From positions 1,178,001 to 1,242,000 of the forward strand of contig NZ_CP084115.1 of the NCBI RefSeq assembly GCF_020217465.1: 64,000 nucleotides of DNA, read 5' to 3'. Numbering within the stretch: position 1 is the first letter of the stretch; the number at the start of each line of letters is the position of its first letter. This document shows positions 1-64,000 of the stretch, piece after piece. The notes below the pieces were generated by a model. The model was not told the DNA's origin, did no database searches, and saw only the letters and a program-made list of their open reading frames with translations. This DNA is from Cobetia amphilecti (lineage in GTDB: Bacteria; Pseudomonadota; Gammaproteobacteria; Pseudomonadales; Halomonadaceae). Position numbers and translations under genes: made by a program.

Positions 1-180
1 AAGCCGATTCTCGAGCTGAACCCGGAGCACGCCCTGGTCACGCGTCTGGAAGGCGGTGAAGGCGATTACTTCACCGACCTGGCACACGTGCTGCTTGATC
101 AGGCCATCATCGCCGAAGGCGGTGCGCTGGAAGATCCGGCCGCTTACGTGCGCCGCCTGAACAGCATGCTCAGCGCCTGA
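1..180 (+). CDS. htpG: Chaperone HtpG (Hsp90), C-terminal end only
   Basis: The window opens inside this gene; the last 59 codons and a TGA at 178-180 are visible. The peptide [19 protein letters not shown] followed by [18 protein letters not shown] and [12 protein letters not shown] matches the conserved C-terminal dimerisation domain of bacterial Hsp90, a cytosolic ATP-dependent chaperone. The N-terminal ATPase and middle domains lie upstream of the window. A hairpin terminator follows 49 bp after the stop, so this is the last gene of its transcript. Confidence 0.9.
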
Positions 181-228
181 GACGGCGGAACGATCGAGCC
201 ACTGGCTTGATCAAGCATGTCCGCAACG

Positions 229-262
229 ACGCCCTCGCAGCCTGTGCTGCGGGGGCGTTTTG
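229..262 (+). terminator. Rho-independent terminator after htpG
   Basis: ACGCCCTCGCAG pairs with CTGCGGGGGCGT (one G-T pair) around a 6-nt loop, followed by TTTT. It closes the htpG transcript. Confidence 0.8.
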
Positions 263-333
263 CGTTGAGTGTGTCGTCAGCGATAGCGTCCAATGCGAGG
301 TGCAAGGTGTGCAGGTCAGGCAGGCGGCAAGGC

Positions 334-383
334 AGGAAGGGAGGAAGGAAGCAAGAAAGGGAGGAAGGGAGGAGGGGAGGAAG
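334..383. repeat. Purine-only GGAA/GGGA-rich tract
   Basis: Fifty bases contain only purines on the + strand apart from one C at 352, built of irregular GGAA, GGGA and AAGG blocks. It lies in the gene-free stretch 263-603 between htpG and the glucosaminidase gene. I see no convincing gene or promoter elsewhere in that stretch. A second purine tract occurs near 51.7 kb. Confidence 0.75.
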
Positions 384-603
384 CGCAGGGAGCACAGAGA
401 GCTCGCCGCGTCATTGGCGCGAAAAGGCGGGCATCGCCTGGCGGTCTGTCGGTGACGGACGACAGGGCTTGCCGTGTCTTTCCTCGCTTGGCCGGCCGCG
501 CCATCTTCTCGCCCACGCGTTTTTAGGGTTTCATGCAGCCTCATGAGATACGCTGATGGTATCTCGCGTCTTGCTACTGCATCCCTCTCGATGAGCGCAG
601 CAC

Positions 604-1542
604 ATGACTTACCTACCTTTCTCTGCGGATTGGCTGACTGGCGGAGTGCGTGGCCTGCCATGCCTGTCTGCGTGGACCTGGCCGCGGCGCCCGTGGCGCC
701 TGAGCCCTGTTCGTCTGGGCGCTGTCCGTCTGGGCTCTGTTCGTCCGGGCTCTGTCCGTCTGGTCAGTGCCGCCTTGCTGCTGGTGATGGGGCTGGGCTC
801 GATGGCGCAGGCGGCGCGGCTGGATGATGAGCTACTGGCCCGTGACAAGACCCATCAGATGCCGGACCTGCGGCCCTATCCCGCGGGCAACCAGCGCAAG
901 GTCGCATTCTTCGAGCTGATGATTCCGCTGGTGGTGGCCGAGAACCAGCGCATCGCCGAGCAGCGCGACTGGTTGCTGGCGATGCGCAAGCGCGCCGGTG
1001 ACGGAGGGCGTGACTACAGCGAGCGCGAGCAGGAGCGCCTCAATGGCCTGTGTGACCAGGCCAATCTGCCCTGCGATGTGACTCGCGAGGACATCGGCGT
1101 CAGCTGGACGCGCCTGCTGCTGCGCATCGATACCCTGCCGCTGGACATGGTGCTGGTGCAGGCCATCGAGGAGTCGGGCTGGGGGACGTCGGGCCATGCC
1201 CGTGAGGGCAACAATCTGTTCGGCATGCGCTGCTTCTCGCGTGGCTGCGGTATCGGGCCGCCGGGGCGTGAATATCGGCGCTTCGAGAGCCTGGAGGCCG
1301 GCATCGCCGCCTATTTCGACAACCTCAATTCCCAGCGCAGCTATGCCGAGCTACGTGAGCTGCGCGGGCGTCTGCGCAACGCGGGCCAGCCGGTGCGCGC
1401 CGAAGACCTCATCCCGACGCTGAGTGCCTACTCGACGCGGGGCAACGCCTACTTCACCACGCTCTATGATCTGTTGCGCTGGAATCGTGGTCTGATGCGT
1501 ACCGTGCGTGAGCGCCTCGCGGCCAATGGCGCCCTGTCCTAG
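604..1542 (+). CDS. Bax-like glucosaminidase (GH73 family), exported
   Basis: Predicted 312-residue peptidoglycan N-acetylglucosaminidase of the Bax/FlgJ (GH73) type. The C-terminal half holds the family core: AIEESGWGTSGHAREGNNLF (substrate-binding region with candidate catalytic Glu), the GMRCF segment and a conserved region ending SAYSTRGNAYFTTLYDLL. A hydrophobic stretch SAALLLVMGLG followed by MAQA looks like a signal peptide. The ATG at 604 gives about 50 residues before it, partly coded by a 15-bp tandem repeat; a GTG start nearer the hydrophobic core is possible, so the true N-terminus is uncertain. It is flanked by unrelated genes. Function is inferred from family motifs. Confidence 0.8.
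   Translation: MTYLPFSADWLTGGVRGLPCLSAWTWPRRPWRLSPVRLGAVRLGSVRPGSVRLVSAALLLVMGLGSMAQAARLDDELLARDKTHQMPDLRPYPAGNQRKVAFFELMIPLVVAENQRIAEQRDWLLAMRKRAGDGGRDYSEREQERLNGLCDQANLPCDVTREDIGVSWTRLLLRIDTLPLDMVLVQAIEESGWGTSGHAREGNNLFGMRCFSRGCGIGPPGREYRRFESLEAGIAAYFDNLNSQRSYAELRELRGRLRNAGQPVRAEDLIPTLSAYSTRGNAYFTTLYDLLRWNRGLMRTVRERLAANGALS
707..766 (+). repeat. Four tandem 15-bp units in the 5' end of the glucosaminidase gene
   Basis: Units at 707-721, 722-736, 737-751 and 752-766 follow CTGTYCGTCYGGGCN with one to three differences. In frame they code a degenerate pentapeptide series around GSVRL just before the signal-peptide core. Confidence 0.85.
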
Positions 1543-1599
1543 TCATGATCGCGCAGCGAAGGTCTTGCCCCCCGCGCTGACAGGGGGGATCATGCCGCC

Positions 1600-3651
1600 A
1601 TGCATCTGAGCAATGATCAACGGCGAATTCTCGCCCATCCCTTTCCCTCGCGCCTGCGCGATCGCACGCCGGCCAACAGCGCCGAGCACAGCGATTGCGT
1701 GGTGGTGCGTGCCTGTGCCGGCAGCGGCAAGACCGTGCTGATGGTCGAGCTGGCGCGTACCTACGCCGACGAGACCCTCATCTACACCTCGCTCAACCCG
1801 GCGGTGGCCGGGCGGACCGCCAGTCAGCTGCCCGCCAATGTCCAGTCGCTGTCGCTGCATCAGCTGGCGCGTCAGGCCTTGATGGAGGAGTACGGCGACA
1901 AGCTCAAGCGGCAACCCGACATCACACGCCGTCTGGCGCCGCAGAGCCTCAGCTGGCTGGGCAGTCTTTCCAGCCAGTCGCGCAGCCTGATCGCCCAGGG
2001 CCTGAACACCTTCTTCGCCGAGAGCGACGCGGTGCCGATGCCGGAGCATCTGCCTGAAGGCGTGGCACAACGGCTGAGCGCCAATGAGCTGCGCCAGCTG
2101 GTCGAGAGCATGCGGCTGGTGTGGGAGTGTCTGCTGGACCCCGCCGATCATCAGCAGAGCCTGTCGTTCAATGCCCTGCTCAAGCTGTGGTCGCAGCATG
2201 GCCAGTCGCTGGAGGCCGACCTGGTGATGCTGGATGAGGCGCAGGACGCCACGCCAGCGTTGCTGGCCATGTTGCGTCGCCAGCGCTGTGACCTGCTGCT
2301 GATCGGCGACCCGCATCAGAGCCTGTCGCGTCAGGTGGAAGGCATGAGCTCGCTGGATTCGCCGCTGCTGGCCGATGCCACCGTCTACTCGCTGCCCGGC
2401 GCCTGGCGCTTCGGGCCTGCGTTGGCGGCGCTGGGCACGCGACTGGCGGCCTGTTCGCCCACCGCCCGCGAGCAGGCCATGAGCGGCCTCGGCCCGGCGA
2501 CCCGTCTGGCGCTGCCCGCGGTGCGTGAGGCATTGCTGCACTCCGGCAAGCGCCATGCGGTGATCAGTGCCGGTCCGGTGGCGGCGCTGGGGGAGGCGCT
2601 GGCACTGCATCAGCGCGGCATCGCGGTGGCCTGGCTGGACGGCATCGAAGGCTATCCGCTGGCGGGGCTGCTGGATCACTGGCGGCTCTGGCGCGCATAT
2701 CAGATGGCCGAGCAGGGCGACAGCGCGAGTCAGCGTGAGTGGTGGCGACTGCTGCCTCCCTCCCTGACACGGCTCGGTCAGACCCCGGCGCAGGTGCTGG
2801 GAGCTCTGACGCGTCTCGATGATCATCAGGCGCGCAGCCTGCATGAGCTGGCCTCCTGGTATGCCCAGGCGCCACTCGATCAATGGATCGGGGAGCTGCG
2901 CAAGCACGATGGCGACCTGCAGGCCGCCATCGTCAGTGCTCACTCGCGGGGACAGTCGGTCGAGCTGCCCACGGTCATGCTGGGGACGGTGTTCCGCGCC
3001 AAGGGACTCGAATTTGATTGCGTGGTGCTGGCCGATGATCTGGCACTGCCAAGCGCGCGCCAGCAATTGCCCAATCAGGTGCTGGTCACCAATCTCAGCT
3101 ACACCGCCGCCACGCGGGCACGCCAGCTGCTGGTGCTCAATGAGCGCCTGAGCCACTGGTGGCAGGCGCAGGGCGAGAGTGAGCGCTTCCCTCTGCTCGA
3201 GGCACTGCCGCAGGCCTGGCTGAGCGAGTCCACGCATGGCGTACAGGCGCCACATCCGTGGTGGGGCAAGGCACGCCTGTCGGAGTTGGCGCTGACACCG
3301 CGCAAGCGCCTGCTGCTGCGCCGTCATGAGAGCTCGCTTGAGGACACGTCTGCCGCGGTGTCGCCCGAGGTTGGCACGCGCGATCAGGCACCAGCCTCGA
3401 GCGACCCTGCCAGTCATGCTCAGCACCTGGGCCATGCCCGGGGCTCCGACGATGCCCTGCAGGCGCTCAAGCGTCAGGCACGCACCGACACGACGGCGCG
3501 CAAGCTGTATGAAATGGCCAGCAAGCTGCCGCCCGGGCGACCCTCCGGCGGCCTGCGCAGCCTGTTGACCCCGAGCGACGCCGCCGCGTCCACTTCTTCC
3601 CCCAGCGAGTCGCCGACCCCCGGCGGCCCGACGGAGCCTCTTGATGAGTGA
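1600..3651 (+). CDS. UvrD/Rep-like superfamily I DNA helicase
   Basis: 683-residue ATP-dependent helicase-like protein. Walker A is RACAGSGKT (about residues 37-45) and the Walker B/motif II is LDEAQD with D212-E213. Later motifs include GTVFRAKGLEFDCVVLADD (motif V-like) and YTAATRARQLLVL (motif VI, putative arginine finger). It is shorter than UvrD (about 720) and its last 100 residues are Pro/Ser/Ala-rich and poorly conserved in appearance. The ATG at 1600 lies 57 bp after the previous stop. The 3' end overlaps the selO start by 8 bp, implying co-transcription. The exact DNA-repair or recombination role cannot be read from the sequence. Confidence 0.82.
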   Translation: MHLSNDQRRILAHPFPSRLRDRTPANSAEHSDCVVVRACAGSGKTVLMVELARTYADETLIYTSLNPAVAGRTASQLPANVQSLSLHQLARQALMEEYGDKLKRQPDITRRLAPQSLSWLGSLSSQSRSLIAQGLNTFFAESDAVPMPEHLPEGVAQRLSANELRQLVESMRLVWECLLDPADHQQSLSFNALLKLWSQHGQSLEADLVMLDEAQDATPALLAMLRRQRCDLLLIGDPHQSLSRQVEGMSSLDSPLLADATVYSLPGAWRFGPALAALGTRLAACSPTAREQAMSGLGPATRLALPAVREALLHSGKRHAVISAGPVAALGEALALHQRGIAVAWLDGIEGYPLAGLLDHWRLWRAYQMAEQGDSASQREWWRLLPPSLTRLGQTPAQVLGALTRLDDHQARSLHELASWYAQAPLDQWIGELRKHDGDLQAAIVSAHSRGQSVELPTVMLGTVFRAKGLEFDCVVLADDLALPSARQQLPNQVLVTNLSYTAATRARQLLVLNERLSHWWQAQGESERFPLLEALPQAWLSESTHGVQAPHPWWGKARLSELALTPRKRLLLRRHESSLEDTSAAVSPEVGTRDQAPASSDPASHAQHLGHARGSDDALQALKRQARTDTTARKLYEMASKLPPGRPSGGLRSLLTPSDAAASTSSPSESPTPGGPTEPLDE

Positions 3652-5398
3652 GTTTGCCCCTACGCCCGCCGCGCAAGTGCACGACCTGGCGGCGCTGCGC
3701 TTCAACAATCGTTATGCCCGCCTGCCGGAGCACTTCTTCACGCGTGTCGCCCCGCAGCCGCGACAAGGCACGCGCCTTGCCGATGTGAGTCCTGACTGCG
3801 CCCGCCTGCTGGGGCTGGAGGCGCCCTTGACCTCTGACGCCTCCAGCGAGGAGGCGCTCGAGCAGCTGCGCCTCTTGATGGCCGGTGAGCAGTTGCTGCC
3901 GGGCATGGACGCATTGGCCCAGAAATACACTGGCCATCAGTTCGGTCACTACAACCCGCAGCTCGGCGACGGGCGTGGCATTCTCCTCGGCGAGCTTGAG
4001 ACTGAACACGGCAAGATCTTCGATCTGCATCTCAAGGGCGCCGGGCGTACGCCTTACTCGCGCTTCGGCGATGGTCAGGCGGTGGTGCGCTCCAGCGTGC
4101 GCGAGTATCTGGCCAGCGAGTACATGGCCGCGCTGGGCATTCCCACCAGCCGCGCGCTGGCACTGGCGGTGAATGCCGAGCGGGTTCAGCGCGAGACCGT
4201 CGAGCCCGGCGCTACCGTGTTGCGCGTCTGCGAGAGCCACCTGCGCTTCGGGCACTTCGAGTGGCTGGCCCACTCCGGCCGGCATGAAGACCTCAAGACG
4301 CTGATCGATCACGCCCTGCGGGAGCATTTTTCAGAGTGTCTGCCCGAGGAGCTGACTGAACCTCTGTCTGAGTGCCTGCCCGAAGAGTTGACTGAACGTC
4401 TGCCGGAAGCCGGCGCGCAGGCAGCGGCGGACCAGCCTCTTGCGGACCAGCCGCTTGCAGACCAGCCCCTCACAGACCAGGTGCGCGTGACCAGCGCGCT
4501 GGCCATGTTCGAGACAGTGATCACTCGCACCGCGAGACTGATCGCGGCCTGGCAGGCCTACGGCTTCGTGCATGCGGTGATGAACACCGACAACATGTCG
4601 CTGCTGGGGCTGACCTTCGATTACGGGCCCTACGCCTTCCTCGATGGCTATGAAGAGAATCTGGTGCCGAATCATACCGATCAGGCCGGGCGCTATGGTT
4701 TCGCCCAGCAGCCGGGCATCGGGCTATGGAATCTGGAGCGTCTGGGGATCGCGCTGTCGCCGCTGATCGATGTCGAAGCGCTCTCTGCTGCGCTGGGCAC
4801 CTACGAGGGCGAGTTGCAGCGCGAATATGCCCGCCTGTTGCGCGCGCGTCTCGGGTTGCCGGATGCTCGTGATGAGGACATGACGCTGGTGCAGCAGTGG
4901 CGCGAGCTGCTGGCGGCCGGCAAGGTCGACCACACCCATGCCTACCGTCTGCTCAGTCATTGGGATGTCACGCAGCCCGCGCCGGAAACGCTGGTCGTGC
5001 GCCTGGCGGGTGAGCGTGGGCCGCATGGCAACTCGGCCCAGGCGCGCGATGAAGCCTCGGCGTGGCTCGCGCGCTATCAGGCGCGTGTCATGGCCATCGG
5101 ACTCTCCGCCGAGGATGAGCGCCAGCGACGTCTGGCCATGCTCGGCTGCAATCCCCTCTATGTGCCGCGCACGCATCTACTGCTGGAGGTGATCGCACGG
5201 GTCGAGCAGGGCGATGACACTACGCTCAAGGCCTTGCGTCAGCGTCTGACGGCGCCCTTTTTCCGCCCCGAGGAGGGCAGTCTGGAGGCGGCACTGGAGC
5301 TGGGGCAGGCGCAGGGCGTCGATGCCGAGCTCGTCGATGACTGGACACGGCCACCGGCGGCGAATGCAGCGCCGATCTGCATGAGTTGCTCTTCCTGA
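3644..5398 (+). CDS. selO: Protein adenylyltransferase SelO (YdiU)
   Basis: SelO is a pseudokinase-fold enzyme that transfers AMP to Ser/Thr/Tyr of target proteins. Family hallmarks are present: FNNRYARLPEHFFTRV at the N-terminus, GHQFGHYNPQLGDGRG, LKGAGRTPYSRFGDG with the following SSVREYLASE, and HAVMNTDNMSLLGLTFDYGP, containing the Asp-rich active-site loop. The protein ends CMSCSS, keeping the C-terminal Cys that is selenocysteine in some eukaryotic homologs. ATG 3644 overlaps the helicase stop; a TTG at 3641 is the only upstream alternative. A repetitive insertion of roughly 50 residues around residues 230-280 interrupts the domain and is not typical of the family. Length is 584 residues against about 480-490 normally. 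Confidence 0.92.
   Translation: MSEFAPTPAAQVHDLAALRFNNRYARLPEHFFTRVAPQPRQGTRLADVSPDCARLLGLEAPLTSDASSEEALEQLRLLMAGEQLLPGMDALAQKYTGHQFGHYNPQLGDGRGILLGELETEHGKIFDLHLKGAGRTPYSRFGDGQAVVRSSVREYLASEYMAALGIPTSRALALAVNAERVQRETVEPGATVLRVCESHLRFGHFEWLAHSGRHEDLKTLIDHALREHFSECLPEELTEPLSECLPEELTERLPEAGAQAAADQPLADQPLADQPLTDQVRVTSALAMFETVITRTARLIAAWQAYGFVHAVMNTDNMSLLGLTFDYGPYAFLDGYEENLVPNHTDQAGRYGFAQQPGIGLWNLERLGIALSPLIDVEALSAALGTYEGELQREYARLLRARLGLPDARDEDMTLVQQWRELLAAGKVDHTHAYRLLSHWDVTQPAPETLVVRLAGERGPHGNSAQARDEASAWLARYQARVMAIGLSAEDERQRRLAMLGCNPLYVPRTHLLLEVIARVEQGDDTTLKALRQRLTAPFFRPEEGSLEAALELGQAQGVDAELVDDWTRPPAANAAPICMSCSS
4331..4480 (+). repeat. Two in-frame tandem arrays (36 bp x2; 15 bp x3.6) inside selO
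   Basis: 4331-4366 and 4367-4402 are two 36-bp units coding SECLPEELTE-type peptides. 4427-4441, 4442-4456, 4457-4471 and partial 4472-4480 are 15-bp units coding ADQPL repeats. Both arrays keep the reading frame and create the SelO insertion. Confidence 0.9.
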
Positions 5399-5520
5399 GC
5401 TGCTCGTCCTGAGCGGTTCTCATGGGGGGCTGAACTGCTGCGCTGACAGCGCAAGCCATGGCCGGACATCCGCTTGGCGCAATGCAGGAAACACGCGCTG
5501 ACACTCAAGTCATCGTCACG

Positions 5521-5555
5521 AAAATGGGATACTGCTGCGGCGGTATCCCATTTTT
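5521..5555. terminator. Rho-independent terminator after selO
   Basis: AAAATGGGATAC pairs perfectly with GTATCCCATTTT across a 10-nt loop; runs of A before and T after make it terminator-like on both strands. It sits 123 bp past the selO stop and insulates the pnt leader. Confidence 0.88.
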
Positions 5556-5589
5556 CATGGCAGACGCTGTGGCAGCCATAAGCTCGAGA

Positions 5590-5604
5590 TTATGCGATGC
5601 ATAA
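5590..5604. promoter_or_regulatory. Inverted repeat TTATGC-GAT-GCATAA upstream of pnt
   Basis: Perfect 6-bp arms with a 3-bp spacer in the AT-richer gene-free stretch 5556-5958. A related half-site GGCAGCCATAA at 5571-5581 matches one arm of the palindrome at 5703-5719. It is a candidate operator; no known regulator consensus was recognised. Confidence 0.5.
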
Positions 5605-5702
5605 CACAAAGCTGAGCTATTCTTGGTGAGGTGCTTTTTGTAAACTCATTGCAAATCAGTCACTTGGTAGTGCCGCAAGGCGCCTGTCAGCATAAGGCGG
5701 CT

Positions 5703-5719
5703 GTTATGGCTGCCATAAC
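5703..5719. promoter_or_regulatory. 17-bp perfect palindrome upstream of pnt
   Basis: GTTATGGC-T-GCCATAAC is fully symmetric. It lies about 300 bp upstream of pntAA in locally AT-rich DNA, where a promoter is expected (several TATGCTTG/TTTATGC-like hexamers follow, none clearly a -10). Candidate operator for transhydrogenase control (inference). Confidence 0.55.
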
Positions 5720-5958
5720 GATAGCTTTATGCTTGATTTTATTGCTTTTTTTGCAATGCAGCGCTTGACCCTGATGCACCGACAAGAAAAGACTGATGCT
5801 GGACACTCATCGTGTCGCGGGTGATGTCAGGCCTTCTGGCCATGCGTGAGTCACGGCTTGCGATTCAGGCAAGTCTCACCTGTGACAGGCAATAACGTCG
5901 CTGAAAGCGCCTCCGGCAGGCAGGATGGCGCGAATCAGCGCTCAACAGGAACGACGCC

Positions 5959-6024
5959 ATGAACCTTTCAAGGCTGGCAGCCTCAGGCATGAACACGGAC
6001 GTGAAACGAGGTGCGCGATGCTGA
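5959..6024 (+). CDS. Possible 21-residue leader peptide overlapping pntAA start
   Basis: ATG at 5959 is preceded by AGGA eight bases upstream and opens a frame of 21 codons (begins MNLSRLAASGMNTD) that stops with TGA 6022-6024, seven bases past the first base of the pntAA ATG at 6018. The stop/start overlap is the geometry expected for translational coupling. No similarity is recognised and it may be chance. Confidence 0.35.
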   Translation: MNLSRLAASGMNTDVKRGARC

Positions 6025-7235
6025 ATATTCTAGTCGTGCGCGAGATGCGTGCACCGGACCTGGTGACACCCGACGAGGGCGTGAGCAGCACACTGGCGCG
6101 CGGGGAATGCCGCGTCGCGCTGGACCCGGTGACGGCCGGCAAGCTCGCGCGTCACCTGGACAGCAGCGTCAGTGACACCAGCGACGCCATCGTGCACGTG
6201 GAGAGCGGCGCCGGGTGTCATGCGCACTTCGATGATGCGGCCTACGCCGCCCAGCCCGGGGTGACGGTCGTCGCCGAGGCCGATATCGCGGCGGCGCGTG
6301 CCGCGGCGGATCTCGTGCTGTGCGTGCGCACGCCCAGCGAGTCACAGATCAGCGAGTTGCGTGAGGGCGCGGTGGTGGTGGCATTGATGACGCCGTACCA
6401 GAACCCGCAGCTGATCAGCAAGCTTGCCAGCCAGGGGCTGACCAGCCTGTGCATGGAATTCGTGCCGCGTATCTCGCGCGCCCAGAGCATGGACGCCCTG
6501 TCCTCGCAGGCGGGTGTCGCGGGCTATCACGCCGCGTTGCTGGCGGCCAATGAGTCCTCGGTATTCTTCCCGATGCTGACGACTGCCGCCGGGACCGTGC
6601 GTCCGGCGCGTGTCGTGGTGGTCGGTGCTGGCGTCGCGGGTCTGCAGGCTATCGCGACCGCCAAGCGTCTCGGCGCGCAGGTGTGGGCCTATGACATCCG
6701 CGCCGCCGCGCGTGAGCAGGTCGAATCGCTGGGCGCCAAGATGATCGATACCGGTGTCGATGCTTCCGGTGAGGGCGGCTACGCCCGCGAACTGACCGAT
6801 GACGAGCGCGCCCAGCAGGCCGATGCGCTGGCACGTCACATGGGCGATGCGCATGTGGTGATCTCCACCGCCGCGATTCCGGGGCGTCCGTCGCCGCGCA
6901 TCATCAGCCGCGAGATGGTCGAGGGCATGAAGCCCGGCGCCGTGCTGGTCGATCTCGCCGCCGAAGGCGGTGGCAACTGTGAACTGACCGAGCCCGGCAA
7001 GCGTGTCGAGCATGCTGGCGTCACGGTACTCGGCCCGCTGGACATGGCCTCGAGCCTGGCGGTCAATGCCAGCGAGATGTACGCCAAGAACCTCTTCAAC
7101 CTGCTGACCCCCTTCATGAAGGACGGCGAACTGACGCTGGACTTCGAGGATGCGGTGCTCGGCCCGATGCGTCTGACCGAAGGCGGCCGCATCACCCACG
7201 ATGACGTACGCGCTCGCGCGGAGGACGCCGCATGA
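6018..7235 (+). CDS. pntAA: NAD(P) transhydrogenase subunit alpha part 1 (PntAA)
   Basis: Soluble NAD(H)-binding domain I of the membrane proton-translocating transhydrogenase, which makes NADPH from NADH using the proton gradient. 405 residues from ATG 6018; an upstream in-frame ATG (5925) would add 31 residues unlike the family and lacks a good ribosome site, whereas GAGGTG precedes 6018. Alanine dehydrogenase/PNT N- and C-terminal domains are recognisable: early LVVREMRAPD, MEFVPRISRAQSMDALSSQA, then Rossmann motif VVVVGAGVAGLQAIATAKRLGA, and STAAIPGRPSPRIIS. The membrane part is coded separately (pntAB), as in Rhodospirillum and Pseudomonas rather than E. coli. Stop overlaps pntAB ATG (ATGA). 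Confidence 0.94.
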   Translation: MLNILVVREMRAPDLVTPDEGVSSTLARGECRVALDPVTAGKLARHLDSSVSDTSDAIVHVESGAGCHAHFDDAAYAAQPGVTVVAEADIAAARAAADLVLCVRTPSESQISELREGAVVVALMTPYQNPQLISKLASQGLTSLCMEFVPRISRAQSMDALSSQAGVAGYHAALLAANESSVFFPMLTTAAGTVRPARVVVVGAGVAGLQAIATAKRLGAQVWAYDIRAAAREQVESLGAKMIDTGVDASGEGGYARELTDDERAQQADALARHMGDAHVVISTAAIPGRPSPRIISREMVEGMKPGAVLVDLAAEGGGNCELTEPGKRVEHAGVTVLGPLDMASSLAVNASEMYAKNLFNLLTPFMKDGELTLDFEDAVLGPMRLTEGGRITHDDVRARAEDAA

Positions 7236-7563
7236 TCGAAGGACTTTCTGCCGTATACATCCTGATGCTGGCGGCCTTCGTCGGCTACGAGGTCATCTCG
7301 CGCGTGCCGGTGATTCTGCACACGCCCCTGATGTCCGGTTCCAACTTCATCCACGGCATCGTGCTGGTCGGGGCGATGATCGCCCTCGGTCAGGCCGAGA
7401 CCGGCATGCAGCAGTTCATCGGCTTCATCGCCGTGCTGCTGGGCGCCGGCAACGCGGTCGGCGGTTATGTGGTCACCGAGCGCATGCTGGAAATGTTCAA
7501 GACCAGTGATCGCAGCAAGGGCACAGACGCTGCCAATGGCATCAACGACAAGGAGGCTCGCTG

Positions 7564-7564
<1 letters not shown>
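7232..7564 (+). CDS. pntAB: NAD(P) transhydrogenase subunit alpha part 2 (PntAB)
   Basis: 110-residue membrane portion of the alpha subunit, with about three to four helices: an N-terminal YILMLAAFVGYEVIS, GIVLVGAMIALG, and FIGFIAVLLGAGNAVGGYVV, matching the family's small dII fragment. The C-terminus (TSDRSKGTDAANGINDK) is hydrophilic. ATG 7232 overlaps the pntAA stop by 4 bp and the gene's TGA overlaps the pntB ATG by 1 bp, so the three subunits are translationally coupled. Confidence 0.93.
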
Positions 7565-8952
<1,388 letters not shown>

Positions 8953-8963
8953 TCTGACGCCTC

Positions 8964-8997
8964 GGCGTGATGGGGGCAAGTCTGCCGCCATCACGCC
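8964..8997. other. Stem-loop after pntB
   Basis: GGCGTGATGG pairs perfectly with CCATCACGCC around a 14-nt loop, 11 bp after the pntB stop. It lacks a T-run and may protect the 3' end or assist the terminator just downstream. Confidence 0.6.
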
Positions 8998-9009
8998 AGT
9001 GCTGAACAG

Positions 9010-9054
9010 ACCGGCAATTTCTGCGCCTCAGGGGCAGGAATTGCCGGTTTTTTT
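9010..9054 (+). terminator. Rho-independent terminator of the pnt operon
   Basis: ACCGGCAATT pairs with AATTGCCGGT, with further pairing inside (CTGC/GCAG), followed by TTTTTTTT. Confidence 0.88.
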
Positions 9055-9122
9055 ATGCATGTCGATTGTTCATGCATATCGAGGATTTATGCGTATCGAC
9101 GGTTCATGCCAGTCGATTGCTT
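9055..9122. repeat. Four imperfect 17-bp tandem units
   Basis: Units at 9055, 9072, 9089 and 9106 share ATGCNNRTCGANNGNTT-like sequence (for example ATGCATGTCGATTGTTC). They begin exactly at the end of the pnt terminator T-run, in the 345-bp gap before gpsA. Confidence 0.8.
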
Positions 9123-9143
9123 GCGAAGCGCGCGTGGCAGGCA

Positions 9144-9182
9144 CGTCACTCAGGCGCGTCACCCAGGCGCGTCACCCAGGCG
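9144..9182. repeat. Three tandem 13-bp units CGTCACYCAGGCG
   Basis: Units at 9144-9156, 9157-9169 and 9170-9182 differ at one base. The array sits 115 bp upstream of gpsA and has no link in sequence to the 17-bp array just before it. Confidence 0.85.
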
Positions 9183-9297
9183 CAGCCCCTGCGTTGGCCA
9201 CGAGGTCTGCGCAGACATCTCTTGTTCAGCATTCTCTGACAAACTATGAGTACAATGCCTGCCATTCACTGAGCACATCGTCATCCAAGGAGTCTGC

Positions 9298-10425
9298 ATG
9301 TCTGCCACTACCCCTTCACCTCGTCGGGCCATTCGTGATCGCGAGGTAAGCGAAACGACCCCTCAGGCGGTGGGACTCAATGTCTGCGTGCTGGGTGGCG
9401 GCAGCTTCGGGACCGCGATCGCCTCGATTGCCGCCGACAACGGTGCCAGCGTCACCCAGTGGATGCGTGATGCCAGCCAGGCCGAGGAGGTCAACACCCG
9501 GCACCGCAACTCGGGCTATCTGCCGGGCTTCGAGATCAATGCCTCGGTGCGTGCCACCACCGACATGGCCGATGCACTGGCCGAGGCCGAGCTGGTGTGC
9601 GTGGCGATTCCTTCCAAGGCCTTCCGTACGGTGGTCCGTCAGGCGCGCGCCCACCTGCGTGAAGGGCAGATTCTGGTGGCCACCACCAAGGGCATCGAGA
9701 GCGAAGGCTTCACCCTGATGAGCGAGGTGCTGGAGCAGGAAACCGGCTTCACGCACATCGGCGTGCTGTCTGGCCCCAATCTGGCGGCCGAGATCGCCCA
9801 GCGGCAGCTGACGGCCACGGTGATCGCCTCCGACGATGCCTACACCCGCGCTCGCGTGCAGACGGCCTTCGGCTGCGACTATTTCCGGGTCTATGCCAGC
9901 AATGACCGCTACGGCGTCGAGCTGGGCGGGGCGCTGAAGAACATCTACGCCATCGCGGCCGGCATGGCCGCGGCTCTGGGCATGGGCGAGAACACCCGCG
10001 CCATGCTGATGACCCGCGCGCTGGCCGAGATGAGCCGCTTCGCCGTGGCCAAGGGCGCCAATCCGATGACCTTCCTCGGCCTTGCCGGCGTTGGCGATCT
10101 GATCGTGACCTGCTCCTCGCCGTTGTCGCGCAACTATCGGGTCGGCTACGCACTGGGAGAAGGGCGCACCCTCGACCAGGCGGTCGAGGTGCTGGGGCAG
10201 GTCGCCGAGGGTGTCAACACCGTGCGATTGGTGCAGGATGAATCCGAGCGGCTGGGCATCTACATGCCGCTGGTCAGTGGCATGGCCAAGGTGCTGTTCG
10301 AGAATGTCGACCCGCATCACATGGCCCGCGCGCTGATGGGCGGTGAGCAATCCAGCGATGTGGAATTCGTGCTGTCGCGTGAGTCGGTGCAGCAGGCACG
10401 GCAGTTGGAACCCGACGGCTCCTGA
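9298..10425 (+). CDS. gpsA: NAD(P)+ glycerol-3-phosphate dehydrogenase
   Basis: Cytosolic enzyme reducing dihydroxyacetone phosphate to sn-glycerol 3-phosphate for phospholipid synthesis. The Rossmann motif is [10 protein letters not shown] at residues 31-40; other signatures are [29 protein letters not shown], the catalytic-lysine region [13 protein letters not shown] and the [19 protein letters not shown] segment. At 375 residues it has about 27 more N-terminal residues than usual. ATG 9298 has AAGGAG six bases upstream, which supports this long form. sixA follows after a 157-bp gap. Confidence 0.95.
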
Positions 10426-10582
10426 GGACTCATAGCAGGTAGCGGGTGATGGAGCGTGTTTCGCCATCCCCTTGTCTGACTCGTGCAACGCTCCGGTTGG
10501 CGAGTCCCTGGTCATCGGCCGCAGCGACAGAGCGAGTGATGAAGCGCTTGCGCTGCGGCAGTCATCTTTTCAGGAGAATGTC

Positions 10583-11092
10583 ATGAGTGTACTGATCATG
10601 CGTCACGGTGAGGCCCAGGCCGGCACGCCGGACCCCAGCCGCGAATTGAGTGAATATGGCCGCGAAGAGGCGCGCCGCATCGGTCGCTGGTTGGCCCATC
10701 AGCTGCCCGCCGAGCGTCGTGCGCGGCTGACGCTGGTCGTCAGCCCGTTTACCCGCGCCCAGCAGACCGCCCAGGAGATCTCCTCGGCGCTGGAGTTGAG
10801 TGGTGAGCAGCAGACAACGCTCGAGATCATCACCCCGGACGACCCGCTGACGCCGGTACTCGACTGGCTGCAGACCCATGTGCCGCCCACCTCTGAAGGG
10901 CGCGAGCCGCGTGACTGGCTGATCATCAGCCATAATCCGCTGGTCTCGAATCTGGCCAGCGCCCTGGTCGATGGCCCCGGCAGCACCCAGTTGGCCTTTG
11001 CCACCGCAAGTCTCGCCTGGTTGGACGCCGATGTCTGGGCCGCAGGTCTGGCGGATCTGCACCAGTTCGTGAGCCCGGCGGAACTGGCGTAA
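10583..11092 (+). CDS. sixA: Phosphohistidine phosphatase SixA
   Basis: 169-residue histidine phosphatase. The RHG motif at residues 7-9 (MRHGEA, nucleophile H8) is at the very N-terminus as in E. coli SixA; VVSPFTRAQQTAQE and the second His in IISHNPLVSNLA complete the active site. SixA removes phosphate from His-phosphorylated carrier proteins of the nitrogen PTS or phosphorelays (family knowledge). ATG 10583 has AGGAG in front; an in-frame start at 10472 would add an unrelated extension. It follows gpsA on the same strand and ends at a strong terminator. Confidence 0.88.
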   Translation: MSVLIMRHGEAQAGTPDPSRELSEYGREEARRIGRWLAHQLPAERRARLTLVVSPFTRAQQTAQEISSALELSGEQQTTLEIITPDDPLTPVLDWLQTHVPPTSEGREPRDWLIISHNPLVSNLASALVDGPGSTQLAFATASLAWLDADVWAAGLADLHQFVSPAELA

Positions 11093-11145
11093 GACACGCG
11101 CGGTGGTCATGAACCACAACCATTGAGCCGCAACCATTGAGCCAC

Positions 11146-11191
11146 AACGAAACGCCCCCGCCAGTCTGCACTGGCGGGGGCGTTTCGTTTT
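11146..11191. terminator. Bidirectional terminator between sixA and the AEC permease gene
   Basis: AACGAAACGCCCCCGCCAGT pairs with the complementary arm across CTGC and ends TTTT; the mirrored A-rich flank also serves the convergent minus-strand gene. Two 14-bp direct repeats (11118-11131, 11132-11145; AACCATTGAGCCRC) lie directly before it. Confidence 0.93.
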
Positions 11192-11230
11192 GACATGCAG
11201 CCAGACTGCTGCTTGATCAGACCGCTGCTG

Positions 11231-12181
11231 CTAGACCAGACCGCTCAGCTTGAGCACGAAGATGCCTGCCGTGATGGTGATGCCTGCCATCAGGGTGCTG
11301 ATGGCGATGATGTTGGCGGCCAGGCGGTCATTGCCGCCCATTGCCCGCACCATCACGAAGCTTGCCGCCGCCGTCGGTGAGGCGAAGAACAGGAACAGCA
11401 CCCCGAGTTCGGTACCGCGGAAGCCCAGCAGCACGGCGACGGTGGTCGCCAGCAGCGGCACGCTGATCATCTTCATCAGGCTGGCGCTCAGCGCCAGCTT
11501 GCGGCCTTCACGCAGCGAGCGCATCGACAGGGTGCCGCCGATGCAGATCAATGCCAGCGGCAGCGTCATGCGCGCGAAGTAGTCGCCGGAGGTCTCCAGC
11601 CACTCGGGCAGCTGCCAGCTGAAGGCCGCGAAGGGCAGGGCGGCCAGCACGCCGAGAATCAACGGGTTGGTGATGATGCCGCGCGCGATGCCACTCCAGC
11701 TGGTGCGGCCATCGCCGAGATAGCTCGACAGCACCACCACCGACAGCATGTTGTAGGACAGGATGACGACGCCCATCAGGATGCCGCCCATCGAGAGGCC
11801 GAGATCGCCGTAGAGGTTGGCGGCCAGTGCCAGCCCGACGATGGCGCAGTTGCCGCGAAACGAGCCCTGGACCACCTCGCCGCGTTCCTTTCTCGGCACG
11901 CGCAGGATCGCCCAGCCCCACAGCAGCAGGAAGGTGCCCAGTGTCGCCAGCGCGAAATAGGTCAGCATGCCCGGGCGCAGGGCGTGATCCAGGTCCGCGC
12001 GTACGATGGAGAGGAAGACCAGCGCCGGCATGGTGCCCTTGAACACCAGCGATGAGGCGGTGCCGATGAAGGTGTCATCGATCCAGCCGAGGCGTTTGAG
12101 GCCCAGGCCCAGAAATACCATCGCGAAGACCGGAACGGTGACGTTCAGGGTCGCGACGAACAGCGCCAGCATGTCGTTCAT
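11231..12181 (-). CDS. AEC-family (auxin efflux carrier-like) permease
   Basis: 316-residue inner-membrane protein with about ten predicted helices in two halves split by a polar loop near RVPRKERGEVV. Features typical of the AEC/MdcF/YfdV group include FVATLNVTVPVFAMVFLGLG at the N-terminus, FRGNCAIVGLALAANLYG (residues about 108-125), ITNPLILGVLAALP and FFASPTAAASFVMVRAMGG. These transporters export or import organic acids or related anions; the substrate is not predictable here. It is convergent with sixA. The small 43-residue gene lies 153 bp upstream on the same strand. Confidence 0.85.
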   Translation of the reverse strand: MNDMLALFVATLNVTVPVFAMVFLGLGLKRLGWIDDTFIGTASSLVFKGTMPALVFLSIVRADLDHALRPGMLTYFALATLGTFLLLWGWAILRVPRKERGEVVQGSFRGNCAIVGLALAANLYGDLGLSMGGILMGVVILSYNMLSVVVLSSYLGDGRTSWSGIARGIITNPLILGVLAALPFAAFSWQLPEWLETSGDYFARMTLPLALICIGGTLSMRSLREGRKLALSASLMKMISVPLLATTVAVLLGFRGTELGVLFLFFASPTAAASFVMVRAMGGNDRLAANIIAISTLMAGITITAGIFVLKLSGLV

Positions 12182-12333
12182 GAAGTAGTCTCGCTCATTT
12201 CCGCCCTTGTCCTGTGAGTGTTGCGGTCTGTCTGATGAGGCTTTTGGTCAGCGTCTGACGAGCGTTGCGCTACCGCGGCGGCCCGTTGCGAGCTGTCGTG
12301 TCAGCCCGTCGTGAACTGCCGCGGCGGCCTGGC

Positions 12334-12465
12334 TCAGGCCAGCCAGAAGCCCGTGATCAAGGCCGCTGCCAGCAAGGCCCAGAACAGGCCGTTGCGCAGG
12401 CGGGTATCGCGACGCGGCCTGGAAGACGGCGAGGAAGTAGCGGACTGCTTGTCATGCTTGGGCAT
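12334..12465 (-). CDS. Small single-pass membrane protein, 43 residues
   Basis: Reading leftward from ATG at 12465, the frame codes MPKHDKQSATSSPSSRPRRD, then a hydrophobic helix (LFWALLAAALITGFWLA) right up to the stop. AGGA sits seven bases before the ATG. The Ser/Arg-rich cytosolic head, one C-terminal helix and good ribosome site make it a believable small protein. I do not recognise a family. It could be co-transcribed with the AEC permease gene downstream. Confidence 0.55.
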   Translation of the reverse strand: MPKHDKQSATSSPSSRPRRDTRLRNGLFWALLAAALITGFWLA

Positions 12466-12986
12466 CGAGGGGTCCTGTCCAGCAAGGTGAAATATTGGCT
12501 CAGCGAATGAAGGCTCAACGTGTGAAGGCTCTGTCAGCTAGACGGCCGGCCAGCAGGCGCTCTGACAACAGCGCGTGCCTGTCATCCGCCCAGCATATCA
12601 GGCTTTCCTTAGACTTAGGGATAGTCGTGCAGCTCGGGCATCAGCCCCGGTGCTAGTTCGGCTATCAGCTCTGGTATCAGGTCGCGCTGATCGCATGCCG
12701 CCAACCAGGGGCGCGGGCGGGCGTGATGATCGAGAAGATCGGCGCCGAGACCTGCCTTGAGGGCCGGCAAAGGGCGGAATAGACGCCATAACCGCGCGAG
12801 TGGCGACTGTGCGCGCACTCCTGCTTGGCGAGCGCAGGCTGTCCGCTTACCCTGTGCGCTGCATTGTCATCTGTCACGGTTATCTGCCGGGGCCACTGTT
12901 ATTTTCCGGCCTCATGATCATCTGCCGGAACCATCAGCCTCGGCAGCGCATTGCCCCTATCAAGAAAAGTACAAGGAGCGGGTATC
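12466..12986. other. Gene-free stretch upstream of the ABC operon
   Basis: This 521-bp gap separates the divergent small-protein gene and the ABC ATPase gene. Open frames in it lack ribosome sites or family features. It must carry promoters for both directions, but I found no clear -35/-10 pair. Confidence 0.5.
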
Positions 12987-14258
12987 TTGCAGGACCCATA
13001 CACGACCTCTGCGTCATCTTCTGCCGCGACTCCCTCTGGCGCGACGCCCTCTGCTGCGACTCGCTCTGCTGCGACTCGTTCTGTGGCAGCTCGCTCTGCT
13101 GCAGCTCCCGCGGGCGCGTCTGCCGAGCCTTCCGCTTCCCCGGCGCTGTTGGTCAGTCGTGGGCTCGGGCGTCAATTCGGCCAGCAACAGGCTGTCACCG
13201 GGCTGACCTTCACGGCCTCACGTGGTGAGGTCATCGGTCTGCTGGGTCCCAATGGCGCCGGCAAGACCACCAGCCTGCGCATGCTGGCGGGCACGCTCGC
13301 CGCCACCCAGGGCCAGCTGGAGCTGGAAGGCGAAGCCTTCGATGGTCGCGCCAGTCAGCGCCAGCTCAATCGCCTCAAGCGTTGTATCGGCTATCTGCCG
13401 GAAGGCGCGCCCCTGTGGCCGCAGCTGACGGTGCGCGAGAGCCTCGAGTGCGTGGCGGGTCTGCATGGGTTGTCGCGCAAGGTGCGTAATGATCGCCTTG
13501 CGGCATTGATGGATCGCCTGGATATCACGCCTTTCGCCAATCAATTGTGCGCCGTGTTATCCAAAGGCTATCGGCGTCGCGTGGCGCTGGCGATGGCGTT
13601 GACCCATGACCCGGACATCCTGCTGCTCGATGAGCCCACCGATGGGCTGGACCCGCTGCAGAAGGACAGCGTGCGCGCCTTCATTCGCGAGCTGGGGCGC
13701 GAGCGACTGATCATCGTCTCCACCCACCTGCTGGAGGAAGTGCCTCGCATCTGTGACCGTGTGCTGGTCATGGCCAATGGCCAGCTGGGCTTCGATGATA
13801 CGCCGGAGGCGCTGGCCGCGACCTCGGTCAGCGAAGGCATTCTGGGCGGCAGCCGTTCGCGCTACGGCGCGGGGTATGGGGCGAGCTCCAGCCTGCCGGT
13901 ATGGCGAGTGACGCTGAGTCGGGCCCTGAGCGAGCGCGAGCTGGCCAGTGTCTCGCGCCTGCCGGGCGTGGCGGCCATCACGCCCGTCAAGCCCGGCGAT
14001 GCCATGGCGCGTGACAAGTCGCCGCTGGTGGTTTCGACTGGCGCCGTGCTGCGCCTGGCCGGGCGTCTCCACCAGGACCCGCGCCCCGCGCTGGCACGCT
14101 GGTGCAGCTACATGGAAATCCGCCTCGATGAATGCGTCCACGAACGGGGCGATATCGAGGTCGCGTTCCGCCAGCTGGTGACGCGCATGGCGGAGCAGCC
14201 CTTGCCGTTGCCGATGCGCAAGCAGGCACCGCGCGCAGATCAGGAGGTGTCGTCATGA
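12987..14258 (+). CDS. ABC transporter ATP-binding protein (ABC-2 / GldA-like)
   Basis: Cytosolic ATPase of an ABC-2 type exporter. Walker A GPNGAGKTT is at residues 87-95, the signature is LSKGYRRR and Walker B is ILLLDEPTDGLD with D215-E216, followed by the H-loop STHLLEE. The chosen TTG start has AAGGAG nine to ten bases upstream; an ATG at 12951 in frame would add 12 residues without a ribosome site. Residues about 13-42 are a low-complexity Ser/Ala/Thr/Arg run coded by 15-bp repeats. About 130 residues after the ATPase core look like the regulatory tail of GldA/CcmA-type proteins. It overlaps the permease gene by 4 bp (ATGA). Confidence 0.87.
   Translation: MQDPYTTSASSSAATPSGATPSAATRSAATRSVAARSAAAPAGASAEPSASPALLVSRGLGRQFGQQQAVTGLTFTASRGEVIGLLGPNGAGKTTSLRMLAGTLAATQGQLELEGEAFDGRASQRQLNRLKRCIGYLPEGAPLWPQLTVRESLECVAGLHGLSRKVRNDRLAALMDRLDITPFANQLCAVLSKGYRRRVALAMALTHDPDILLLDEPTDGLDPLQKDSVRAFIRELGRERLIIVSTHLLEEVPRICDRVLVMANGQLGFDDTPEALAATSVSEGILGGSRSRYGAGYGASSSLPVWRVTLSRALSERELASVSRLPGVAAITPVKPGDAMARDKSPLVVSTGAVLRLAGRLHQDPRPALARWCSYMEIRLDECVHERGDIEVAFRQLVTRMAEQPLPLPMRKQAPRADQEVSS
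13023..13112 (+). repeat. Six tandem 15-bp units in the ABC ATPase gene
   Basis: Units start at 13023, 13038, 13053, 13068, 13083 and 13098 and resemble GCTGCGACTCGCTCT. They code pentapeptides AATPS, GATPS, AATRS, AATRS, VAARS and AAAPA ahead of the conserved ATPase domain. Confidence 0.9.
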
Positions 14259-17023
14259 GGGCCGTTCTCGCGCTGGTCCGCCGTGACCTGCATCAGGCAC
14301 TGACGCAGGGCGCCAGCTGGTCGCTGCTGGTGGTGATGGCGGTGCTGGCTCCGCTGGGAGCCTTCGAGGTGGGCGATCTGCTGGCACGTGATCGCGCCGA
14401 TCTTGGCTCGCTGTGGCAGGTGTTGCCCTGGTTGCTGGTGCTGTGGACGCCGCTGCTGGCCCTGCGCGGCTGGCCGGAAGAGCGTGCCAACGGCCTGCTC
14501 GAATGGCTGTCCGGCCTCGGGCTGGGGTCGTGGCGACTGGCCAGCGCACGCCTGATCAGTGCCAGCGTGCTGGGCTGGCTGGGGCTTGCGATGACGGCGC
14601 CGCTGGTAGTGCTGATCCATTGGCTCGGCACGCCGGATCTCGGCCTGATGCTCAGCGGCTATCTGGGCATGGCGCTGCTGGTGATGGCGCTGGCCAGTCT
14701 CGGTCAGGCGCTGGCGGTGCGCGCGCCTTCTGCGCTGTCGGCGTGGCTCGGGGCGCTGGTACTGGGTCTGGCGCTGATGCTGCCGGGCACACCCGCGGTG
14801 ACGAGCCAGCTGGCTCAGCATCTGGCGCCGCACTGGGTGCAGCTGCTCGATCTGATCAGCTTGCCGGCGCATCTGACGCCTTTCAGTGAAGGCCGGCCGA
14901 CCTGGCTCGATGCCAGCTACTTCCTGCTGTTGACCCTGGCCGGGCTGGTGCTGCAGGCGCGCGGCCTCAGTCAGGAGCGCCATGCACGCAAGCAGGCGCC
15001 ACAGTGGCTGGTCACGGCGGCGCTGGCGGCTGCGGTCACCGCGCTATTGCTGGCCGGCGTGCGCCTGCCGCCGCTGCTGACGGCCGACGGCCACAACCCG
15101 CTCACCCGCGCGCATGATCTGACCGCCACGCGTCAGCACAGTCTGAGCCCCGCCAGTCGTGCGGTGCTCGATGATCTCGAGGCTCCGGTGACGCTGACCT
15201 TAGCCTACAGCGAACGCTTCGCCGCCGATCTGCCGCAGCTGCGTGAACTGGCGACACGGATCGAGACGCGTCTGGCCGCCTTCGCGCGTGAGCCGCAGAT
15301 ACGCCTCAAGCGTGTCGACCCTGCACCGGACAGTGCCGACTTCGCGGATCTCGAAGCGCAGGGCCTGACCGAGCTGTCATTGCCGGGCGGCGAAGAGATG
15401 CTGTTCGGGCTGGTGGTAGATGGCCCCTACGCCGAACGCCGCGCCATTCCGCTGCTCAAGGCGGCGGATATCGGCGGGCTGGAAGCGCAGGTGACACGCC
15501 AGATCCAGGAAGTCTCGCGCACCGAGCCACCGCGCCTGGGCGTCGTCTCGCGTTTGCCGGTGATGGGCCAACCCAGTCTGGAGCAGGGCAGAGCGCTGGG
15601 CAGCTGGGGCCTGATGGAGCATCTCAATGCACGCCTGCGCATCGACTGGCTGTCGGCCGGCGATGATGCCGCGCGTCCGATCGCCGATCAGGATGCGTTG
15701 CTGGTGATCGCGCCGCGGCTGTTGCCGGTCAAGACGCTGGAGGCCATCACGGCCTATCTCGAGCGTGGCGGCCGGGTGTTGATGCTGGTGGACCCGCTGC
15801 CCGAAATGCTCGATCAGCCGGCGCCGGCTTCCGAGGCGCTGACGACATTGCTGGCGCGCGCCGGGCTTGAATTGCGCGCGGGCGAGGTGGTGGCGGATGC
15901 GCAGCTGGCCTTGCCGATCGGCTTGCTGGACGGCACGCGTGCGCTGAGTCCGACGTTGCTCGGGCTAAGTGCCGCGCAGCTGTCGGACGCCGCGCTCAAC
16001 CTCAATGTCGAGCAACTGGTGATGTCCAGCGCGGGCTGGTTGGCGCCGCTGTCTGATGCAGCAGATGCATCATCGAAAGGCCCAGGGGCGCAAGACGCGC
16101 CGTTGCAGTGGCTGATTCGTGGCAGTGATGAGGCGCGCCTGATTCCGGCGGCACGCGTTCACGCCAGCCGCATGGACCCGCGTCCGCTGTCGGGGCTGGC
16201 AGGGGAAACACCGCCGGCCGGTGGGCTGGCCGTGCTGGCGCAATGGCCAGCGGCGGGCGCCAAGGGTGGCCAGTTGCTGGTGGTCAGCGATGTCGACATG
16301 GCCAGTGACCGTCTGTGGCGGCGCACGGCAGCGGATGGCAGCGAGCAGGCCCTCAATGCCAATGCGCGCTGGCTGGAAAATGCCGTGGACCTGCTGGCAG
16401 GCAGCCCCGAGCTGGTCGCCCTGCGCGCGCGCGCCCATCAGGTGCGCGAGCTGACGCGCCTGCATCAACTGGCCGATCGTCAGGCCGCCGAGGAGACCCG
16501 GCTGCGCAATGCCTGGCAGACGCGTCTGAGTGCGCTCGGCGCGACGCCGGTGTCTGGCAAGGCCGAAGCCGCGCAGCAGAGCGACGCCCTGGCGGCGATG
16601 CAGCAGGACTTCGAGGACGCGCTGTCACGTCAGCAGCGTGAGGCGAATGCCGAGCGTGATGCCCTGCGTCGCGAGCTGCGCCTGTGGACGCTGCTGGCCT
16701 TGCCGGTGGCGTTGAGCCTGCTCGGCGAGCTGATCTGCTGGCGCCGTTATCGTGCCAGCCGTCGCGCGGGCTATCAGTCGACAGGGCGTCTGTCGGGCCA
16801 CGGTCAGCCCAGCGGGAAGCGCAGCGCAGAACGAAATGAACAGCGCAATGAACAGCGCAGTGCACAGCACAGCGCCCATTCCGCGAGTGACGTCGCCACA
16901 AGCGCTTCGACAGGCTCGGGCAAGTCAGCCGCAAGCAATGCAGCTTCAGGCAAGGCAGCTTCAGGCAAGGCAGCTTCAGGCAAGACGACGCCGAGCGATA
17001 CTACCCAGTCGGGAGGTGATTGA
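14255..17023 (+). CDS. Fused ABC-2 permease and GldG-like auxiliary domain protein
   Basis: 922-residue membrane protein. Residues 1-240 are an ABC-2-type permease (six or so helices; RGWPEERANGLLEWLSGLG is a GldF-like segment). A further helix at about 248-268 leads into a large extracytoplasmic domain of the GldG/ABC_transp_aux class (HSLSPASRAVLDDLEAPVTL; LAYSERFAADLPQLRELATR; ALLVIAPRLLPVKTLEAI; GGRVLMLVDPLPEML), and a last helix is at about 808-828. In Flavobacterium gldF and gldG are separate; here they are fused. The end is Ala/Ser/Lys-rich with 15-bp repeats. It overlaps both neighbours. The family is also widespread in non-gliding bacteria, where its substrate is unknown. Confidence 0.82.
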   Translation: MRAVLALVRRDLHQALTQGASWSLLVVMAVLAPLGAFEVGDLLARDRADLGSLWQVLPWLLVLWTPLLALRGWPEERANGLLEWLSGLGLGSWRLASARLISASVLGWLGLAMTAPLVVLIHWLGTPDLGLMLSGYLGMALLVMALASLGQALAVRAPSALSAWLGALVLGLALMLPGTPAVTSQLAQHLAPHWVQLLDLISLPAHLTPFSEGRPTWLDASYFLLLTLAGLVLQARGLSQERHARKQAPQWLVTAALAAAVTALLLAGVRLPPLLTADGHNPLTRAHDLTATRQHSLSPASRAVLDDLEAPVTLTLAYSERFAADLPQLRELATRIETRLAAFAREPQIRLKRVDPAPDSADFADLEAQGLTELSLPGGEEMLFGLVVDGPYAERRAIPLLKAADIGGLEAQVTRQIQEVSRTEPPRLGVVSRLPVMGQPSLEQGRALGSWGLMEHLNARLRIDWLSAGDDAARPIADQDALLVIAPRLLPVKTLEAITAYLERGGRVLMLVDPLPEMLDQPAPASEALTTLLARAGLELRAGEVVADAQLALPIGLLDGTRALSPTLLGLSAAQLSDAALNLNVEQLVMSSAGWLAPLSDAADASSKGPGAQDAPLQWLIRGSDEARLIPAARVHASRMDPRPLSGLAGETPPAGGLAVLAQWPAAGAKGGQLLVVSDVDMASDRLWRRTAADGSEQALNANARWLENAVDLLAGSPELVALRARAHQVRELTRLHQLADRQAAEETRLRNAWQTRLSALGATPVSGKAEAAQQSDALAAMQQDFEDALSRQQREANAERDALRRELRLWTLLALPVALSLLGELICWRRYRASRRAGYQSTGRLSGHGQPSGKRSAERNEQRNEQRSAQHSAHSASDVATSASTGSGKSAASNAASGKAASGKAASGKTTPSDTTQSGGD
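16940..16984 (+). repeat. Three exact 15-bp units at the 3' end of the permease gene
   Basis: GCAGCTTCAGGCAAG occurs three times without change (16940, 16955, 16970) and codes AASGK three times. Identity of all three copies suggests a recent expansion. Confidence 0.95.
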
Positions 17024-18369
17024 TGGGGCGCTTCAATCGGACGGGATGGGCACTGACGGCGCTGGTCTCCGTGGCCGCGGTGATGGCGCTTACCGCAGGG
17101 CCGTCACTGCTGGAATCGCTGCGCTCAGGCGCCGCCACGGACGGGGCAGACCCGGCCCAGTGGCAAAGTGATTCGCTGATGAGCCAGGCGCTGACGACAG
17201 TGGCCGCGGGTCAGTCAGGCATCTTGCAGCCCTTGCCGCTGCTCTCGCAGGTGGCCGCCTCGGCGCAGCGTATCGGCATTCGACGTGGCGCAGAGGCCAG
17301 CCAGGACTGGTTGAGTCTGGCGCGTGGGCCCGCAGGCGACTGGCAGATCACCTCATTGGCCGGCTGGCCTGCCCGCCAGGGCAAGGTGGAGGCGCTGGTG
17401 AGTCAGCTGGGCGAGGCACAATTGCGCACGCGCAAGCCGGCCACGGACAAGGCACTTGAAGCGCTGGGCTTCAGCGCGCAGTCACCGCTGCTGAGCGTGA
17501 AGGGCAACGGCGCTCAGGTGAGTCTGCAACTGGGCGCCAGGCCCGCGGCGGCAACGCAGCTGAGCGGTGCGGGCAGGGCTGAGTTGGCGGGACGCTACGT
17601 GCGGTGGGTGCCATCGCCCTCGGATGCGAAAGTGAAAGGCTCCCACGCTTTGGCTGGCGTGAATGGCGCGCCGATCTGGGAGCTGACGCGCGATATCGGG
17701 TTGCCGGACTGGCGCGGCGGCATGGCGCCCAGCGAGGTGCTGAATGTCACCGAGCTGCGCAGTGACGCCGCGGTGTACAAGCCGCTGAGTCGCATGGACA
17801 TCTCGCTGGTGGCGTCTGCTCAAGACGCCTCAGCACGGCAAGCGCCGCTGGTACGAGGCCTGGCACCTGACAGCGACGCTGCCCATCAGATTCTCGCTGC
17901 GCTGTCGCCGCTGACGCAGAATGACCTGCGCCCCCGTGCCTCCACGATAGAAAGCGGCGCAGCCCAGCCAGACGCCTGGCAGCCTGCCGTGACGCTGACC
18001 CTCAACTGGTCGCGCCCCTCGCTCTATTACCGTCAGCATGAGCAGCTCAATGATCGCACCCAGCTGGTGCTGGCCATCGCCGCGGGCAGCAAGCCCTGGG
18101 CGCGGCTGACGCTCTCCGGCAAGGGGTGGCCACCTGAACTGGTCGCGCGCTTGAATGCCGTCGAGATACAGGTCAATGGCGCGCTGCGCGATCATCTGCT
18201 GGCACTGGGCGCGAGGGCGTTGCAAGACGAGCCCGTTGAGCTCACGGCTATCGCGGTTCAGGCGGCGCTGGCGGTCAGTCGTGCCTTGGCGTTGCCTGAG
18301 GCGGAAGCAGCTGAGACGGGAGCGGAAACAGCCGCTGCGCTGGTGCCGGCGGGCATGGAAGGGGAGTGA
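17023..18369 (+). CDS. DUF4340-type protein of the GldG-like ABC operon
   Basis: 448 residues; one N-terminal membrane anchor (WALTALVSVAAVMALTAG) followed by a large extracytoplasmic region. DUF4340 features are seen in WLSLARGPAGDWQITSLAGW, with a length-control-like segment VEALVSQLGEAQLRTRKPAT and ALEALGFSAQSPLLSV. ATG 17023 overlaps the permease stop by one base and GGGAGG precedes it. DUF4340 genes regularly follow GldG-like genes, so this is probably a periplasmic partner of the same exporter (inference from context). Catalytic residues were not identified. Confidence 0.75.
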   Translation: MGRFNRTGWALTALVSVAAVMALTAGPSLLESLRSGAATDGADPAQWQSDSLMSQALTTVAAGQSGILQPLPLLSQVAASAQRIGIRRGAEASQDWLSLARGPAGDWQITSLAGWPARQGKVEALVSQLGEAQLRTRKPATDKALEALGFSAQSPLLSVKGNGAQVSLQLGARPAAATQLSGAGRAELAGRYVRWVPSPSDAKVKGSHALAGVNGAPIWELTRDIGLPDWRGGMAPSEVLNVTELRSDAAVYKPLSRMDISLVASAQDASARQAPLVRGLAPDSDAAHQILAALSPLTQNDLRPRASTIESGAAQPDAWQPAVTLTLNWSRPSLYYRQHEQLNDRTQLVLAIAAGSKPWARLTLSGKGWPPELVARLNAVEIQVNGALRDHLLALGARALQDEPVELTAIAVQAALAVSRALALPEAEAAETGAETAAALVPAGMEGE

Positions 18370-18437
18370 GGTGCTCCATGGGCCAAAGGGAGGAGTAGCG
18401 CCCATGGGGCGGGGCTGGCATGCTGTTGACTATATTT

Positions 18438-18450
18438 AAACAACCGTTTG
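18438..18450. promoter_or_regulatory. PsrA-like site upstream of the hydrolase pair
   Basis: AAAC-AACC-GTTTG matches the form (C/G)AAAC-N2to4-GTTT(G/C) described for the fatty-acid-responsive repressor PsrA, except at the first base. It overlaps a possible promoter (TTGACT at 18426-18431). It lies 46 bp before a lipid-type hydrolase gene, which suits the role; no psrA gene is in the window. Confidence 0.4.
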
Positions 18451-18495
18451 TCTGGGCGCGTCAGGGACGGCGGCCCGTGGTAAGGAGACCTTGCG

Positions 18496-19440
18496 ATGAA
18501 TGCCACCTCACGGCAACCCCGGCCCGGGCAGGACTTGTCCAAGCAGGGCGACGCTAACCCGGCGGGCCTGAATGCCGACACCGAGCGCCCGGTGCTGGCC
18601 TTCGCGCATGCCAATGGCTTCACCGGTGCCTGCTACAAGAGCCTGCTGGCGCCGCTGGCCGAGCACTTCAATCTGCTACCGGTGGACCGACTGGCGCACG
18701 ACCCTGCCTACCCGGTCGGCAACAATCTGATCTCGCTGCGTGATGAGTGGCTGGCGTGTCTGGACGCCGCGCTGGGGCCATTGCCCGCGGCGGGCGGCAC
18801 CGGGCGCAAGGTGATCGGGGTCGGGCATTCGCTGGGAGGCATCGTCAATTACATGGCGGCGCTCAAGCAGCCGGAACGCTTCCACTGCCTCGTGCTGCTC
18901 GACCCGCCGTTGATGCTGGGCCGTGATGCGCTGGGCATGAAGGTCGCCAAGCGCTTCGGCTTCATTGATCGTGTCACGCCGGCAGGCCGCACTCGCGGGC
19001 GTCGCGCGCGCTGGGACTCCCGTCAGGCCATGCAGGATTACCTGCGCCGTCGTTCGCTGTTCGCCAATTTTACGCCAGAGGCGCTGGACGACTACGTCGA
19101 CAACGCCACCCATCGTCACGCGGATGGCAGCCTGTCATTGAGTTTCGATACCCGTCATGAGGTCGAGATCTTCCGTCACCTCAGCGATCACCTGTCAGGC
19201 TCGCCGGCGAAGCTGGCGGTGCCGGTCAGGATTCTGGCCGGCGCCCAGTCTGATCTGCTCACGCCGGCGCGTCAGGCACGCCTGCGCCGCGCCGGGCTGA
19301 CGGTGGAGCATGTCCGGGGAGGACATATGTACCCCTTCGAATACCCACAGGAGACGCGCGCCGCGCTGCTGGCGGCCATCGCGGACCTCGCGCCGCCGGA
19401 TGTACTGCCGCCAGGCCTGCTGGCCGGGAGGCAAGCATGA
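18496..19440 (+). CDS. Alpha/beta hydrolase
   Basis: 314-residue hydrolase. The nucleophile elbow is GVGHSLGGIVNYMAALK and an N-terminal oxyanion region FAHANGFTGACYK is typical of a group of gammaproteobacterial hydrolases. A late Asp (LAGAQSDLLTPARQARL) and His (VRGGHMYPFEYP) complete the triad. No signal peptide, so cytosolic. AAGGAG precedes ATG 18496. Substrate unknown; an ester of lipid type is likely. Its stop overlaps the next hydrolase gene by 4 bp, so the two are made together. Confidence 0.85.
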   Translation: MNATSRQPRPGQDLSKQGDANPAGLNADTERPVLAFAHANGFTGACYKSLLAPLAEHFNLLPVDRLAHDPAYPVGNNLISLRDEWLACLDAALGPLPAAGGTGRKVIGVGHSLGGIVNYMAALKQPERFHCLVLLDPPLMLGRDALGMKVAKRFGFIDRVTPAGRTRGRRARWDSRQAMQDYLRRRSLFANFTPEALDDYVDNATHRHADGSLSLSFDTRHEVEIFRHLSDHLSGSPAKLAVPVRILAGAQSDLLTPARQARLRRAGLTVEHVRGGHMYPFEYPQETRAALLAAIADLAPPDVLPPGLLAGRQA

Positions 19441-20405
19441 GCACTGATCAATCCATTCAGGACATCGCAGAGGCTCCCCTCAGCGCCAACGTTACGCTGC
19501 GAGAGCGTCGCTTCCCACGGCGCACAGGCGGAGAATTGGCGGCCCTGGAGTGGGCGCCTGCCGAGCACGCCGAGCAGGCACCGACGTGGCTGGCGCTGCA
19601 TGGCTGGCTCGACAATGCCGCCAGCTTCAGCCGCCTGGCGCCGCTGTTGTGTGAGCGGCTCGGCATTCGTCTCATCGCCATCGACATGGTCGGTCACGGT
19701 CTCTCGAGTCCGCTGGGTGAGCACGGTGATTATGCGGTGTGGGATTACTGCCACGATGTGATCGAGGCGCTGGAAGGCCTGTATGACGAGGGGCTGCCGC
19801 GCGCGCCGGTCACGGTGATGGCGCACTCGCTGGGGGCGGCGGTGTCGGGGCAGGTGGCTGCAGCGCTGCCGGAATATATCGCGCGACTGGTGCTGATCGA
19901 TGGCATCGGCGCACTTGCCTCGCCAGCATCGGAGGTGGTCGATCAGCTGCGCCGCGGATTGCTGGCACGCCACACGCAGCCGGTCAGGCGCGCCGCCACG
20001 CGACGTGCCCATTATCGTCATGTCGAGGACGCCGTGGCGGCGCGGGTCGCGGGAGGTGTCACGCCGATCGATGCCGACACGGCGCGGCCGATCGTCGAGC
20101 GCAACCTCGAGGTGCTGGAAGACGGTGGCCTGCGGCTGAGAAGTGACCGTCGCCTGCTGCGGCCTTCACTGATGCGCTACACCCCGGAGCAGGTGCTGGC
20201 GTTATTGGCGGCGTTGACCCAACCGGTACTGCTGATCGAGGGCGAGCAGGGTATCCTGACCATAAGGCACGAGGCACAGCAGGCGCGCGATGCCGTGAAG
20301 AGGCTCGAGCGTCGCGTCTTGCCGGGCGGCCACCACCTGCATCTGGAGCCGGCCCATGCGGCGGCGGTCGCCGATGCCATCGTCGAGTGGATCAGCTCGC
20401 ACTGA
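19437..20405 (+). CDS. Alpha/beta hydrolase
   Basis: 322-residue cytosolic hydrolase of the MEST/SERHL-like group: WLALHGWLDNAASFSRLAPL near the N-terminus, DMVGHGLSSP, nucleophile elbow VMAHSLGAAVSGQVAA, and a C-terminal GGHHLHLEPAHA with the catalytic His. It overlaps the upstream hydrolase gene (ATGA) and is followed after 58 bp by the patatin gene. Paired hydrolase genes of this kind exist in Pseudomonas. The substrate cannot be deduced. Confidence 0.85.
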   Translation: MSTDQSIQDIAEAPLSANVTLRERRFPRRTGGELAALEWAPAEHAEQAPTWLALHGWLDNAASFSRLAPLLCERLGIRLIAIDMVGHGLSSPLGEHGDYAVWDYCHDVIEALEGLYDEGLPRAPVTVMAHSLGAAVSGQVAAALPEYIARLVLIDGIGALASPASEVVDQLRRGLLARHTQPVRRAATRRAHYRHVEDAVAARVAGGVTPIDADTARPIVERNLEVLEDGGLRLRSDRRLLRPSLMRYTPEQVLALLAALTQPVLLIEGEQGILTIRHEAQQARDAVKRLERRVLPGGHHLHLEPAHAAAVADAIVEWISSH

Positions 20406-20463
20406 GCGATGCACCGCGTGCCGTGTCCGTTCATCTTTCATCATCTGCAGCGGGAGACATGCC

Positions 20464-21633
20464 ATGGCCAAGCGCAAGACCATCGCCCTGGCACTGGGGA
20501 GTGGCGGGGCCCGAGGCTATGCCCATATCGGCGTCATCGAGGAAGTGCTGGCGCGCGGTTACGACATTCGCGCCATTTCGGGCTGCTCGATGGGCGCACT
20601 GGTCGGGGGTATCCATGCCGCCGGCAAGCTGGATGCCTATCGCGACTGGGTCTGTGAGCTGGATTACTTCGACGTGCTGCGGCTGGTGGATGTCACCTGG
20701 AGTCCGATGGGCGCCATCCGCGCGCGCCGCATCATGGATGAGCTGGAAGCCCTGATCGGCGACACGCGCATCGAGGATCTGCCGATTGCGGTCACCACCG
20801 TCGCCACCGACCTGATCGCCCAGAAGGAGGTCTGGTTCCAGAGCGGCAATCTGCTCGAGGCGATTCGGGCCTCCATCGCGGTGCCCGGGGTGATCACGCC
20901 GGTGCAACGCGACCGCAAGGTGCTGGTGGATGGCGGCCTGATGAATCCCTTGCCGATCACGCCGCTGGTCGCCGCCCACGTTGACCTGGTGCTGGCGGTC
21001 AACGCCACGGCGCATTCGCCGCGCAATCAGACACTGGAGCAGATGCTGCCGCCGGCCGATGCCGCCGAGGAAGAGGCGCGCGAAGCTGCCCTGGAAGCGC
21101 GCGGCGGTGGTTTCAGTGACTGGCTGCGGGGAGTGCGTCGCGGTGCCGAGCGCATCTTCTCTGCCGAGAAGGAGCAGGCGCTGGAGGACCAGCAGGGCAT
21201 GGCATTTGCCAGTCCGGTCGGCGGCGTCCCGCTGCCGCCGGGCGATGCCTCGCGCCTGAAGTTCGAGGCACTGAAAAGCAGCGATGCCGAGCCAGCGCCG
21301 GGAGAAGAAGCGTTGGCAGAGCCGCAGGCAGAGACTGGCGCTGTCGTCACCCATGGCAGGCAGCCGCCATCTGCAGCCGAGCCTGAGCGGGTCGATGAGA
21401 ACGCGCCGGAGCTTGCCTGGGGCAAGCTGGACATGATGATGCGCTCCTTCGATATCACCCAGGCGACGCTGGCCAAGTACAAGATCGCCGGCTATCCGCC
21501 GGATATCCTGGTCGAGATTCCCAAGACGGTGTGTGGCGCCTATGAATTCCACCGCGCCGCGGGCCTGATCAAGCTGGGCCGGCACCTGGCCGCTGAAGCG
21601 CTGGATCGCTACGAGAAGGGCAGCGACGGCTAG
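20464..21633 (+). CDS. Patatin-like phospholipase (RssA/YchK type)
   Basis: 389-residue serine hydrolase. The oxyanion loop is GSGGARGYAHIG, the nucleophile S42 is in GCSMG, and the dyad Asp is D156 in VLVDGGLMNPLP. ATG 20464 has GGGAG at the right distance; upstream starts would lack it. The region after residue 190 contains a Pro/Ala/Glu-rich insertion that looks disordered, and the protein ends with a helical part (DMMMRSFDITQATLAKYKIA; YPPDILVEIPKTVCGAYEFH) shared with larger RssA relatives. No signal peptide, so likely acts on membrane lipids from the cytosol. It closes a three-gene hydrolase cluster. Confidence 0.87.
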   Translation: MAKRKTIALALGSGGARGYAHIGVIEEVLARGYDIRAISGCSMGALVGGIHAAGKLDAYRDWVCELDYFDVLRLVDVTWSPMGAIRARRIMDELEALIGDTRIEDLPIAVTTVATDLIAQKEVWFQSGNLLEAIRASIAVPGVITPVQRDRKVLVDGGLMNPLPITPLVAAHVDLVLAVNATAHSPRNQTLEQMLPPADAAEEEAREAALEARGGGFSDWLRGVRRGAERIFSAEKEQALEDQQGMAFASPVGGVPLPPGDASRLKFEALKSSDAEPAPGEEALAEPQAETGAVVTHGRQPPSAAEPERVDENAPELAWGKLDMMMRSFDITQATLAKYKIAGYPPDILVEIPKTVCGAYEFHRAAGLIKLGRHLAAEALDRYEKGSDG

Positions 21634-21656
21634 CCTTGTTTGAGTTGCCCTTTAAT

Positions 21657-21692
21657 GAAAAAGCCCCCGCCAATCGGCGGGGGCTTTTCGTT
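21657..21692. terminator. Bidirectional terminator after the patatin gene
   Basis: GAAAAAGCCCCCGCC pairs with GGCGGGGGCTTTTC across AATC, with A and T runs on the two sides. It can stop both the patatin transcript and the convergent pheC transcript. Confidence 0.93.
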
Positions 21693-21695
21693 ACG

Positions 21696-21740
21696 GTGCT
21701 CTTCAATACAGTGCTCTTCAATACAGAGCTCTTCATTGAA
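21696..21740. repeat. Three tandem 15-bp units GWGCTCTTCAWTNNA
   Basis: Units at 21696-21710 and 21711-21725 are identical (GTGCTCTTCAATACA); a third, altered unit is 21726-21740. The last unit forms a near-perfect palindrome GCTCTTCA-T-TGAAGAGC (21728-21744). Confidence 0.85.
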
Positions 21741-21774
21741 GAGCGTGTGACCGAAGCCTGAGCGAAGCGTCGTC

Positions 21775-22617
21775 TCAGCCGTTGATCCACTTGTCGAAGA
21801 TGGCAGCCTGCTCGCCGGTGCCCTGCATCTGGGTCAGCCACTGATCGACGTAGGCCTTCCAGATATTGTCACCCAGCGGCAGCAGATAGCCCTTCTGGGA
21901 GAAGGTGAATGGCGTGTCCGGGTGCACGCTGCACAGTTCCGGGTGACGGCTGGCCTGCAGCTGGGTCTCGATGGCGTCGGTGACCATCACATCGGCACGG
22001 TCTTCGATGATGTTGTTGAAGATGGTGCGGTTGTCGTTATGCGCGACGCGCGTGGCATCGCTCAGGTATTCATTGGCGAAGCGCTCGTTGGTGCCGCCCG
22101 GATTGACGGTGATGCGCACGCTGGGCTGATTGATCTGCGCGACGGTCTGGTACTTGTCGACGTCCTCGCAGCGCACGATGGGCGTCTTGCCGCCGGTCTG
22201 GTACGGCTTACTGAAGTAGGCCTGAGCCTGACGGTCCAGCTTGACCGAGATACCGGACATGGCGATGTCGCACTTGCCGGAGGTGAAGTCTTCCATCAGC
22301 GTCGGCCAGCTGGTCGGCACGGGCTGTACCGTGGCGCCCAGGCTCTTGGCCAGTGAGGCGGCCATGTCGATGTCGATGCCTTCGAAGTCGCCATTGTCTT
22401 CACGGTGGCTGAAGGGCGCGTAGTCACCGGTGGTACAGACCTTCAGCACCTGGCCTTGTTGCACGCGCGAAAGGGTGCTGTCGGACAGTGCATCGCTGGC
22501 GGCGGCCGGCATGGCGAAGGCCAGTGACAGGCCAGCGGCGGTCGCGCCGCCGAGAATGGCAGCGGAAAGGGCGTGGCGTGAAGAAGTGCGCATTGGCTGT
22601 TCAGCGTTGGGTGTCAT
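21775..22617 (-). CDS. pheC: Periplasmic cyclohexadienyl (prephenate/arogenate) dehydratase
   Basis: 280-residue secreted protein with solute-binding-protein fold. Signal peptide is residues about 9-40 (AAILGGATAAGLSLAFA, then AAAS). It looks like an amino-acid ABC binding protein, but the specific strings CTTGDYAPFSHRE, VPTSWPTLMEDF, CDIAMSGISVKLDRQ, YFSKPYQTGGKTPI, NPGGTNERFA, TIFNNII and MVTDAIETQLQASRHPELC follow Pseudomonas PheC closely. PheC converts prephenate to phenylpyruvate and arogenate to phenylalanine in the periplasm. ATG 22617 has AAGGGA in front; ATG 22593 does not. No permease genes are nearby, which also argues against a transporter component. An alternative is a related binding protein. 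Confidence 0.75.
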   Translation of the reverse strand: MTPNAEQPMRTSSRHALSAAILGGATAAGLSLAFAMPAAASDALSDSTLSRVQQGQVLKVCTTGDYAPFSHREDNGDFEGIDIDMAASLAKSLGATVQPVPTSWPTLMEDFTSGKCDIAMSGISVKLDRQAQAYFSKPYQTGGKTPIVRCEDVDKYQTVAQINQPSVRITVNPGGTNERFANEYLSDATRVAHNDNRTIFNNIIEDRADVMVTDAIETQLQASRHPELCSVHPDTPFTFSQKGYLLPLGDNIWKAYVDQWLTQMQGTGEQAAIFDKWING

Positions 22618-22685
22618 CAGGGTGTTCCCTTGTCTTTATGGCGGCAGGCTCGGCGTGAGGCCTGCCTCTGCTACTCGAGTGCTAG

Positions 22686-22747
22686 GCTATTCAAGCACTC
22701 AGTTATTCAGATGCTCGCTATTCAAGTGCTCAGCGATTCAGATGCTC
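22686..22747. repeat. Two tandem 31-bp units built of half-repeats
   Basis: 22686-22716 and 22717-22747 both read GCTATTCAAG...CTCAG..ATTCAGATGCTC, differing at four positions. Each unit holds two related halves (TATTCAAGNNCTCAG and NATTCAGATGCTCG). The array lies between the divergently read pheC start and the Smr gene stop. Confidence 0.85.
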
Positions 22748-22789
22748 GGATCGTCAATGTCTCGGCGGTGTGGCGAGCGCGGGATTCGC

Positions 22790-23395
22790 TCAGTCGAGCA
22801 GCGGGTCACGGCCCTTGCTGCGCAGCAGGACATAGACTGCGCCGCTGCCGCCATCCAGCTCCAGTGACGAGGTGAAGGCCAGCACGTCAGGCCATTGGCG
22901 CAGCCAGGCATTGACGTGGCTCTTGATGATGGGGTGATCGGCCATGCCGGTCCATGCCTTGCCATGCACCACCAGCACGCAGCGTGAGCGACGGGCGATG
23001 GCATCGTCGATGAAGGACTCGAGCTCGATGCGGGCCTGCTCCAGCGTATAGCCGTGCAGGTCGAGGCCCGCCTCCCAGGCGATCTCGCCGCGCTTGAGGC
23101 GCTGACGCTGGCGGTAGGGGAGATCAGGCACCGCGAAGTCGAGCAGCTGGCTGGGCGTGACCGGCTCGACCTGACCATCGGTGGTACGTGATGGCGTGCC
23201 GAGCGTGTCGGTCGAGGCTTCGCTGGCGGCAGCGCGCCGCGCCGCCAGACGCGCCTGCTCTTCCTTGTCGACGGGCTTGCGGCCGGGGTCGGCGCGGTTG
23301 GTGGTGATCTTGCGAACGCCGGCCTGCTTGAGGGCGGCACGGAAGGCGTTGAAGTCGTCGCCGGTATCCGAGCTGTCGTCGTGGTTGGGTGGCAT
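22790..23395 (-). CDS. Smr domain protein (YfcN/SmrB-like)
   Basis: 201-residue cytosolic protein. The C-terminal Smr domain (about residues 100-190) is marked by LDLHGYTLEQARIELESF, VVHGKAW and GGSGAVYVLLR. The N-terminus is charged and variable (KPVDKEEQARLAARRAAA). SmrB in E. coli is an endonuclease acting on collided ribosomes; the DLHG and HGK motifs are kept here, but whether this is the true SmrB is inference. GGAG lies seven bases before ATG 23395; an upstream ATG at 23425 has no such site. It is divergent from prmB, as in several Proteobacteria where smr and prmB are neighbours. Confidence 0.85.
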   Translation of the reverse strand: MPPNHDDSSDTGDDFNAFRAALKQAGVRKITTNRADPGRKPVDKEEQARLAARRAAASEASTDTLGTPSRTTDGQVEPVTPSQLLDFAVPDLPYRQRQRLKRGEIAWEAGLDLHGYTLEQARIELESFIDDAIARRSRCVLVVHGKAWTGMADHPIIKSHVNAWLRQWPDVLAFTSSLELDGGSGAVYVLLRSKGRDPLLD

Positions 23396-23443
23396 GGCCG
23401 GGCTCCGCGGGCAATAAAATGGCAAGTCGCGCAGTATAGCGCG

Positions 23444-23512
23444 GCTGTTGTCGCTGTCGAAGACAGGCTGTTGTCACTTTCGAAGACAGGCGGTTGTCGC
23501 TTGCGAAGACAA
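23444..23512. repeat. Three tandem 23-bp units between smr and prmB
   Basis: Units 23444-23466, 23467-23489 and 23490-23512 follow GCKGTTGTCNCTTKCGAAGACAR. Each unit carries TTGTC and GACAR arms that could pair, so the array may be seen as three small imperfect inverted repeats. It sits in the shared upstream region of two divergent genes. Confidence 0.88.
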
Positions 23513-23649
23513 AAGCGGCAGGCGCGCCATCAAGGCATGCCAAGGGTCGCCGCCACGCCTCGTGAACGCTACAATGCCTGCGCGAGACGCCACCGGCCCC
23601 TCACGACTGGCGGCGCTCGTTGTCCATCTGTCCGCTTACAGGAATCACC

Positions 23650-24612
23650 GTGTCCACATCTTCCGCGTCCGACCTGCGCCATCCTTCCAGCCTCAGTGAG
23701 CCGGACTCCCGTCTCGTCGAGGAGCTGGTGACCCTGCGCGACCTGATCCGCTGGGCGACCAGTGAGTTCCACGCGCATCGCCTGCACTTCGCCCATGGCA
23801 CCGATTCTGCCTGGGATGAAGCGGTGGCGCTGGTGCTGGGTGCGCTGCATCTGCCGTGGGGCACGGACCCCGCCGTGATCGACGCGCGCCTTCTGACCAT
23901 GGAGCGAGCGCGCATCGTGGCGCTGGTGCGTGAGCGCATCACCACCCGCAAGCCGCTGCCGTACCTGCTCGGCGAGGCCTTCTTCACTGGCGTGCCCTTC
24001 GATGTCGATGAGCGCGTGCTGATTCCGCGCTCGCCGATCGCCGAGCTGATCGAGAGCGGCTTCTCGGCCTGGTTCCCGGAACTGCCGCCGACTCGCGTGC
24101 TGGACATGTGTACCGGTTCCGGCTGCATCGGTATCGCCACCGCGCTGGTAATGCCGACCGCCGAGGTCGACCTGGTCGATATCAGCAGCGAGGCGCTGGA
24201 AGTCGCGCGACGCAACATCGAACGCCACGACGTGGCAGGGCGTGTCATCGCCGTGCAGTCGGACCTGTTCGCGGGCGTGGCGGGCAAGCGCTATGACCTG
24301 ATCGTCTCCAATCCGCCCTATGTGGATACCTTCGATCTCTCCAACATGCCGCAGGAATTCGGCCATGAGCCGGCGCTGGCGCTGGGCGCCGGTGATGACG
24401 GCCTGGATATCGTGCGTCGTATCCTGCGTGAGGCGCGTGACTACCTGACCGACGACGGCGTCTTGATCGTCGAGGTCGGCAACTCCGAGCGTCACCTGAT
24501 GGAAGCCTTCCCGGAAGTGCCCTTCATGTGGCTGGAGTTCGAGCGCGGCGGCAACGGCGTCTTCGCCATCGATGCCCAGACGCTGGAAGTCTGCGCGCCC
24601 GAATTCGCTTGA
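23650..24612 (+). CDS. prmB: Ribosomal protein uL3 N5-glutamine methyltransferase
   Basis: 320-residue SAM-dependent methyltransferase. Motif I is [14 protein letters not shown], and the catalytic NPPY motif is at residues 221-224 ([10 protein letters not shown]). The N-terminal helical domain begins [15 protein letters not shown], and [20 protein letters not shown] and [12 protein letters not shown] are typical of PrmB rather than PrmC. GTG 23650 is favoured: AGGA is seven bases upstream, whereas an in-frame upstream start at 23620 has none. aroC follows, an arrangement common in gammaproteobacteria. Confidence 0.93.
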
Positions 24613-24673
24613 GCTGGCGGGCGCCTGACCCGGCGGATTTCGCTTGAGCTGGCGGGTGCCTGAGCTGGCGGGA
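24604..24673. repeat. Two tandem 35-bp units spanning the prmB stop
   Basis: 24604-24638 and 24639-24673 both start TTCGCTTGAGCTGGCGGG; differences are confined to the second half. The first copy contains the last codons and TGA of prmB, so the duplication recreated a second FA-stop sequence after the gene. Confidence 0.8.
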
Positions 24674-24779
24674 TTCGCCAGAAGCACGGGCGCAAGCCGC
24701 CAGGCTCTGCAACGCTTACGACAACTATTATCAGAACGCCGTCGGCCATGACCGGCGGCATCGCCTGAGGACCCCCTGA

Positions 24780-25871
24780 ATGTCCGGAAATACCTTCGGC
24801 AAGCTGTTCACCGTCACCACCTTCGGCGAAAGCCACGGTCCGGCACTGGGCGCCATCATCGATGGTTGCCCGCCGGGCATCGAGATCAGCGAAGCGGATC
24901 TGCAGATCGATCTGGACCGCCGCCGTCCCGGCACCTCGCGCCACACTACCCAGCGTCGCGAGCCGGACCAGGTGCGCATTCTCTCGGGCGTGTTCGAGGG
25001 TCGCACCACCGGCACGGCCATCGGCCTGATGATCGAGAACACCGATCAGCGCTCCAAGGACTACGGCAAGATCAAGGACCAGTTCCGTCCGGCCCACGCC
25101 GACTACACCTATCACCACAAGTACGGTGAGCGTGACTATCGTGGCGGCGGCCGCAGTTCGGCCCGCGAGACCGCGATGCGCGTCGCCGCCGGTGCCATCG
25201 CCAAGAAGTATCTGGCGGGCCTGGGCGTGCAGGTGCGTGGCTACCTGTCCCAGCTCGGCCCCATCGAGCTTGAGGTCAAGGACTGGTCGCTGGTCGACAC
25301 CAACCCGTTCTTCTGTGGCGATGCCGATCGCCTCGAGGAGCTGGAGCAGTACATGGACGCCCTGCGCAAGGAAGGCGATTCCGTGGGCGCCAAGGTCACC
25401 GTCGAGGCGACTGGCGTGCCGGTCGGCCTGGGTGAGCCGATCTTCGATCGCATCGATGCCGAACTCGCGCATGGCCTGATGAGCATCAATGCCGTCAAGG
25501 GCGTCGAGATCGGTGACGGTTTCGCCGTGGTCAGCCAGAAGGGCACCGAGCACCGTGACGAGATGACGCCGGAAGGCTTCCTCTCCAATCATGCCGGCGG
25601 CATTCTGGGCGGCATCACCAGCGGCCAGACCATCCGTGCCAGCATCGCCCTCAAGCCGACCTCCAGCCTGCGACTGCCGGGGCGCAGCATCGACGTCAAC
25701 GGCGAGGCGGTCGAGGTGATCACCACCGGCCGTCATGATCCGTGTGTCGGCATCCGCGCCACACCGATCGCCGAGGCGATGGTCGCGCTGACGCTGATGG
25801 ACCACCTGCTGCGCCATCGCGGTCAGAACGCCGACGTCAAGGTCGACACGCCGGTGCTGCGCGAGGTGTAA
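24780..25871 (+). CDS. aroC: Chorismate synthase
   Basis: 363-residue enzyme converting EPSP to chorismate, the last common step of aromatic amino-acid synthesis, using reduced FMN. All three family signatures are present: [37 protein letters not shown] and [11 protein letters not shown]-like [12 protein letters not shown] with [28 protein letters not shown] is the standard N-terminus. GAGGA lies upstream of ATG 24780. It links in pathway to pheC, trpF and trpBA in this window. Confidence 0.97.
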
Positions 25872-25905
25872 GCCGCTTGCGGCGTTGCTGAGCTTGTAGA
25901 AAAAC

Positions 25906-25954
25906 ACGCCCCAGCCGTGGAGAGATGCCCTGCATCCTTCGTGGCTGGGGCGTC
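25906..25954 (+). terminator. Terminator-like hairpin after aroC
   Basis: ACGCCCCAGCC pairs with GGCTGGGGCGT; the intervening bases pair further (GATGC/GCATC). An A-run precedes it and a short T-rich stretch follows. Confidence 0.7.
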
Positions 25955-26042
25955 TTGCGTTGTGGGCTGGCTTGCGGAAAGTAAATAAGAAAAGACGTAA
26001 GTAGCAGGCTGCCCCCGTGTCACTCGCGCTGCTAGACTCGAA

Positions 26043-26056
26043 TGGCATGCATGCCA
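26043..26056. promoter_or_regulatory. 14-bp perfect palindrome upstream of the DUF6489 gene
   Basis: TGGCATGCATGCCA is fully self-complementary and lies 52 bp before the start codon, just after a TAGACT hexamer (26033-26038) that could be a -10 element. Candidate operator; no regulator recognised. Confidence 0.4.
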
Positions 26057-26107
26057 GCGGACTCGCGCACCACGCCGTGCGCGGGCAGACAACACAAGGA
26101 ATCTGCC

Positions 26108-26644
26108 ATGAAGATCAATGTCGAATTCGACCTCACGCCGCAGGAATTCCGCCAGGCGATGGGCCTGCCGGACGTGGAAGCCTTCCAGCAGGAATTGATG
26201 GAGCGCTTTCGTCGCCAGATGGAGGCCGGTGTTGAAGGCTACGACCCCATGAGTCTGCTCAAGCCATTGATGGCACCGGGCGCGGGCACGCCGTTTGCCA
26301 AGTTCATGCCGCCGGGCATGGCCGAGGGGATGATGGGCGGCGCGTCTGGCAATGCCGGGCAGGGCGCAGCGGGCGGCATGTCGGGCGACATGGGCGAGAG
26401 CATGGCCCAGGGCATGGCCGCCTTCAATCAGTACCAGAAGATGATGCTGGATACCCTGCAGCAGTTCGGTCAGGGCGGCGCGGAAGGCAAGGAGGCTGAC
26501 AAGCCGGAGTCTGCCACGCGCAGGAGTTCGGGGCCCAGTAGTGATCACGGCGCGGATCAGAAGGCAGAGCAAAGCGCCAGCCGGGCGGATGATGCGAAAC
26601 CGGCCTCCGCGGCCAGTGCGCGCTCACGCGCCAAGCGCAGTTGA
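26108..26644 (+). CDS. DUF6489 family protein of the PHA locus
   Basis: 178-residue soluble protein. The N-terminus MKINVEFDLTPQEFRQAMGL followed by PDVEAFQQELMERF matches the DUF6489 pattern; a Gly/Met-rich middle and amphipathic segment (GMAAFNQYQKMMLDTLQQFG, like a phasin helix) precede a disordered Lys/Ser/Ala tail ending SARSRAKRS. AAGGA precedes ATG 26108. It is 220 bp upstream of the phasin gene. Function is unknown; context suggests a granule-associated or regulatory protein (inference). Confidence 0.75.
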   Translation: MKINVEFDLTPQEFRQAMGLPDVEAFQQELMERFRRQMEAGVEGYDPMSLLKPLMAPGAGTPFAKFMPPGMAEGMMGGASGNAGQGAAGGMSGDMGESMAQGMAAFNQYQKMMLDTLQQFGQGGAEGKEADKPESATRRSSGPSSDHGADQKAEQSASRADDAKPASAASARSRAKRS

Positions 26645-26700
26645 TGACCGGCAGGCGCGAAGAACGCTCCTGGCTGACGGGGGCGTGAGGCATGCCCGGC

Positions 26701-26749
26701 CAATCCCATGACAGAAAATGTCGTTTGACAGTTTTCTGTCATGGGATTG
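26701..26749. repeat. 49-bp palindrome with perfect 18-bp arms
   Basis: CAATCCCATGACAGAAAA (26701-26718) is exactly matched by its reverse complement at 26732-26749; the 13-bp centre contains TGTC-GTTT-GACA, so nearly the whole element is symmetric. It lies between the DUF6489 and phasin genes, 116 bp before the phasin ATG. No T-run follows, so it is not a standard terminator. No second copy is seen in the window. Confidence 0.9.
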
Positions 26750-26775
26750 CAACCACCTGAGGAGCAGACTAGTCT

Positions 26776-26801
26776 TTGTGCAGTGCAGCATATTGCTGTG
26801 C
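26776..26801. promoter_or_regulatory. TGC-repeat element, possible PhaR operator for phasin
   Basis: TTGTGCAGTGCAGCA followed by TATTGCTGTGC is a run of TGC/GCA words of the kind bound by PhaR repressors upstream of phasin genes in class I PHA producers. It is 64 bp before the phasin start codon. No phaR gene is in the window, so the assignment rests on word similarity and position. Confidence 0.45.
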
Positions 26802-26864
26802 TCCACAGGTGGCGCAGAGACTTCTGCGCGCTGTCCCGGTACGGAATCCATGGGAGGAACCGTC

Positions 26865-27317
26865 ATGCAGCAGGATCAGATGTTCAACGCCTTTGCCGAG
26901 CAAGCCCGCAGCTTCTACCAGCCGATGCGCAAGCTCAACACTCTGATGCTCGACCATATGGGCAAGATTGCCGATTATCAGATGGACGCTGCCAAGCGCT
27001 ATACCGAGGCTGGTCTCGAGCGTGCGCGTGCTGCCACTGAAATCAAGGGTATGGAAGAGTTCAGCGAGTTCAGCAACCGCCAGCTGGAAGTGGCGACCGA
27101 GCTGTCTCAGCAGATGATGGATGATTCCCTGAAGCTGGCCGAGATGGGCAACGAAATGCGCGCCCAGCTCGAACAGGCCTACTCTGACGCTGGCAAGGAA
27201 GCCACCGACAAGGCGTCCGCTGCCACAGAGAAATCCGCTTCAGCAGCAGAGGACAAGGCATCCTCCGCTGCCAGCAACAAGCCGGCTGCCGCGACAAGCC
27301 GCGCCAAGCAGAACTAA
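26865..27317 (+). CDS. phaP: Phasin family protein (PHA granule-associated)
   Basis: 150-residue amphipathic-helix protein: FNAFAEQARSFYQPMRKLNT, MLDHMGKIADYQMDAAKRYT and the repeated heptad-like helices EFSNRQLEVATELSQQMMDD are typical of Phasin_2-type proteins that coat PHA granules. The last 45 residues are Ala/Ser/Lys/Glu-rich and end ATSRAKQN, similar in style to the tails of the DUF6489 protein and PhaC. GGGAGGAA precedes ATG 26865; an upstream in-frame start would run through the palindrome and is rejected. A strong terminator follows, so phaC has its own promoter. Confidence 0.87.
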   Translation: MQQDQMFNAFAEQARSFYQPMRKLNTLMLDHMGKIADYQMDAAKRYTEAGLERARAATEIKGMEEFSEFSNRQLEVATELSQQMMDDSLKLAEMGNEMRAQLEQAYSDAGKEATDKASAATEKSASAAEDKASSAASNKPAAATSRAKQN

Positions 27318-27328
27318 GGTATACCCCG

Positions 27329-27360
27329 AAAAGGCTGGCGCTTGCGCCAGCCTTTTTTTT
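27329..27360 (+). terminator. Rho-independent terminator after phaP
   Basis: AAGGCTGGCG pairs with CGCCAGCCTT around CTTG, followed by eight T. Confidence 0.95.
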
Positions 27361-27769
27361 GCCGTTTTCAGGCATTGCCCCTGCCGTGCTGGAAGGCGCA
27401 TGCTGGAGATGAGCACGCTGGCGCACAGGCTGTTTTGCTCTCGTATTCGCCGCGCGCGAATCCGACGGAAAGCAGACCTGCAGGTGGCAGACCATTCCAA
27501 CTGACAGCGCATTTTAGCTGACAGCGCACTTTGCTTGCCTTGGCATGCTCGCCTGCAGCACCCTGAAATCAGCCGTGAAACGGTCTTCAAAACAGTCTGA
27601 AAAGCAGTGCCCGTCGCCAGTGAAGGCGCCCGTCTCACGAGAGACGGCATGGCACTGCTCAGTGGTCAGGAAGGATTCGATTCGATGAAATCGTGCCGCC
27701 GGCAGATGTTCGGCAGCCAAGCTTCGATAGCCAATGACGTGATGGTCAATGACAAGGAGGAAGGGCGAT
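27361..27769. other. phaP-phaC gap with a 17-bp duplication
   Basis: No gene is convincing here. Two tandem 17-bp copies of ARCTGACAGCGCAYTTT are at 27499-27515 and 27516-27532. A promoter for phaC must lie here because phaP ends in a terminator; I could not place it. Confidence 0.6.
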
Positions 27770-30646
27770 ATGGACTCAGCCCAGCAGCAGGCGTTCTCGC
27801 AGACATTCTCTCAGGCCTTTACCAGTCTGTTCCCCGACGGTGCTGAAGGCACGGAGTGGGCCAGCGTGATGCAGCAGGCCAGCGCCCAGTATCAAGCCTT
27901 GATGAGTGACATGCTGGAGCGCCTATGGCCCAGCGCCGCCGCTTCCACCATCTATGACGAGATGGGTCGTTGCTTCCAGGCGGGTGCCGAGGCCCTGGCA
28001 CGCGACCCGCAACTGTTGATGTCGACCCAGACGCGCCTCTTCCAGGACCAGATGGCCCTGTTGCAGGGCACGTTGCGCGAGCTGAATGGCGAGAGCGTCG
28101 AGCCGGTGATCACGCCCGCGCGCTCTGATCGCCGCTTCCGCGATGAGGCCTGGCAGCGCGAGCCCTATTACCACTTCCTCGTGCAGCAATACCTGCTGTT
28201 CTCGCGCGCCGTGGACGACATGCTGGCCGGCATTCAAGGCCTGCCGGAGAGCCAGAAGCGCAATCTCGAGTTCTACGCGCGCCAGTACGTCAGCGCCTTC
28301 TCGCCCTCCAACTTCGCCTCCACCAACCCGGAAGTGCAGCGCGTGACCCGCGAGACCGGCGGCCAGAACCTGCTCGACGGCCTGAAGCGTCTGCGCGATG
28401 ACCTGGCCAACTCCGCCGAAGGCATCAATGTCGCGATGACCGACACTGAAGCCTTCCGTCTCGGCGACAACATCGCCGTCACGCCGGGTGACGTGGTCTT
28501 CGAGAACGAGCTGATCCAGCTGATCCAGTATCGTCCGGCCACCGAGAAGGCCTTCAGCACGCCGTTGCTGGTCGTGCCGCCGTGGATCAACAAGTACTAC
28601 ATTCTCGATCTGCGTCAGGACAATTCGATGATGCGCTGGCTGGTGGAGCAGGGGCACACCGTGTTCCTGATCTCCTGGCGCAATCCGGGGCCCGAGCAGA
28701 GTGATCTCACCTGGGCCGATTACATGCAGATGGGGCCGCTGGCCGCGATGGATGCCATCGAGCAGGCCACCGGCGAGAAGCAGGTCAACATCCTGTCCTA
28801 CTGCATCGGCGGTACGCTGACGGCCAGCACCATGGCCTATCTGGCGGCCGAGAAGCAGTCCGACCGCGTGCGCTCGGTCAGCTACATGGCAACGCTGCAG
28901 GATTTCTCCGATCCCGGTGAGATCGGGGTCTTCCTCAACGAGCCGGTGCTGCAGGGCCTCGAGAAGCAGATGGCGCAGGACGGCTATCTGGATGGCCGCG
29001 TGATGGCGTTCTCCTTCAATCTGCTGCGCGAGAATGACCTGTTCTGGTCGTTCTACGTCTCCAACTATCTCAAGGGCGAAGCGCCGACCGCGTTCGACCT
29101 GCTGTACTGGAACACCGACGGCACCAACCTGCCGGCCGGTACCCATGCCTGGTATCTGCGTCATATGTATCTGGAGAACCGCCTGGTGCAGCCCGGTGGC
29201 ATCGAGCTGGACGGCGTGCCGATCGATCTCTCCCAGATCGAGACACCGAGCTACTGGGTCTCCGCGCGCGAGGACCACATCGCCAAGTGGCAGACCACCT
29301 ACAACGGCACCCAGCTGCCCAAGGCCTCCATCAAGCGCTTCGTGCTCGGTGGCTCTGGTCATATCGCGGGTATTGTCAATCCGCCGCACAAGAACAAGTA
29401 CGGCTACGCCACCAACGACAGCCTGCCGGCAACGCCGGATGAGTGGCTCGAGGGCACCGAGCAGCACGAAGGTTCCTGGTGGAATGATTGGCAGGCGTGG
29501 ATGACAGGCAATGGCTTCGTGGAGCCGGAACCGGAGGTCTCTGCGCGCACACCGGGTGAGGGCAAGCTCGACGTGATCGAAGCGGCGCCGGGGCGTTATG
29601 CGCGCCAGACCATTCCGGAAGTGCTGGGGCAGAGCGTGCCGGAAGAGATCACCAGCGTGGCGGATGCGCAGCTCAAGGCCGTGCGTGATGTGCAGCAGAC
29701 GGTCGAGAAGAGCGTGAATGAAGCGCTCAAGCAGGTGACGCTGCCGCTGGAAGAGGTCATGACCGCGATGACCGAAGCCGTCACCGGCAAGGCCGCCAAT
29801 GATGCCGGCGACACGGCGGGCAACAGCTCATCCAGTGCCTCCAGGGCGCAAGGTGCGAGCACCAGACCTGCCGCTTCCAAGGCCGCATCAGCCGCTGGGG
29901 CGCCAGCCGCTGAGTCGGCAGCGCCGGCAAGCAAGCCCGCCGCGCGCAAGCGTGCTGCACCCAAAAGCACAGCCTCCAGGAGCACAGCTGCCAAGAGCGC
30001 AACGACCACCAGCAGCACGGCCAGCGACAGCACTACCAAACAGAGCACTGCGAGCACGGCTGCCAGCAGCACCGGTAGCTCAGCGACCAAGACCACCACG
30101 GCGAGAAAGACCTCCACGCCACGCAAGACGGCAGCCAGCAAGACGACCACTGCCAACAAGTCAACGGCGGCCAAGACGACTGCAAGCAAGACGACTGCAA
30201 GCAAGGCGACTGCGAGCACGTCAGCCTCTGACAGCAAGCCGTCTGCATCAGGCACCTCGAGCAGCAGCACTTCTTCCACGGCTTCGGGCTCCAGCGCTAC
30301 GAAGCCCGCGACGACGCGCAAGAGCACTGCCAGCAAGAGCACGGCGAGCAAGAGCACCGCCAGCTCGACGGGAAGCGCGAGCACTGCCAAGACGGGTAGC
30401 AACACCGGGGCTTCCAGTCAGGAGGCTACCCGCTCAGGCACTTCAAGCTCTGGTGCTTCCACTACCACCGCCAAGAGTGACACCGGCAGCGAAGCGCCCA
30501 AGCCGCGCCGTGGCCGCCCCTCCAATGCCAGCAAGGCCGCCGCCGCCAAGGCCGCTGAAGAGGAGGCGAAGAAGGACGACGCCAAGCCTGCGGCCAGCAA
30601 GGCAGATGGCGCGTCTGGCAATGCCAAGGATAGCGACAAGAGTTGA
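27770..30646 (+). CDS. phaC: Class I poly(3-hydroxyalkanoate) synthase with long basic tail
   Basis: Polymerises 3-hydroxyacyl-CoA into PHA. The catalytic domain spans about residues 1-620: WQREPYYHFLVQQYLL (N-terminal PhaC domain), PPWINKYYILDL, the lipase-like box SYCIGGT with C345, D502 in REDHIAKW and H531 in GGSGHIAGIVNPP. The box has Ser where Cupriavidus has Gly. At 958 residues it is far longer than the usual 560-600: from about 675 on it is almost pure Ala/Ser/Thr/Lys with 15-bp-encoded KTTAS/KSTAS repeats, then PKPRRGRPSNASKAAAAKA, an AT-hook-like core. ATG 27770 is preceded by AAGGAGGAAGG; the ATG at 27749 has no ribosome site. No phaA/phaB is adjacent. Confidence 0.93.
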   Translation: MDSAQQQAFSQTFSQAFTSLFPDGAEGTEWASVMQQASAQYQALMSDMLERLWPSAAASTIYDEMGRCFQAGAEALARDPQLLMSTQTRLFQDQMALLQGTLRELNGESVEPVITPARSDRRFRDEAWQREPYYHFLVQQYLLFSRAVDDMLAGIQGLPESQKRNLEFYARQYVSAFSPSNFASTNPEVQRVTRETGGQNLLDGLKRLRDDLANSAEGINVAMTDTEAFRLGDNIAVTPGDVVFENELIQLIQYRPATEKAFSTPLLVVPPWINKYYILDLRQDNSMMRWLVEQGHTVFLISWRNPGPEQSDLTWADYMQMGPLAAMDAIEQATGEKQVNILSYCIGGTLTASTMAYLAAEKQSDRVRSVSYMATLQDFSDPGEIGVFLNEPVLQGLEKQMAQDGYLDGRVMAFSFNLLRENDLFWSFYVSNYLKGEAPTAFDLLYWNTDGTNLPAGTHAWYLRHMYLENRLVQPGGIELDGVPIDLSQIETPSYWVSAREDHIAKWQTTYNGTQLPKASIKRFVLGGSGHIAGIVNPPHKNKYGYATNDSLPATPDEWLEGTEQHEGSWWNDWQAWMTGNGFVEPEPEVSARTPGEGKLDVIEAAPGRYARQTIPEVLGQSVPEEITSVADAQLKAVRDVQQTVEKSVNEALKQVTLPLEEVMTAMTEAVTGKAANDAGDTAGNSSSSASRAQGASTRPAASKAASAAGAPAAESAAPASKPAARKRAAPKSTASRSTAAKSATTTSSTASDSTTKQSTASTAASSTGSSATKTTTARKTSTPRKTAASKTTTANKSTAAKTTASKTTASKATASTSASDSKPSASGTSSSSTSSTASGSSATKPATTRKSTASKSTASKSTASSTGSASTAKTGSNTGASSQEATRSGTSSSGASTTTAKSDTGSEAPKPRRGRPSNASKAAAAKAAEEEAKKDDAKPAASKADGASGNAKDSDKS
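30173..30364 (+). repeat. 15-bp arrays in the phaC tail
   Basis: Two groups of three 15-bp units: 30173, 30188, 30203 (AAGACGACTGCAAGC type, coding KTTAS) and 30320, 30335, 30350 (AAGAGCACNGCNAGC type, coding KSTAS). They lie inside the low-complexity tail. Confidence 0.85.
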
Positions 30647-30676
30647 TCTGCGGCGCCACAAGCTGTGAGTCAGAAC

Positions 30677-30708
30677 CGCAACGCCAGCCCTTCGGGGCTG
30701 GCGTTGCG
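30677..30708 (+). terminator. Stem-loop after phaC
   Basis: CGCAACGCCAGCCC pairs perfectly with GGGCTGGCGTTGCG across a TTCG tetraloop. There is no long T-run, but position 30 bp past phaC suggests it ends the transcript, and it may also serve the convergent LysR gene. Confidence 0.72.
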
Positions 30709-30753
30709 CGTTCAGGCTGTGCTTGCAGGTCGGGCTTTCAAGCTCAAGCTGCG

Positions 30754-31644
30754 CTAGAGGTTTCTCGACGCCGCATCCCTTGCGCCTTCCAGCAGTTCGA
30801 TCATCGCGCTGGCGGCGTTCGAGAGGGTGCGGTTGTTGTGATAGAGGTAACCGAGCTGGCGTTCGATGGGGCGGTGGTCGATGGGCAGGATCTCGATCTC
30901 GTCATCGATCATGCTTTCCGGTAGTACGCTCCAGCCCAGGCCGATGGCGACCATCATCTTGAGGGTTTCGAGGTAGTTGGTGGACATCGAGACTTCCACC
31001 GAGAGACCGTCACGCGCGAAGGTGTCGATGACGATGCCGCGCGTGAAGGTCAGGTGGCCCGGCAGCACGGCGTCGTGCTGTGAGAGGGCGGCCAGCGGCA
31101 ACGCTTTGTGACCTGCCAGCGGGTGATCACGTCCGCACACGAAGCGCATCTCATCCAGCCACACCGGCACTACCGTCAGATTGGGATCGCGATGCGGTGC
31201 CAGGGTGACGACGGCCAGTTCCAGCTCCCCATCCAGTACGCCCTGATAGGCCTGTTCCGAATCCAGAAACCGCATGTCCATGCGCACCTCGGGGTGGGCC
31301 ATGGTGAAGGCCTTGAGCAGCGGCGGCAGCCGGTGCAGGCCCACATGGTGGCTGGTGGCCATCGTCAGGCTGCCTTTTACCTCGCCGGACAGATTGCGCA
31401 GCGCGCGCCGGGTGTCATCGTGCATCACCAGGATGGCGCGGGCGCGGGGCAGCAGGATATTGCCGGCCTCCGTCAGCGAGACACGCCGTCCGATGCGATC
31501 GAACAGCCGTGCGCCATGCAGTTGCTCCAGCTGGGCGATACGTTTGGAAACGGCCGGCTGGGTGAGGTGCAGCTGCTCGGCGGCAAGCGAGAAGGAGGCG
31601 GTTTCGGCGACGGCGACGAAGGCCTGCAGAGAGGGTGTGTCCAT
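30754..31644 (-). CDS. LysR-type regulator divergent from leuC
   Basis: 296-residue transcription factor. The N-terminal winged helix-turn-helix is FVAVAETASFSLAAEQLHLT followed by QPAVSKRIAQLEQ; the effector domain follows (MATSHHVGLHRLPPLLKAF; TNYLETLKMMVAIGLGWSVL). A LysR gene in this divergent position before leuCD occurs in Pseudomonas and relatives, so it probably activates leu genes (inference from context). An inverted repeat fitting a LysR site lies in the 359-bp intergenic region. The phaC gene is convergent and unrelated. Confidence 0.88.
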   Translation of the reverse strand: MDTPSLQAFVAVAETASFSLAAEQLHLTQPAVSKRIAQLEQLHGARLFDRIGRRVSLTEAGNILLPRARAILVMHDDTRRALRNLSGEVKGSLTMATSHHVGLHRLPPLLKAFTMAHPEVRMDMRFLDSEQAYQGVLDGELELAVVTLAPHRDPNLTVVPVWLDEMRFVCGRDHPLAGHKALPLAALSQHDAVLPGHLTFTRGIVIDTFARDGLSVEVSMSTNYLETLKMMVAIGLGWSVLPESMIDDEIEILPIDHRPIERQLGYLYHNNRTLSNAASAMIELLEGARDAASRNL

Positions 31645-31758
31645 GTGGGGCAGCTATCCTGTCATGAGGGCAATCATAGGGGCGTTCAGGGGAGCGTCAA
31701 GCGGGGCGATCGATACCGGCGCAGGCAGATGCACTCCTGATCAAGACCTGATGAGCAA

Positions 31759-31780
31759 TGGTATTCCTTTTGGGAATCCA
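31759..31780. promoter_or_regulatory. Candidate LysR binding site before leuC
   Basis: ATTCC-TTTTG-GGAAT (31763-31777) is a perfect inverted repeat with partial extension (TGG/CCA). It contains a T-N11-A core. Its centre is about 65 bp upstream of the start site implied by the promoter hexamers at 31799-31828, the usual LysR recognition position. Confidence 0.6.
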
Positions 31781-31798
31781 AAGCATGAAAAACATGAA

Positions 31799-31828
31799 TT
31801 GCTTTTATTCATTCTCGCCGAGTACTCT
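31799..31828 (+). promoter_or_regulatory. Candidate leuC promoter
   Basis: TTGCTT (31799-31804), 18-bp spacer, TACTCT (31823-31828). The imperfect hexamers suit an activated promoter. A leader of about 170 nt to leuC follows; I see no leucine-rich leader peptide in it. Confidence 0.45.
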
Positions 31829-32003
31829 TGATGGCACAGGACGCGGCGGCGATGCTGGAGCCAGCAAGCAAGTGGTCACTATCCACGGGCTCGCACGACC
31901 GCCCCGCCATCAACACTGGACGACACACCCTCATCAAGGGGCCGTTACGAGCCCCGAGGCAGCAAGCGCGCTCTTACCGTAAGGCGCCACGAGGAGACAC
32001 GAC

Positions 32004-33455
32004 ATGGCTAGCCAGACCCTTTATGACAAGTTGTGGGATCAGCACCTGGTCAAGCAACGCGAAGACGGTACTGCACTCATCTACATCGACCGTCACCTGC
32101 TGCACGAAGTCACGTCGCCGCAGGCATTCGAGGGGCTGCGTCTGGCCGGTCGCAAGCCGTGGCGTCTGGATGCCAACCTGGCAACGCCGGACCACAACGT
32201 GCCGACGTCTCTCAAGGAGCGTGCTGCCGGTATCGCGGGCATCGAGGACGAGACCTCACGCATTCAGGTGCAGACCCTCGACGACAACTGCAACAGCTTC
32301 AACATCGAGCAGTTCACCATCAATGATGCGCGTCAGGGCATCGTGCACGTGGTCGGGCCGGAGCAGGGCGCGACTCTGCCGGGCATGACCGTGGTGTGTG
32401 GCGATTCCCACACCGCGACCCACGGTGCCTTCGCGGCACTGGCCCACGGGATCGGCACCTCCGAGGTCGAGCACGTGCTCGCCACCCAGTGCCTGATCCA
32501 GCGCAAGATGAAGAACATGCTGGTGCGCGTCGATGGTCGTCTCGGCACTGGCGTCACCGCCAAGGATGTCGTGCTCGCCATCATCGGCGAGATCGGCACC
32601 GCCGGCGGTACCGGCTACGCCATCGAATTCGGCGGCTCTGCCATCCAGGACATCTCCATGGAAGGCCGCATGACCATCTGCAACATGGCGATCGAAGCCG
32701 GTGCGCGGGTCGGTCTGGTCGGTGTCGATGACATCACCATCGACTATCTCTACGAGCGCCCCTATGCGCCGAACGCCCAGCAGTGGGAAGCGGCCGTCGC
32801 CGACTGGCGCAATCTGGTCTCCGATGCGGACGCCGAATTCGACAAGGTCGTGGTGCTCAAGGCCGAGGATATCGCGCCGCAGGTCACCTGGGGCACCAGC
32901 CCGGAGCAGGTCACCAGCGTCAATGGCGTGGTGCCGGACCCGGCTGCAGCCAGCGATGACACCGAAGCGCGTGGCATCACCCGTGCGCTCGAGTACATGG
33001 GCCTCAGCGCTCAGCAGAAGATCACCGACATCAAACTGGACCGCGTGTTCATCGGTTCCTGCACCAACTCGCGCATCGAGGATTTGCGTGAAGCGGCGCG
33101 CGTGGCCGAAGGCCGCACGGTCGCCAAGAGCCTCAAGCAGGCGATGGTGGTGCCGGGCTCTGGCTTGGTGAAGGCGCAGGCGGAAGCGGAAGGGCTGCAC
33201 GAGATCTTCCTCGCGGCGGGCTTTGAATGGCGTGAGCCGGGTTGCTCCATGTGTCTGGCGATGAACGCCGACAAGCTGGGCGCCGGTGAGCACTGTGCTT
33301 CCACCTCCAACCGCAACTTCGAAGGCCGTCAGGGCTTCGGTGGGCGTACGCACCTCGTCAGCCCGGCCATGGCCGCCGCTGCCGCGATTGCGGGTCACTT
33401 CGTTGATGTTCGTGACTTTGCCCCCATCCCTACCAACAACACTCAAGTCGCCTGA
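32004..33455 (+). CDS. leuC: 3-isopropylmalate dehydratase large subunit
   Basis: 483-residue aconitase-family subunit that, with LeuD, isomerises 2- to 3-isopropylmalate. Signatures include [48 protein letters not shown] (first [4Fe-4S] Cys) and [15 protein letters not shown] (two further Cys ligands), then [12 protein letters not shown]. Slightly longer than usual (about 466-475) because of a segment near [28 protein letters not shown] precedes ATG 32004. leuD follows after 11 bp. Confidence 0.97.
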
Positions 33456-33466
33456 GGAGGCCCGAC

Positions 33467-34120
33467 ATGGAAAAGTTCATTCGCCAGCAGGGCCTCGTGG
33501 CACCGCTTGATCGCGCCAACGTCGATACTGACCTGATCATCCCGAAGCAGTTTCTGAAGTCGATCAAGCGTACCGGCTTCGGGCCGAACCTCTTCGATGA
33601 GCTGCGTTATCTCGATGAGGGCTATATCGGTCAGGACATCAGCAAGCGTCCGCTGAATCCGGATTTCGTGCTCAACCAGCCGCGTTACGCGGGGGCCAGC
33701 GTATTGCTGGCGCGTCGCAACTTCGGTTGTGGTTCCTCGCGTGAACACGCGCCCTGGGCACTGACCGACTTCGGCTTCCGCGTGGTCATCGCGCCGAGCT
33801 TCGCCGATATCTTCTACAACAACTCGTTCAAGAACGGCCTGTTGTTGATTACCCTCGACGAGGACACGGTGGACCGTCTGTTCAAGGAAGCCGAGGCGGT
33901 GGAAGGGTATCGTCTGGATATCGACCTCGAGGCACAGGCAGTCATCACGCCGTCCGGTGAGTCGATTCCCTTCGAGGTCGACAGCTTCCGCAAGCATTGC
34001 CTGATGGAAGGCCTGGACGATATCGGTCTGACCCTCAAGGACCAGGACGCCATCGACAGCTTCGAGAAGCGTCATCGCACCGAGCGTCCGTGGCTGTTCC
34101 GCGACGGCAAGACGGCCTGA
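33467..34120 (+). CDS. leuD: 3-isopropylmalate dehydratase small subunit
   Basis: 217-residue partner of LeuC carrying the swivelling domain. Typical segments: [53 protein letters not shown] and [22 protein letters not shown] precedes ATG 33467. It ends 145 bp before leuB, a gap filled by three stem-loops. Confidence 0.96.
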
Positions 34121-34171
34121 TCTGGCCAGCGTCGCGTCAGTCAGCGCCTGACATCGCAACATATTCGTCAT

Positions 34172-34249
34172 GGCTCGCCGTCCAGAATGGCGGCGAGCCC
34201 AGTCTCAGCACCGACGGTGAACCGTCGGTCTCGCCGGAAGACTTCCGGC
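34172..34249 (+). other. Three consecutive stem-loops between leuD and leuB
   Basis: GGCTCGCCG/CGGCGAGCC (34172-34180, 34191-34199), ACCGACGGT-GA-ACCGTCGGT (34210-34229) and GCCGGAA-GAC-TTCCGGC (34233-34249). None is followed by a T-run, and leuB's ribosome site AAGGAG starts two bases after the last. They could set RNA stability or leuB translation. Confidence 0.7.
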
Positions 34250-34265
34250 CCAAGGAGAGTTCCAG

Positions 34266-35348
<1,083 letters not shown>

Positions 35349-35358
35349 GGCAAGACCC

Positions 35359-35390
35359 GCGTGAACGCCGCCAGCCAGCGGCGTTCACGC
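35359..35390. other. Stem-loop after leuB
   Basis: GCGTGAACGCCG pairs perfectly with CGGCGTTCACGC around CCAGCCAG, 10 bp past the leuB stop. No T-run; possible 3' end signal or stabiliser. Confidence 0.6.
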
Positions 35391-35566
35391 GATGATCATG
35401 GGGGAGCTCGGCGTGCGTCGCCGGGTTCTCATGTCAGGACCTGCGGCTGGAGCGTTGGGCAAGGCTCGTCTCGTGTGAGTTGCCTGTGCTCGCTGCGGGT
35501 CATTCCTGTGTCGGGAGCGGTGGTGTCTTCCATGCTCCCGGCCGTGCATGAACAAGGAGAACAAGC

Positions 35567-36688
35567 ATGTTGAAAGTCGGATTTGTCGGTTGGCGTGGCA
35601 TGGTCGGTTCCGTGCTGATGCAACGCATGCGTGATGACAACGATTTCGCCGGTATCGAGCCGGTATTCTTCTCCACCTCCCAGGTCGGTCAGGCCGGTCC
35701 TGACCTGGGCACGCCGGTGCCGGCGCTCAAGGATGCCAATGACATCAATGAGCTGAAGGCGCTGGATGTCATCGTCACCTGTCAGGGCGGCGACTACACC
35801 AAGCAGGTGTTCGGCCCGCTGCGCGAAGCCGGCTGGAAGGGCGACTGGATCGATGCGGCCTCCACCCTGCGCATGGACAAGGACGCCGTGCTGGTGCTGG
35901 ACCCGGTCAACCGTCACGTGATCGACCAGAAGATCGGCGCCGGTGCCAACACCTTCGTCGGCGGCAACTGCACCGTCAGCCTGATGCTGATGGGCCTGGG
36001 CGGCCTGTTCGAGGCCGGCATGGTCGAGTGGATGACCTCCATGAGCTACCAGGCAGCTTCCGGCAGCGGTGCGCGCCACATGCGTGAGCTGCTGACCCAG
36101 ATGGGCCAGCTCAATGGCAGCGTGGCCTCAGAGCTTGCGGACCCGGCCAGCGCCATCCTCGACATCGACCGCAAGGTGACCGCCACCATGCGCGGCGATG
36201 ACTTCGCGACTCAGCAGTTCGGTGCGCCGCTGGCCGGCTCACTGCTGCCGTGGATCGATTCCGCGATGGAATCCGGTCAGACCCGCGAGGAGTGGAAGGC
36301 CGGTGTCGAGGCCAACAAGATTCTCGACAGCCAGGGCAACCCGATCATGATCGACGGGCTGTGCGTGCGTATCGGTGCGATGCGTTCCCACTCCCAGGCC
36401 TTCACCGTCAAGCTCAAGCAGGACGTGCCGCTGGACGAGATCGAAGACCGCCTGGCCAAGCACAACGACTGGGTCAAGGTCGTCGCCAATACCAAGGAAG
36501 ACAGCCTCAAGCACCTGACACCGGCCGCCGCGACCGGCACCCTGACCGTACCGGTCGGCCGTCTGCGCAAGCTGGCGATGGGGGGCGAATACCTGTCCGC
36601 CTTCAGTGTCGGTGACCAGCTGCTGTGGGGGGCCGCGGAGCCTCTCAAGCGCATGCTGACCATCCTGCGTGAACATCGCGCGGCCTGA
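35567..36688 (+). CDS. asd: Aspartate-semialdehyde dehydrogenase
   Basis: 373-residue enzyme making aspartate semialdehyde for lysine, threonine, methionine and diaminopimelate. The NADP-binding start is [20 protein letters not shown]; the catalytic Cys is C135 in [26 protein letters not shown] and [16 protein letters not shown] are typical of the gammaproteobacterial form. AAGGAG precedes ATG 35567. The leuB-asd-fimV order is shared with Pseudomonas. Confidence 0.96.
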
Positions 36689-36735
36689 TCGCACTGTGTA
36701 GCAGCATGTCGTCGGGTTCGTTGCGAGCCTGACCT

Positions 36736-36778
36736 GAAAACGCCCTCGGCTCTCTGGAGTCGAGGGCGTTTCTCTTTT
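36736..36778 (+). terminator. Rho-independent terminator after asd
   Basis: AAAACGCCCTCG pairs with CGAGGGCGTTT over a 12-nt loop, followed by TCTCTTTT. Confidence 0.85.
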
Positions 36779-37144
36779 GCACGTTACGTCTTGGAAGGTC
36801 GGTGATTTCAGGTAAGAGATAGGTCACTGATGTCACGGCGAGTACCAGATATCTCAGTCTTTCCTGCGCATTTTTTGCGATTTTGACTGGCGCTTTTGAT
36901 GCATGATGGCAGGGAGGTGTTTTTTACGGGTATCGTAAAGGGGATATCGTCGAGCTGGTCACTCGCGATATGACGCCTCTGCGGCCGTTATCGATCGTGG
37001 GCCGTCACTCTATCGTTGAAACTTTTTCCACTTTGCCAATGGCTTCCCGCACTCTTGGGACGGACTCTCTGGTATCTTGTGTAAGTATACGTAACATAAT
37101 GCGCAGGCCGGGCAATGATTCGGCCGCATACGAAGGGACACTCA
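36779..37144 (+). other. fimV upstream region
   Basis: This 366-bp gap is AT-richer than its surroundings and should hold the fimV promoter. An inverted repeat TTTACG-GGTAT-CGTAAA is at 36923-36939. Several hexamers (for example CATAAT at 37096-37101) are possible -10 elements without a convincing -35. No gene seen. Confidence 0.5.
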
Positions 37145-40018
37145 ATGGGACGCAAGCTTCCTCTCGCACTGGCGGTGTCGTTCGCCGTCTACAGTGCTCA
37201 GGCCTTGGCAGTCGGCATGGAATCGCCGCGGTTGCGCTCGAATCTGAATCAGCCACTGGACGCGCGCATCGGCCTCACGGATACCTCGGGCCTCGATGCC
37301 AGCCTCATCAAGGCCGGCGTTGCCGATTCTGCCGCCTTTACGCGAGCGGGCGTCGATCGCAGCTATGTCAGCGATGACATCAAGGTTGCCGTCAAGCAGC
37401 AGGGTGGGCGCTACTACCTCCAGCTGTCCACCAATGGCGCGGTACGTGAGCCCTATGTGGACCTGCTGCTGGATGTCGAATGGCCCAATGGCAAGCTGCA
37501 GCGTCAGGTGACCCTGTTGTTCGATCCGGCGGGCTATTCGAGTCAGCCGTCATTGGTGACACCTGCCGGCGCGCGCTCGCGCCCGCTGGCCACCAACGAT
37601 TCCTCGCCGACGCGTTCCGTGGTGTTCCGCGACAATGCTCAGCCCAGCCAGGCTGCCTCGCGCAGTGCGTCATCCAGCACGCCGCCGTCCAGCATCAAGG
37701 TGCGCAACGGTGATTCGCTGTGGACGATCGCGCGTCGCGTGCGTCCGGATGCCAGTGTCAGCATCCGTCAGGCGATGCTGGCGATCCAGGAAGCCAACCC
37801 CAGGGCCTTCCCGGGCGGCAACATCAACAAGCTGCGTGCGGGAGTGGTGCTGAGCGTGCCGGACCGCAGCACCATGTTGGGACGTTCGCGTACCGAGGCT
37901 GACAAGGAAGTGCGTCAGCAGTATCAGCAGTGGGTCGCGGGCGCGCAGGGCAAGACCGTGCCGGCTCCGGCCAGCAAGAAAACCGCTGCGGCCAGCACGT
38001 CGAATGAGCCCTCCGCCAGTGATGCGCCTGCGGCCACGGCCGCACCGAGCGGGCCCGCCAGCGCGGGTGCCGACGGCAAGCCGCGTCTGACGCTGCTGGA
38101 TGAAGACGGCAGCAAGCCCAAGGCGGCGGCAGCCAGTGGTCAGATCTCCGCGGGTAGTCAGCAGGCGATCGATGAACTGTCCGATCGCCTCGAGTCGCTG
38201 GAAGACCAGCTGCTGACCAATCAGCAACGCCTCGATCAGCTGGAGCAGGAGCGTGATGACCTGCGCAGCGAAGTGGCCTCCCTGCGCAACGAAGTCGGTG
38301 AGCTGCGAGCGTCGCTGGCAGAGCGTACCGAGCAGCTCGAGACGGCCAAGGTGCTGCTCGCCAAACAGAATCGTCTACTCGTCAACAGCGGTATCTCGCC
38401 GTTGGCGTTGCCGGAAAGCCTGATCGCCGCCGGGGTGGACCTCGGACAGCCGCGCGACGGCGAGGGCAACCTGGTGTTGCCCAAGCAGCCGTGGCCCCAG
38501 GCGACCTGGCAGTGGGTGCAGGACAACCTGGCCATCGTCGGCGGGGCGGCCGGGGCATTGCTGCTTCTGTTGCTGCTGTTGTTGCGTCGCCGCTCCGGTT
38601 CCGGGGGCGATGAGAACATGAGCTTTGCCGATGCGGTCCGCGGCAATGAAGAGCCCGACCAGGACAAGCCACGCGTCTTCCCTGATACCTTTGCGGCCTC
38701 GACTGCCGCTGCTGCCGCGGGTCACAAGTCATCCGCGTCTGAAGATGCCAACGTGGCGGCGCGCCGGGGTTCCGGTAGCCTTGAGCCGCTCTCCCAGCCG
38801 GAAGCGGCTGCGATCAGCGAGGCGGACATCTTCATCGCCTACGGCCGCTTCGATCAGGCCCAGGCCCTGCTGGAGGCCGGTCTGGTGGAAGATCCCGCAC
38901 GCCAGGACCTGCGCCTCAAGTTGATGGGTGTCCATGGCGAGCTTGGCAATGCTGAAGCCCTGCATCATGAAGGTGAGCAGGTGCTGGCGGCCGGCAATGA
39001 GGAAGAGCGTTTCGAGGCTCAGGCGCTGCTGGATCGCTACAGTGTCTCAAGCAGTGCGCTGCGTGCTGTCGCAGGCGGCGGCGCGAGTCAGGTGGGGCGC
39101 AAGGTCTCCTATCTGTCTGGGGTGGCAAGCCAGCAGGCGGCAGCGCCTCGCGCGCCGCTTGAAGGTCGCGACAAGGCCGATGATGCGGCTCGCGGCCCGG
39201 CAGATGCATCCGCCACGGGCTCTGACGCCTCCCTTGATGACTCGGAAGAGGCTAGCGCGCTGTCTGACAGCGAACCGCATGCCGGTGACGGCGTGAGCGA
39301 ACCGTTGGTCGAGCATGCTCCCGATCAAGGCGTCGCGTTCGAGCCGGGCCTCAAGGGCGAGGACCTCGAGAAGGCGCCCGTGCGTGAGAGCCACTTCAAC
39401 AGCGACAACGTGATCGATTACCAGGCGCCGGAATTGACGCTGGGGGATACTGGTCACGCTGATGGCGAGAAGGGCACTGATGCCGCGGCATCCAAGGCGG
39501 CGGATAGCGCGCTCAAGGGCGAGTCCGTCGAGTTCACCTCACTGCGTGAAGAGCTGGATGACCACTCCGCGATCGGGAGCGGCGCCGCAAGTGAGAAGAA
39601 CGGTGCTGCAAGTGAGAGTAGTGGCGCAAGTGAAGGCAGCGCTGCGAGCCAGAAGCCGTATGAGGCGTCAAGCAAGCCGTCAGCCGCAGTCGATGGCATG
39701 GACGAGTTGCCGTCACTGGATAGCATGACGCTGGAAGAGGTGGACGTGCCGCGGCGTGATATCTCGGAATTCGAGGTCGAGGAAGTGGCGTTCGAGTCTG
39801 GGGATCAGGATAATGCCTATCCCTCTGTCGAGTCGGCAGGGTTTGGGGCTGGCGCCCAGGATACCGTGGCATTCCAACAGCTCGAGGAAGCCCGTCAGTT
39901 GTTGGTGGATGGCGATGATGATCAGGCGGCTGCGCTGCTTGAGCCGCTCGCTACCGCCAGTGATGACATGGTCCGTGAAGAGGCGCTGGCGTTGATGGAG
40001 CGCTTTGGTCTGACCTGA
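37145..40018 (+). CDS. fimV: FimV-like inner-membrane hub protein
   Basis: 957 residues. Signal peptide (LPLALAVSFAVYSAQALA), then the FimV N-terminal domain (GMESPRLRSNLNQPLDARI; YVDLLLDVEWPNGKLQRQVT), a LysM peptidoglycan-binding motif at about 182-242 (RNGDSLWTIARRV), a coiled coil at about 340-410, one membrane helix at about 460-480 and an acidic cytosolic part with TPR-like ends (DIFIAYGRFDQAQALLEAGL; DQAAALLEPLA). In Pseudomonas FimV helps polar assembly of type IV pili and type II secretion and regulates cyclic AMP; which apply here is unknown. A Ser/Ala/Gly-rich repeat lies around residues 810-840. GAAGGGA precedes ATG 37145. Its stop overlaps truA by one base. Confidence 0.9.
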   Translation: MGRKLPLALAVSFAVYSAQALAVGMESPRLRSNLNQPLDARIGLTDTSGLDASLIKAGVADSAAFTRAGVDRSYVSDDIKVAVKQQGGRYYLQLSTNGAVREPYVDLLLDVEWPNGKLQRQVTLLFDPAGYSSQPSLVTPAGARSRPLATNDSSPTRSVVFRDNAQPSQAASRSASSSTPPSSIKVRNGDSLWTIARRVRPDASVSIRQAMLAIQEANPRAFPGGNINKLRAGVVLSVPDRSTMLGRSRTEADKEVRQQYQQWVAGAQGKTVPAPASKKTAAASTSNEPSASDAPAATAAPSGPASAGADGKPRLTLLDEDGSKPKAAAASGQISAGSQQAIDELSDRLESLEDQLLTNQQRLDQLEQERDDLRSEVASLRNEVGELRASLAERTEQLETAKVLLAKQNRLLVNSGISPLALPESLIAAGVDLGQPRDGEGNLVLPKQPWPQATWQWVQDNLAIVGGAAGALLLLLLLLLRRRSGSGGDENMSFADAVRGNEEPDQDKPRVFPDTFAASTAAAAAGHKSSASEDANVAARRGSGSLEPLSQPEAAAISEADIFIAYGRFDQAQALLEAGLVEDPARQDLRLKLMGVHGELGNAEALHHEGEQVLAAGNEEERFEAQALLDRYSVSSSALRAVAGGGASQVGRKVSYLSGVASQQAAAPRAPLEGRDKADDAARGPADASATGSDASLDDSEEASALSDSEPHAGDGVSEPLVEHAPDQGVAFEPGLKGEDLEKAPVRESHFNSDNVIDYQAPELTLGDTGHADGEKGTDAAASKAADSALKGESVEFTSLREELDDHSAIGSGAASEKNGAASESSGASEGSAASQKPYEASSKPSAAVDGMDELPSLDSMTLEEVDVPRRDISEFEVEEVAFESGDQDNAYPSVESAGFGAGAQDTVAFQQLEEARQLLVDGDDDQAAALLEPLATASDDMVREEALALMERFGLT

Positions 40019-41124
40019 TGCCCTTTTTTACACCGTTGGATGATAACGAGAAACGCCCGGGGCGCATTGCTCTGGGCGTTGAATATGATGGCACCCGCTA
40101 TTGTGGCTGGCAGCGTCTGAGCCACGCCCCCTCCGTGCAGGAAGCGCTCGAGAAGGCCTTGTCCAAGGTCGCCTCCACGCCGATTACCGTGCATTGCAGT
40201 GGCCGCACCGATTCCGGTGTGCATGCCGTGCGTCAGGTCGTGCATTTCGATACCCCCGTGGGCCGCAGTCGCAAGGCCTGGCGCATGGGCGGTAACGTCA
40301 ACCTTCCCCCCGATATCGGGATTCATTGGGCCGTGCCGGTGCCCGATGATTTCCATGCGCGTTTCAGCGCCATCGCCCGCCGCTATCGCTACATGATCAT
40401 CAACCAGCCGTTTCGGCCGGTGATGGAGCGCAACAATGTCACCTGGTGTCGTGAGCCGCTCAATGTCGCCGACATGCAGGCCGCGGCGGCGCATCTGGTG
40501 GGCGAGCTGGATTTCTCGGCGTTCCGCGCCGCAGGCTGTCAGTCGCGCTCGCCGCGCCGCCACGTGCACTTCATTGAAGTCAGTCGCCATGGCCATATCG
40601 TCATGATCGATATCCAGGCCAATGCCTTCCTGCATCACATGGTGCGCAATATCGCGGGCACCTTGATGGCCATCGGGCGTGGCGAGAAGCCTGTCGAGTG
40701 GATCGTCGAGCTGATGCGCGGAGGAGATCGCACGCGCTCGAGCGCGACGGCAGCGGCGACAGGGCTTCACTTCGTCGATGTCATCTATCCGCCGCGCTAT
40801 GCGCTGCCCAAGGAACCCCTGGGCCCTGGTCTGGTCGCACATCTTGGCGAGTGGACGGGCGAGCGCCCGTTGCCGGACTGCCCGATGGTGCGCTCACGCA
40901 TGGCGCGTGCCGAGGCCGAGGGTGCCGAAGAGGCGCGCGCGGCAGGCAAGCTCAGTGAGCAGGAGGCCATTCGACTGGCCAACGTGGCCCGTGAAGCCGA
41001 GCGCCTCAGTCGCGAGCATGAACAAGCGATTCCTGCGGCAGGCGATCCTGCGGCAGGCGATCCTGCGGCAGGCGCCGAGGATGACACGCTGACGGCTGCC
41101 ACCCAGAATGAATCCTCACGTTGA
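40018..41124 (+). CDS. truA: tRNA pseudouridine(38-40) synthase TruA with C-terminal extension
   Basis: Modifies U38-U40 of tRNA anticodon stems. Core signatures: GVEYDGTRYCGWQRL, catalytic D65 in SGRTDSGVHAVRQVVHFDT, RRYRYMI and ANAFLHHMVRNIAGTLMAIG. The enzyme core ends near residue 275; the remaining 90 or so residues are a charged helix (ARAEAEGAEEARAAGKLSEQ) and a repeat of AGDPA coded by 15-bp units, not part of normal TruA (about 260-280). It overlaps fimV by one base. Confidence 0.94.
   Translation: MPFFTPLDDNEKRPGRIALGVEYDGTRYCGWQRLSHAPSVQEALEKALSKVASTPITVHCSGRTDSGVHAVRQVVHFDTPVGRSRKAWRMGGNVNLPPDIGIHWAVPVPDDFHARFSAIARRYRYMIINQPFRPVMERNNVTWCREPLNVADMQAAAAHLVGELDFSAFRAAGCQSRSPRRHVHFIEVSRHGHIVMIDIQANAFLHHMVRNIAGTLMAIGRGEKPVEWIVELMRGGDRTRSSATAAATGLHFVDVIYPPRYALPKEPLGPGLVAHLGEWTGERPLPDCPMVRSRMARAEAEGAEEARAAGKLSEQEAIRLANVAREAERLSREHEQAIPAAGDPAAGDPAAGAEDDTLTAATQNESSR
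41032..41076 (+). repeat. Three tandem 15-bp units near the end of truA
   Basis: CCTGCGGCAGGCGAT is repeated exactly at 41032 and 41047 and again at 41062 with a changed end. It codes PAAGD repeats. Confidence 0.93.
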
Positions 41125-41137
41125 ACGGAGTGATCCC

Positions 41138-41779
41138 ATGACCGAGATGAGCGCTCGAGCGAGCCAGCGTACCCGGATCAAGATCTGTGGCTTGACGCGT
41201 GAGCAGGATATCCGCGACGCCGTGGCAGCAGGGGCCGATGCGCTGGGCTTCGTGCTGTGGCCGGGCAGCAAGCGTGCGGTGGATGTGGCGCGGCTGGCCG
41301 AGCTTGCCGCGTGCGTGCCGGCCTTCGTGACGCGGGTCGGCCTGTTCGTGGATGCCAGCGCCGAAGAGATTGCGGCGGCGGCACCGCACCTCGATCTGCT
41401 CCAGTTGCATGGCAATGAGACGCCAGAGCAGTGTCGGGCGGCTGGGCGGCCCTATATCAAGGCGTTGCGCATGCGTGACGGGATCGATCTCGCCGCGCAG
41501 GCGGCGCGCTATCACGATGCGCGTGGCTTGCTGCTGGATGCCTATCGTCCCGGCGTGCCCGGTGGCACCGGCGAGACCTTCGACTGGTCGCGCATCCCGG
41601 CCGATCTGCCGCTGCCGGTCATCCTGGCAGGTGGTCTCGAGTCAGGCAATGTCGCTGCGGCGGTGGCGCAGGTCGCCCCTTATGCGGTCGATGTCTCCGG
41701 TGGTGTGGAAGCCGCGCCCGGCGAGAAGAGTGCCGAGCGCATGCAGGCATTCTGTCAGGCAGTCCGCCAGCAGCGCTGA
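41138..41779 (+). CDS. trpF: Phosphoribosylanthranilate isomerase
   Basis: 213-residue TIM-barrel enzyme of tryptophan synthesis. Motifs: RIKICGLTREQDIRDAVAAG (active-site Cys), ALGFVLWPGSKRAV, VGLFVDASAEEI, LLQLHGNETPEQC, LLLDAYRPGVPGGTGETFDW and VDVSGGVEAAPGEKS. ATG 41138 has GGAG upstream; ATG 41108, inside the truA end, has none. It sits between truA and accD as in Pseudomonas, far from trpBA. Confidence 0.95.
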   Translation: MTEMSARASQRTRIKICGLTREQDIRDAVAAGADALGFVLWPGSKRAVDVARLAELAACVPAFVTRVGLFVDASAEEIAAAAPHLDLLQLHGNETPEQCRAAGRPYIKALRMRDGIDLAAQAARYHDARGLLLDAYRPGVPGGTGETFDWSRIPADLPLPVILAGGLESGNVAAAVAQVAPYAVDVSGGVEAAPGEKSAERMQAFCQAVRQQR

Positions 41780-41882
41780 TTTGCCGGCAAGGTTGTGGCC
41801 CTTGCGTTGCTTTCGTCCCAAGCGGCGAGGGCCGCAACGCTCAATTGGCATCTCGCACTACCCGCAAGGGGGGCGAAGCCGC

Positions 41883-41949
41883 TACAATGACCCCCAGAAT
41901 TCGGAAAAGTGGCCGTACGACCAATGGGTTGCACGGTCTTTTCCATTGG
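41883..41949 (+). promoter_or_regulatory. accD promoter -10 and leader with alternative hairpins
   Basis: TACAAT (41883-41888) is a good -10. Just after it GGAAAAG...CCGT (41903-41916) can pair with ACGGTCTTTTCC (41933-41944), while CCAATGG (41921-41927) can instead pair with CCATTGG (41943-41949). The pairings share bases 41943-41944 and nest in conflicting ways, as in attenuators. The leader to accD is about 190 nt. Confidence 0.45.
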
Positions 41950-42081
41950 CACTGCCCTGTGATGGTAGCTGCCCGCCATATTGCCGGGGCGTGAACGCCC
42001 TGGAATATGTGCCAACTCGCATGGCCGCCGACAGTCGTCGAGCGGTGCCCAGAACAGCAGCAAAACGGAAGCCTCCCCACC

Positions 42082-43101
42082 ATGAGCTGGCTTGACAAGA
42101 TTGTGCCGTCAATGAGCCGTATCCAACGCAAGGATCGGCGTACCTCCATTCCTGACGGCCTGTGGCGTAAATGCCCCAAGTGCGAAGCAGTCCTGTACCT
42201 TCCGGAGCTGACCAAGCACGACAACGTCTGCCCGAAGTGTGACCACCACCTGCGTCTCACTGCGCGTGCGCGTCTGTCCTGGTTCCTCGACAGCGAAGGC
42301 CGCGAGGAAATCGCGGCGGATCTCGAGCCGGTCGATCGCCTCAAGTTCCGCGACTCCAAGAAGTACAAGGATCGCCTGAGCGCTGCCCAGAAGCAGACAT
42401 CCGAGAAGGATGCGCTGGTCGCCATGCGCGGTGCACTCTCCGGTCAGCCGGTCGTGGCCGTGGCCTTCGAGTTCAGCTTCATGGGTGGCTCCATGGGTGC
42501 CATCGTCGGCGAGAAGTTCGTGCGTGCAGCAGAGCTTGCGCTGGCCGAGAACATCCCGCTGGTCTGCTTCGCCGCCTCCGGTGGTGCTCGCATGCAGGAA
42601 GCCTTGTTCTCCCTGATGCAGATGGCCAAGACCTCCGCGGCGCTTGAAAAGCTCAAGCAGGCTGGCGTGCCGTACATCAGCGTGCTGACCGATCCGGTCT
42701 TCGGTGGCGTGTCTGCGTCGCTGGCGATGCTGGGCGACCTGAATGTCGCTGAGCCGAACGCCCTGATCGGCTTTGCCGGTCCGCGGGTCATCGAGCAGAC
42801 CGTGCGCGAGAAGCTGCCGGAAGGCTTCCAGCGCTCCGAGTTCCTGCTCGAGCATGGCGCCGTCGACATGATCATCCACCGCCGCGAGATGCGTGAGCGC
42901 CTGTCCAGCATCCTGCTCAAGTTGCAGGGCATGCCGGTCAACGCCGCCAACCTGCCGGTCGCGGATGCGGTCGTCGAAGAAGAATCCGTCGAGGCGGATG
43001 CGACTGTCGAAGCACCGGCCGAGCCGCGCTCCGCCGTGGACAGCGTGCTCGACGAGACCTTCACCAGCGAGAAGCCGCAAGGCGAACGTCGCGATGGCTG
43101 A
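42082..43101 (+). CDS. accD: Acetyl-CoA carboxylase carboxyltransferase subunit beta
   Basis: 339-residue subunit of the carboxyltransferase making malonyl-CoA for fatty acids. The zinc ribbon has C31, C34, C50 and C53 (CPKC pairs); then [37 protein letters not shown] and [12 protein letters not shown] form the crotonase-type core. The last 45 residues are acidic and variable. ATG 42082 begins the conserved [10 protein letters not shown]; longer starts do not resemble the family. Its stop overlaps the folC start by 8 bp. Confidence 0.96.
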
Positions 43102-44620
43102 GCAGGGCTCCGCCCCGGCAAGCTGCAGCACCGATGAGGTGCTGCAGTCTTCCTCACTCCCTCCGCTGGATGCCGCTTCGTGGCAGCTTTCCCCCCTGCA
43201 TGATGCCGTGCCGCGTGGCCACTCGCTGGATGAGTGGCTGACGCGTCTCGAGCATCAGCACCCCGTCAGTATCGATATGGGCCTTGCCCGAGTGCTGTGC
43301 GTGGCCAGGCGTCTCGGTCTGGTCGGGGCGGGCGCGCGTCGGCTCGGTGACCGCATCATTACCGTGGCGGGGACCAATGGCAAGGGCTCGACAGTTGCCA
43401 TGCTCGAGGCGCTGGGGCGTGCCCACGGGCTGAGCACCGCCACCTATACCTCTCCGCACCTGCTGCATTACAACGAGCGTCTGAGCTTCAATGGTCAAGA
43501 CGTCAGTGATGCGGCATTGGTCACGGCCTTTGAGCAGGTCGATTCCGCGCGCCATTCCGGGCTGTCGGCCAATGGTGAGCCGCTGGATGACGAGGGTGTG
43601 ATCAGCCTGACCTACTTCGAGGCCGGCACGCTGGCTGGGCTATGGCTGATCGCTCAGCAGCAACCGCAGCTCGCGATTCTGGAAGTCGGCCTGGGCGGAC
43701 GTCTGGATGCCGTCAACATCATCGATTGTGATGTCGCGATGATCATCACGGTCGCACAGGATCATGCCGCGTTTCTTGGCACCGACCTCGAGAACATCGG
43801 CTTCGAGAAGGCCGGGATTCTGCGCGCCGGCAAGCCGGCCGTGTTCGGCTCGGATGTGCTGCCGTCCAGTTGTGCGGCGCATGCTCGCACGCTGGGTGTC
43901 ACGCCGCAGGTGCTATGGCAGGACTTTCGCTGGCAGGCCGCGGCTGAATTTGTAAATGGCAATGTGAATAGCAGTGTGAAGGGCAGTGTGGATGGCAGCA
44001 CGGACCATTCGGCTACCTCTCAATGGCAATGGCAGCGCCTGTCAGCGCCGGCACTGACGTTCGATGCGCTGCCAGACCCGGGCTTGCCGCGGGACAATGC
44101 GGCCAGTGCGCTGAATGCGTTGGTCGAGGCCGGTATCGAGCTCAACGCCGAATGCGTGCAGCAGGCCATGGCGAGCGTCAAGCTCAAGGGGCGTATGCAA
44201 TGGCTGAGTCGTCACGGGCGAGACTGGTGTCTGGATGTCGGCCATAACCCGCATGCCGCGAGTTATCTGGCCAGCCGTCTTGCTGCTCATGACCTGCGTT
44301 GCGCGCGGGATCCTGCCACCCGTCCGCGGCGGGCGTTGCTCGCCATGCTGGGCGACAAGGATGCCGCTGGCGTGATTCAGGCGCTGGCACCGGTGGTGGA
44401 CGGCTTCGTCGTCGCCACCCTGGATGGCGAGCGTAGCCGTCAGGCCAGTGAGCTTGCCGCCGTGGTCCGCCACTGTGGTGGTGAGGTGCTGGCGGAGTGC
44501 GAGACGGTCACCGCTGCAGCCGAATGGTTGGCACGCGAGACGAGCGCTGGAGAAGTATTGGTCTGTGGTTCCTTCTTCACGGTCGGTGAAGCATTGATGT
44601 GGCTCGACGCCCAGGCCTGA
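43094..44620 (+). CDS. folC: Bifunctional dihydrofolate/folylpolyglutamate synthase
   Basis: 508-residue ATP-dependent ligase making dihydrofolate and adding glutamates. The P-loop is [14 protein letters not shown] (GTNGKGS, residues 93-99); [43 protein letters not shown] and [14 protein letters not shown] are further signatures. It is 70-80 residues longer than E. coli FolC, from an N-terminal extension and a repetitive Asn/Ser/Gly insertion at about residues 286-305 coded by 12-bp units. Overlap with accD implies co-translation, the accD-folC pair being widely conserved. Confidence 0.95.
43952..43999 (+). repeat. Four tandem 12-bp units inside folC
   Basis: Units at 43952, 43964, 43976 and 43988 resemble GTGAAKRGCAGT and code [16 protein letters not shown]. 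They form a tetrapeptide insertion within the ligase. Confidence 0.88.
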
Positions 44621-44669
44621 TGCAGGCCGGCGGCGGGTCCGGGATTTCGGGTGCAAGGGAGATGTCACA

Positions 44670-45398
44670 ATGAAATATGGCAAACGCGAGCGAATCAGCG
44701 GTGCGGTCATCCTGCTGGCGTTGGGGGTGATCTTCATCCCGATGCTCTTCGATGAGCCGCCGGCCCGTGATGAGCGCCCGAGTCCGGTGATGACGCTTGG
44801 CAAGCCGGTGGATATCGATCGCTCCAACGTCGATGAGCCGCAGCCGCCCAGCGAGCTGAAGATCGGCACGGATGTGCCGATCACCTTCGTCGACAGCAAC
44901 GGCAAGGTGCGTGACAGTGACCCGGGTGCTGGCAGTGACAGCGGTTCCGAGTCCCAAGGCCGTGTCGCCGAGGCCGAGCAGTTGTCGCCGACCCGCTCTG
45001 TGGCCAGCAGCGAGCCGCAGTCAAAGCCAAAGCCGGAACCGGAACCGGAACCGGAACCCGCTGCCAAGCCGGAGCCCAAGCCTGCTCCCAAGGCTGAACC
45101 CAAGCCCGCGCCCAAGCCTGAGCCGAAGCCTGCGGTTGCCTCGAATGCGCCGTCGTCTTCCGCCGGTGGCTGGGCCGTGCAGGTCGGCAGCTTCGGTGAC
45201 CCGGCCAACGCCGAGCGTCTCCAGAAGGAGCTGCAGGGCAAGGGCTTCGCGGCATACCGTATCCCGCGTGGCAGCAAGTTGACCGTTGTCTTCGTCGGCC
45301 CGTACAAGTCTTCCGAGATCGGTGAGTCCGCACGCTCGCGCCTGCAGCAGCAGGTCAATATCAAGGGCCTGCTGGTACGACGCAAGGAGGGTGAGTGA
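44670..45398 (+). CDS. dedD: SPOR-domain cell-division protein (DedD-like)
   Basis: 242 residues: a short cytosolic start, one membrane helix (GAVILLALGVIFIPMLF), a long Pro/Glu/Lys-rich linker (KPEPEPEPEPAAKPEPKPAP style, partly coded by CCGGAA hexamers at 45032-45058) and a C-terminal SPOR domain (WAVQVGSFGDPANAERLQKE; GSKLTVVFVGPYKSSEIG). SPOR domains bind denuded septal peptidoglycan. The folC-dedD-cvpA-purF order supports the name. It overlaps cvpA by 4 bp. Confidence 0.9.
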   Translation: MKYGKRERISGAVILLALGVIFIPMLFDEPPARDERPSPVMTLGKPVDIDRSNVDEPQPPSELKIGTDVPITFVDSNGKVRDSDPGAGSDSGSESQGRVAEAEQLSPTRSVASSEPQSKPKPEPEPEPEPAAKPEPKPAPKAEPKPAPKPEPKPAVASNAPSSSAGGWAVQVGSFGDPANAERLQKELQGKGFAAYRIPRGSKLTVVFVGPYKSSEIGESARSRLQQQVNIKGLLVRRKEGE

Positions 45399-46123
45399 AC
45401 GAGCTGGTCTGGATCGATTGGCTATGTCTGGGCCTGATCGGTATCTCGGTACTGCTGGGGCTGATGCGGGGTCTGCTCAGCGAGGCCCTGGGTCTGGCGG
45501 GCTGGCTGGTGGCATTGGTCGCGGCACGCCAGTTCGGCGCCGAGGTGGGTGGCCTTCTCGAAGAGATGATTGTCTCGCCGGGCATCCGCACCGCAGTCGG
45601 CTTCGTGCTGGTGGTGATCGCGAGCGTGCTGATCTGGGGGCTGATGTTGCGCCTGCTGGAACGCTTGATTCATGCGGTCGGCATGGGCGGCTTCAATCGC
45701 CTGCTCGGCGGTGTATTCGGCGCCTTGCGCGCGGCGGTCATACTGGTGCTGATCACCGCCGTGGTGGGGCTGACGCCCCTGCGTGACAGCGCCGACTGGC
45801 AGGCCGCCCAGCTGCGGCCGATGCTTGAGCAGCTGCGCGACTGGTCGTTGGCTCGCTATCGTGAGTGGGATACGGGCGGTGACTGGGGCCAGAGCGTGTC
45901 GCTTCCGGATTCCACCAGCGGCACCCGGCTCAAGCAGCAGGCCAGCGGTCTGATCGACAGCGCCCAGCGAGAAGGGCGTGCGTTGAGCGACAGCCTCAGC
46001 CAGCAGGCGCTGCAGTCGTTCACGCGCCAGGATGCCACGCAGGACCAGCCCTCGCTGGAGGCGTTGCTCAGGGGCAGCACCGCTGGCGAGGCCGCAAGCC
46101 GCAATGCGGGTGGTGAGCAGTGA
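45395..46123 (+). CDS. cvpA: CvpA family membrane protein
   Basis: 242 residues with four predicted helices in the first 130 (DWLCLGLIGISVLLGLMRGL; AGWLVALVAARQFG; GFVLVVIASVLIWGLML; LRAAVILVLITAVVGL) and a soluble tail of about 100 residues, longer than the 160-residue E. coli protein. CvpA is linked to colicin V export, envelope stress and purF expression. GTG 45395 has AAGGAGG seven bases upstream and overlaps the dedD stop. Confidence 0.92.
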   Translation: MNELVWIDWLCLGLIGISVLLGLMRGLLSEALGLAGWLVALVAARQFGAEVGGLLEEMIVSPGIRTAVGFVLVVIASVLIWGLMLRLLERLIHAVGMGGFNRLLGGVFGALRAAVILVLITAVVGLTPLRDSADWQAAQLRPMLEQLRDWSLARYREWDTGGDWGQSVSLPDSTSGTRLKQQASGLIDSAQREGRALSDSLSQQALQSFTRQDATQDQPSLEALLRGSTAGEAASRNAGGEQ

Positions 46124-46139
46124 CAGGCAGGATCTTCAG

Positions 46140-46171
46140 CGCCGGGCATCGTGGCCCGGCGTTGTCGTTTT
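46140..46171 (+). terminator. Terminator after cvpA
   Basis: CGCCGGGC pairs with GCCCGGCG across ATCGTG, followed by TTGTCGTTTT. It suggests purF, 243 bp past cvpA, has its own promoter or depends on read-through. Confidence 0.72.
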
Positions 46172-46366
46172 CGGCATTCGGCACGCGTTGCTGAAGCCTC
46201 ATGCGGGGCAGTCGAAGGGGTTGACCCATCGGTCAGGTGTTGCCTGCATGGGGGGCAGGCCTGACAATTGCGCCGTGTGAGCACTCATATTGCCATATGG
46301 ACGGGCGCCGGCAGTCGCCAGCGTGCGCTTCCCTATCCAAGTGTGTATTAGTGAGGTAATGACGGG

Positions 46367-47881
46367 ATGTGCGGGATTGTAGGTTTGATGGCCAACGCCT
46401 CGGTCAACCAGGCGCTGTATGACGCGCTGACCGTATTGCAGCACCGCGGGCAGGACGCCGCGGGCATGATGACCTGGCACGAAGGTCGTTTCCTGCTGCG
46501 CAAGAGCAATGGTCTGGTGCGTGATGTCTTCCGCACTCGTCACATGCAGCGTCTCAAGGGCAACATGGGGATCGGCCATGTTCGCTACCCGACCGCCGGT
46601 TCCTCCAGCGAGGCGGAATCACAGCCGTTCTATGTCAACTCGCCTTACGGCATCACGCTGGCGCACAACGGCAACCTGACCAACTCCGACCAGCTCAAGC
46701 AGGAGTTGTTCTCCTCTGATCTGCGTCACATCAACACCAGCTCCGATTCCGAGGTGCTGCTCAACGTCTTCGCTCACGAGCTGGGCAAGCAGGGCATGCG
46801 TCTGGGTGCCGGTGATGTGTTCGATGCCGTGCGTCGTGTGCATCGTCGCTGCAAGGGCGGCTACGCGGCCGTCTCGATCATCAACGGCACTGGCCTGGTC
46901 GCTTTCCGTGATCCGCACGGCATCCGTCCGGCGTGTTTCGGCAAGCGTGACTCCGCCGAAGGCGTCGAGTACATGATCGCCTCCGAATCCGTGGCGCTCG
47001 ACGTCGCCGGCTTCGAGCTGATCCGTGACCTGGCCCCGGGTGAAGCGGTATTCATCGACATGGAGCGTGAGCTGCACACTCTGCAGTGCGCGGATGATCC
47101 GGTTCTCAAGCCGTGCATCTTCGAACACGTCTACCTGGCGCGTCCGGATTCCCTGCTCGACGGTGCCTACGTCTATGGCACCCGCATGCGCATGGGCGAG
47201 AAGCTGGCCGACAAGATCGTGCGTGAATGGCCGGAGCAGGACATCGATGTCGTGATTCCGATCCCCGATACCTCGCGTACCTCCGCCCTCGAGCTGGCCC
47301 AGCATCTGGGAGTGACTTACCGCGAAGGCTTCATGAAGAACCGCTATATCGGCCGTACCTTCATCATGCCGGGGCAGACACTGCGCAAGAAGTCCGTGCG
47401 TCAGAAACTCAACGCCATCGATATCGAGTTTGCCGGCAAGAACGTGCTGCTGGTGGACGATTCCATCGTGCGCGGTACCACCTGCAACGAGATCATCCAG
47501 ATGGCGCGTGAAGCGGGCGCCAAGAACGTCTACTTCGCGTCGGCAGCACCGGCGGTTCGCTACCCCAACGTTTACGGCATCGACATGCCGGCGGCGGAAG
47601 AGCTGATCGCCCATGACCGTACCGAGAAGGAAATCGCGGACCTGATCGGCGCTGACCGTCTGTTCTATCAGGACCTCGACGACCTGAAGGACGCCTGTCG
47701 TGAAGTCAATCCGGCGCTGGATGAGTTCGATTGCTCCGTGTTCGACGGTGTCTACGTGACCGGCGATATCGATGAAGCCTATCTGAACGACCTGCGTGCC
47801 TCGCGCAATGATGGCGCCAAGAGCGCTGGCGAGACCCACGCGGTGGTGGATCTGCACAACGATTCGGAAGATCTCGACTGA
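46367..47881 (+). CDS. purF: Amidophosphoribosyltransferase
   Basis: 504-residue first enzyme of purine synthesis. Catalytic Cys2 follows the initiator Met directly (MCGIVGLMA), so no propeptide. Glutaminase motifs [23 protein letters not shown] and LAHNGNL and the phosphoribosyl motif [13 protein letters not shown] are intact. The first enzyme of the purine pathway follows cvpA, as in E. coli and Pseudomonas. No PurR-type box was found upstream. Confidence 0.97.
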
Positions 47882-47928
47882 TCCGGCTGCCTGCCATCCT
47901 CGGCAGGCAATCACGCGATGAGCGAACC

Positions 47929-47962
47929 GCAACGGGCTCCGGAGAAATCCGGGGCCCGTTGC
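47929..47962 (+). terminator. Stem-loop after purF
   Basis: GCAACGGGC-T-CCGG pairs with CCGG-G-GCCCGTTGC over a 6-nt loop. A smaller hairpin TGCCTGCC/GGCAGGCA precedes it at 47888-47909. No long T-run. Confidence 0.65.
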
Positions 47963-48116
47963 GCGTTCAAAACCGGTAACATTGGCGCATCGCTTTTCCT
48001 TCTTCTTGCTGTCGACGCGACCCGAGATGCTGAAGACGCGACATGTCACAGCGGCGCGTGACGCTGGATCGTGATTCACAGGGCAGTAGATTCCATCAGT
48101 AGAGGTACTGGACACC

Positions 48117-49331
48117 ATGCACGACGACAATCTTTCCCGCGCCGGTCTTTCCCGCGATGAGCTGGGCCTCGAGACGCTCGCCATCCGTGCCGGTCACCTG
48201 CGCGGTGCCGAGCAGGAACACGGCGAGCCCATCTACACCACCTCAAGTTTCGTCTATGGCAGCGCCGCTGAGGCCGCAGCCAAGTTCGGGGGCGATGAAG
48301 CCGGCAACATCTACTCGCGCTTCACCAATCCGACGGTGCGCTTCTTCGAGGAGCGCCTGGCGGCGATGGAAGGCGGTGAGCGTTGCGTGGCAACCAGTTC
48401 CGGCATGGCCGCGATCATGTCCACCGTGCTGGCGTTGCTGGAATCCGGCGATGAAATCGTCGCGTCGCGTTCCATCTTCGGTTCGAGTGTCAGCCTGTTC
48501 ACCAAGTACTTCGGCAAGCTGGGCATCACTACGCGCTTCGTCGAACTGAAGGATCTGGATGCCTGGCGCGAGGCGATCACGCCGGCCACCAAGCTGTTGT
48601 TCGCCGAGACACCGTCCAATCCGCTGTCCGAGCTCGGCGATATCAAGGCATTGGCGGCGCTGGCCCATGAGAACGACGCCTGGCTCGCCATCGACAACTG
48701 CTTCTGTACGCCGGCTCTGCAGCGCCCGCTGACGCTGGGCGCCGATATCGTCATCCACTCCGCCACCAAGTATCTCGATGGTCAGGGCCGGACGCTGGGT
48801 GGTGCCGTGGTCGGAAGCTCCTCGCTGATGGAGGAGGTCTATGGCGTGGTGCGTACCTGCGGGCCGTGCCTGAGCCCCTTCAACGCCTGGGTCTTCCTCA
48901 AGGGCCTGGAGACGCTGAACATTCGCATGGAAGCCCACTGTGCACGTGCGCTGACGCTGGCACATTGGCTGGAGGCGCATCCGGCCATCGAGCGGGTGCA
49001 TTACTCCGGACTTGAGAGCCATCCGCAGCATGAACTGGCCAAGGCCCAGCAGAAGGCCTTCGGTGCGGTGCTGGGGGTGGTGGTCAAGGGCGGCCGCGAG
49101 GCGGCCTGGTCGGTGGTCGATGCGACGCAGATCCTGTCGATCACTGGCAACCTGGGCGACGTGAAGACCACCATCACGCACCCGGCCACCACGACTCACG
49201 GTCGCCTCAGCGATGACCAGAAAGCAGCCGCCGGCATCGAAGAGGGCCTGCTGCGTATTGCCGTCGGTCTGGAAGATCTCGACGACATCAAGCGTGATCT
49301 GGCGCGCGGACTTGATCGCCTCGCGAGCTGA
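48117..49331 (+). CDS. metZ: O-succinylhomoserine sulfhydrylase
   Basis: 404-residue PLP enzyme making homocysteine directly from sulfide. Cys/Met-metabolism signatures: ETLAIRAGHLRGAEQEHGEP, YSRFTNPTVRFFEERLAAME, SSGMAAIMSTVLALL, the PLP lysine K218 in HSATKYLDGQGR and THPATTTHGRLS. Together with purF adjacency this matches Pseudomonas MetZ rather than MetB. The product feeds methionine; Asd supplies its precursor pathway. Confidence 0.94.
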   Translation: MHDDNLSRAGLSRDELGLETLAIRAGHLRGAEQEHGEPIYTTSSFVYGSAAEAAAKFGGDEAGNIYSRFTNPTVRFFEERLAAMEGGERCVATSSGMAAIMSTVLALLESGDEIVASRSIFGSSVSLFTKYFGKLGITTRFVELKDLDAWREAITPATKLLFAETPSNPLSELGDIKALAALAHENDAWLAIDNCFCTPALQRPLTLGADIVIHSATKYLDGQGRTLGGAVVGSSSLMEEVYGVVRTCGPCLSPFNAWVFLKGLETLNIRMEAHCARALTLAHWLEAHPAIERVHYSGLESHPQHELAKAQQKAFGAVLGVVVKGGREAAWSVVDATQILSITGNLGDVKTTITHPATTTHGRLSDDQKAAAGIEEGLLRIAVGLEDLDDIKRDLARGLDRLAS

Positions 49332-49353
49332 GTCCCGTAACGCCTGCCTTTGC

Positions 49354-49390
49354 ACACCAACGCCCGGTTCTGCCGGGCGTTGGTGTCTCT
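49354..49390 (+). terminator. Rho-independent terminator after metZ
   Basis: ACACCAACGCCCGG pairs with CCGGGCGTTGGTGT around TTCTG, then CTCT; 22 bp after the stop. Confidence 0.8.
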
Positions 49391-49508
49391 GGACAATTTC
49401 GCTGGTGTTGCCCGCAAGGGTTGGCGTCCGTTCGGGCACTGGTTAAGCTCTTGCTCAAAGAACCTGCCAGCTCGATGGTCAGGTGGAGACTGTCATCAGG
49501 AGCACCTC

Positions 49509-50051
49509 ATGTGGCGTAATTCTCGACGGGGCTGGGGCTGGCCTGTCATCGTGATGCATTGGCTGTCGGCGCTGGCCATCGTCGGGCTCTTCGCGCTGGG
49601 CTGGTGGATGACGTCGCTTGGCTATTACGATGCCTGGTACCAGCTCGGTCCGTGGTGGCATCGCTCGGTCGGGGTGATATTGCTGGTGCTGACGCTGGTG
49701 CGGCTTGCCTGGCGCTGGAGCCAGACGACCCCGCAGGCGCACGGCACGCGTAATGAACAGCGCGCGGCGCTTATCGGCCATGTGTTGCTCTACGTGCTGA
49801 TGCTGGTGGTGATGATCTCGGGTTACCTCATTTCCACCGCTGACGGGCGTGGCATCAAGGTATTCGATCTCTTCGAGGTGCCGGCAGTGATCTCGGGGCT
49901 GAAGGATCAGGCATCGCTGGCAGGTGAGGTGCATTGGTATGCTGCCTGTGTGCTGATCATCCTGTCGCTGGGGCATGCGGCGGCGGCATTCAAGCATCAC
50001 CTGCTGGATGGGCAGGACACGTTGCGGCGCATGATTCGGCCGCTGCGCTGA
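49509..50051 (+). CDS. Cytochrome b561
   Basis: 180-residue four-helix membrane protein binding two b-type hemes. Likely heme ligands are His in VIVMHWLSALAIV, PWWHRSVG, LIGHVLLYVLML and GEVHWYAACVLI/LGHAAAAFKHH. STADGRGIKVFDLFEVP is the usual periplasmic loop. AGGAG precedes ATG 49509. It is followed by yceI, a pairing seen in many Proteobacteria, and probably passes electrons from or to quinone or superoxide (CybB relatives). Confidence 0.9.
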   Translation: MWRNSRRGWGWPVIVMHWLSALAIVGLFALGWWMTSLGYYDAWYQLGPWWHRSVGVILLVLTLVRLAWRWSQTTPQAHGTRNEQRAALIGHVLLYVLMLVVMISGYLISTADGRGIKVFDLFEVPAVISGLKDQASLAGEVHWYAACVLIILSLGHAAAAFKHHLLDGQDTLRRMIRPLR

Positions 50052-50116
50052 CGAAAAGGAAGGCGTTGGGTACGCTCGAACGCCAGATGTGACGAAACCT
50101 CTCAAGGAGCACCAAC

Positions 50117-50716
50117 ATGAACAAGACATCCTTCCTCGGCAAGTCACTGGTGGCAGGTCTCATGGCGGCGTCGCTGCCGCTGATGGCGGGTCAGGCACAG
50201 GCCTCCGATTACACGATCGATACCGATGGCCAGCACGCCTTCATCCAGTTCAAGATCAGCCATCTGGGCTATTCCTACGTGCTGGGGCAGTTCAAGGAGT
50301 TCAGTGGTGATTTCTCCTATGATCAGGGGAAGCCGGAAGATGCGAAAGTGTCGGTAGAAGTCGATGTCGATAGCCTGGACAGCGCCCACGCCGAACGCGA
50401 CAAGCACATCAAATCGGCCGACTTCCTGGATGTCTCCCAATATCCGACGGCAACCTTCACCTCGACCGGTTTCGAGTCCACCGGCGATGGTTCCGGCAAG
50501 CTGAAGGGGGACTTGACGCTGCACGGCCAGACGCAGCCCGTGACCCTGGATGTGGATCATATCGGCGGCGGTGAAGACCCGTGGGGCGGCTACCGTCAGG
50601 GCTTTGAAGGCACCACCACGCTGAAGCTCGCCGACTACGGCATCGACACATCCAAGCTTGGCCCGAATGCGGCCACCGTCGATCTGTATCTGGTCATCGA
50701 AGGCATCCGCCAGTAA
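50117..50716 (+). CDS. yceI: YceI family periplasmic protein
   Basis: 199 residues. Signal peptide with cleavage after AQA29 (LVAGLMAASLPLMAGQAQA). The YceI beta-barrel that binds isoprenoid-like lipids is seen in YTIDTDGQHAFIQFKISHLG, VEVDVDSLDSAHAERDKHIK and ADFLDVSQYPTATFTSTGFE. CAAGGAG precedes ATG 50117. The neighbouring b561 gene suggests a shared quinone-related role (inference). Confidence 0.94.
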   Translation: MNKTSFLGKSLVAGLMAASLPLMAGQAQASDYTIDTDGQHAFIQFKISHLGYSYVLGQFKEFSGDFSYDQGKPEDAKVSVEVDVDSLDSAHAERDKHIKSADFLDVSQYPTATFTSTGFESTGDGSGKLKGDLTLHGQTQPVTLDVDHIGGGEDPWGGYRQGFEGTTTLKLADYGIDTSKLGPNAATVDLYLVIEGIRQ

Positions 50717-50819
50717 TGACGACAAGCGCAGGGCACTGGTGCTGACGTCAGCGCCGACAACGTGCACTGACGCCGTGGGTTGAGCGCAAGCGCTCTGCAA
50801 TCCCACCCCATGCCTCTCG

Positions 50820-50859
50820 ACACAAACGCCCCTGCCAATCGGCAGGGGCGTTTGTGTTT
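50820..50859. terminator. Bidirectional terminator between yceI and lysE-type gene
   Basis: ACACAAACGCCCCTGCC pairs with GGCAGGGGCGTTTGTGT across AATC, with TTTG following. Serves both convergent genes. Confidence 0.92.
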
Positions 50860-50898
50860 GTGCAAGGCGCTCACGTCACGGGGAGTGTCGTTCAGGCG

Positions 50899-51516
50899 TC
50901 AGCCGCGCAATGCCAGATAGCCACCCGCCCCGATCATCAGACCGCCGGCGCTGCGATTGAGGCGTTTGACTGCCTTCGCCGAGCGCAGATAGCGGCGGAC
51001 ACGCCCGGCGAGATAGCCCACCGGCACCACGCCCAGCAGCAATGCGCTCAGGTTGAGTCCGGCGGCGATCACGATATCGCTGCCGGACAGCCGGGTGATA
51101 TCCATGAAGGTGGGCAGGAAGGCGATATAGAACAGGATGACCTTGGGGTTGGAGGCCGAGATGAGAAAGCCCTGCAGAAACCCTTTCCACCAGTTGCCAC
51201 GTAGCCTGGGCACCTCAGCTTCCTCCAGCATCGGTGAGCTCGTCCATAACTTGTAGCCGAGATAGAGCAGGTAAGCGGCGCCCAGGATACGGATGACCAC
51301 GAAGACTTCGCCCCAATGCGTGGCCAGTGCCGACAGGCCGAACACCGCCGCCAGCATGTAGCAGACATCACTGAGACTCATGCCCACGGCCATCGGCACG
51401 CAGGCATTGCCACCCTGGCTCATGCCGCGCGCCAGCAGCGCCAGGATGCCAGGCCCGGGGGTGATGCCAAACAGGAAGATGGCAATGAAGAAGGTCAGCC
51501 CGCTTTCAAAGGTCAT
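50899..51516 (-). CDS. LysE/RhtB family exporter
   Basis: 205-residue inner-membrane protein with about six helices. Family features: FFIAIFLFGITPGPGILALL at the N-terminus, GMSLSDVCYMLAAVFGLSAL, ILGAAYLLYLGYKLW and KGFLQGFLISASNPKVILFY. These export amino acids or similar metabolites. AGGGA precedes ATG 51516; starts at 51534 or 51570 lack a ribosome site and add a non-family extension. Substrate unknown. Confidence 0.88.
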   Translation of the reverse strand: MTFESGLTFFIAIFLFGITPGPGILALLARGMSQGGNACVPMAVGMSLSDVCYMLAAVFGLSALATHWGEVFVVIRILGAAYLLYLGYKLWTSSPMLEEAEVPRLRGNWWKGFLQGFLISASNPKVILFYIAFLPTFMDITRLSGSDIVIAAGLNLSALLLGVVPVGYLAGRVRRYLRSAKAVKRLNRSAGGLMIGAGGYLALRG

Positions 51517-51641
51517 GAGAGGTCCCTGATGCATAGAGGGGAGGACAGCGCCGCCAAAGCGACGATGCAATCAAGCGCGTCTCGACGACAGGCGAGAGTG
51601 CCAAGCGCAAGACCCCAGAGTAATGCAAAGCGCGGCGGTGC

Positions 51642-51749
51642 GGGAGAGCAGAACAAGAGGAGGGGATGAAGGAGGAGAAAGCGAGAACAAGGAAAGAGTG
51701 AAGAGAGCAGAATGAAGAGGAGATAAGAAGAGAGAGAAGAAGGAAGGAT
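51642..51749. repeat. Purine-rich tract (about nine-tenths A+G)
   Basis: Over about 108 bases nearly all + strand bases are purines (GAGGAGGGGATGAAGGAGG style). It lies in the 622-bp gene-free stretch 51517-52138 between two minus-strand genes. On the minus strand it would be a long CU-rich RNA segment just upstream of the exporter gene. Confidence 0.75.
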
Positions 51750-51805
51750 CGTGTAACAGGACAGATGCATGATTCAAGGCAAGCGCGAAGCGGGCGCTCT
51801 GTGGC

Positions 51806-51840
51806 ATATAAAAGCGCCAGCCGGTGGCCCGGCTGGCGCT
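51806..51840 (-). terminator. Terminator of the dioxygenase transcript
   Basis: AGCGCCAGCCGG pairs perfectly with CCGGCTGGCGCT around TGGC; on the minus strand the stem is followed by TTTTATATG. It lies about 300 bp past the dioxygenase stop. Confidence 0.8.
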
Positions 51841-51940
51841 GGGTGCTGCACATGCACGTTTTCGTCGGCGCGCATCTTGTGACAGTGCGTCACCTGATGG
51901 CAGGTACTCCTTCTTCTTTCCTGTGTCTGACGCCATGAGG

Positions 51941-52016
51941 CTCGGGCGCTCAGGTACTCAGGTATTCAGGCACATAGGTACTCTGGCGCTTGGGCGCTCA
52001 GGGATGCAGGCGCTCA
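51941..52016. repeat. Degenerate short tandem repeats of about 9-10 bp
   Basis: Words CTCAGGTA, TTCAGGCA, GGGCGCTCAGG and GGCGCTCAG recur with a spacing of 9 to 11 bases. The array lies between the dioxygenase stop and its terminator. Confidence 0.6.
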
Positions 52017-52138
52017 GAACAGGGTTTCACGTATCGGGGGGCATCGGCATCGTGGCTTCTGCGCGGCGGGGCTTCAGATGAGACGACGCCGCAAGTTGCG
52101 ATGCGTCTCGCTGCGATGGCTCGCGAGCAATCCGTTGC

Positions 52139-53005
52139 TCACTCGCAGTCGTTGAGGACGGCGTCCGGGAAATGACGACGCAGCATGCGGTTCTGGAACT
52201 CGTCGATGAACGAGCAGTTGATGATGATGATGAAGCGCTCGAAGTGCTCGCCGGCGTTCTCCTGGGTGATGGAGCTGACACTGTGGAACAGCTGGTCATC
52301 GTGGATATGCAGGACCTCGCCCGGTGCCAGCTCCGTGGTGGTCAGCAGCTCTTTGCCTGCCTTGTCCTGATAGAGGGTGTTGATGGCGCCGCTGACATTC
52401 TCGCGGTTGAGCACCAGGATGCTCAGGTACTTGCAGCCATCGGCGTGGATGCCCTGGCCCTGGAGAGGATCGATGGTGCCATCACCGCGCACGCCGGTGA
52501 TCTGCATCAGGATAGGTTCACGCGGGCCGATACCCCACATGTCGGCCCAGGCCTTCACGAAGGCGCGCACATCCTCGCGCTCGGTGAAGCTCTCTTCCAG
52601 CGGTGCGTAATAGCGCAGACGGTCAGCCATGCTGGCGGCGTCATTGAACTTGCCGCCCTGGGCCATCGGACATTCGCCCAGCGTCTCGACTTCATGCTGG
52701 TCGTTCAGGTGCAACCAGGACATGCGCTTCCAGCGGGTGTTGACGTAGGGGTCACGCGGCAGGTCCTTCAGGAAGCCCTGCCAGGCCTCGAGGTCGATCT
52801 GGGAGGTGATGGATGCCTTGCTCCAATGCTGGCGTGCCAGCTCCTCGTGGACTGCCTCCGGCCAGTACTGCGAGGCAAGCGGCAGGCGCAAGGGGGTGGT
52901 GTCCGTCTTGGGGGTCGGGTAGTGCTCCACCAGGCCGCCCTGTTCCAGGGTGATCTTGCGGGAAGAGTCGGCCAGTTGACGTACGCCACGATTTGCGATG
53001 TTCAT
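52139..53005 (-). CDS. 2-oxoglutarate/Fe(II) dioxygenase (2OG-Fe_Oxy_2, amino-acid hydroxylase-like)
   Basis: 288-residue cytosolic protein. The iron triad is H187-x-D189 in GIHADGCKYLSILVLNRENV and H241 in HDDQLFHSVSSI; the string and RENVSG spacing fit the 2OG-Fe_Oxy_2 family that includes free L-isoleucine, leucine and related amino-acid hydroxylases. A conserved lead is SQYWPEAVHEELARQHWSKA. GAGGA lies seven bases before ATG 53005; an upstream in-frame ATG at 53101 is rejected. It stands alone, next to a LysE-type exporter gene on the same strand. Substrate not predictable. Confidence 0.78.
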   Translation of the reverse strand: MNIANRGVRQLADSSRKITLEQGGLVEHYPTPKTDTTPLRLPLASQYWPEAVHEELARQHWSKASITSQIDLEAWQGFLKDLPRDPYVNTRWKRMSWLHLNDQHEVETLGECPMAQGGKFNDAASMADRLRYYAPLEESFTEREDVRAFVKAWADMWGIGPREPILMQITGVRGDGTIDPLQGQGIHADGCKYLSILVLNRENVSGAINTLYQDKAGKELLTTTELAPGEVLHIHDDQLFHSVSSITQENAGEHFERFIIIINCSFIDEFQNRMLRRHFPDAVLNDCE

Positions 53006-53071
53006 ATGAAATTCCTCGACGTTTTGTGCGCTTGGGCGCAAATGGAAGGTGTTGCATTGGCAACGTCGAGG

Positions 53072-53101
53072 AGAATGGGAAGGTGCGCACGAGATAGTCA
53101 A
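53072..53101 (-). promoter_or_regulatory. Candidate promoter of the dioxygenase gene
   Basis: On the minus strand TTGACT (53096-53101), 18-bp spacer, CATTCT (53072-53077). The rest of the 470-bp gap to 53475 is AT-richer, holds no gene, and must also serve the divergent GGDEF-EAL gene. Confidence 0.4.
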
Positions 53102-53475
53102 ACCCGTACCATGGCGGTAACACGCTAATCTCGCGCAAGTATCATCAATATGGGTACATGGCCAATATCGAGGTATGAGTAATCTAATCGACTGGTATTA
53201 TGTAAGTCATTAGCGCTATTCTTCGCCCTTTGCAGACGAGCAGCGCAACGCATGTTCAGGCCGCCTGGCACTGCATGAAGCGTTGAGGATAGTGATCGAG
53301 AGGCGCTGCAAGACGCTGGGTTTACGCGCAGCAGACCCTTAGACTTTTCTCATGACGACAAGAACTCGTTCTGCGTGTGAGAGAACTCGTTCGAAGTGAC
53401 ATTCCGTCACGAGTTGATCTGCCCCGCCGAAGTCCGGCGAACAGGCGAAGGACGGCAGCGGAGGTATCCTTCAAC

Positions 53476-55491
53476 ATGGCTAAAGGGTTCCGCCAGGCCA
53501 GCAGGGCCGCCGGAATATTGTGCTCTCGTCCCGTCATCATTGCCGTGGTACTGACGTTGATGGTGGTGGTGATGTGGGGCCAGAGCATGCTGGGTCGATG
53601 GCCAACCGCGTTACTGATGGTGATTCTTGGCGCAACTGCGGGCATCATGCTATCTCGCAAGCGTCAGGTGTCACATCATCAGCATACGCAGGAGGCGGTC
53701 ATGCAGACGAGTATGGTTGGCCTCTCGACCAGCAAGGGACTTCCCGTCAGTGATCAGCGCTTTCGAGAGCTGTTGGAAAGTCTGCCGCGCGTCGCCGTTC
53801 AGGGCTATGACAGCCAGCGCCGCGTCATCTACTGGAACGAGGCCAGCGAGCGGCTATACGGCTATAGCGAGCAGGAAGCTCGTGGACGATGCCTGGAAAC
53901 TCTGGTGATCCCGGAGACGATGGCAGATGTCGTGGTGGACGCACACCATGCCTGGGTCTCTCAGGGTATCGAGATCCCCTCCAGTGAACTTGAGCTCAAG
54001 CACAAGTCAGGCGCCCCCGTGCCTGTCTTTTCTCACCATGTGATGTTGGGAGAGCGCACTGACAACCCGCTGATGTTCTGTATCGACATCGATCTGGCGG
54101 GTGAGCGCAAGGTCCAGCGTGATCTGGATTACATGACGCGTTTCGACCCCCTGACGGAGCTGCCCAATCGCCAGACCTTCGAGAGCGAACTCGGCGAGGC
54201 GCTCAGTGAATGTCAGCGTCATGACGACACCCTGATGGTGCTGTTTCTCGATATCGATCATTTCACCGAGATCAATGACACCCTCGGTTACGAGATGGGT
54301 GACCGCGTCATCCGTAGCGTGGCCAAGCGTCTGCAGGGCTTCCAGCGCAATCAGGATCTGCTCTCGCGCTTTGGTGGCGATGAATTCGTGCTGGCGATGC
54401 CACGACTGGATTACGAGAGTGATGCCCTGTCGGTGGTCGAGCGCATTCGTCAGGACTTCCAGCGACCCTTCGAGATCGAAGGGCGCCAGTTGCTGCTGCG
54501 CCTGAGTATCGGCATCAGCCTGTATCCCGAGAATGGGAGCGAGGCGGCCGAGCTGGTGCGCAATGCCGATGTCGCCAAGCATCGTGCCAAGCTGGCCGGG
54601 CGCGATGGCTATCAGTTCTTCAATCAGGAAGTCCGCAACGAGATGCTGCATCAGCACCATCTGGCCGGACGCCTGCAGGCGCTGCTGAATCAGGACGGCG
54701 GAGGGGAATTGTCGCTGCATTATCAGCCGCAGGTGGCGGCGCGCAGTGAGCGCATCGAATCCTTCGAGGCGCTGCTGCGCTGGCATTCTCCCGAGGGCTA
54801 TATTCCGCCCTCCGATTTCGTGAAGGTCGCCGAGCGCACCAATCTGATCGAGCGTCTGGGAGACTGGGTCATCCGCCAGGCGTGTCGTCAGCAGGCCGAA
54901 TGGCGCGCCATGGGGCTGAAGGGCTACCGGATCGACATCAACATCTCCGGACGCCAGGCCATCAGCTCGGACGTCTTCACCCGCCTTGAGGCCTACGTCG
55001 AGGAATACGGGCTGACACCGCGGGACATCGGTATCGAGCTGACCGAGAACGTGTTGATCGATGCCGATATCAAGGTGCGCGACAGCCTGCGGGCGCTCTA
55101 CGACCGTGGCTACAAGATCGCCATCGATGACTTCGGCACCGGCTATTCCTCGATGAGCTATCTCAAGTTGTTGCCCGTGACGGCGCTCAAGATAGATCGC
55201 TCCTTCGTGATCGAGTGCGCCCAGGAGCCCAAGGACCGCGCCATCATGGAGGCCACGGTCTTCCTCGGTCATCGCCTCGGGCTGGAGGTAGTCGCGGAAG
55301 GAGTCGAGAACGAGCAGCAGCTGGAGTTGCTGCGCGAGATGCGTTGTGACCTGATCCAGGGCTATTACTTCTACAAGCCGATGGCGGCCACGGACATTCA
55401 GCGCCTGTTACTCGGCGGCAACAATCCGCCGAATCGCGCCTCGGGGGCCCTCGCCTCGGACAAGGGCGCTGCAGCCCCTGGCTGTCACTGA
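53476..55491 (+). CDS. Membrane PAS-GGDEF-EAL cyclic-di-GMP protein
   Basis: 671 residues. Two N-terminal helices (PVIIAVVLTLMVVVMWG; ALLMVILGATAGIML), a PAS domain (LPRVAVQGYDSQRRVIYWNE), a GGDEF domain with intact GGDEF at 300-304 preceded by an inhibitory-site motif RNQD (291-294) five residues upstream, and an EAL domain with E431-A432-L433, NISGRQ, ELTEN and DFGTGYSS. Both diguanylate cyclase and phosphodiesterase activities are possible by motif. GGAGG lies 11 bases before ATG 53476; an in-frame start at 53377 would add 33 basic residues. Likely senses redox or ligand through PAS to set motility or biofilm state. Confidence 0.88.
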   Translation: MAKGFRQASRAAGILCSRPVIIAVVLTLMVVVMWGQSMLGRWPTALLMVILGATAGIMLSRKRQVSHHQHTQEAVMQTSMVGLSTSKGLPVSDQRFRELLESLPRVAVQGYDSQRRVIYWNEASERLYGYSEQEARGRCLETLVIPETMADVVVDAHHAWVSQGIEIPSSELELKHKSGAPVPVFSHHVMLGERTDNPLMFCIDIDLAGERKVQRDLDYMTRFDPLTELPNRQTFESELGEALSECQRHDDTLMVLFLDIDHFTEINDTLGYEMGDRVIRSVAKRLQGFQRNQDLLSRFGGDEFVLAMPRLDYESDALSVVERIRQDFQRPFEIEGRQLLLRLSIGISLYPENGSEAAELVRNADVAKHRAKLAGRDGYQFFNQEVRNEMLHQHHLAGRLQALLNQDGGGELSLHYQPQVAARSERIESFEALLRWHSPEGYIPPSDFVKVAERTNLIERLGDWVIRQACRQQAEWRAMGLKGYRIDINISGRQAISSDVFTRLEAYVEEYGLTPRDIGIELTENVLIDADIKVRDSLRALYDRGYKIAIDDFGTGYSSMSYLKLLPVTALKIDRSFVIECAQEPKDRAIMEATVFLGHRLGLEVVAEGVENEQQLELLREMRCDLIQGYYFYKPMAATDIQRLLLGGNNPPNRASGALASDKGAAAPGCH

Positions 55492-55559
55492 TACCGGTCG
55501 GCCATGCGAGCGATTGATGGTGCTTCTCCAGCAAAGGTCTGTTGCTGTTTGGGCCCTTT

Positions 55560-55869
55560 TTTGTTCGCGGACTAAAAGATATGATGCTGACAGTTGAAAC
55601 GCGTCAGGCCGTCACCCTTCATTTCGAGTCCTCCATCTCGGATAAGGACTGGCCACCTGACGTGAAGTCTTCGAGTCGAGCCAGTCATGGCTCCTCGATC
55701 ATTTCTGCCGAGGGTGGCTGCGTCGTTCAATGCGCAGGGTTGTTCGCCCATCCTCGCTTCCAGCCTGCGTTGCAGGTTGCGATGGTTCCTTGAGCGGATT
55801 CACGATCTTTCCGGCGCTATCCTCTGGATACATGTCCGGGCAAGCCAGTCCTTGTGACTGGCTTTTTTT
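55560..55869 (+). ncRNA. Candidate structured RNA or 3' region ending in a terminator
   Basis: About 310 nt without a credible gene ends in a clear terminator (GCCAGTC-CTTGT-GACTGGC at 55844-55862, then seven T). Internal pairings include GAGTCCT/AGGACT near 55627-55649 and GAGCC-AGTCAT-GGCTC near 55678-55693. It may be a small RNA or just the long 3' end of the upstream GGDEF-EAL mRNA. No known RNA family was recognised. Confidence 0.35.
55844..55869 (+). terminator. Rho-independent terminator
   Basis: GCCAGTC pairs with GACTGGC over CTTGT, followed by seven T. It sits 21 bp before the convergent trpI stop. Confidence 0.9.
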
Positions 55870-55889
55870 ATGCCTGCCACAAAGTGTGG

Positions 55890-56813
55890 CTAGTGGGGCG
55901 GTGCCGTCGCCAGCTCCCGGGCAAGCCATTCGCCCAGCGCCTCGGCATGCGGGTGGCGAGCACGAGCGCGGCCGACCTGCGGCAATGTCAGCGTCAGGCA
56001 TGCCTCGGTCTCGACGAACCCCCAGGGGGCCACGAGACGCTTGCTGCGCAGGTCTTCCTCCACCAGATAGTCCGGCGCGATGCCGACGCCCAGTCCGACC
56101 AGTGTCGCCTCGAGCAGGTAGTTGAGGTGCTCGAAACCTTGCGCGTAATCAAGCCCCTCACTGGATAGTCCCTGGCGTGAGCACCAATCTGGCCAGGCTT
56201 GCGGGCGTGATCGGGTATGCAGCAGGGGCAGGCCCAGCAGAACCTCGGGGGAAGGGGGACTGGATGCCTCGCTCAGCCACTCGCTGTCGGGCCGCAGGAC
56301 GGGCCCGATGCGCTCGGTGCCCAGCACGCGCGTCTCCTGATGCTCGGCGTCATCAAAGGGCGGCGTCTGGAAGCGCAGGACACCGTCCACGCCATTGCGC
56401 AGCCCTTCGTTGTCATCACTGGCGGTCAGGTGCAGCTCGAGTTCCGGCAGGGCGTCCTTGAGTGCCCCCAGTCGCGGAATGAACCAGCGTGCCAGAAACG
56501 ACCCCGGGCAGCTCAGCACGAAGGGCGCCCGCGCATCACTGCGTGCCAGTGCCCCGCATACGCGTGCCAGACCGCCAAGGTGATGACGGGTCGCGGTCGC
56601 CAGCTCACGGCCGGCCTGTGTCAGCGTCAGGCCCCGCCCGGCGCGATCGAACAGGCGTGTGCCGAGTGCGTCTTCCAGCTGGCGGATCTGACGGCTGACG
56701 GCCCCGTGGGTCACATGCAGTTCCTCTGCGGCGCGCGAGGCGCTCTCATGGCGAGCTGCCACATCGAAGGTGCGCAGGGCATTGAGGGGAGGCAGTAGCT
56801 CGGTGCGCTCCAT
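55890..56813 (-). CDS. trpI: LysR-type activator TrpI
   Basis: 307-residue regulator divergent from trpBA. The DNA-binding part LPPLNALRTFDVAARHESAS, EELHVTHGAVSRQIRQLED and effector-domain strings SCPGSFLARWFIPRL, LLHTRSRPQAWPDW, YAQGFEHLNYLLEATLVGLG and APWGFVETEA follow Pseudomonas TrpI, which activates trpBA with indoleglycerol phosphate. AGGAG precedes ATG 56813; a TTG 18 bp upstream is less likely. The intergenic region holds a matching inverted repeat. Confidence 0.87.
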   Translation of the reverse strand: MERTELLPPLNALRTFDVAARHESASRAAEELHVTHGAVSRQIRQLEDALGTRLFDRAGRGLTLTQAGRELATATRHHLGGLARVCGALARSDARAPFVLSCPGSFLARWFIPRLGALKDALPELELHLTASDDNEGLRNGVDGVLRFQTPPFDDAEHQETRVLGTERIGPVLRPDSEWLSEASSPPSPEVLLGLPLLHTRSRPQAWPDWCSRQGLSSEGLDYAQGFEHLNYLLEATLVGLGVGIAPDYLVEEDLRSKRLVAPWGFVETEACLTLTLPQVGRARARHPHAEALGEWLARELATAPPH

Positions 56814-56892
56814 GGTGTGTCTCCTGAGCAAGTGCTGGACGTGTCATTGGCATGGAAAGAGTGGCTGCGCGGCAATGACCGTCTCGACCATC

Positions 56893-56909
56893 TGTGAGAT
56901 TTTCTCACA
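56893..56909. promoter_or_regulatory. Candidate TrpI binding site
   Basis: TGTGAGA-TTT-TCTCACA is a perfect 17-bp inverted repeat. Its centre is about 64 bp upstream of the start site implied by TAGGAT (56953-56958), as expected for a LysR activator. Confidence 0.7.
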
Positions 56910-56952
56910 CATCTTGGCGAATTTATCGTTTTTCTTCCAGTGCCTGCAGCGC

Positions 56953-56958
56953 TAGGAT
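56953..56958 (+). promoter_or_regulatory. Candidate -10 element of trpB
   Basis: TAGGAT lies 79 bp before the trpB start codon; no good -35 is present, consistent with activator dependence. Confidence 0.4.
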
Positions 56959-57036
56959 GATCACCATATCGCTGGCCCCGCAGATGCCTTGCGCAGTATG
57001 TGAGACCAGCCACTGACACGATTCGAGGAGTTCAGC

Positions 57037-58278
57037 ATGAGCCAGACGACTGCTACCCCCAGCCTGCGCCAAGGGCCTGATGCCAAGGGTTTCTTCGGTG
57101 ATTTCGGCGGCCGCTTCGTTGCCGAGACGCTGATGCCGTTGATTCTGCACCTGCAGCGCGAGTATGAAGCCGCCAAGCAGGACCCGGCATTCGCCGAGGA
57201 GCTGGCTGGTCTGTCCGCGGACTATGTCGGCCGCCAGAGCCCGCTGTATTTCGCCGAGCGTCTGACCGAGCAGCTGGGCGGCGCCAAGATCTATCTCAAG
57301 CGTGAAGACCTGATGCATACCGGGGCTCACAAGATCAACAACGCGCTGGGCCAGGTACTGCTCGCTCGCCGCATGGGCAAGCAGCGCATCATCGCCGAGA
57401 CCGGTGCCGGCATGCACGGTGTGGCGACTGCCACCGTGGCGGCGCGTTTCGGGCTGGACTGCGTGATCTACATGGGCTCCACCGATATCCATCGTCAGCA
57501 GCCCAATGTGCAGCGCATGCAGCTGCTGGGCGCCAAGGTCGTGCCTGTCACCGCCGGTGATGGCACGCTGAAGGACGCCATGAACGAGGCGCTGCGTGAC
57601 TGGGTCACCAACGTCGATGACACCTTCTACATCATCGGTACCGTGGCCGGGCCGCACCCGTACCCGCAGCTGGTGCGTGACTTCCAGTCCATCATCGGTC
57701 AGGAAACCCGCGTGCAGCTGCAGGAGAAGGAAGGGCGTCTGCCGGATTCGCTGGTCGCCTGCATCGGCGGCGGTTCCAACGCGATGGGCCTGTTCCACCC
57801 GTTCCTCGATGAGGAAAGCGTCGAGATCATCGGTGTCGAAGCCGCTGGTGAAGGTCTTGAGACTCCGCGTCATGCCGCCAGCCTCAAGGGCGGCCTGCCG
57901 GGCGTACTGCATGGCAACCGCACCTTCCTGCTGCAGGATGAAGAAGGTCAGATCGGCGATGCGCACTCCATCTCCGCCGGGCTCGACTATCCGGGTATCG
58001 GTCCGGAACACGCATGGTTGCATGACATCAAGCGTGCCGAATATGTCGCCGCGACCGACCAGGAAGCGCTGGACGCCTTCAAGATGCTGTGCCGTCTAGA
58101 AGGCATCATTCCGGCGCTGGAGTCCTCCCACGCGCTGGCGGAAGTCATCAAGCGTGCGCCGGGCCTGCCGAAGGACCACCTGATGGTGGTCAACCTGAGC
58201 GGCCGTGGTGACAAGGACATGGCCACCGTGACTCATCACCTGGCCGACGAACTGGGCCTGAACCCTGACGGCGAGTAA
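57037..58278 (+). CDS. trpB: Tryptophan synthase beta subunit
   Basis: 413-residue PLP enzyme joining indole and serine. Signatures: [40 protein letters not shown] with PLP lysine K99, [35 protein letters not shown] and [20 protein letters not shown] precedes ATG 57037. trpA follows after 126 bp, with its own ribosome site. Confidence 0.97.
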
Positions 58279-58404
58279 GCCCGGGTCTGTCACGTGTTGC
58301 CCGGCGTCAGAGTCGTCAGTCGCTGATCGAGTCTGAGCGCCCCATGCCTTCTTCGCCTGCAGGTGTCATCGATGCCTGCAGGCCAGCAAATCCGGAGTCT
58401 ATTG

Positions 58405-59244
58405 ATGAGCATTTCCGCTATCGACACTACTGCCAGCAGCCGTCTTGACCGTCGCTTCGCTGCCGTGCGCGCCGAGAATCGTGCCGCGCTGGTGACCTAC
58501 ATCACTGCGGGCGACCCCGGCTACGATGCCAGCCTCGCGACCTTCCTCGGCATGGCGGACGCAGGCGCCGATGTCATCGAGCTGGGCATGCCGTTCACGG
58601 ACCCGATGGCCGATGGTCTGGCCATTCAGCATGCCACCCAACGTGCCCTGAAGGCCGGCCAGACCATGGACCGCACCCTGGCGATGGTCAGCGAGTTCCG
58701 CAAGCGCGATCAGGACACTCCCATCGTGCTGATGGGCTACTACAACCCGATCTATCGTCGTGGCGTGAGCCGTTTTCTCGAGCAGGCAAGCGAGGCAGGC
58801 GTCGACGGCCTGATCGTCGTCGATCTGCCGCCGGAGCACGATGACGAGCTGTGCGTCCCGGCCAGCGAAGCGGGCATCAGCTTCATTCGCCTCGCTACGC
58901 CGACCACCGACAGCGAGCGTCTGCCGGGTGTGCTGGCCAACACCTCGGGCTTCCTCTACTACGTCTCCAGCAATGGCGTGACCGGCGGCGCGGCACCTAC
59001 TGCCGAGAAGGTCGAGGCCGAGGTCGGTCGCATTCGTGAACATACCGATATTCCGGTCGCGGTCGGCTTCGGTATCCGTACCGCTGAACAGGCGGCGCGG
59101 ATCGGGCGTTTCTCCGACGGTGTGGTGGTCGGTTCTGCCTTGATCGACCTGCAGGCCAATGCCGAGACGCCGGAGCAGGGTACTCAAGCCGTGCACGCCC
59201 TGACCCGTGAACTGGCTGATGCCCTGAAGACCGCGCGTCAGTGA
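58405..59244 (+). CDS. trpA: Tryptophan synthase alpha subunit
   Basis: 279-residue TIM-barrel subunit that cleaves indoleglycerol phosphate. Catalytic Glu is in [15 protein letters not shown] together with the active-site Asp; [29 protein letters not shown] and [16 protein letters not shown] follow. ATG 58405 has GGAG upstream and the conserved [20 protein letters not shown] soon after; an in-frame start at 58363 lacks support. Confidence 0.97.
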
Positions 59245-59298
59245 TTGCTGGTTAGCGGTCAGCATGCCCCTCGCAGGGGCGGTAGTTAGATAGATAGA

Positions 59299-59336
59299 CA
59301 GCAACGCCTCGAACCCTGTTCGGGGCGTTGCTGTTT
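59299..59336 (+). terminator. Rho-independent terminator after trpA
   Basis: CAGCAACGCC pairs with GGCGTTGCTG, with inner CGAAC/TTCG pairing, then TTTGTG. It also faces the convergent hydrolase gene. Confidence 0.82.
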
Positions 59337-59413
59337 GTGAGGCACGCGCTATCGGCACGACGCGGCGTGTCACGTCCATCGCCTCGTTCTCGCACTTACC
59401 CTTGTTCTTACGC

Positions 59414-60400
59414 TCACGAAGCGGGCGCTGGCAGGATCTGGTCCAACCAGTGTGCTATCCGCCCACGTATCTGGTCACTGTCGTGCCATTGCAGCAGCAG
59501 ATGGGGCGCCTCGGGCAGGTAATGAATCTCGAGCGTATCGCGTGAGGCGCTCGGCCAGTCGCTGACCAGCCGCTCGATGGCCACACGGGGCACGGTCTCA
59601 TCGCGATCACCGTGCAACAGCAGGGTGGGCGGCAGTCGTGTGTCAGCAGAAAGTGCTGCGATGTCATCGCTGGCGTGATCCGTGAAGCGAATCAGGCCGT
59701 AATAGGCATCAAGGCGCACGGAATGCACGACGCGGGAATCCTTGGCCAACCGCCCGGCAGCTGCGGGCTGAAGTTCTCCTTCGGGGTACCTGCGTGGCAC
59801 CTCCACGCTGGTCGCTGGGATAAGGTGCGCCGCCGTCCAGAGTCCTGCGTTGTACAGATAGCGCCAGCGGATGCCGCCGCGGACGCCCGGGGCGGCGAGC
59901 AGGCTGCCATCGATCGACAGCGCCGGATGTTGGGCGAGGGCATTGAGTATCACCGAGCCGCCCATGCTTTCTCCCGCCACGATCAAGGGGAGGTTCGGGT
60001 GGCGCTGGCGCAGTACCGTGATGGCGTCCACCAGATCCTCGACCAGCAACGGGGACTCCGGCCATCGCCCTTGCTGGCTGGACTCCCCGAAACCGCGTTG
60101 GTCATAGGCGTAGGTCACGATGCCTTGTCCGGCCAGCCACGGGCCCAGATCGGCATATGCCAGCCGGAAGTCGCCGTAGCTGTGCAGGCCAAGCAGCATG
60201 GCGCGTTGAGGGGTTGCCTGCGCAGGTTGCCAGGACTCCCATGCCAGCGACGTGGCGTCGCGGGTCACGAGATGGCGTGAGGCGGAGGATTCATCAAGGC
60301 AAGGGGCCTGGTGGATGTCATTGGCCGCAAGGTAGTGCGGCCCGCATCCCGATAGCAGCATGCAGAGTGTGACTGACACAAAGGGCAGCAGAGCGTTCAA
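59414..60400 (-). CDS. Lipoprotein alpha/beta hydrolase (monoacylglycerol lipase-like)
   Basis: 328 residues. A type II signal peptide with lipobox LLSGC (Cys19) anchors it to a membrane. The hydrolase core has LLGLHSYGDFRLAYADLG, DQRGFGESSQQGRWP, nucleophile elbow VAGESMGGSVILNAL, Asp in LLLHGDRDETVP and a late His in PEAPHLLLQWHD, as in the serine aminopeptidase/monoacylglycerol lipase group. It stands alone, convergent with trpA and divergent from a GGDEF-EAL gene. Substrate unknown. Confidence 0.87.
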   Translation of the reverse strand: MNALLPFVSVTLCMLLSGCGPHYLAANDIHQAPCLDESSASRHLVTRDATSLAWESWQPAQATPQRAMLLGLHSYGDFRLAYADLGPWLAGQGIVTYAYDQRGFGESSQQGRWPESPLLVEDLVDAITVLRQRHPNLPLIVAGESMGGSVILNALAQHPALSIDGSLLAAPGVRGGIRWRYLYNAGLWTAAHLIPATSVEVPRRYPEGELQPAAAGRLAKDSRVVHSVRLDAYYGLIRFTDHASDDIAALSADTRLPPTLLLHGDRDETVPRVAIERLVSDWPSASRDTLEIHYLPEAPHLLLQWHDSDQIRGRIAHWLDQILPAPAS

Positions 60401-60749
60401 GGAGTGGCTCTCCGTGGCGAATGGCGTGATGTGTGTACTACGCCCGACGCTGCCGAGTGGATCATGCTGTCAGGGCATCTGAAATGTGAGCGTTGTCAGT
60501 GTTGTGGGAGTGAACGCGCTCGATTCAAAGGCCTGTGCGGCGCTCGAGAGCCGAATGATGATCGACGCCAGTGCCGATCGAATGACGCTGGACTCATATT
60601 CAACGCATCGCAGTGGGTTAATATCACTGAGACATAGGCCGCATACTGGTGCCGAGGATCCGGCACGCTGGTGCTGGTAATTCGCCGAGTCCTGAGGCTC
60701 GGCATGTCATCCAGCCAGGATCGCAGAGGAGTCTGCTGAGGATACGCCA
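60401..60749. other. Divergent intergenic region
   Basis: This 349-bp gap lies between the lipoprotein and GGDEF-EAL genes and should hold both promoters. TTAATAT at 60618-60624 is a possible -10 for the rightward gene. No gene or clear repeat seen. Confidence 0.45.
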
Positions 60750-63101
60750 GTGAGTGACACCACATCGTTTGGCACCATGCCGAGCACTTCCCGGCCCGCC
60801 AATGGCCAGGAAGCCGAAGGCTTGTTGAATCAGCTGCTGGATCACACCAGCAACGGCGTCTGTTGCTATGACCTCGAAGGGCGCATTCGCTGGGTCAACC
60901 CCGCCTTTGAGCAGCTTCTCGGCTATCGAGAGCAGCAGGTGGTCGGCAAGGTGCCCAGTGAATTTTTGATGGGGCCGGCATCCGATCTGCTGGTCATCAC
61001 CCGATTGCGTGAACAGCGCCGCCGCGGCGAACCCAGCGATGAGGAGCTGGTGCATTACGACAGCAATGGCCAACCACTGCGATTGCGGCTGCGCTGCATT
61101 CCACTCAAGGATTCCAGGGGGCGGGTGGAAGGGTATCTGGGGCTGCAGACGGACATTACCCAGATGCACCGGGCCTTGATGTTGAGCCATTCCCAGCTTG
61201 AGCTGCTGGAAGCCGTGGCGGCAGGCCAGTCTCTGGACAAGACGCTGCGCGACCTGTGCCTGACCATCGAAGGCGCCGCGGTTCAGGTGCGCTCCTCGTT
61301 GCTGCTGCTGGATGATGTGGGCCGCACCATCGTGGCAGGTCAGGGGCCCAGCCTGCCGGCAAGCTTTATGCTGTTCACCCGTGGTTTGAAGATCGGGGAA
61401 GGCGTGGGCACCTGTGGGACGGCGATGTGGCGGCGCAAGCCGGTCATGACGCCTTCCATCGCGCAGGAACCTGCCTGGGAGGGCTTCCGTGAGCATCCGC
61501 ATGCGTTGGGGCTGGATGCCTGCCTGTCGATGCCGATTCTCGATGGCGAGGATAATCCGCTGGGCAGCTTTGCCTTCTATGCCGAGACAGGCGAGGTCTT
61601 CGATGCAACTCACCATGGCTTGCTCGAAGTGGCGGTCAAGGTGGCCAGGCTGGCGATCGAACGCTATCGACGTGACCAGCAGCTGACGCATCAGGCCTTG
61701 CACGACTCGTTGACCGGCTTGCCCAACCGGCGCCTCGTGCGTCGTCATCTCTGTGAGCTGGCGGAGCAGGCCCAGCCCGGCGAGATGGGCGCGCTGATGT
61801 TCCTGGATCTTGATCACTTCAAGCGTCTCAACGATATCCTCGGTCACGATGCCGGTGACCTGGCGCTCAAGCAGGTCGCCTCGCGTCTGGCAGAGATGCT
61901 GGGCCCGCAGGACTTCCTCGCGCGCCATGGGGGAGACGAGTTCATCGTGCTGCTGGCACCGAGAGCCGGTGGGCCGCGCGAAGCGGCTAGCCGAGCGCGC
62001 CAGGTGGCGGAGCAGATGCTGGAGCGACTGCAGGAGCCGCTGGAGCTTGAAGGGCGAACGCATCAGTTGACCGGCTCGTTGGGCATCACGCTCTATCCGC
62101 GTCATGAGGAAGGCTATGGCGCCTGCTCTCAGCAAGTGTTGCCGGCTGGCAAGGCCGAGCATGACGAAATTGATAGAGAAGAGAGTGATGCCTGGAGTCA
62201 CCTCCTGCATCAAGCGGATATCGCGCTCTATGAGAGCAAGGGGGCCGGGCGTGCACGGCTGTGTTTCTTCGCGCCCGAGATGCGCCAACGCATCATCGAT
62301 GCCGCTCGGATGGAACACGCGCTGCGTGAGGCCGTGTCTCGCCAGCAGCTGAGTGTCCACCTCCAGCCGCAATTTTCCCTGCCCGAAAGTGGTGAGCCGC
62401 AATTGTGTGGCGCCGAGGCATTGCTGCGTTGGCATGACCCGCAGCTTGGGATGGTCTCGCCAGCGACCTTCATCCCCATCGCGGAGGAGTCCGGCCTGAT
62501 TCTCGAGCTGGGACATTGGGTGCTGGAGCAGGTCTGTCGCGAGCTTGCCGCCATGACCGCTCGAGGCTATGCGCTACCGATGGCGGTCAATGTCAGTCAG
62601 GTGCAGTTCCGTAGCAGCGAGTTCGTGCCGCAGGTCACCAGGCTGTTGGCGCAACATGACTTCGCGCCTGAGCTCTTGCGTATGGAAATCACCGAGAGCC
62701 TGGCGACGGATGATGAAGCGGCAATGCTCGAGAAGATTGACCAGCTGGCAGCCTTGGGCCTGAGCTTCTCGATTGATGATTTCGGCATCGGCTACTCGAA
62801 TCTGTCGCGTTTGCGTCGTATGCCGCTCAAGGAGCTGAAGATAGATCGCAGCTTCATCAATGACCTGTCTCATGAGGAATCGCCAGACACGCATACCACG
62901 GGCAACGAGATCGTGCGTGCCATGCTGATGATGGCGAGCGCCCTGTCACTCGATGTCGTGGCGGAAGGCGTGGAAGAGACGGAGCAACTCGAAGTCTTGC
63001 GGCGCATGGGTTGCTCGCGAGTTCAGGGTTACCTGCTGGGGCGCCCGCGCCCGATGGCAGAGGTGATTGGCGACGCGGAGGCCCGATTGTCGAAAGGATA
63101 G
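60750..63101 (+). CDS. PAS-GAF-GGDEF-EAL cyclic-di-GMP protein
   Basis: 783 residues, no membrane helix. PAS (about 25-145: GVCCYDLEGRIRWVNPAFEQ), GAF (about 165-305: KIGEGVGTCGTAMWRRKPVM; LDACLSMPILDGEDNPLGSF), GGDEF with intact GGDEF at 394-398 (ARHGGDEF) and EAL with E556-A557-L558, MAVNVSQVQFRS and DDFGIGYSNLSRL. The inhibitory-site arginine is absent (GPQD in place of RxxD), unlike the protein at 53.5 kb. An extra 35-residue acidic stretch interrupts the end of GGDEF. GTG 60750 has GAGGA seven bases upstream. Soluble sensor, probably of a small ligand bound by GAF. Confidence 0.9.
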   Translation: MSDTTSFGTMPSTSRPANGQEAEGLLNQLLDHTSNGVCCYDLEGRIRWVNPAFEQLLGYREQQVVGKVPSEFLMGPASDLLVITRLREQRRRGEPSDEELVHYDSNGQPLRLRLRCIPLKDSRGRVEGYLGLQTDITQMHRALMLSHSQLELLEAVAAGQSLDKTLRDLCLTIEGAAVQVRSSLLLLDDVGRTIVAGQGPSLPASFMLFTRGLKIGEGVGTCGTAMWRRKPVMTPSIAQEPAWEGFREHPHALGLDACLSMPILDGEDNPLGSFAFYAETGEVFDATHHGLLEVAVKVARLAIERYRRDQQLTHQALHDSLTGLPNRRLVRRHLCELAEQAQPGEMGALMFLDLDHFKRLNDILGHDAGDLALKQVASRLAEMLGPQDFLARHGGDEFIVLLAPRAGGPREAASRARQVAEQMLERLQEPLELEGRTHQLTGSLGITLYPRHEEGYGACSQQVLPAGKAEHDEIDREESDAWSHLLHQADIALYESKGAGRARLCFFAPEMRQRIIDAARMEHALREAVSRQQLSVHLQPQFSLPESGEPQLCGAEALLRWHDPQLGMVSPATFIPIAEESGLILELGHWVLEQVCRELAAMTARGYALPMAVNVSQVQFRSSEFVPQVTRLLAQHDFAPELLRMEITESLATDDEAAMLEKIDQLAALGLSFSIDDFGIGYSNLSRLRRMPLKELKIDRSFINDLSHEESPDTHTTGNEIVRAMLMMASALSLDVVAEGVEETEQLEVLRRMGCSRVQGYLLGRPRPMAEVIGDAEARLSKG

Positions 63102-63250
63102 GGAAGGCATGTTCATGAGGCTGTCTCAGCCAGCCTGGGGCATGACACCGAAATCAGGCGTGGAGCATGCCTTCAGGTTATTGCTCCAGCGCCTCCAGCA
63201 TGTGGATGACGACGAAGGGGCGTGAAGCAGGCGGTGCAGCAATTGTCGGG

Positions 63251-63279
63251 TTTATCTCGCCACTTCAATGGCTTATACT
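63251..63279 (+). promoter_or_regulatory. tRNA-Arg promoter
   Basis: TTTATC (63251-63256), 17-bp spacer, TATACT (63274-63279), then a GC-rich discriminator TCCGCTCGC, the pattern of growth-rate-controlled stable RNA promoters. Confidence 0.65.
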
Positions 63280-63291
63280 TCCGCTCGCTAC

Positions 63292-63368
<77 letters not shown>

Positions 63369-63674
63369 GCAATCCCACCTTCTGGACGCCGTCGTCTGTC
63401 CTGCCTTCTGCGTCATCGCCTTATCGTCTTCTCTGCACCGTTCGTTGCGTGCTCGGCCCTTGCTCTGTGAGCAGCGCCCGTCCTGGCTTCAGGCCCGGAG
63501 TAAGAATTGCCGCACTTGATCTTCCTATCCGATTACTCGTTCAACAATGTCCTGGCTCTTGGTCTGGACATCGCATCGTCTTGCCAGCCAATCGTCCTGC
63601 CAGTTCAGCGTCGCGGGAAGGCGCAAGAACAAGCCCTGCAAGAGAGTCTCTCGATAAACGCAGGGCTTTGGGTG
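63369..63674. other. Gap between tRNA-Arg and the glycosyltransferase gene
   Basis: 306 bp with no credible gene. A TTG-started frame of 60 codons at 63507-63689 lacks a ribosome site. No copy of the tRNA 3' end (a possible att site) is seen here. Confidence 0.5.
63630..63669 (-). terminator. Terminator-like hairpin after the glycosyltransferase gene
   Basis: Read leftward, AAAGCCCTGC pairs with GCAGGGCTTG across about 20 nt that include GAGAGACTCTC, followed by TTCTT. It lies just past the minus-strand stop. Confidence 0.6.
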
Positions 63675-64000
63675 TCAGCGGGAGTCTGATGTCACGGCAT
63701 CAGTGGGCAGGGACAGAAACTCCTGCATGATGCGGGTATCGCGGAAGCGTTCGATCAGCTCCGGATCCGAGTCGAGTGCCGGCGGGTTGGCGAGACCTTC
63801 ACGAATCTTGGCTGCCAGCGCCTCGATGGAGTCTTCGGAGATCAGGCGCGCCTGATCATGGATCAAGACATTGCGAATGCCGCCGGGGACATCCGGTGCC
63901 ACGCACGGCGTGCCACAGCACATGCTCTCCACCAGCACGATGCCGAAGGCCTCACTGCGTGAACTGAGCACGAACAGACGGGCGTGCTTCATCCACGGGT
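63675..64000 (-). CDS. Glycosyltransferase family 4 (GT-B), C-terminal end, truncated by window
   Basis: The visible 108 codons end in SDSR-stop; the frame stays open through base 64000, so the start lies beyond the window. PWMKHARLFVLSSRSEAFGI followed by VLVESMCCGTPCVAPDVPGG and IRNVL is the nucleotide-sugar-binding C-terminal lobe of GT4 enzymes, with the E-x7-E-type pair represented by SEAFGIVLVE. Such enzymes build surface polysaccharides. ATG 63992 is internal, not the true start. Confidence 0.88.
   Translation of the reverse strand, partial: PWMKHARLFVLSSRSEAFGIVLVESMCCGTPCVAPDVPGGIRNVLIHDQARLISEDSIEALAAKIREGLANPPALDSDPELIERFRDTRIMQEFLSLPTDAVTSDSR

Follow-up and report, generated by a model that had tools for sequence, protein, structure and literature searches.

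Is the class I polyhydroxyalkanoate (PHA) synthase of Cobetia amphilecti, the enzyme that makes the granule, also the protein that holds the granule to the nucleoid? The catalytic domain of class I PhaC is located on the growing granule, and an earlier note on the DNA considered here had read the long C-terminus of the enzyme as a possible DNA-binding arm. That a synthase could itself be the nucleoid anchor is already known as an idea. In 2021 Christensen et al. examined 19 Cobetia genomes, described a PhaC2 that is specific to the genus and has its C-terminus extended (pI 10.06–10.40), and proposed that this tail anchors the granule to the DNA or nucleoid in place of PhaM, of which strain MC34 was reported to have no homologue (PMC8686332).

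We establish here the anatomy, the conservation and the genus limits of the tail, starting from a stretch of 64,000 nucleotides of the C. amphilecti chromosome (the window) and extending to relatives. As judged from sequence, our best reading, to which we give slightly better than even chances, is that the extension may tether granules to the nucleoid in cis, as part of the enzyme that makes them.

The synthase gene and its catalytic domain

Translation of the phaC frame (27770..30646, plus strand), which encodes the C-terminally extended PhaC2 of Cobetia, gives the 958 residues of the earlier note, with no internal stop. Position 27770 is probably the true start, because a Shine-Dalgarno-like AAGGAGG (27754..27760, plus strand; read from the sequence) lies 9 nt 5′ of the ATG and because the PhaC2 forward primer published for strain SF2003 contains the identical ATGGACTCAGCCCAGCA (PMC7175313). 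An in-frame ATG at 27749, upstream of 27770, is a possible alternative start. In the report on strain SF2003, by Thomas et al. 2020, the SF2003 phaC2 (2865 bp) was cloned and PHA was obtained in C. necator PHB-4 (PMC7175313); a gene of that length includes the tail, and the tailed enzyme therefore works. PHA production by a class I synthase with no second subunit is thereby on record for SF2003 PhaC2.

The catalytic region, residues 77–612 (27998..29605, plus strand), matches TIGR01838 with 734.4 bits, above the curated cut-off of 622.65, which places the protein in class I PhaC. The complete catalytic domain named in the earlier note is thus confirmed, as are its triad residues Cys345, Asp502 and His531, which are invariant in an alignment of 30 sequences and stand in a PhaC box context. 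The solved PHA synthases in the PDB align to the phaC product over at most 54–618, and about 345 extra residues follow the catalytic domain.

In the genome of the window (4.16 Mb in a single contig) this phaC is the sole PhaC_N match and the sole match of the catalytic part; two of the six Cobetia genomes encode a second synthase (frames of 605 and 622 aa). Among the matches listed, Cobetia crustatorum JO1 is the closest relative that bears a name, with 90% identity in the catalytic part, and the other 79 loci among them, all from Halomonas and kin (Billgrantia, Vreelandella, Modicisalibacter, others), have at most 70%, from which the genus was taken to be Cobetia. Upstream phaC adjoins a phasin gene (26865..27317, plus strand; PF09361 / TIGR02809), whose product has no basic tail; another upstream neighbour (26108..26644, plus strand) encodes a small protein with a match to DUF6489. 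The starts of both are inferred.

The helical segment

In the earlier note the tail followed directly on the catalytic domain. This part of the description had to be amended: a conserved helical segment, absent from the note, intervenes at about residues 617–672, and the roughly 285 residues of Ala, Ser, Thr and Lys correspond to the low-complexity part behind it, residues 675–958 (284 aa; 42% S+T, 25% A, 15% K+R).

The helix segment comprises residues 613–672 (29606..29785, plus strand). In columns 617–674, 31 of 58 positions are invariant across six Cobetia species, and pN/pS of residues 613–671 is 0.10–0.38 (eight pairs). AlphaFold2 predicts a single helix of 48 residues, 625–672, at low confidence (pLDDT about 60 falling to 34). 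The segment is amphipathic: at 100 degrees the observed moment was reached by 0–7 of 20,000 shuffles for the whole segment in the four sequences tested and by 0–5 of 20,000 for its first part; at 102.9 degrees the signal was weaker (87–947 of 20,000). EVLG, its first residues, is common to many other Halomonadaceae. A profile of the helix, run over 201 family genomes, recovered all six Cobetia with E-values no higher than 1.2e-34, and in this search the whole segment was found solely in Cobetia PhaC2; eight more family genomes gave E-values of at most 0.1, the lowest being 6.8e-4 for an alignment of 22 residues, and were judged to be chance matches.

Could the helix derive from a phasin? PF05597 matches it below the cut-off in three of the six members (best E 0.012), a weak resemblance that concerns the C-terminal half of PF05597 phasins; the segment of the window scores 15.1–15.2 bits versus a cut-off of 28.8 (E 0.022–0.024) and by this score falls outside PF05597. 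Unrelated helical families, namely FAM25 (in four of the six), FliE and Dak2, match at similar E-values, and when the helix profile was compared by hhalign with nine PF05597-type phasins, 15 of 400 shuffles of its columns scored as high. Because unrelated families match equally and shuffles reach the hhalign score, a phasin ancestry of the helix is not claimed. The PDB holds no convincing relative of it (best E 1.8), and a search of PHROGs gave no match.

These data bear on one rival explanation, in which the helix at about 617–672 would be an in-cis activator or oligomerisation element, much as PhaM activates the PhaC of C. necator, with the basic stretch assisting. Such a function would suit the 31 invariant columns, the amphipathicity beyond that of shuffles at 100 degrees, the single helix predicted and the PF05597 match in half of the members, but the last is devalued by FAM25, FliE and Dak2 and by the 15 of 400 shuffles; moreover, a relative in the PDB is lacking, the confidence of the model is low, and the AT-hook block described below would be left unexplained. 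We consider this explanation improbable.

The disordered stretch

Residues 675–904 (29792..30481, plus strand) form an S/T/A/K stretch in which order and length vary and composition is kept. It is predicted to be disordered (AlphaFold2, pLDDT <35), and PSIPRED had likewise given mostly coil for the extended C-terminus (PMC8686332). From residue 675 to the end, the six species have 217–333 aa with 0–3 hydrophobic residues and a net charge of +26 to +37. Within 675–904 only 3 of 197 differences between the window and loci L003, L004, L005 and L006 of other Cobetia species are changes to a hydrophobic residue, where 22–26% would be expected of random nonsynonymous changes, the four comparisons having ancestry in common.

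The DNA of the stretch is partly made of tandem units of 15–18 bp, and its pN/pS is 0.29–0.71 (eight pairs). The tail could from this be regarded as neutral, having arisen through slippage in GC-rich 15-bp repeats and being tolerated at the end of an enzyme, the more so as the frames range from 895 to 1015 aa over the six species and pN/pS of the linker goes up to 0.71. However, hydrophobic content and net charge are constrained, pN/pS is 0.10–0.38 in the helix and low in the AT-hook block among close species, and the tail is kept in all six species; slippage as the whole explanation appears very unlikely to us.

The earlier note had called the tail histone-like. No Pfam or NCBIfam family, histone H1-like and HC2 profiles included, matches residues 691–958 at E up to 10. 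We thus did not reproduce the published CDD matches of the Cobetia tail to HC2, which the authors themselves called non-specific (PMC8686332). The PhaM model NF043076 has no match in residues 608–691 or 691–958 (E up to 10) or in the whole protein (E up to 1), and no HhH family matches the whole protein (E up to 1) or residues 608–958 searched in two pieces (E up to 10). The net charge of the tail in the window, +26, amounts to 0.09 per residue versus 0.27–0.33 in the arms of PF05597-type phasins, of which three, chosen by eye, were compared.

A tail almost free of hydrophobic residues, with 42% S+T and predicted disorder, is also what one would expect of a brush for solubility and spacing, long, polar and weakly charged, which would prevent granule fusion and keep the enzyme soluble, or would condense with the acidic catalytic domains, all with no DNA contact. 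Since the N-terminal 613 residues of Cobetia PhaC2 are acidic (pI 4.63–4.85 in 19 genomes; PMC8686332), an electrostatic partner besides DNA would be available. A brush by itself leaves unexplained why the net charge is positive in six of six species and why a PRRGRP block is conserved near the tip; we regard it as a possible but rather unlikely function.

The AT-hook block

An AT-hook consists of a GRP core with basic residues and Pro on its flanks; a lone AT-hook binds DNA weakly. PKPRRGRPS at residues 910–918 matches this definition. The AT-hook-like core PRRGRP pointed out in the earlier note is present at residues 912–917 (30503..30520, plus strand), but it is not the end of the protein, 41 residues following it. 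It is part of a conserved block, residues 905–941 (EAPKPRRGRPSNASKAAA...AEEEAKKDDAKP; 30482..30592, plus strand), for which a short helix, 920–933, is predicted at low confidence. EAPKPRRGRPS is kept in five of the six Cobetia species, and in these five the core PRRGRP is identical despite synonymous codon changes. Among 200,000 shuffles of residues 672–958, [RK]GRP appeared in 917 and PRRGRP in none, so that the core is unlikely to be a product of composition by chance.

Mean pairwise identity among the five species is 0.84 in the 20-residue interval 901–920 and 0.86 in 921–940 (0.61 and 0.77 with the sixth, L007, added), and in the intervals between 681 and 900 it is 0.33–0.66 (0.27–0.57 with L007). 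In the five species no other part of the disordered tail is conserved as well as the AT-hook block, which speaks for DNA as the partner rather than for a mere brush. For the block, pN/pS between the window and L003, L004 and L005 comes to 0.03, 0.05 and 0.15, values that rest on 1–4 nonsynonymous changes; the linker has 0.31, 0.29 and 0.42. Other comparisons give the block 0.13 (L003–L004), 0.33 (L004–L005) and 0.31 (to L006), and those with L007 a ratio near 1; the ratios are rough because the block has 35–36 codons, and those of 0.33 and 0.31 are no lower than the ratios for the linker of close pairs.

Locus L007 has no PRRGRP and five AAKP motifs. AAKP was found by Christensen et al. in four Cobetia PhaC2 sequences and was linked by them to PhaF (PMC8686332). 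A clean replacement of the AT-hook by AAKP was considered and rejected, since L006 combines PRRGRP with two AAKP and L004 with one.

Occurrence of the tail

The conservation of the tail within the Halomonadaceae, a check proposed in the earlier note, turned out to hold for the genus and not for the family. All six Cobetia species examined have the long C-terminal tail (frames of 895–1015 aa); a truncated copy of the gene of the window (L001) and a locus taken to be from the same genome as L006 (L034) were not counted as separate species. The catalytic part has a match in 166 of the 201 family genomes sampled. After the anchor RY.RQTIP the tail of Cobetia is 275–391 aa long with a pI of 10.0–10.3, and the non-Cobetia frames in which the anchor was detected end 5–36 aa past it; for frames without an anchor of this type the extra C-terminal residues were measured by BLAST instead.

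At least 130 extra C-terminal residues were found in five of 127 closed non-Cobetia frames (L093, L108, L150, L151 and L152), which is not a frequency because some genomes occur twice in the set (as named and unnamed records), some of its synthases fall short of the class I cut-off, and it is enriched for long frames. L093 and L108, from two Vreelandella species in which the anchor was not detected, have 140 and 141 extra residues; the tail of L093 is almost neutral, and the two were not counted as DNA-binding-like owing to their weak charge. L151 and L152, whose two genera belong to the same family, contain AAKP/KKA-like stretches with a net charge of only +3 and +7. The tail of L150, a bacterial PhaC, ends in an HHH_5 domain (30.2 bits; cut-off 27).

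In the search of the class, ten frames of 661–761 aa were examined, three of which have 133–144 extra C-terminal residues. In that of the phylum, 20 frames of 661–908 aa, part of the long ones among the matches listed, carry their additional length on the N-terminal side; at the C-terminus 19 of them have nothing extra and the remaining one has 26 additional residues. Across the genomes sampled, the long basic tail is a feature of Cobetia, not one of the Halomonadaceae at large.

Search for other tethers in Cobetia

PhaM (NF043076) was detected in none of the six Cobetia genomes; the model does find PhaM in one of 185 class genomes (G307). PF05597 phasins are likewise missing from the six Cobetia genomes; among the 201 family genomes none is over the cut-off and 11 are below it at E up to 0.001, and 8 of the 185 class genomes have one over the cut-off. 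Each Cobetia genome encodes two PF09361 phasins, 12 in total, with a pI of 5.0–5.5 and a net charge of 0 to +3 beyond residue 100, as measured from likely starts, and neither of the two in the genome of the window has an HhH match. A tether from another family is possible in Cobetia. The absence of the known ones does not by itself require a tether, because no PF05597 protein is over the cut-off in 201 family genomes and most of the synthases measured have no long tail.

A putative tether in the synthase

How might an in-cis tether work? The catalytic part would be the end at the granule; the amphipathic helix may lie at the granule surface or pair with other granule proteins; the disordered linker, some 230 residues with a diffuse positive charge, would extend into the cytoplasm; and charge and AT-hook near the tip would hold DNA without sequence preference, probably at AT-rich minor grooves. 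The synthase would in this way do in cis the job of a separate PhaM, PhaF or PhaH, and granules would be spread along the nucleoid and shared between daughter cells.

Several sequence features appear to support this tether. Hydrophobic content and net charge are held while the order of the linker drifts, with the AT-hook block as an island of conservation. L007, the species without AT-hook, has five copies of AAKP, the motif linked to PhaF (PMC8686332). By analogy, support also comes from other synthases with modules of DNA-binding type, HHH_5 in L150 and HhH in Haloferax, HhH being the module type of PhaH.

The DNA-binding arm of the earlier note thus survives in part. It fits the tail in six of six species with a net charge kept at +26 to +37, the low pN/pS that the AT-hook block shows between close species, and the result that neither PhaM nor a PF05597 nor a basic-tailed PF09361 protein was detected; it fits less well with a tail that is limited to Cobetia, is much less basic than the arms of the PhaF type and lacks the AT-hook in one of the six species. 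We keep our confidence in the tether just above even because its charge density is low, no histone profile matches, L007 is without AT-hook and the ratios are rough.

A wider and more tentative reading, for which we see roughly one chance in three, is that PHA synthases have repeatedly gained DNA-binding arms of their own, of the two kinds also seen in separate tethers, the Cobetia arm being a grafted PhaF mimic. The two kinds would be basic tails with AT-hook or AAKP (Cobetia, and the AAKP-like but near charge-balanced L151 and L152) and HhH (L150, Haloferax). The mimic would consist of an amphipathic granule helix, a basic linker and an AT-hook tip, and the molecule that starts the granule would fix it to the chromosome immediately.

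If the tail binds DNA, then birth, position and inheritance of the granule rest on one protein. Whether a granule begins at the nucleoid could then be tested directly with short deletions in a single gene, and there would be a one-gene route to the positioning of bioplastic granules in other bacteria.

Comparison with known systems

PhaM, PhaF and PhaH have an N-terminal part on the granule and a C-terminal part that binds DNA non-specifically, which is histone-like in PhaM and PhaF and HhH in PhaH (PMC13052382). By analogy, the parts of Cobetia PhaC2 would follow in this order too, the synthase itself being the granule end. PhaF of Pseudomonas putida is alike in its granule-binding N-terminal part followed by a histone-like DNA-binding part (PMC13052382); it differs in being a separate, unfused protein, and arms of the PF05597 type have three times the charge density of the Cobetia tail. 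PhaM of Cupriavidus necator forms complexes with PhaC and binds DNA via a histone-like domain (PMC13052382), but it is a separate protein, and NF043076 is missing from the six Cobetia genomes. PhaH of Caulobacter crescentus is a granule protein whose C-terminal part, of the HhH type, binds DNA (PMC13052382); unlike Cobetia PhaC2, which has no HhH match, it is a separate phasin.

The PhaC of Haloferax mediterranei has a longer, disordered C-terminus with a DNA-binding-type domain, HhH, which the authors liken to PhaH (PMC12028471). It differs from Cobetia PhaC2 in being part of an archaeal PhaE-PhaC enzyme and in having HhH rather than an AT-hook. HhH was called absent from bacterial PhaC in the same paper (PMC12028471), contrary to which L150 is a bacterial PhaC with HhH. 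The novelty of L150 is lowered because an archaeal HhH-tailed synthase is already in print, and the same publication makes repeated acquisition slightly likelier. For the putative PhaC2 of Halomonas sp. O-1 a match of the H3TH type was reported (PMC8686332).

In a literature search of partial coverage, PMC8686332 was the only publication found on Cobetia PhaC2 and the nucleoid; the same search found none on an AT-hook or DNA-binding C-terminal extension of a PHA synthase with a link to the nucleoid and none joining AT-hook, bacteria and polyhydroxyalkanoate.

The closest system is the Cobetia PhaC2 of Christensen et al. itself, the same protein in the same genus: a class I PhaC with a SYCIG box and a C-terminus of high pI (PMC8686332). 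The words AT-hook, hook and amphipathic do not occur in the main text of that paper; the legend to its PSIPRED figure gives strand and helix up to residue 674, so that the helix was noticed but not treated as a separate segment of the tail; and the parts covered contain no selection analysis, unlike the present work. To the proposal of 2021 we add a map of the tail in three parts, the finding that the AT-hook block is conserved, a check of Cobetia for other tethers and the bacterial HhH-tailed L150, and it is the three-part map that converts the proposal into precise mutants.

C-terminal extensions of other PHA synthases

The PhaC proteins of Vreelandella zhuhanensis (L093) and Vreelandella rituensis (L108) have about 140 additional residues, within which there are repeats of the EKPSTEKQG type. 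Two further PHA synthases, from two genera of one family (locus L151 in genome G504 and L152 in G274), have 139 and 133 extra C-terminal residues, respectively; these tails are rich in AAKP/KKA and close to balanced in charge.

Phasins and the genes upstream of phaC

The two genes upstream of phaC in the window, one matching DUF6489 (26108..26644, forward strand) and one encoding a phasin (26865..27317, forward strand; both start positions are putative), have similar C-terminal ends, SRAK(R/Q)(S/N). A run of KYEAS repeats is present in the phasin of genome G068 (L199) and absent from the other five phasins of the same type.

Comparison with known systems

The PF05597-type phasin of locus L133 (genome G343, contig C11) carries its basic Lys/Ala-rich arm at the N-terminus, the opposite of the order in PhaF, where the histone-like DNA-binding part is C-terminal.

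The class I PHA synthase of locus L150 (G345, contig C19, 23900-27000), from a genome of the same class as the window, ends in a Lys/Ala/Pro linker followed by a profile match to the helix-hairpin-helix domain HHH_5 above its cut-off. It is a bacterial PhaC with HHH_5, whereas a paper on Haloferax mediterranei PhaC (PMC12028471) describes bacterial PhaC as being without a helix-hairpin-helix domain.
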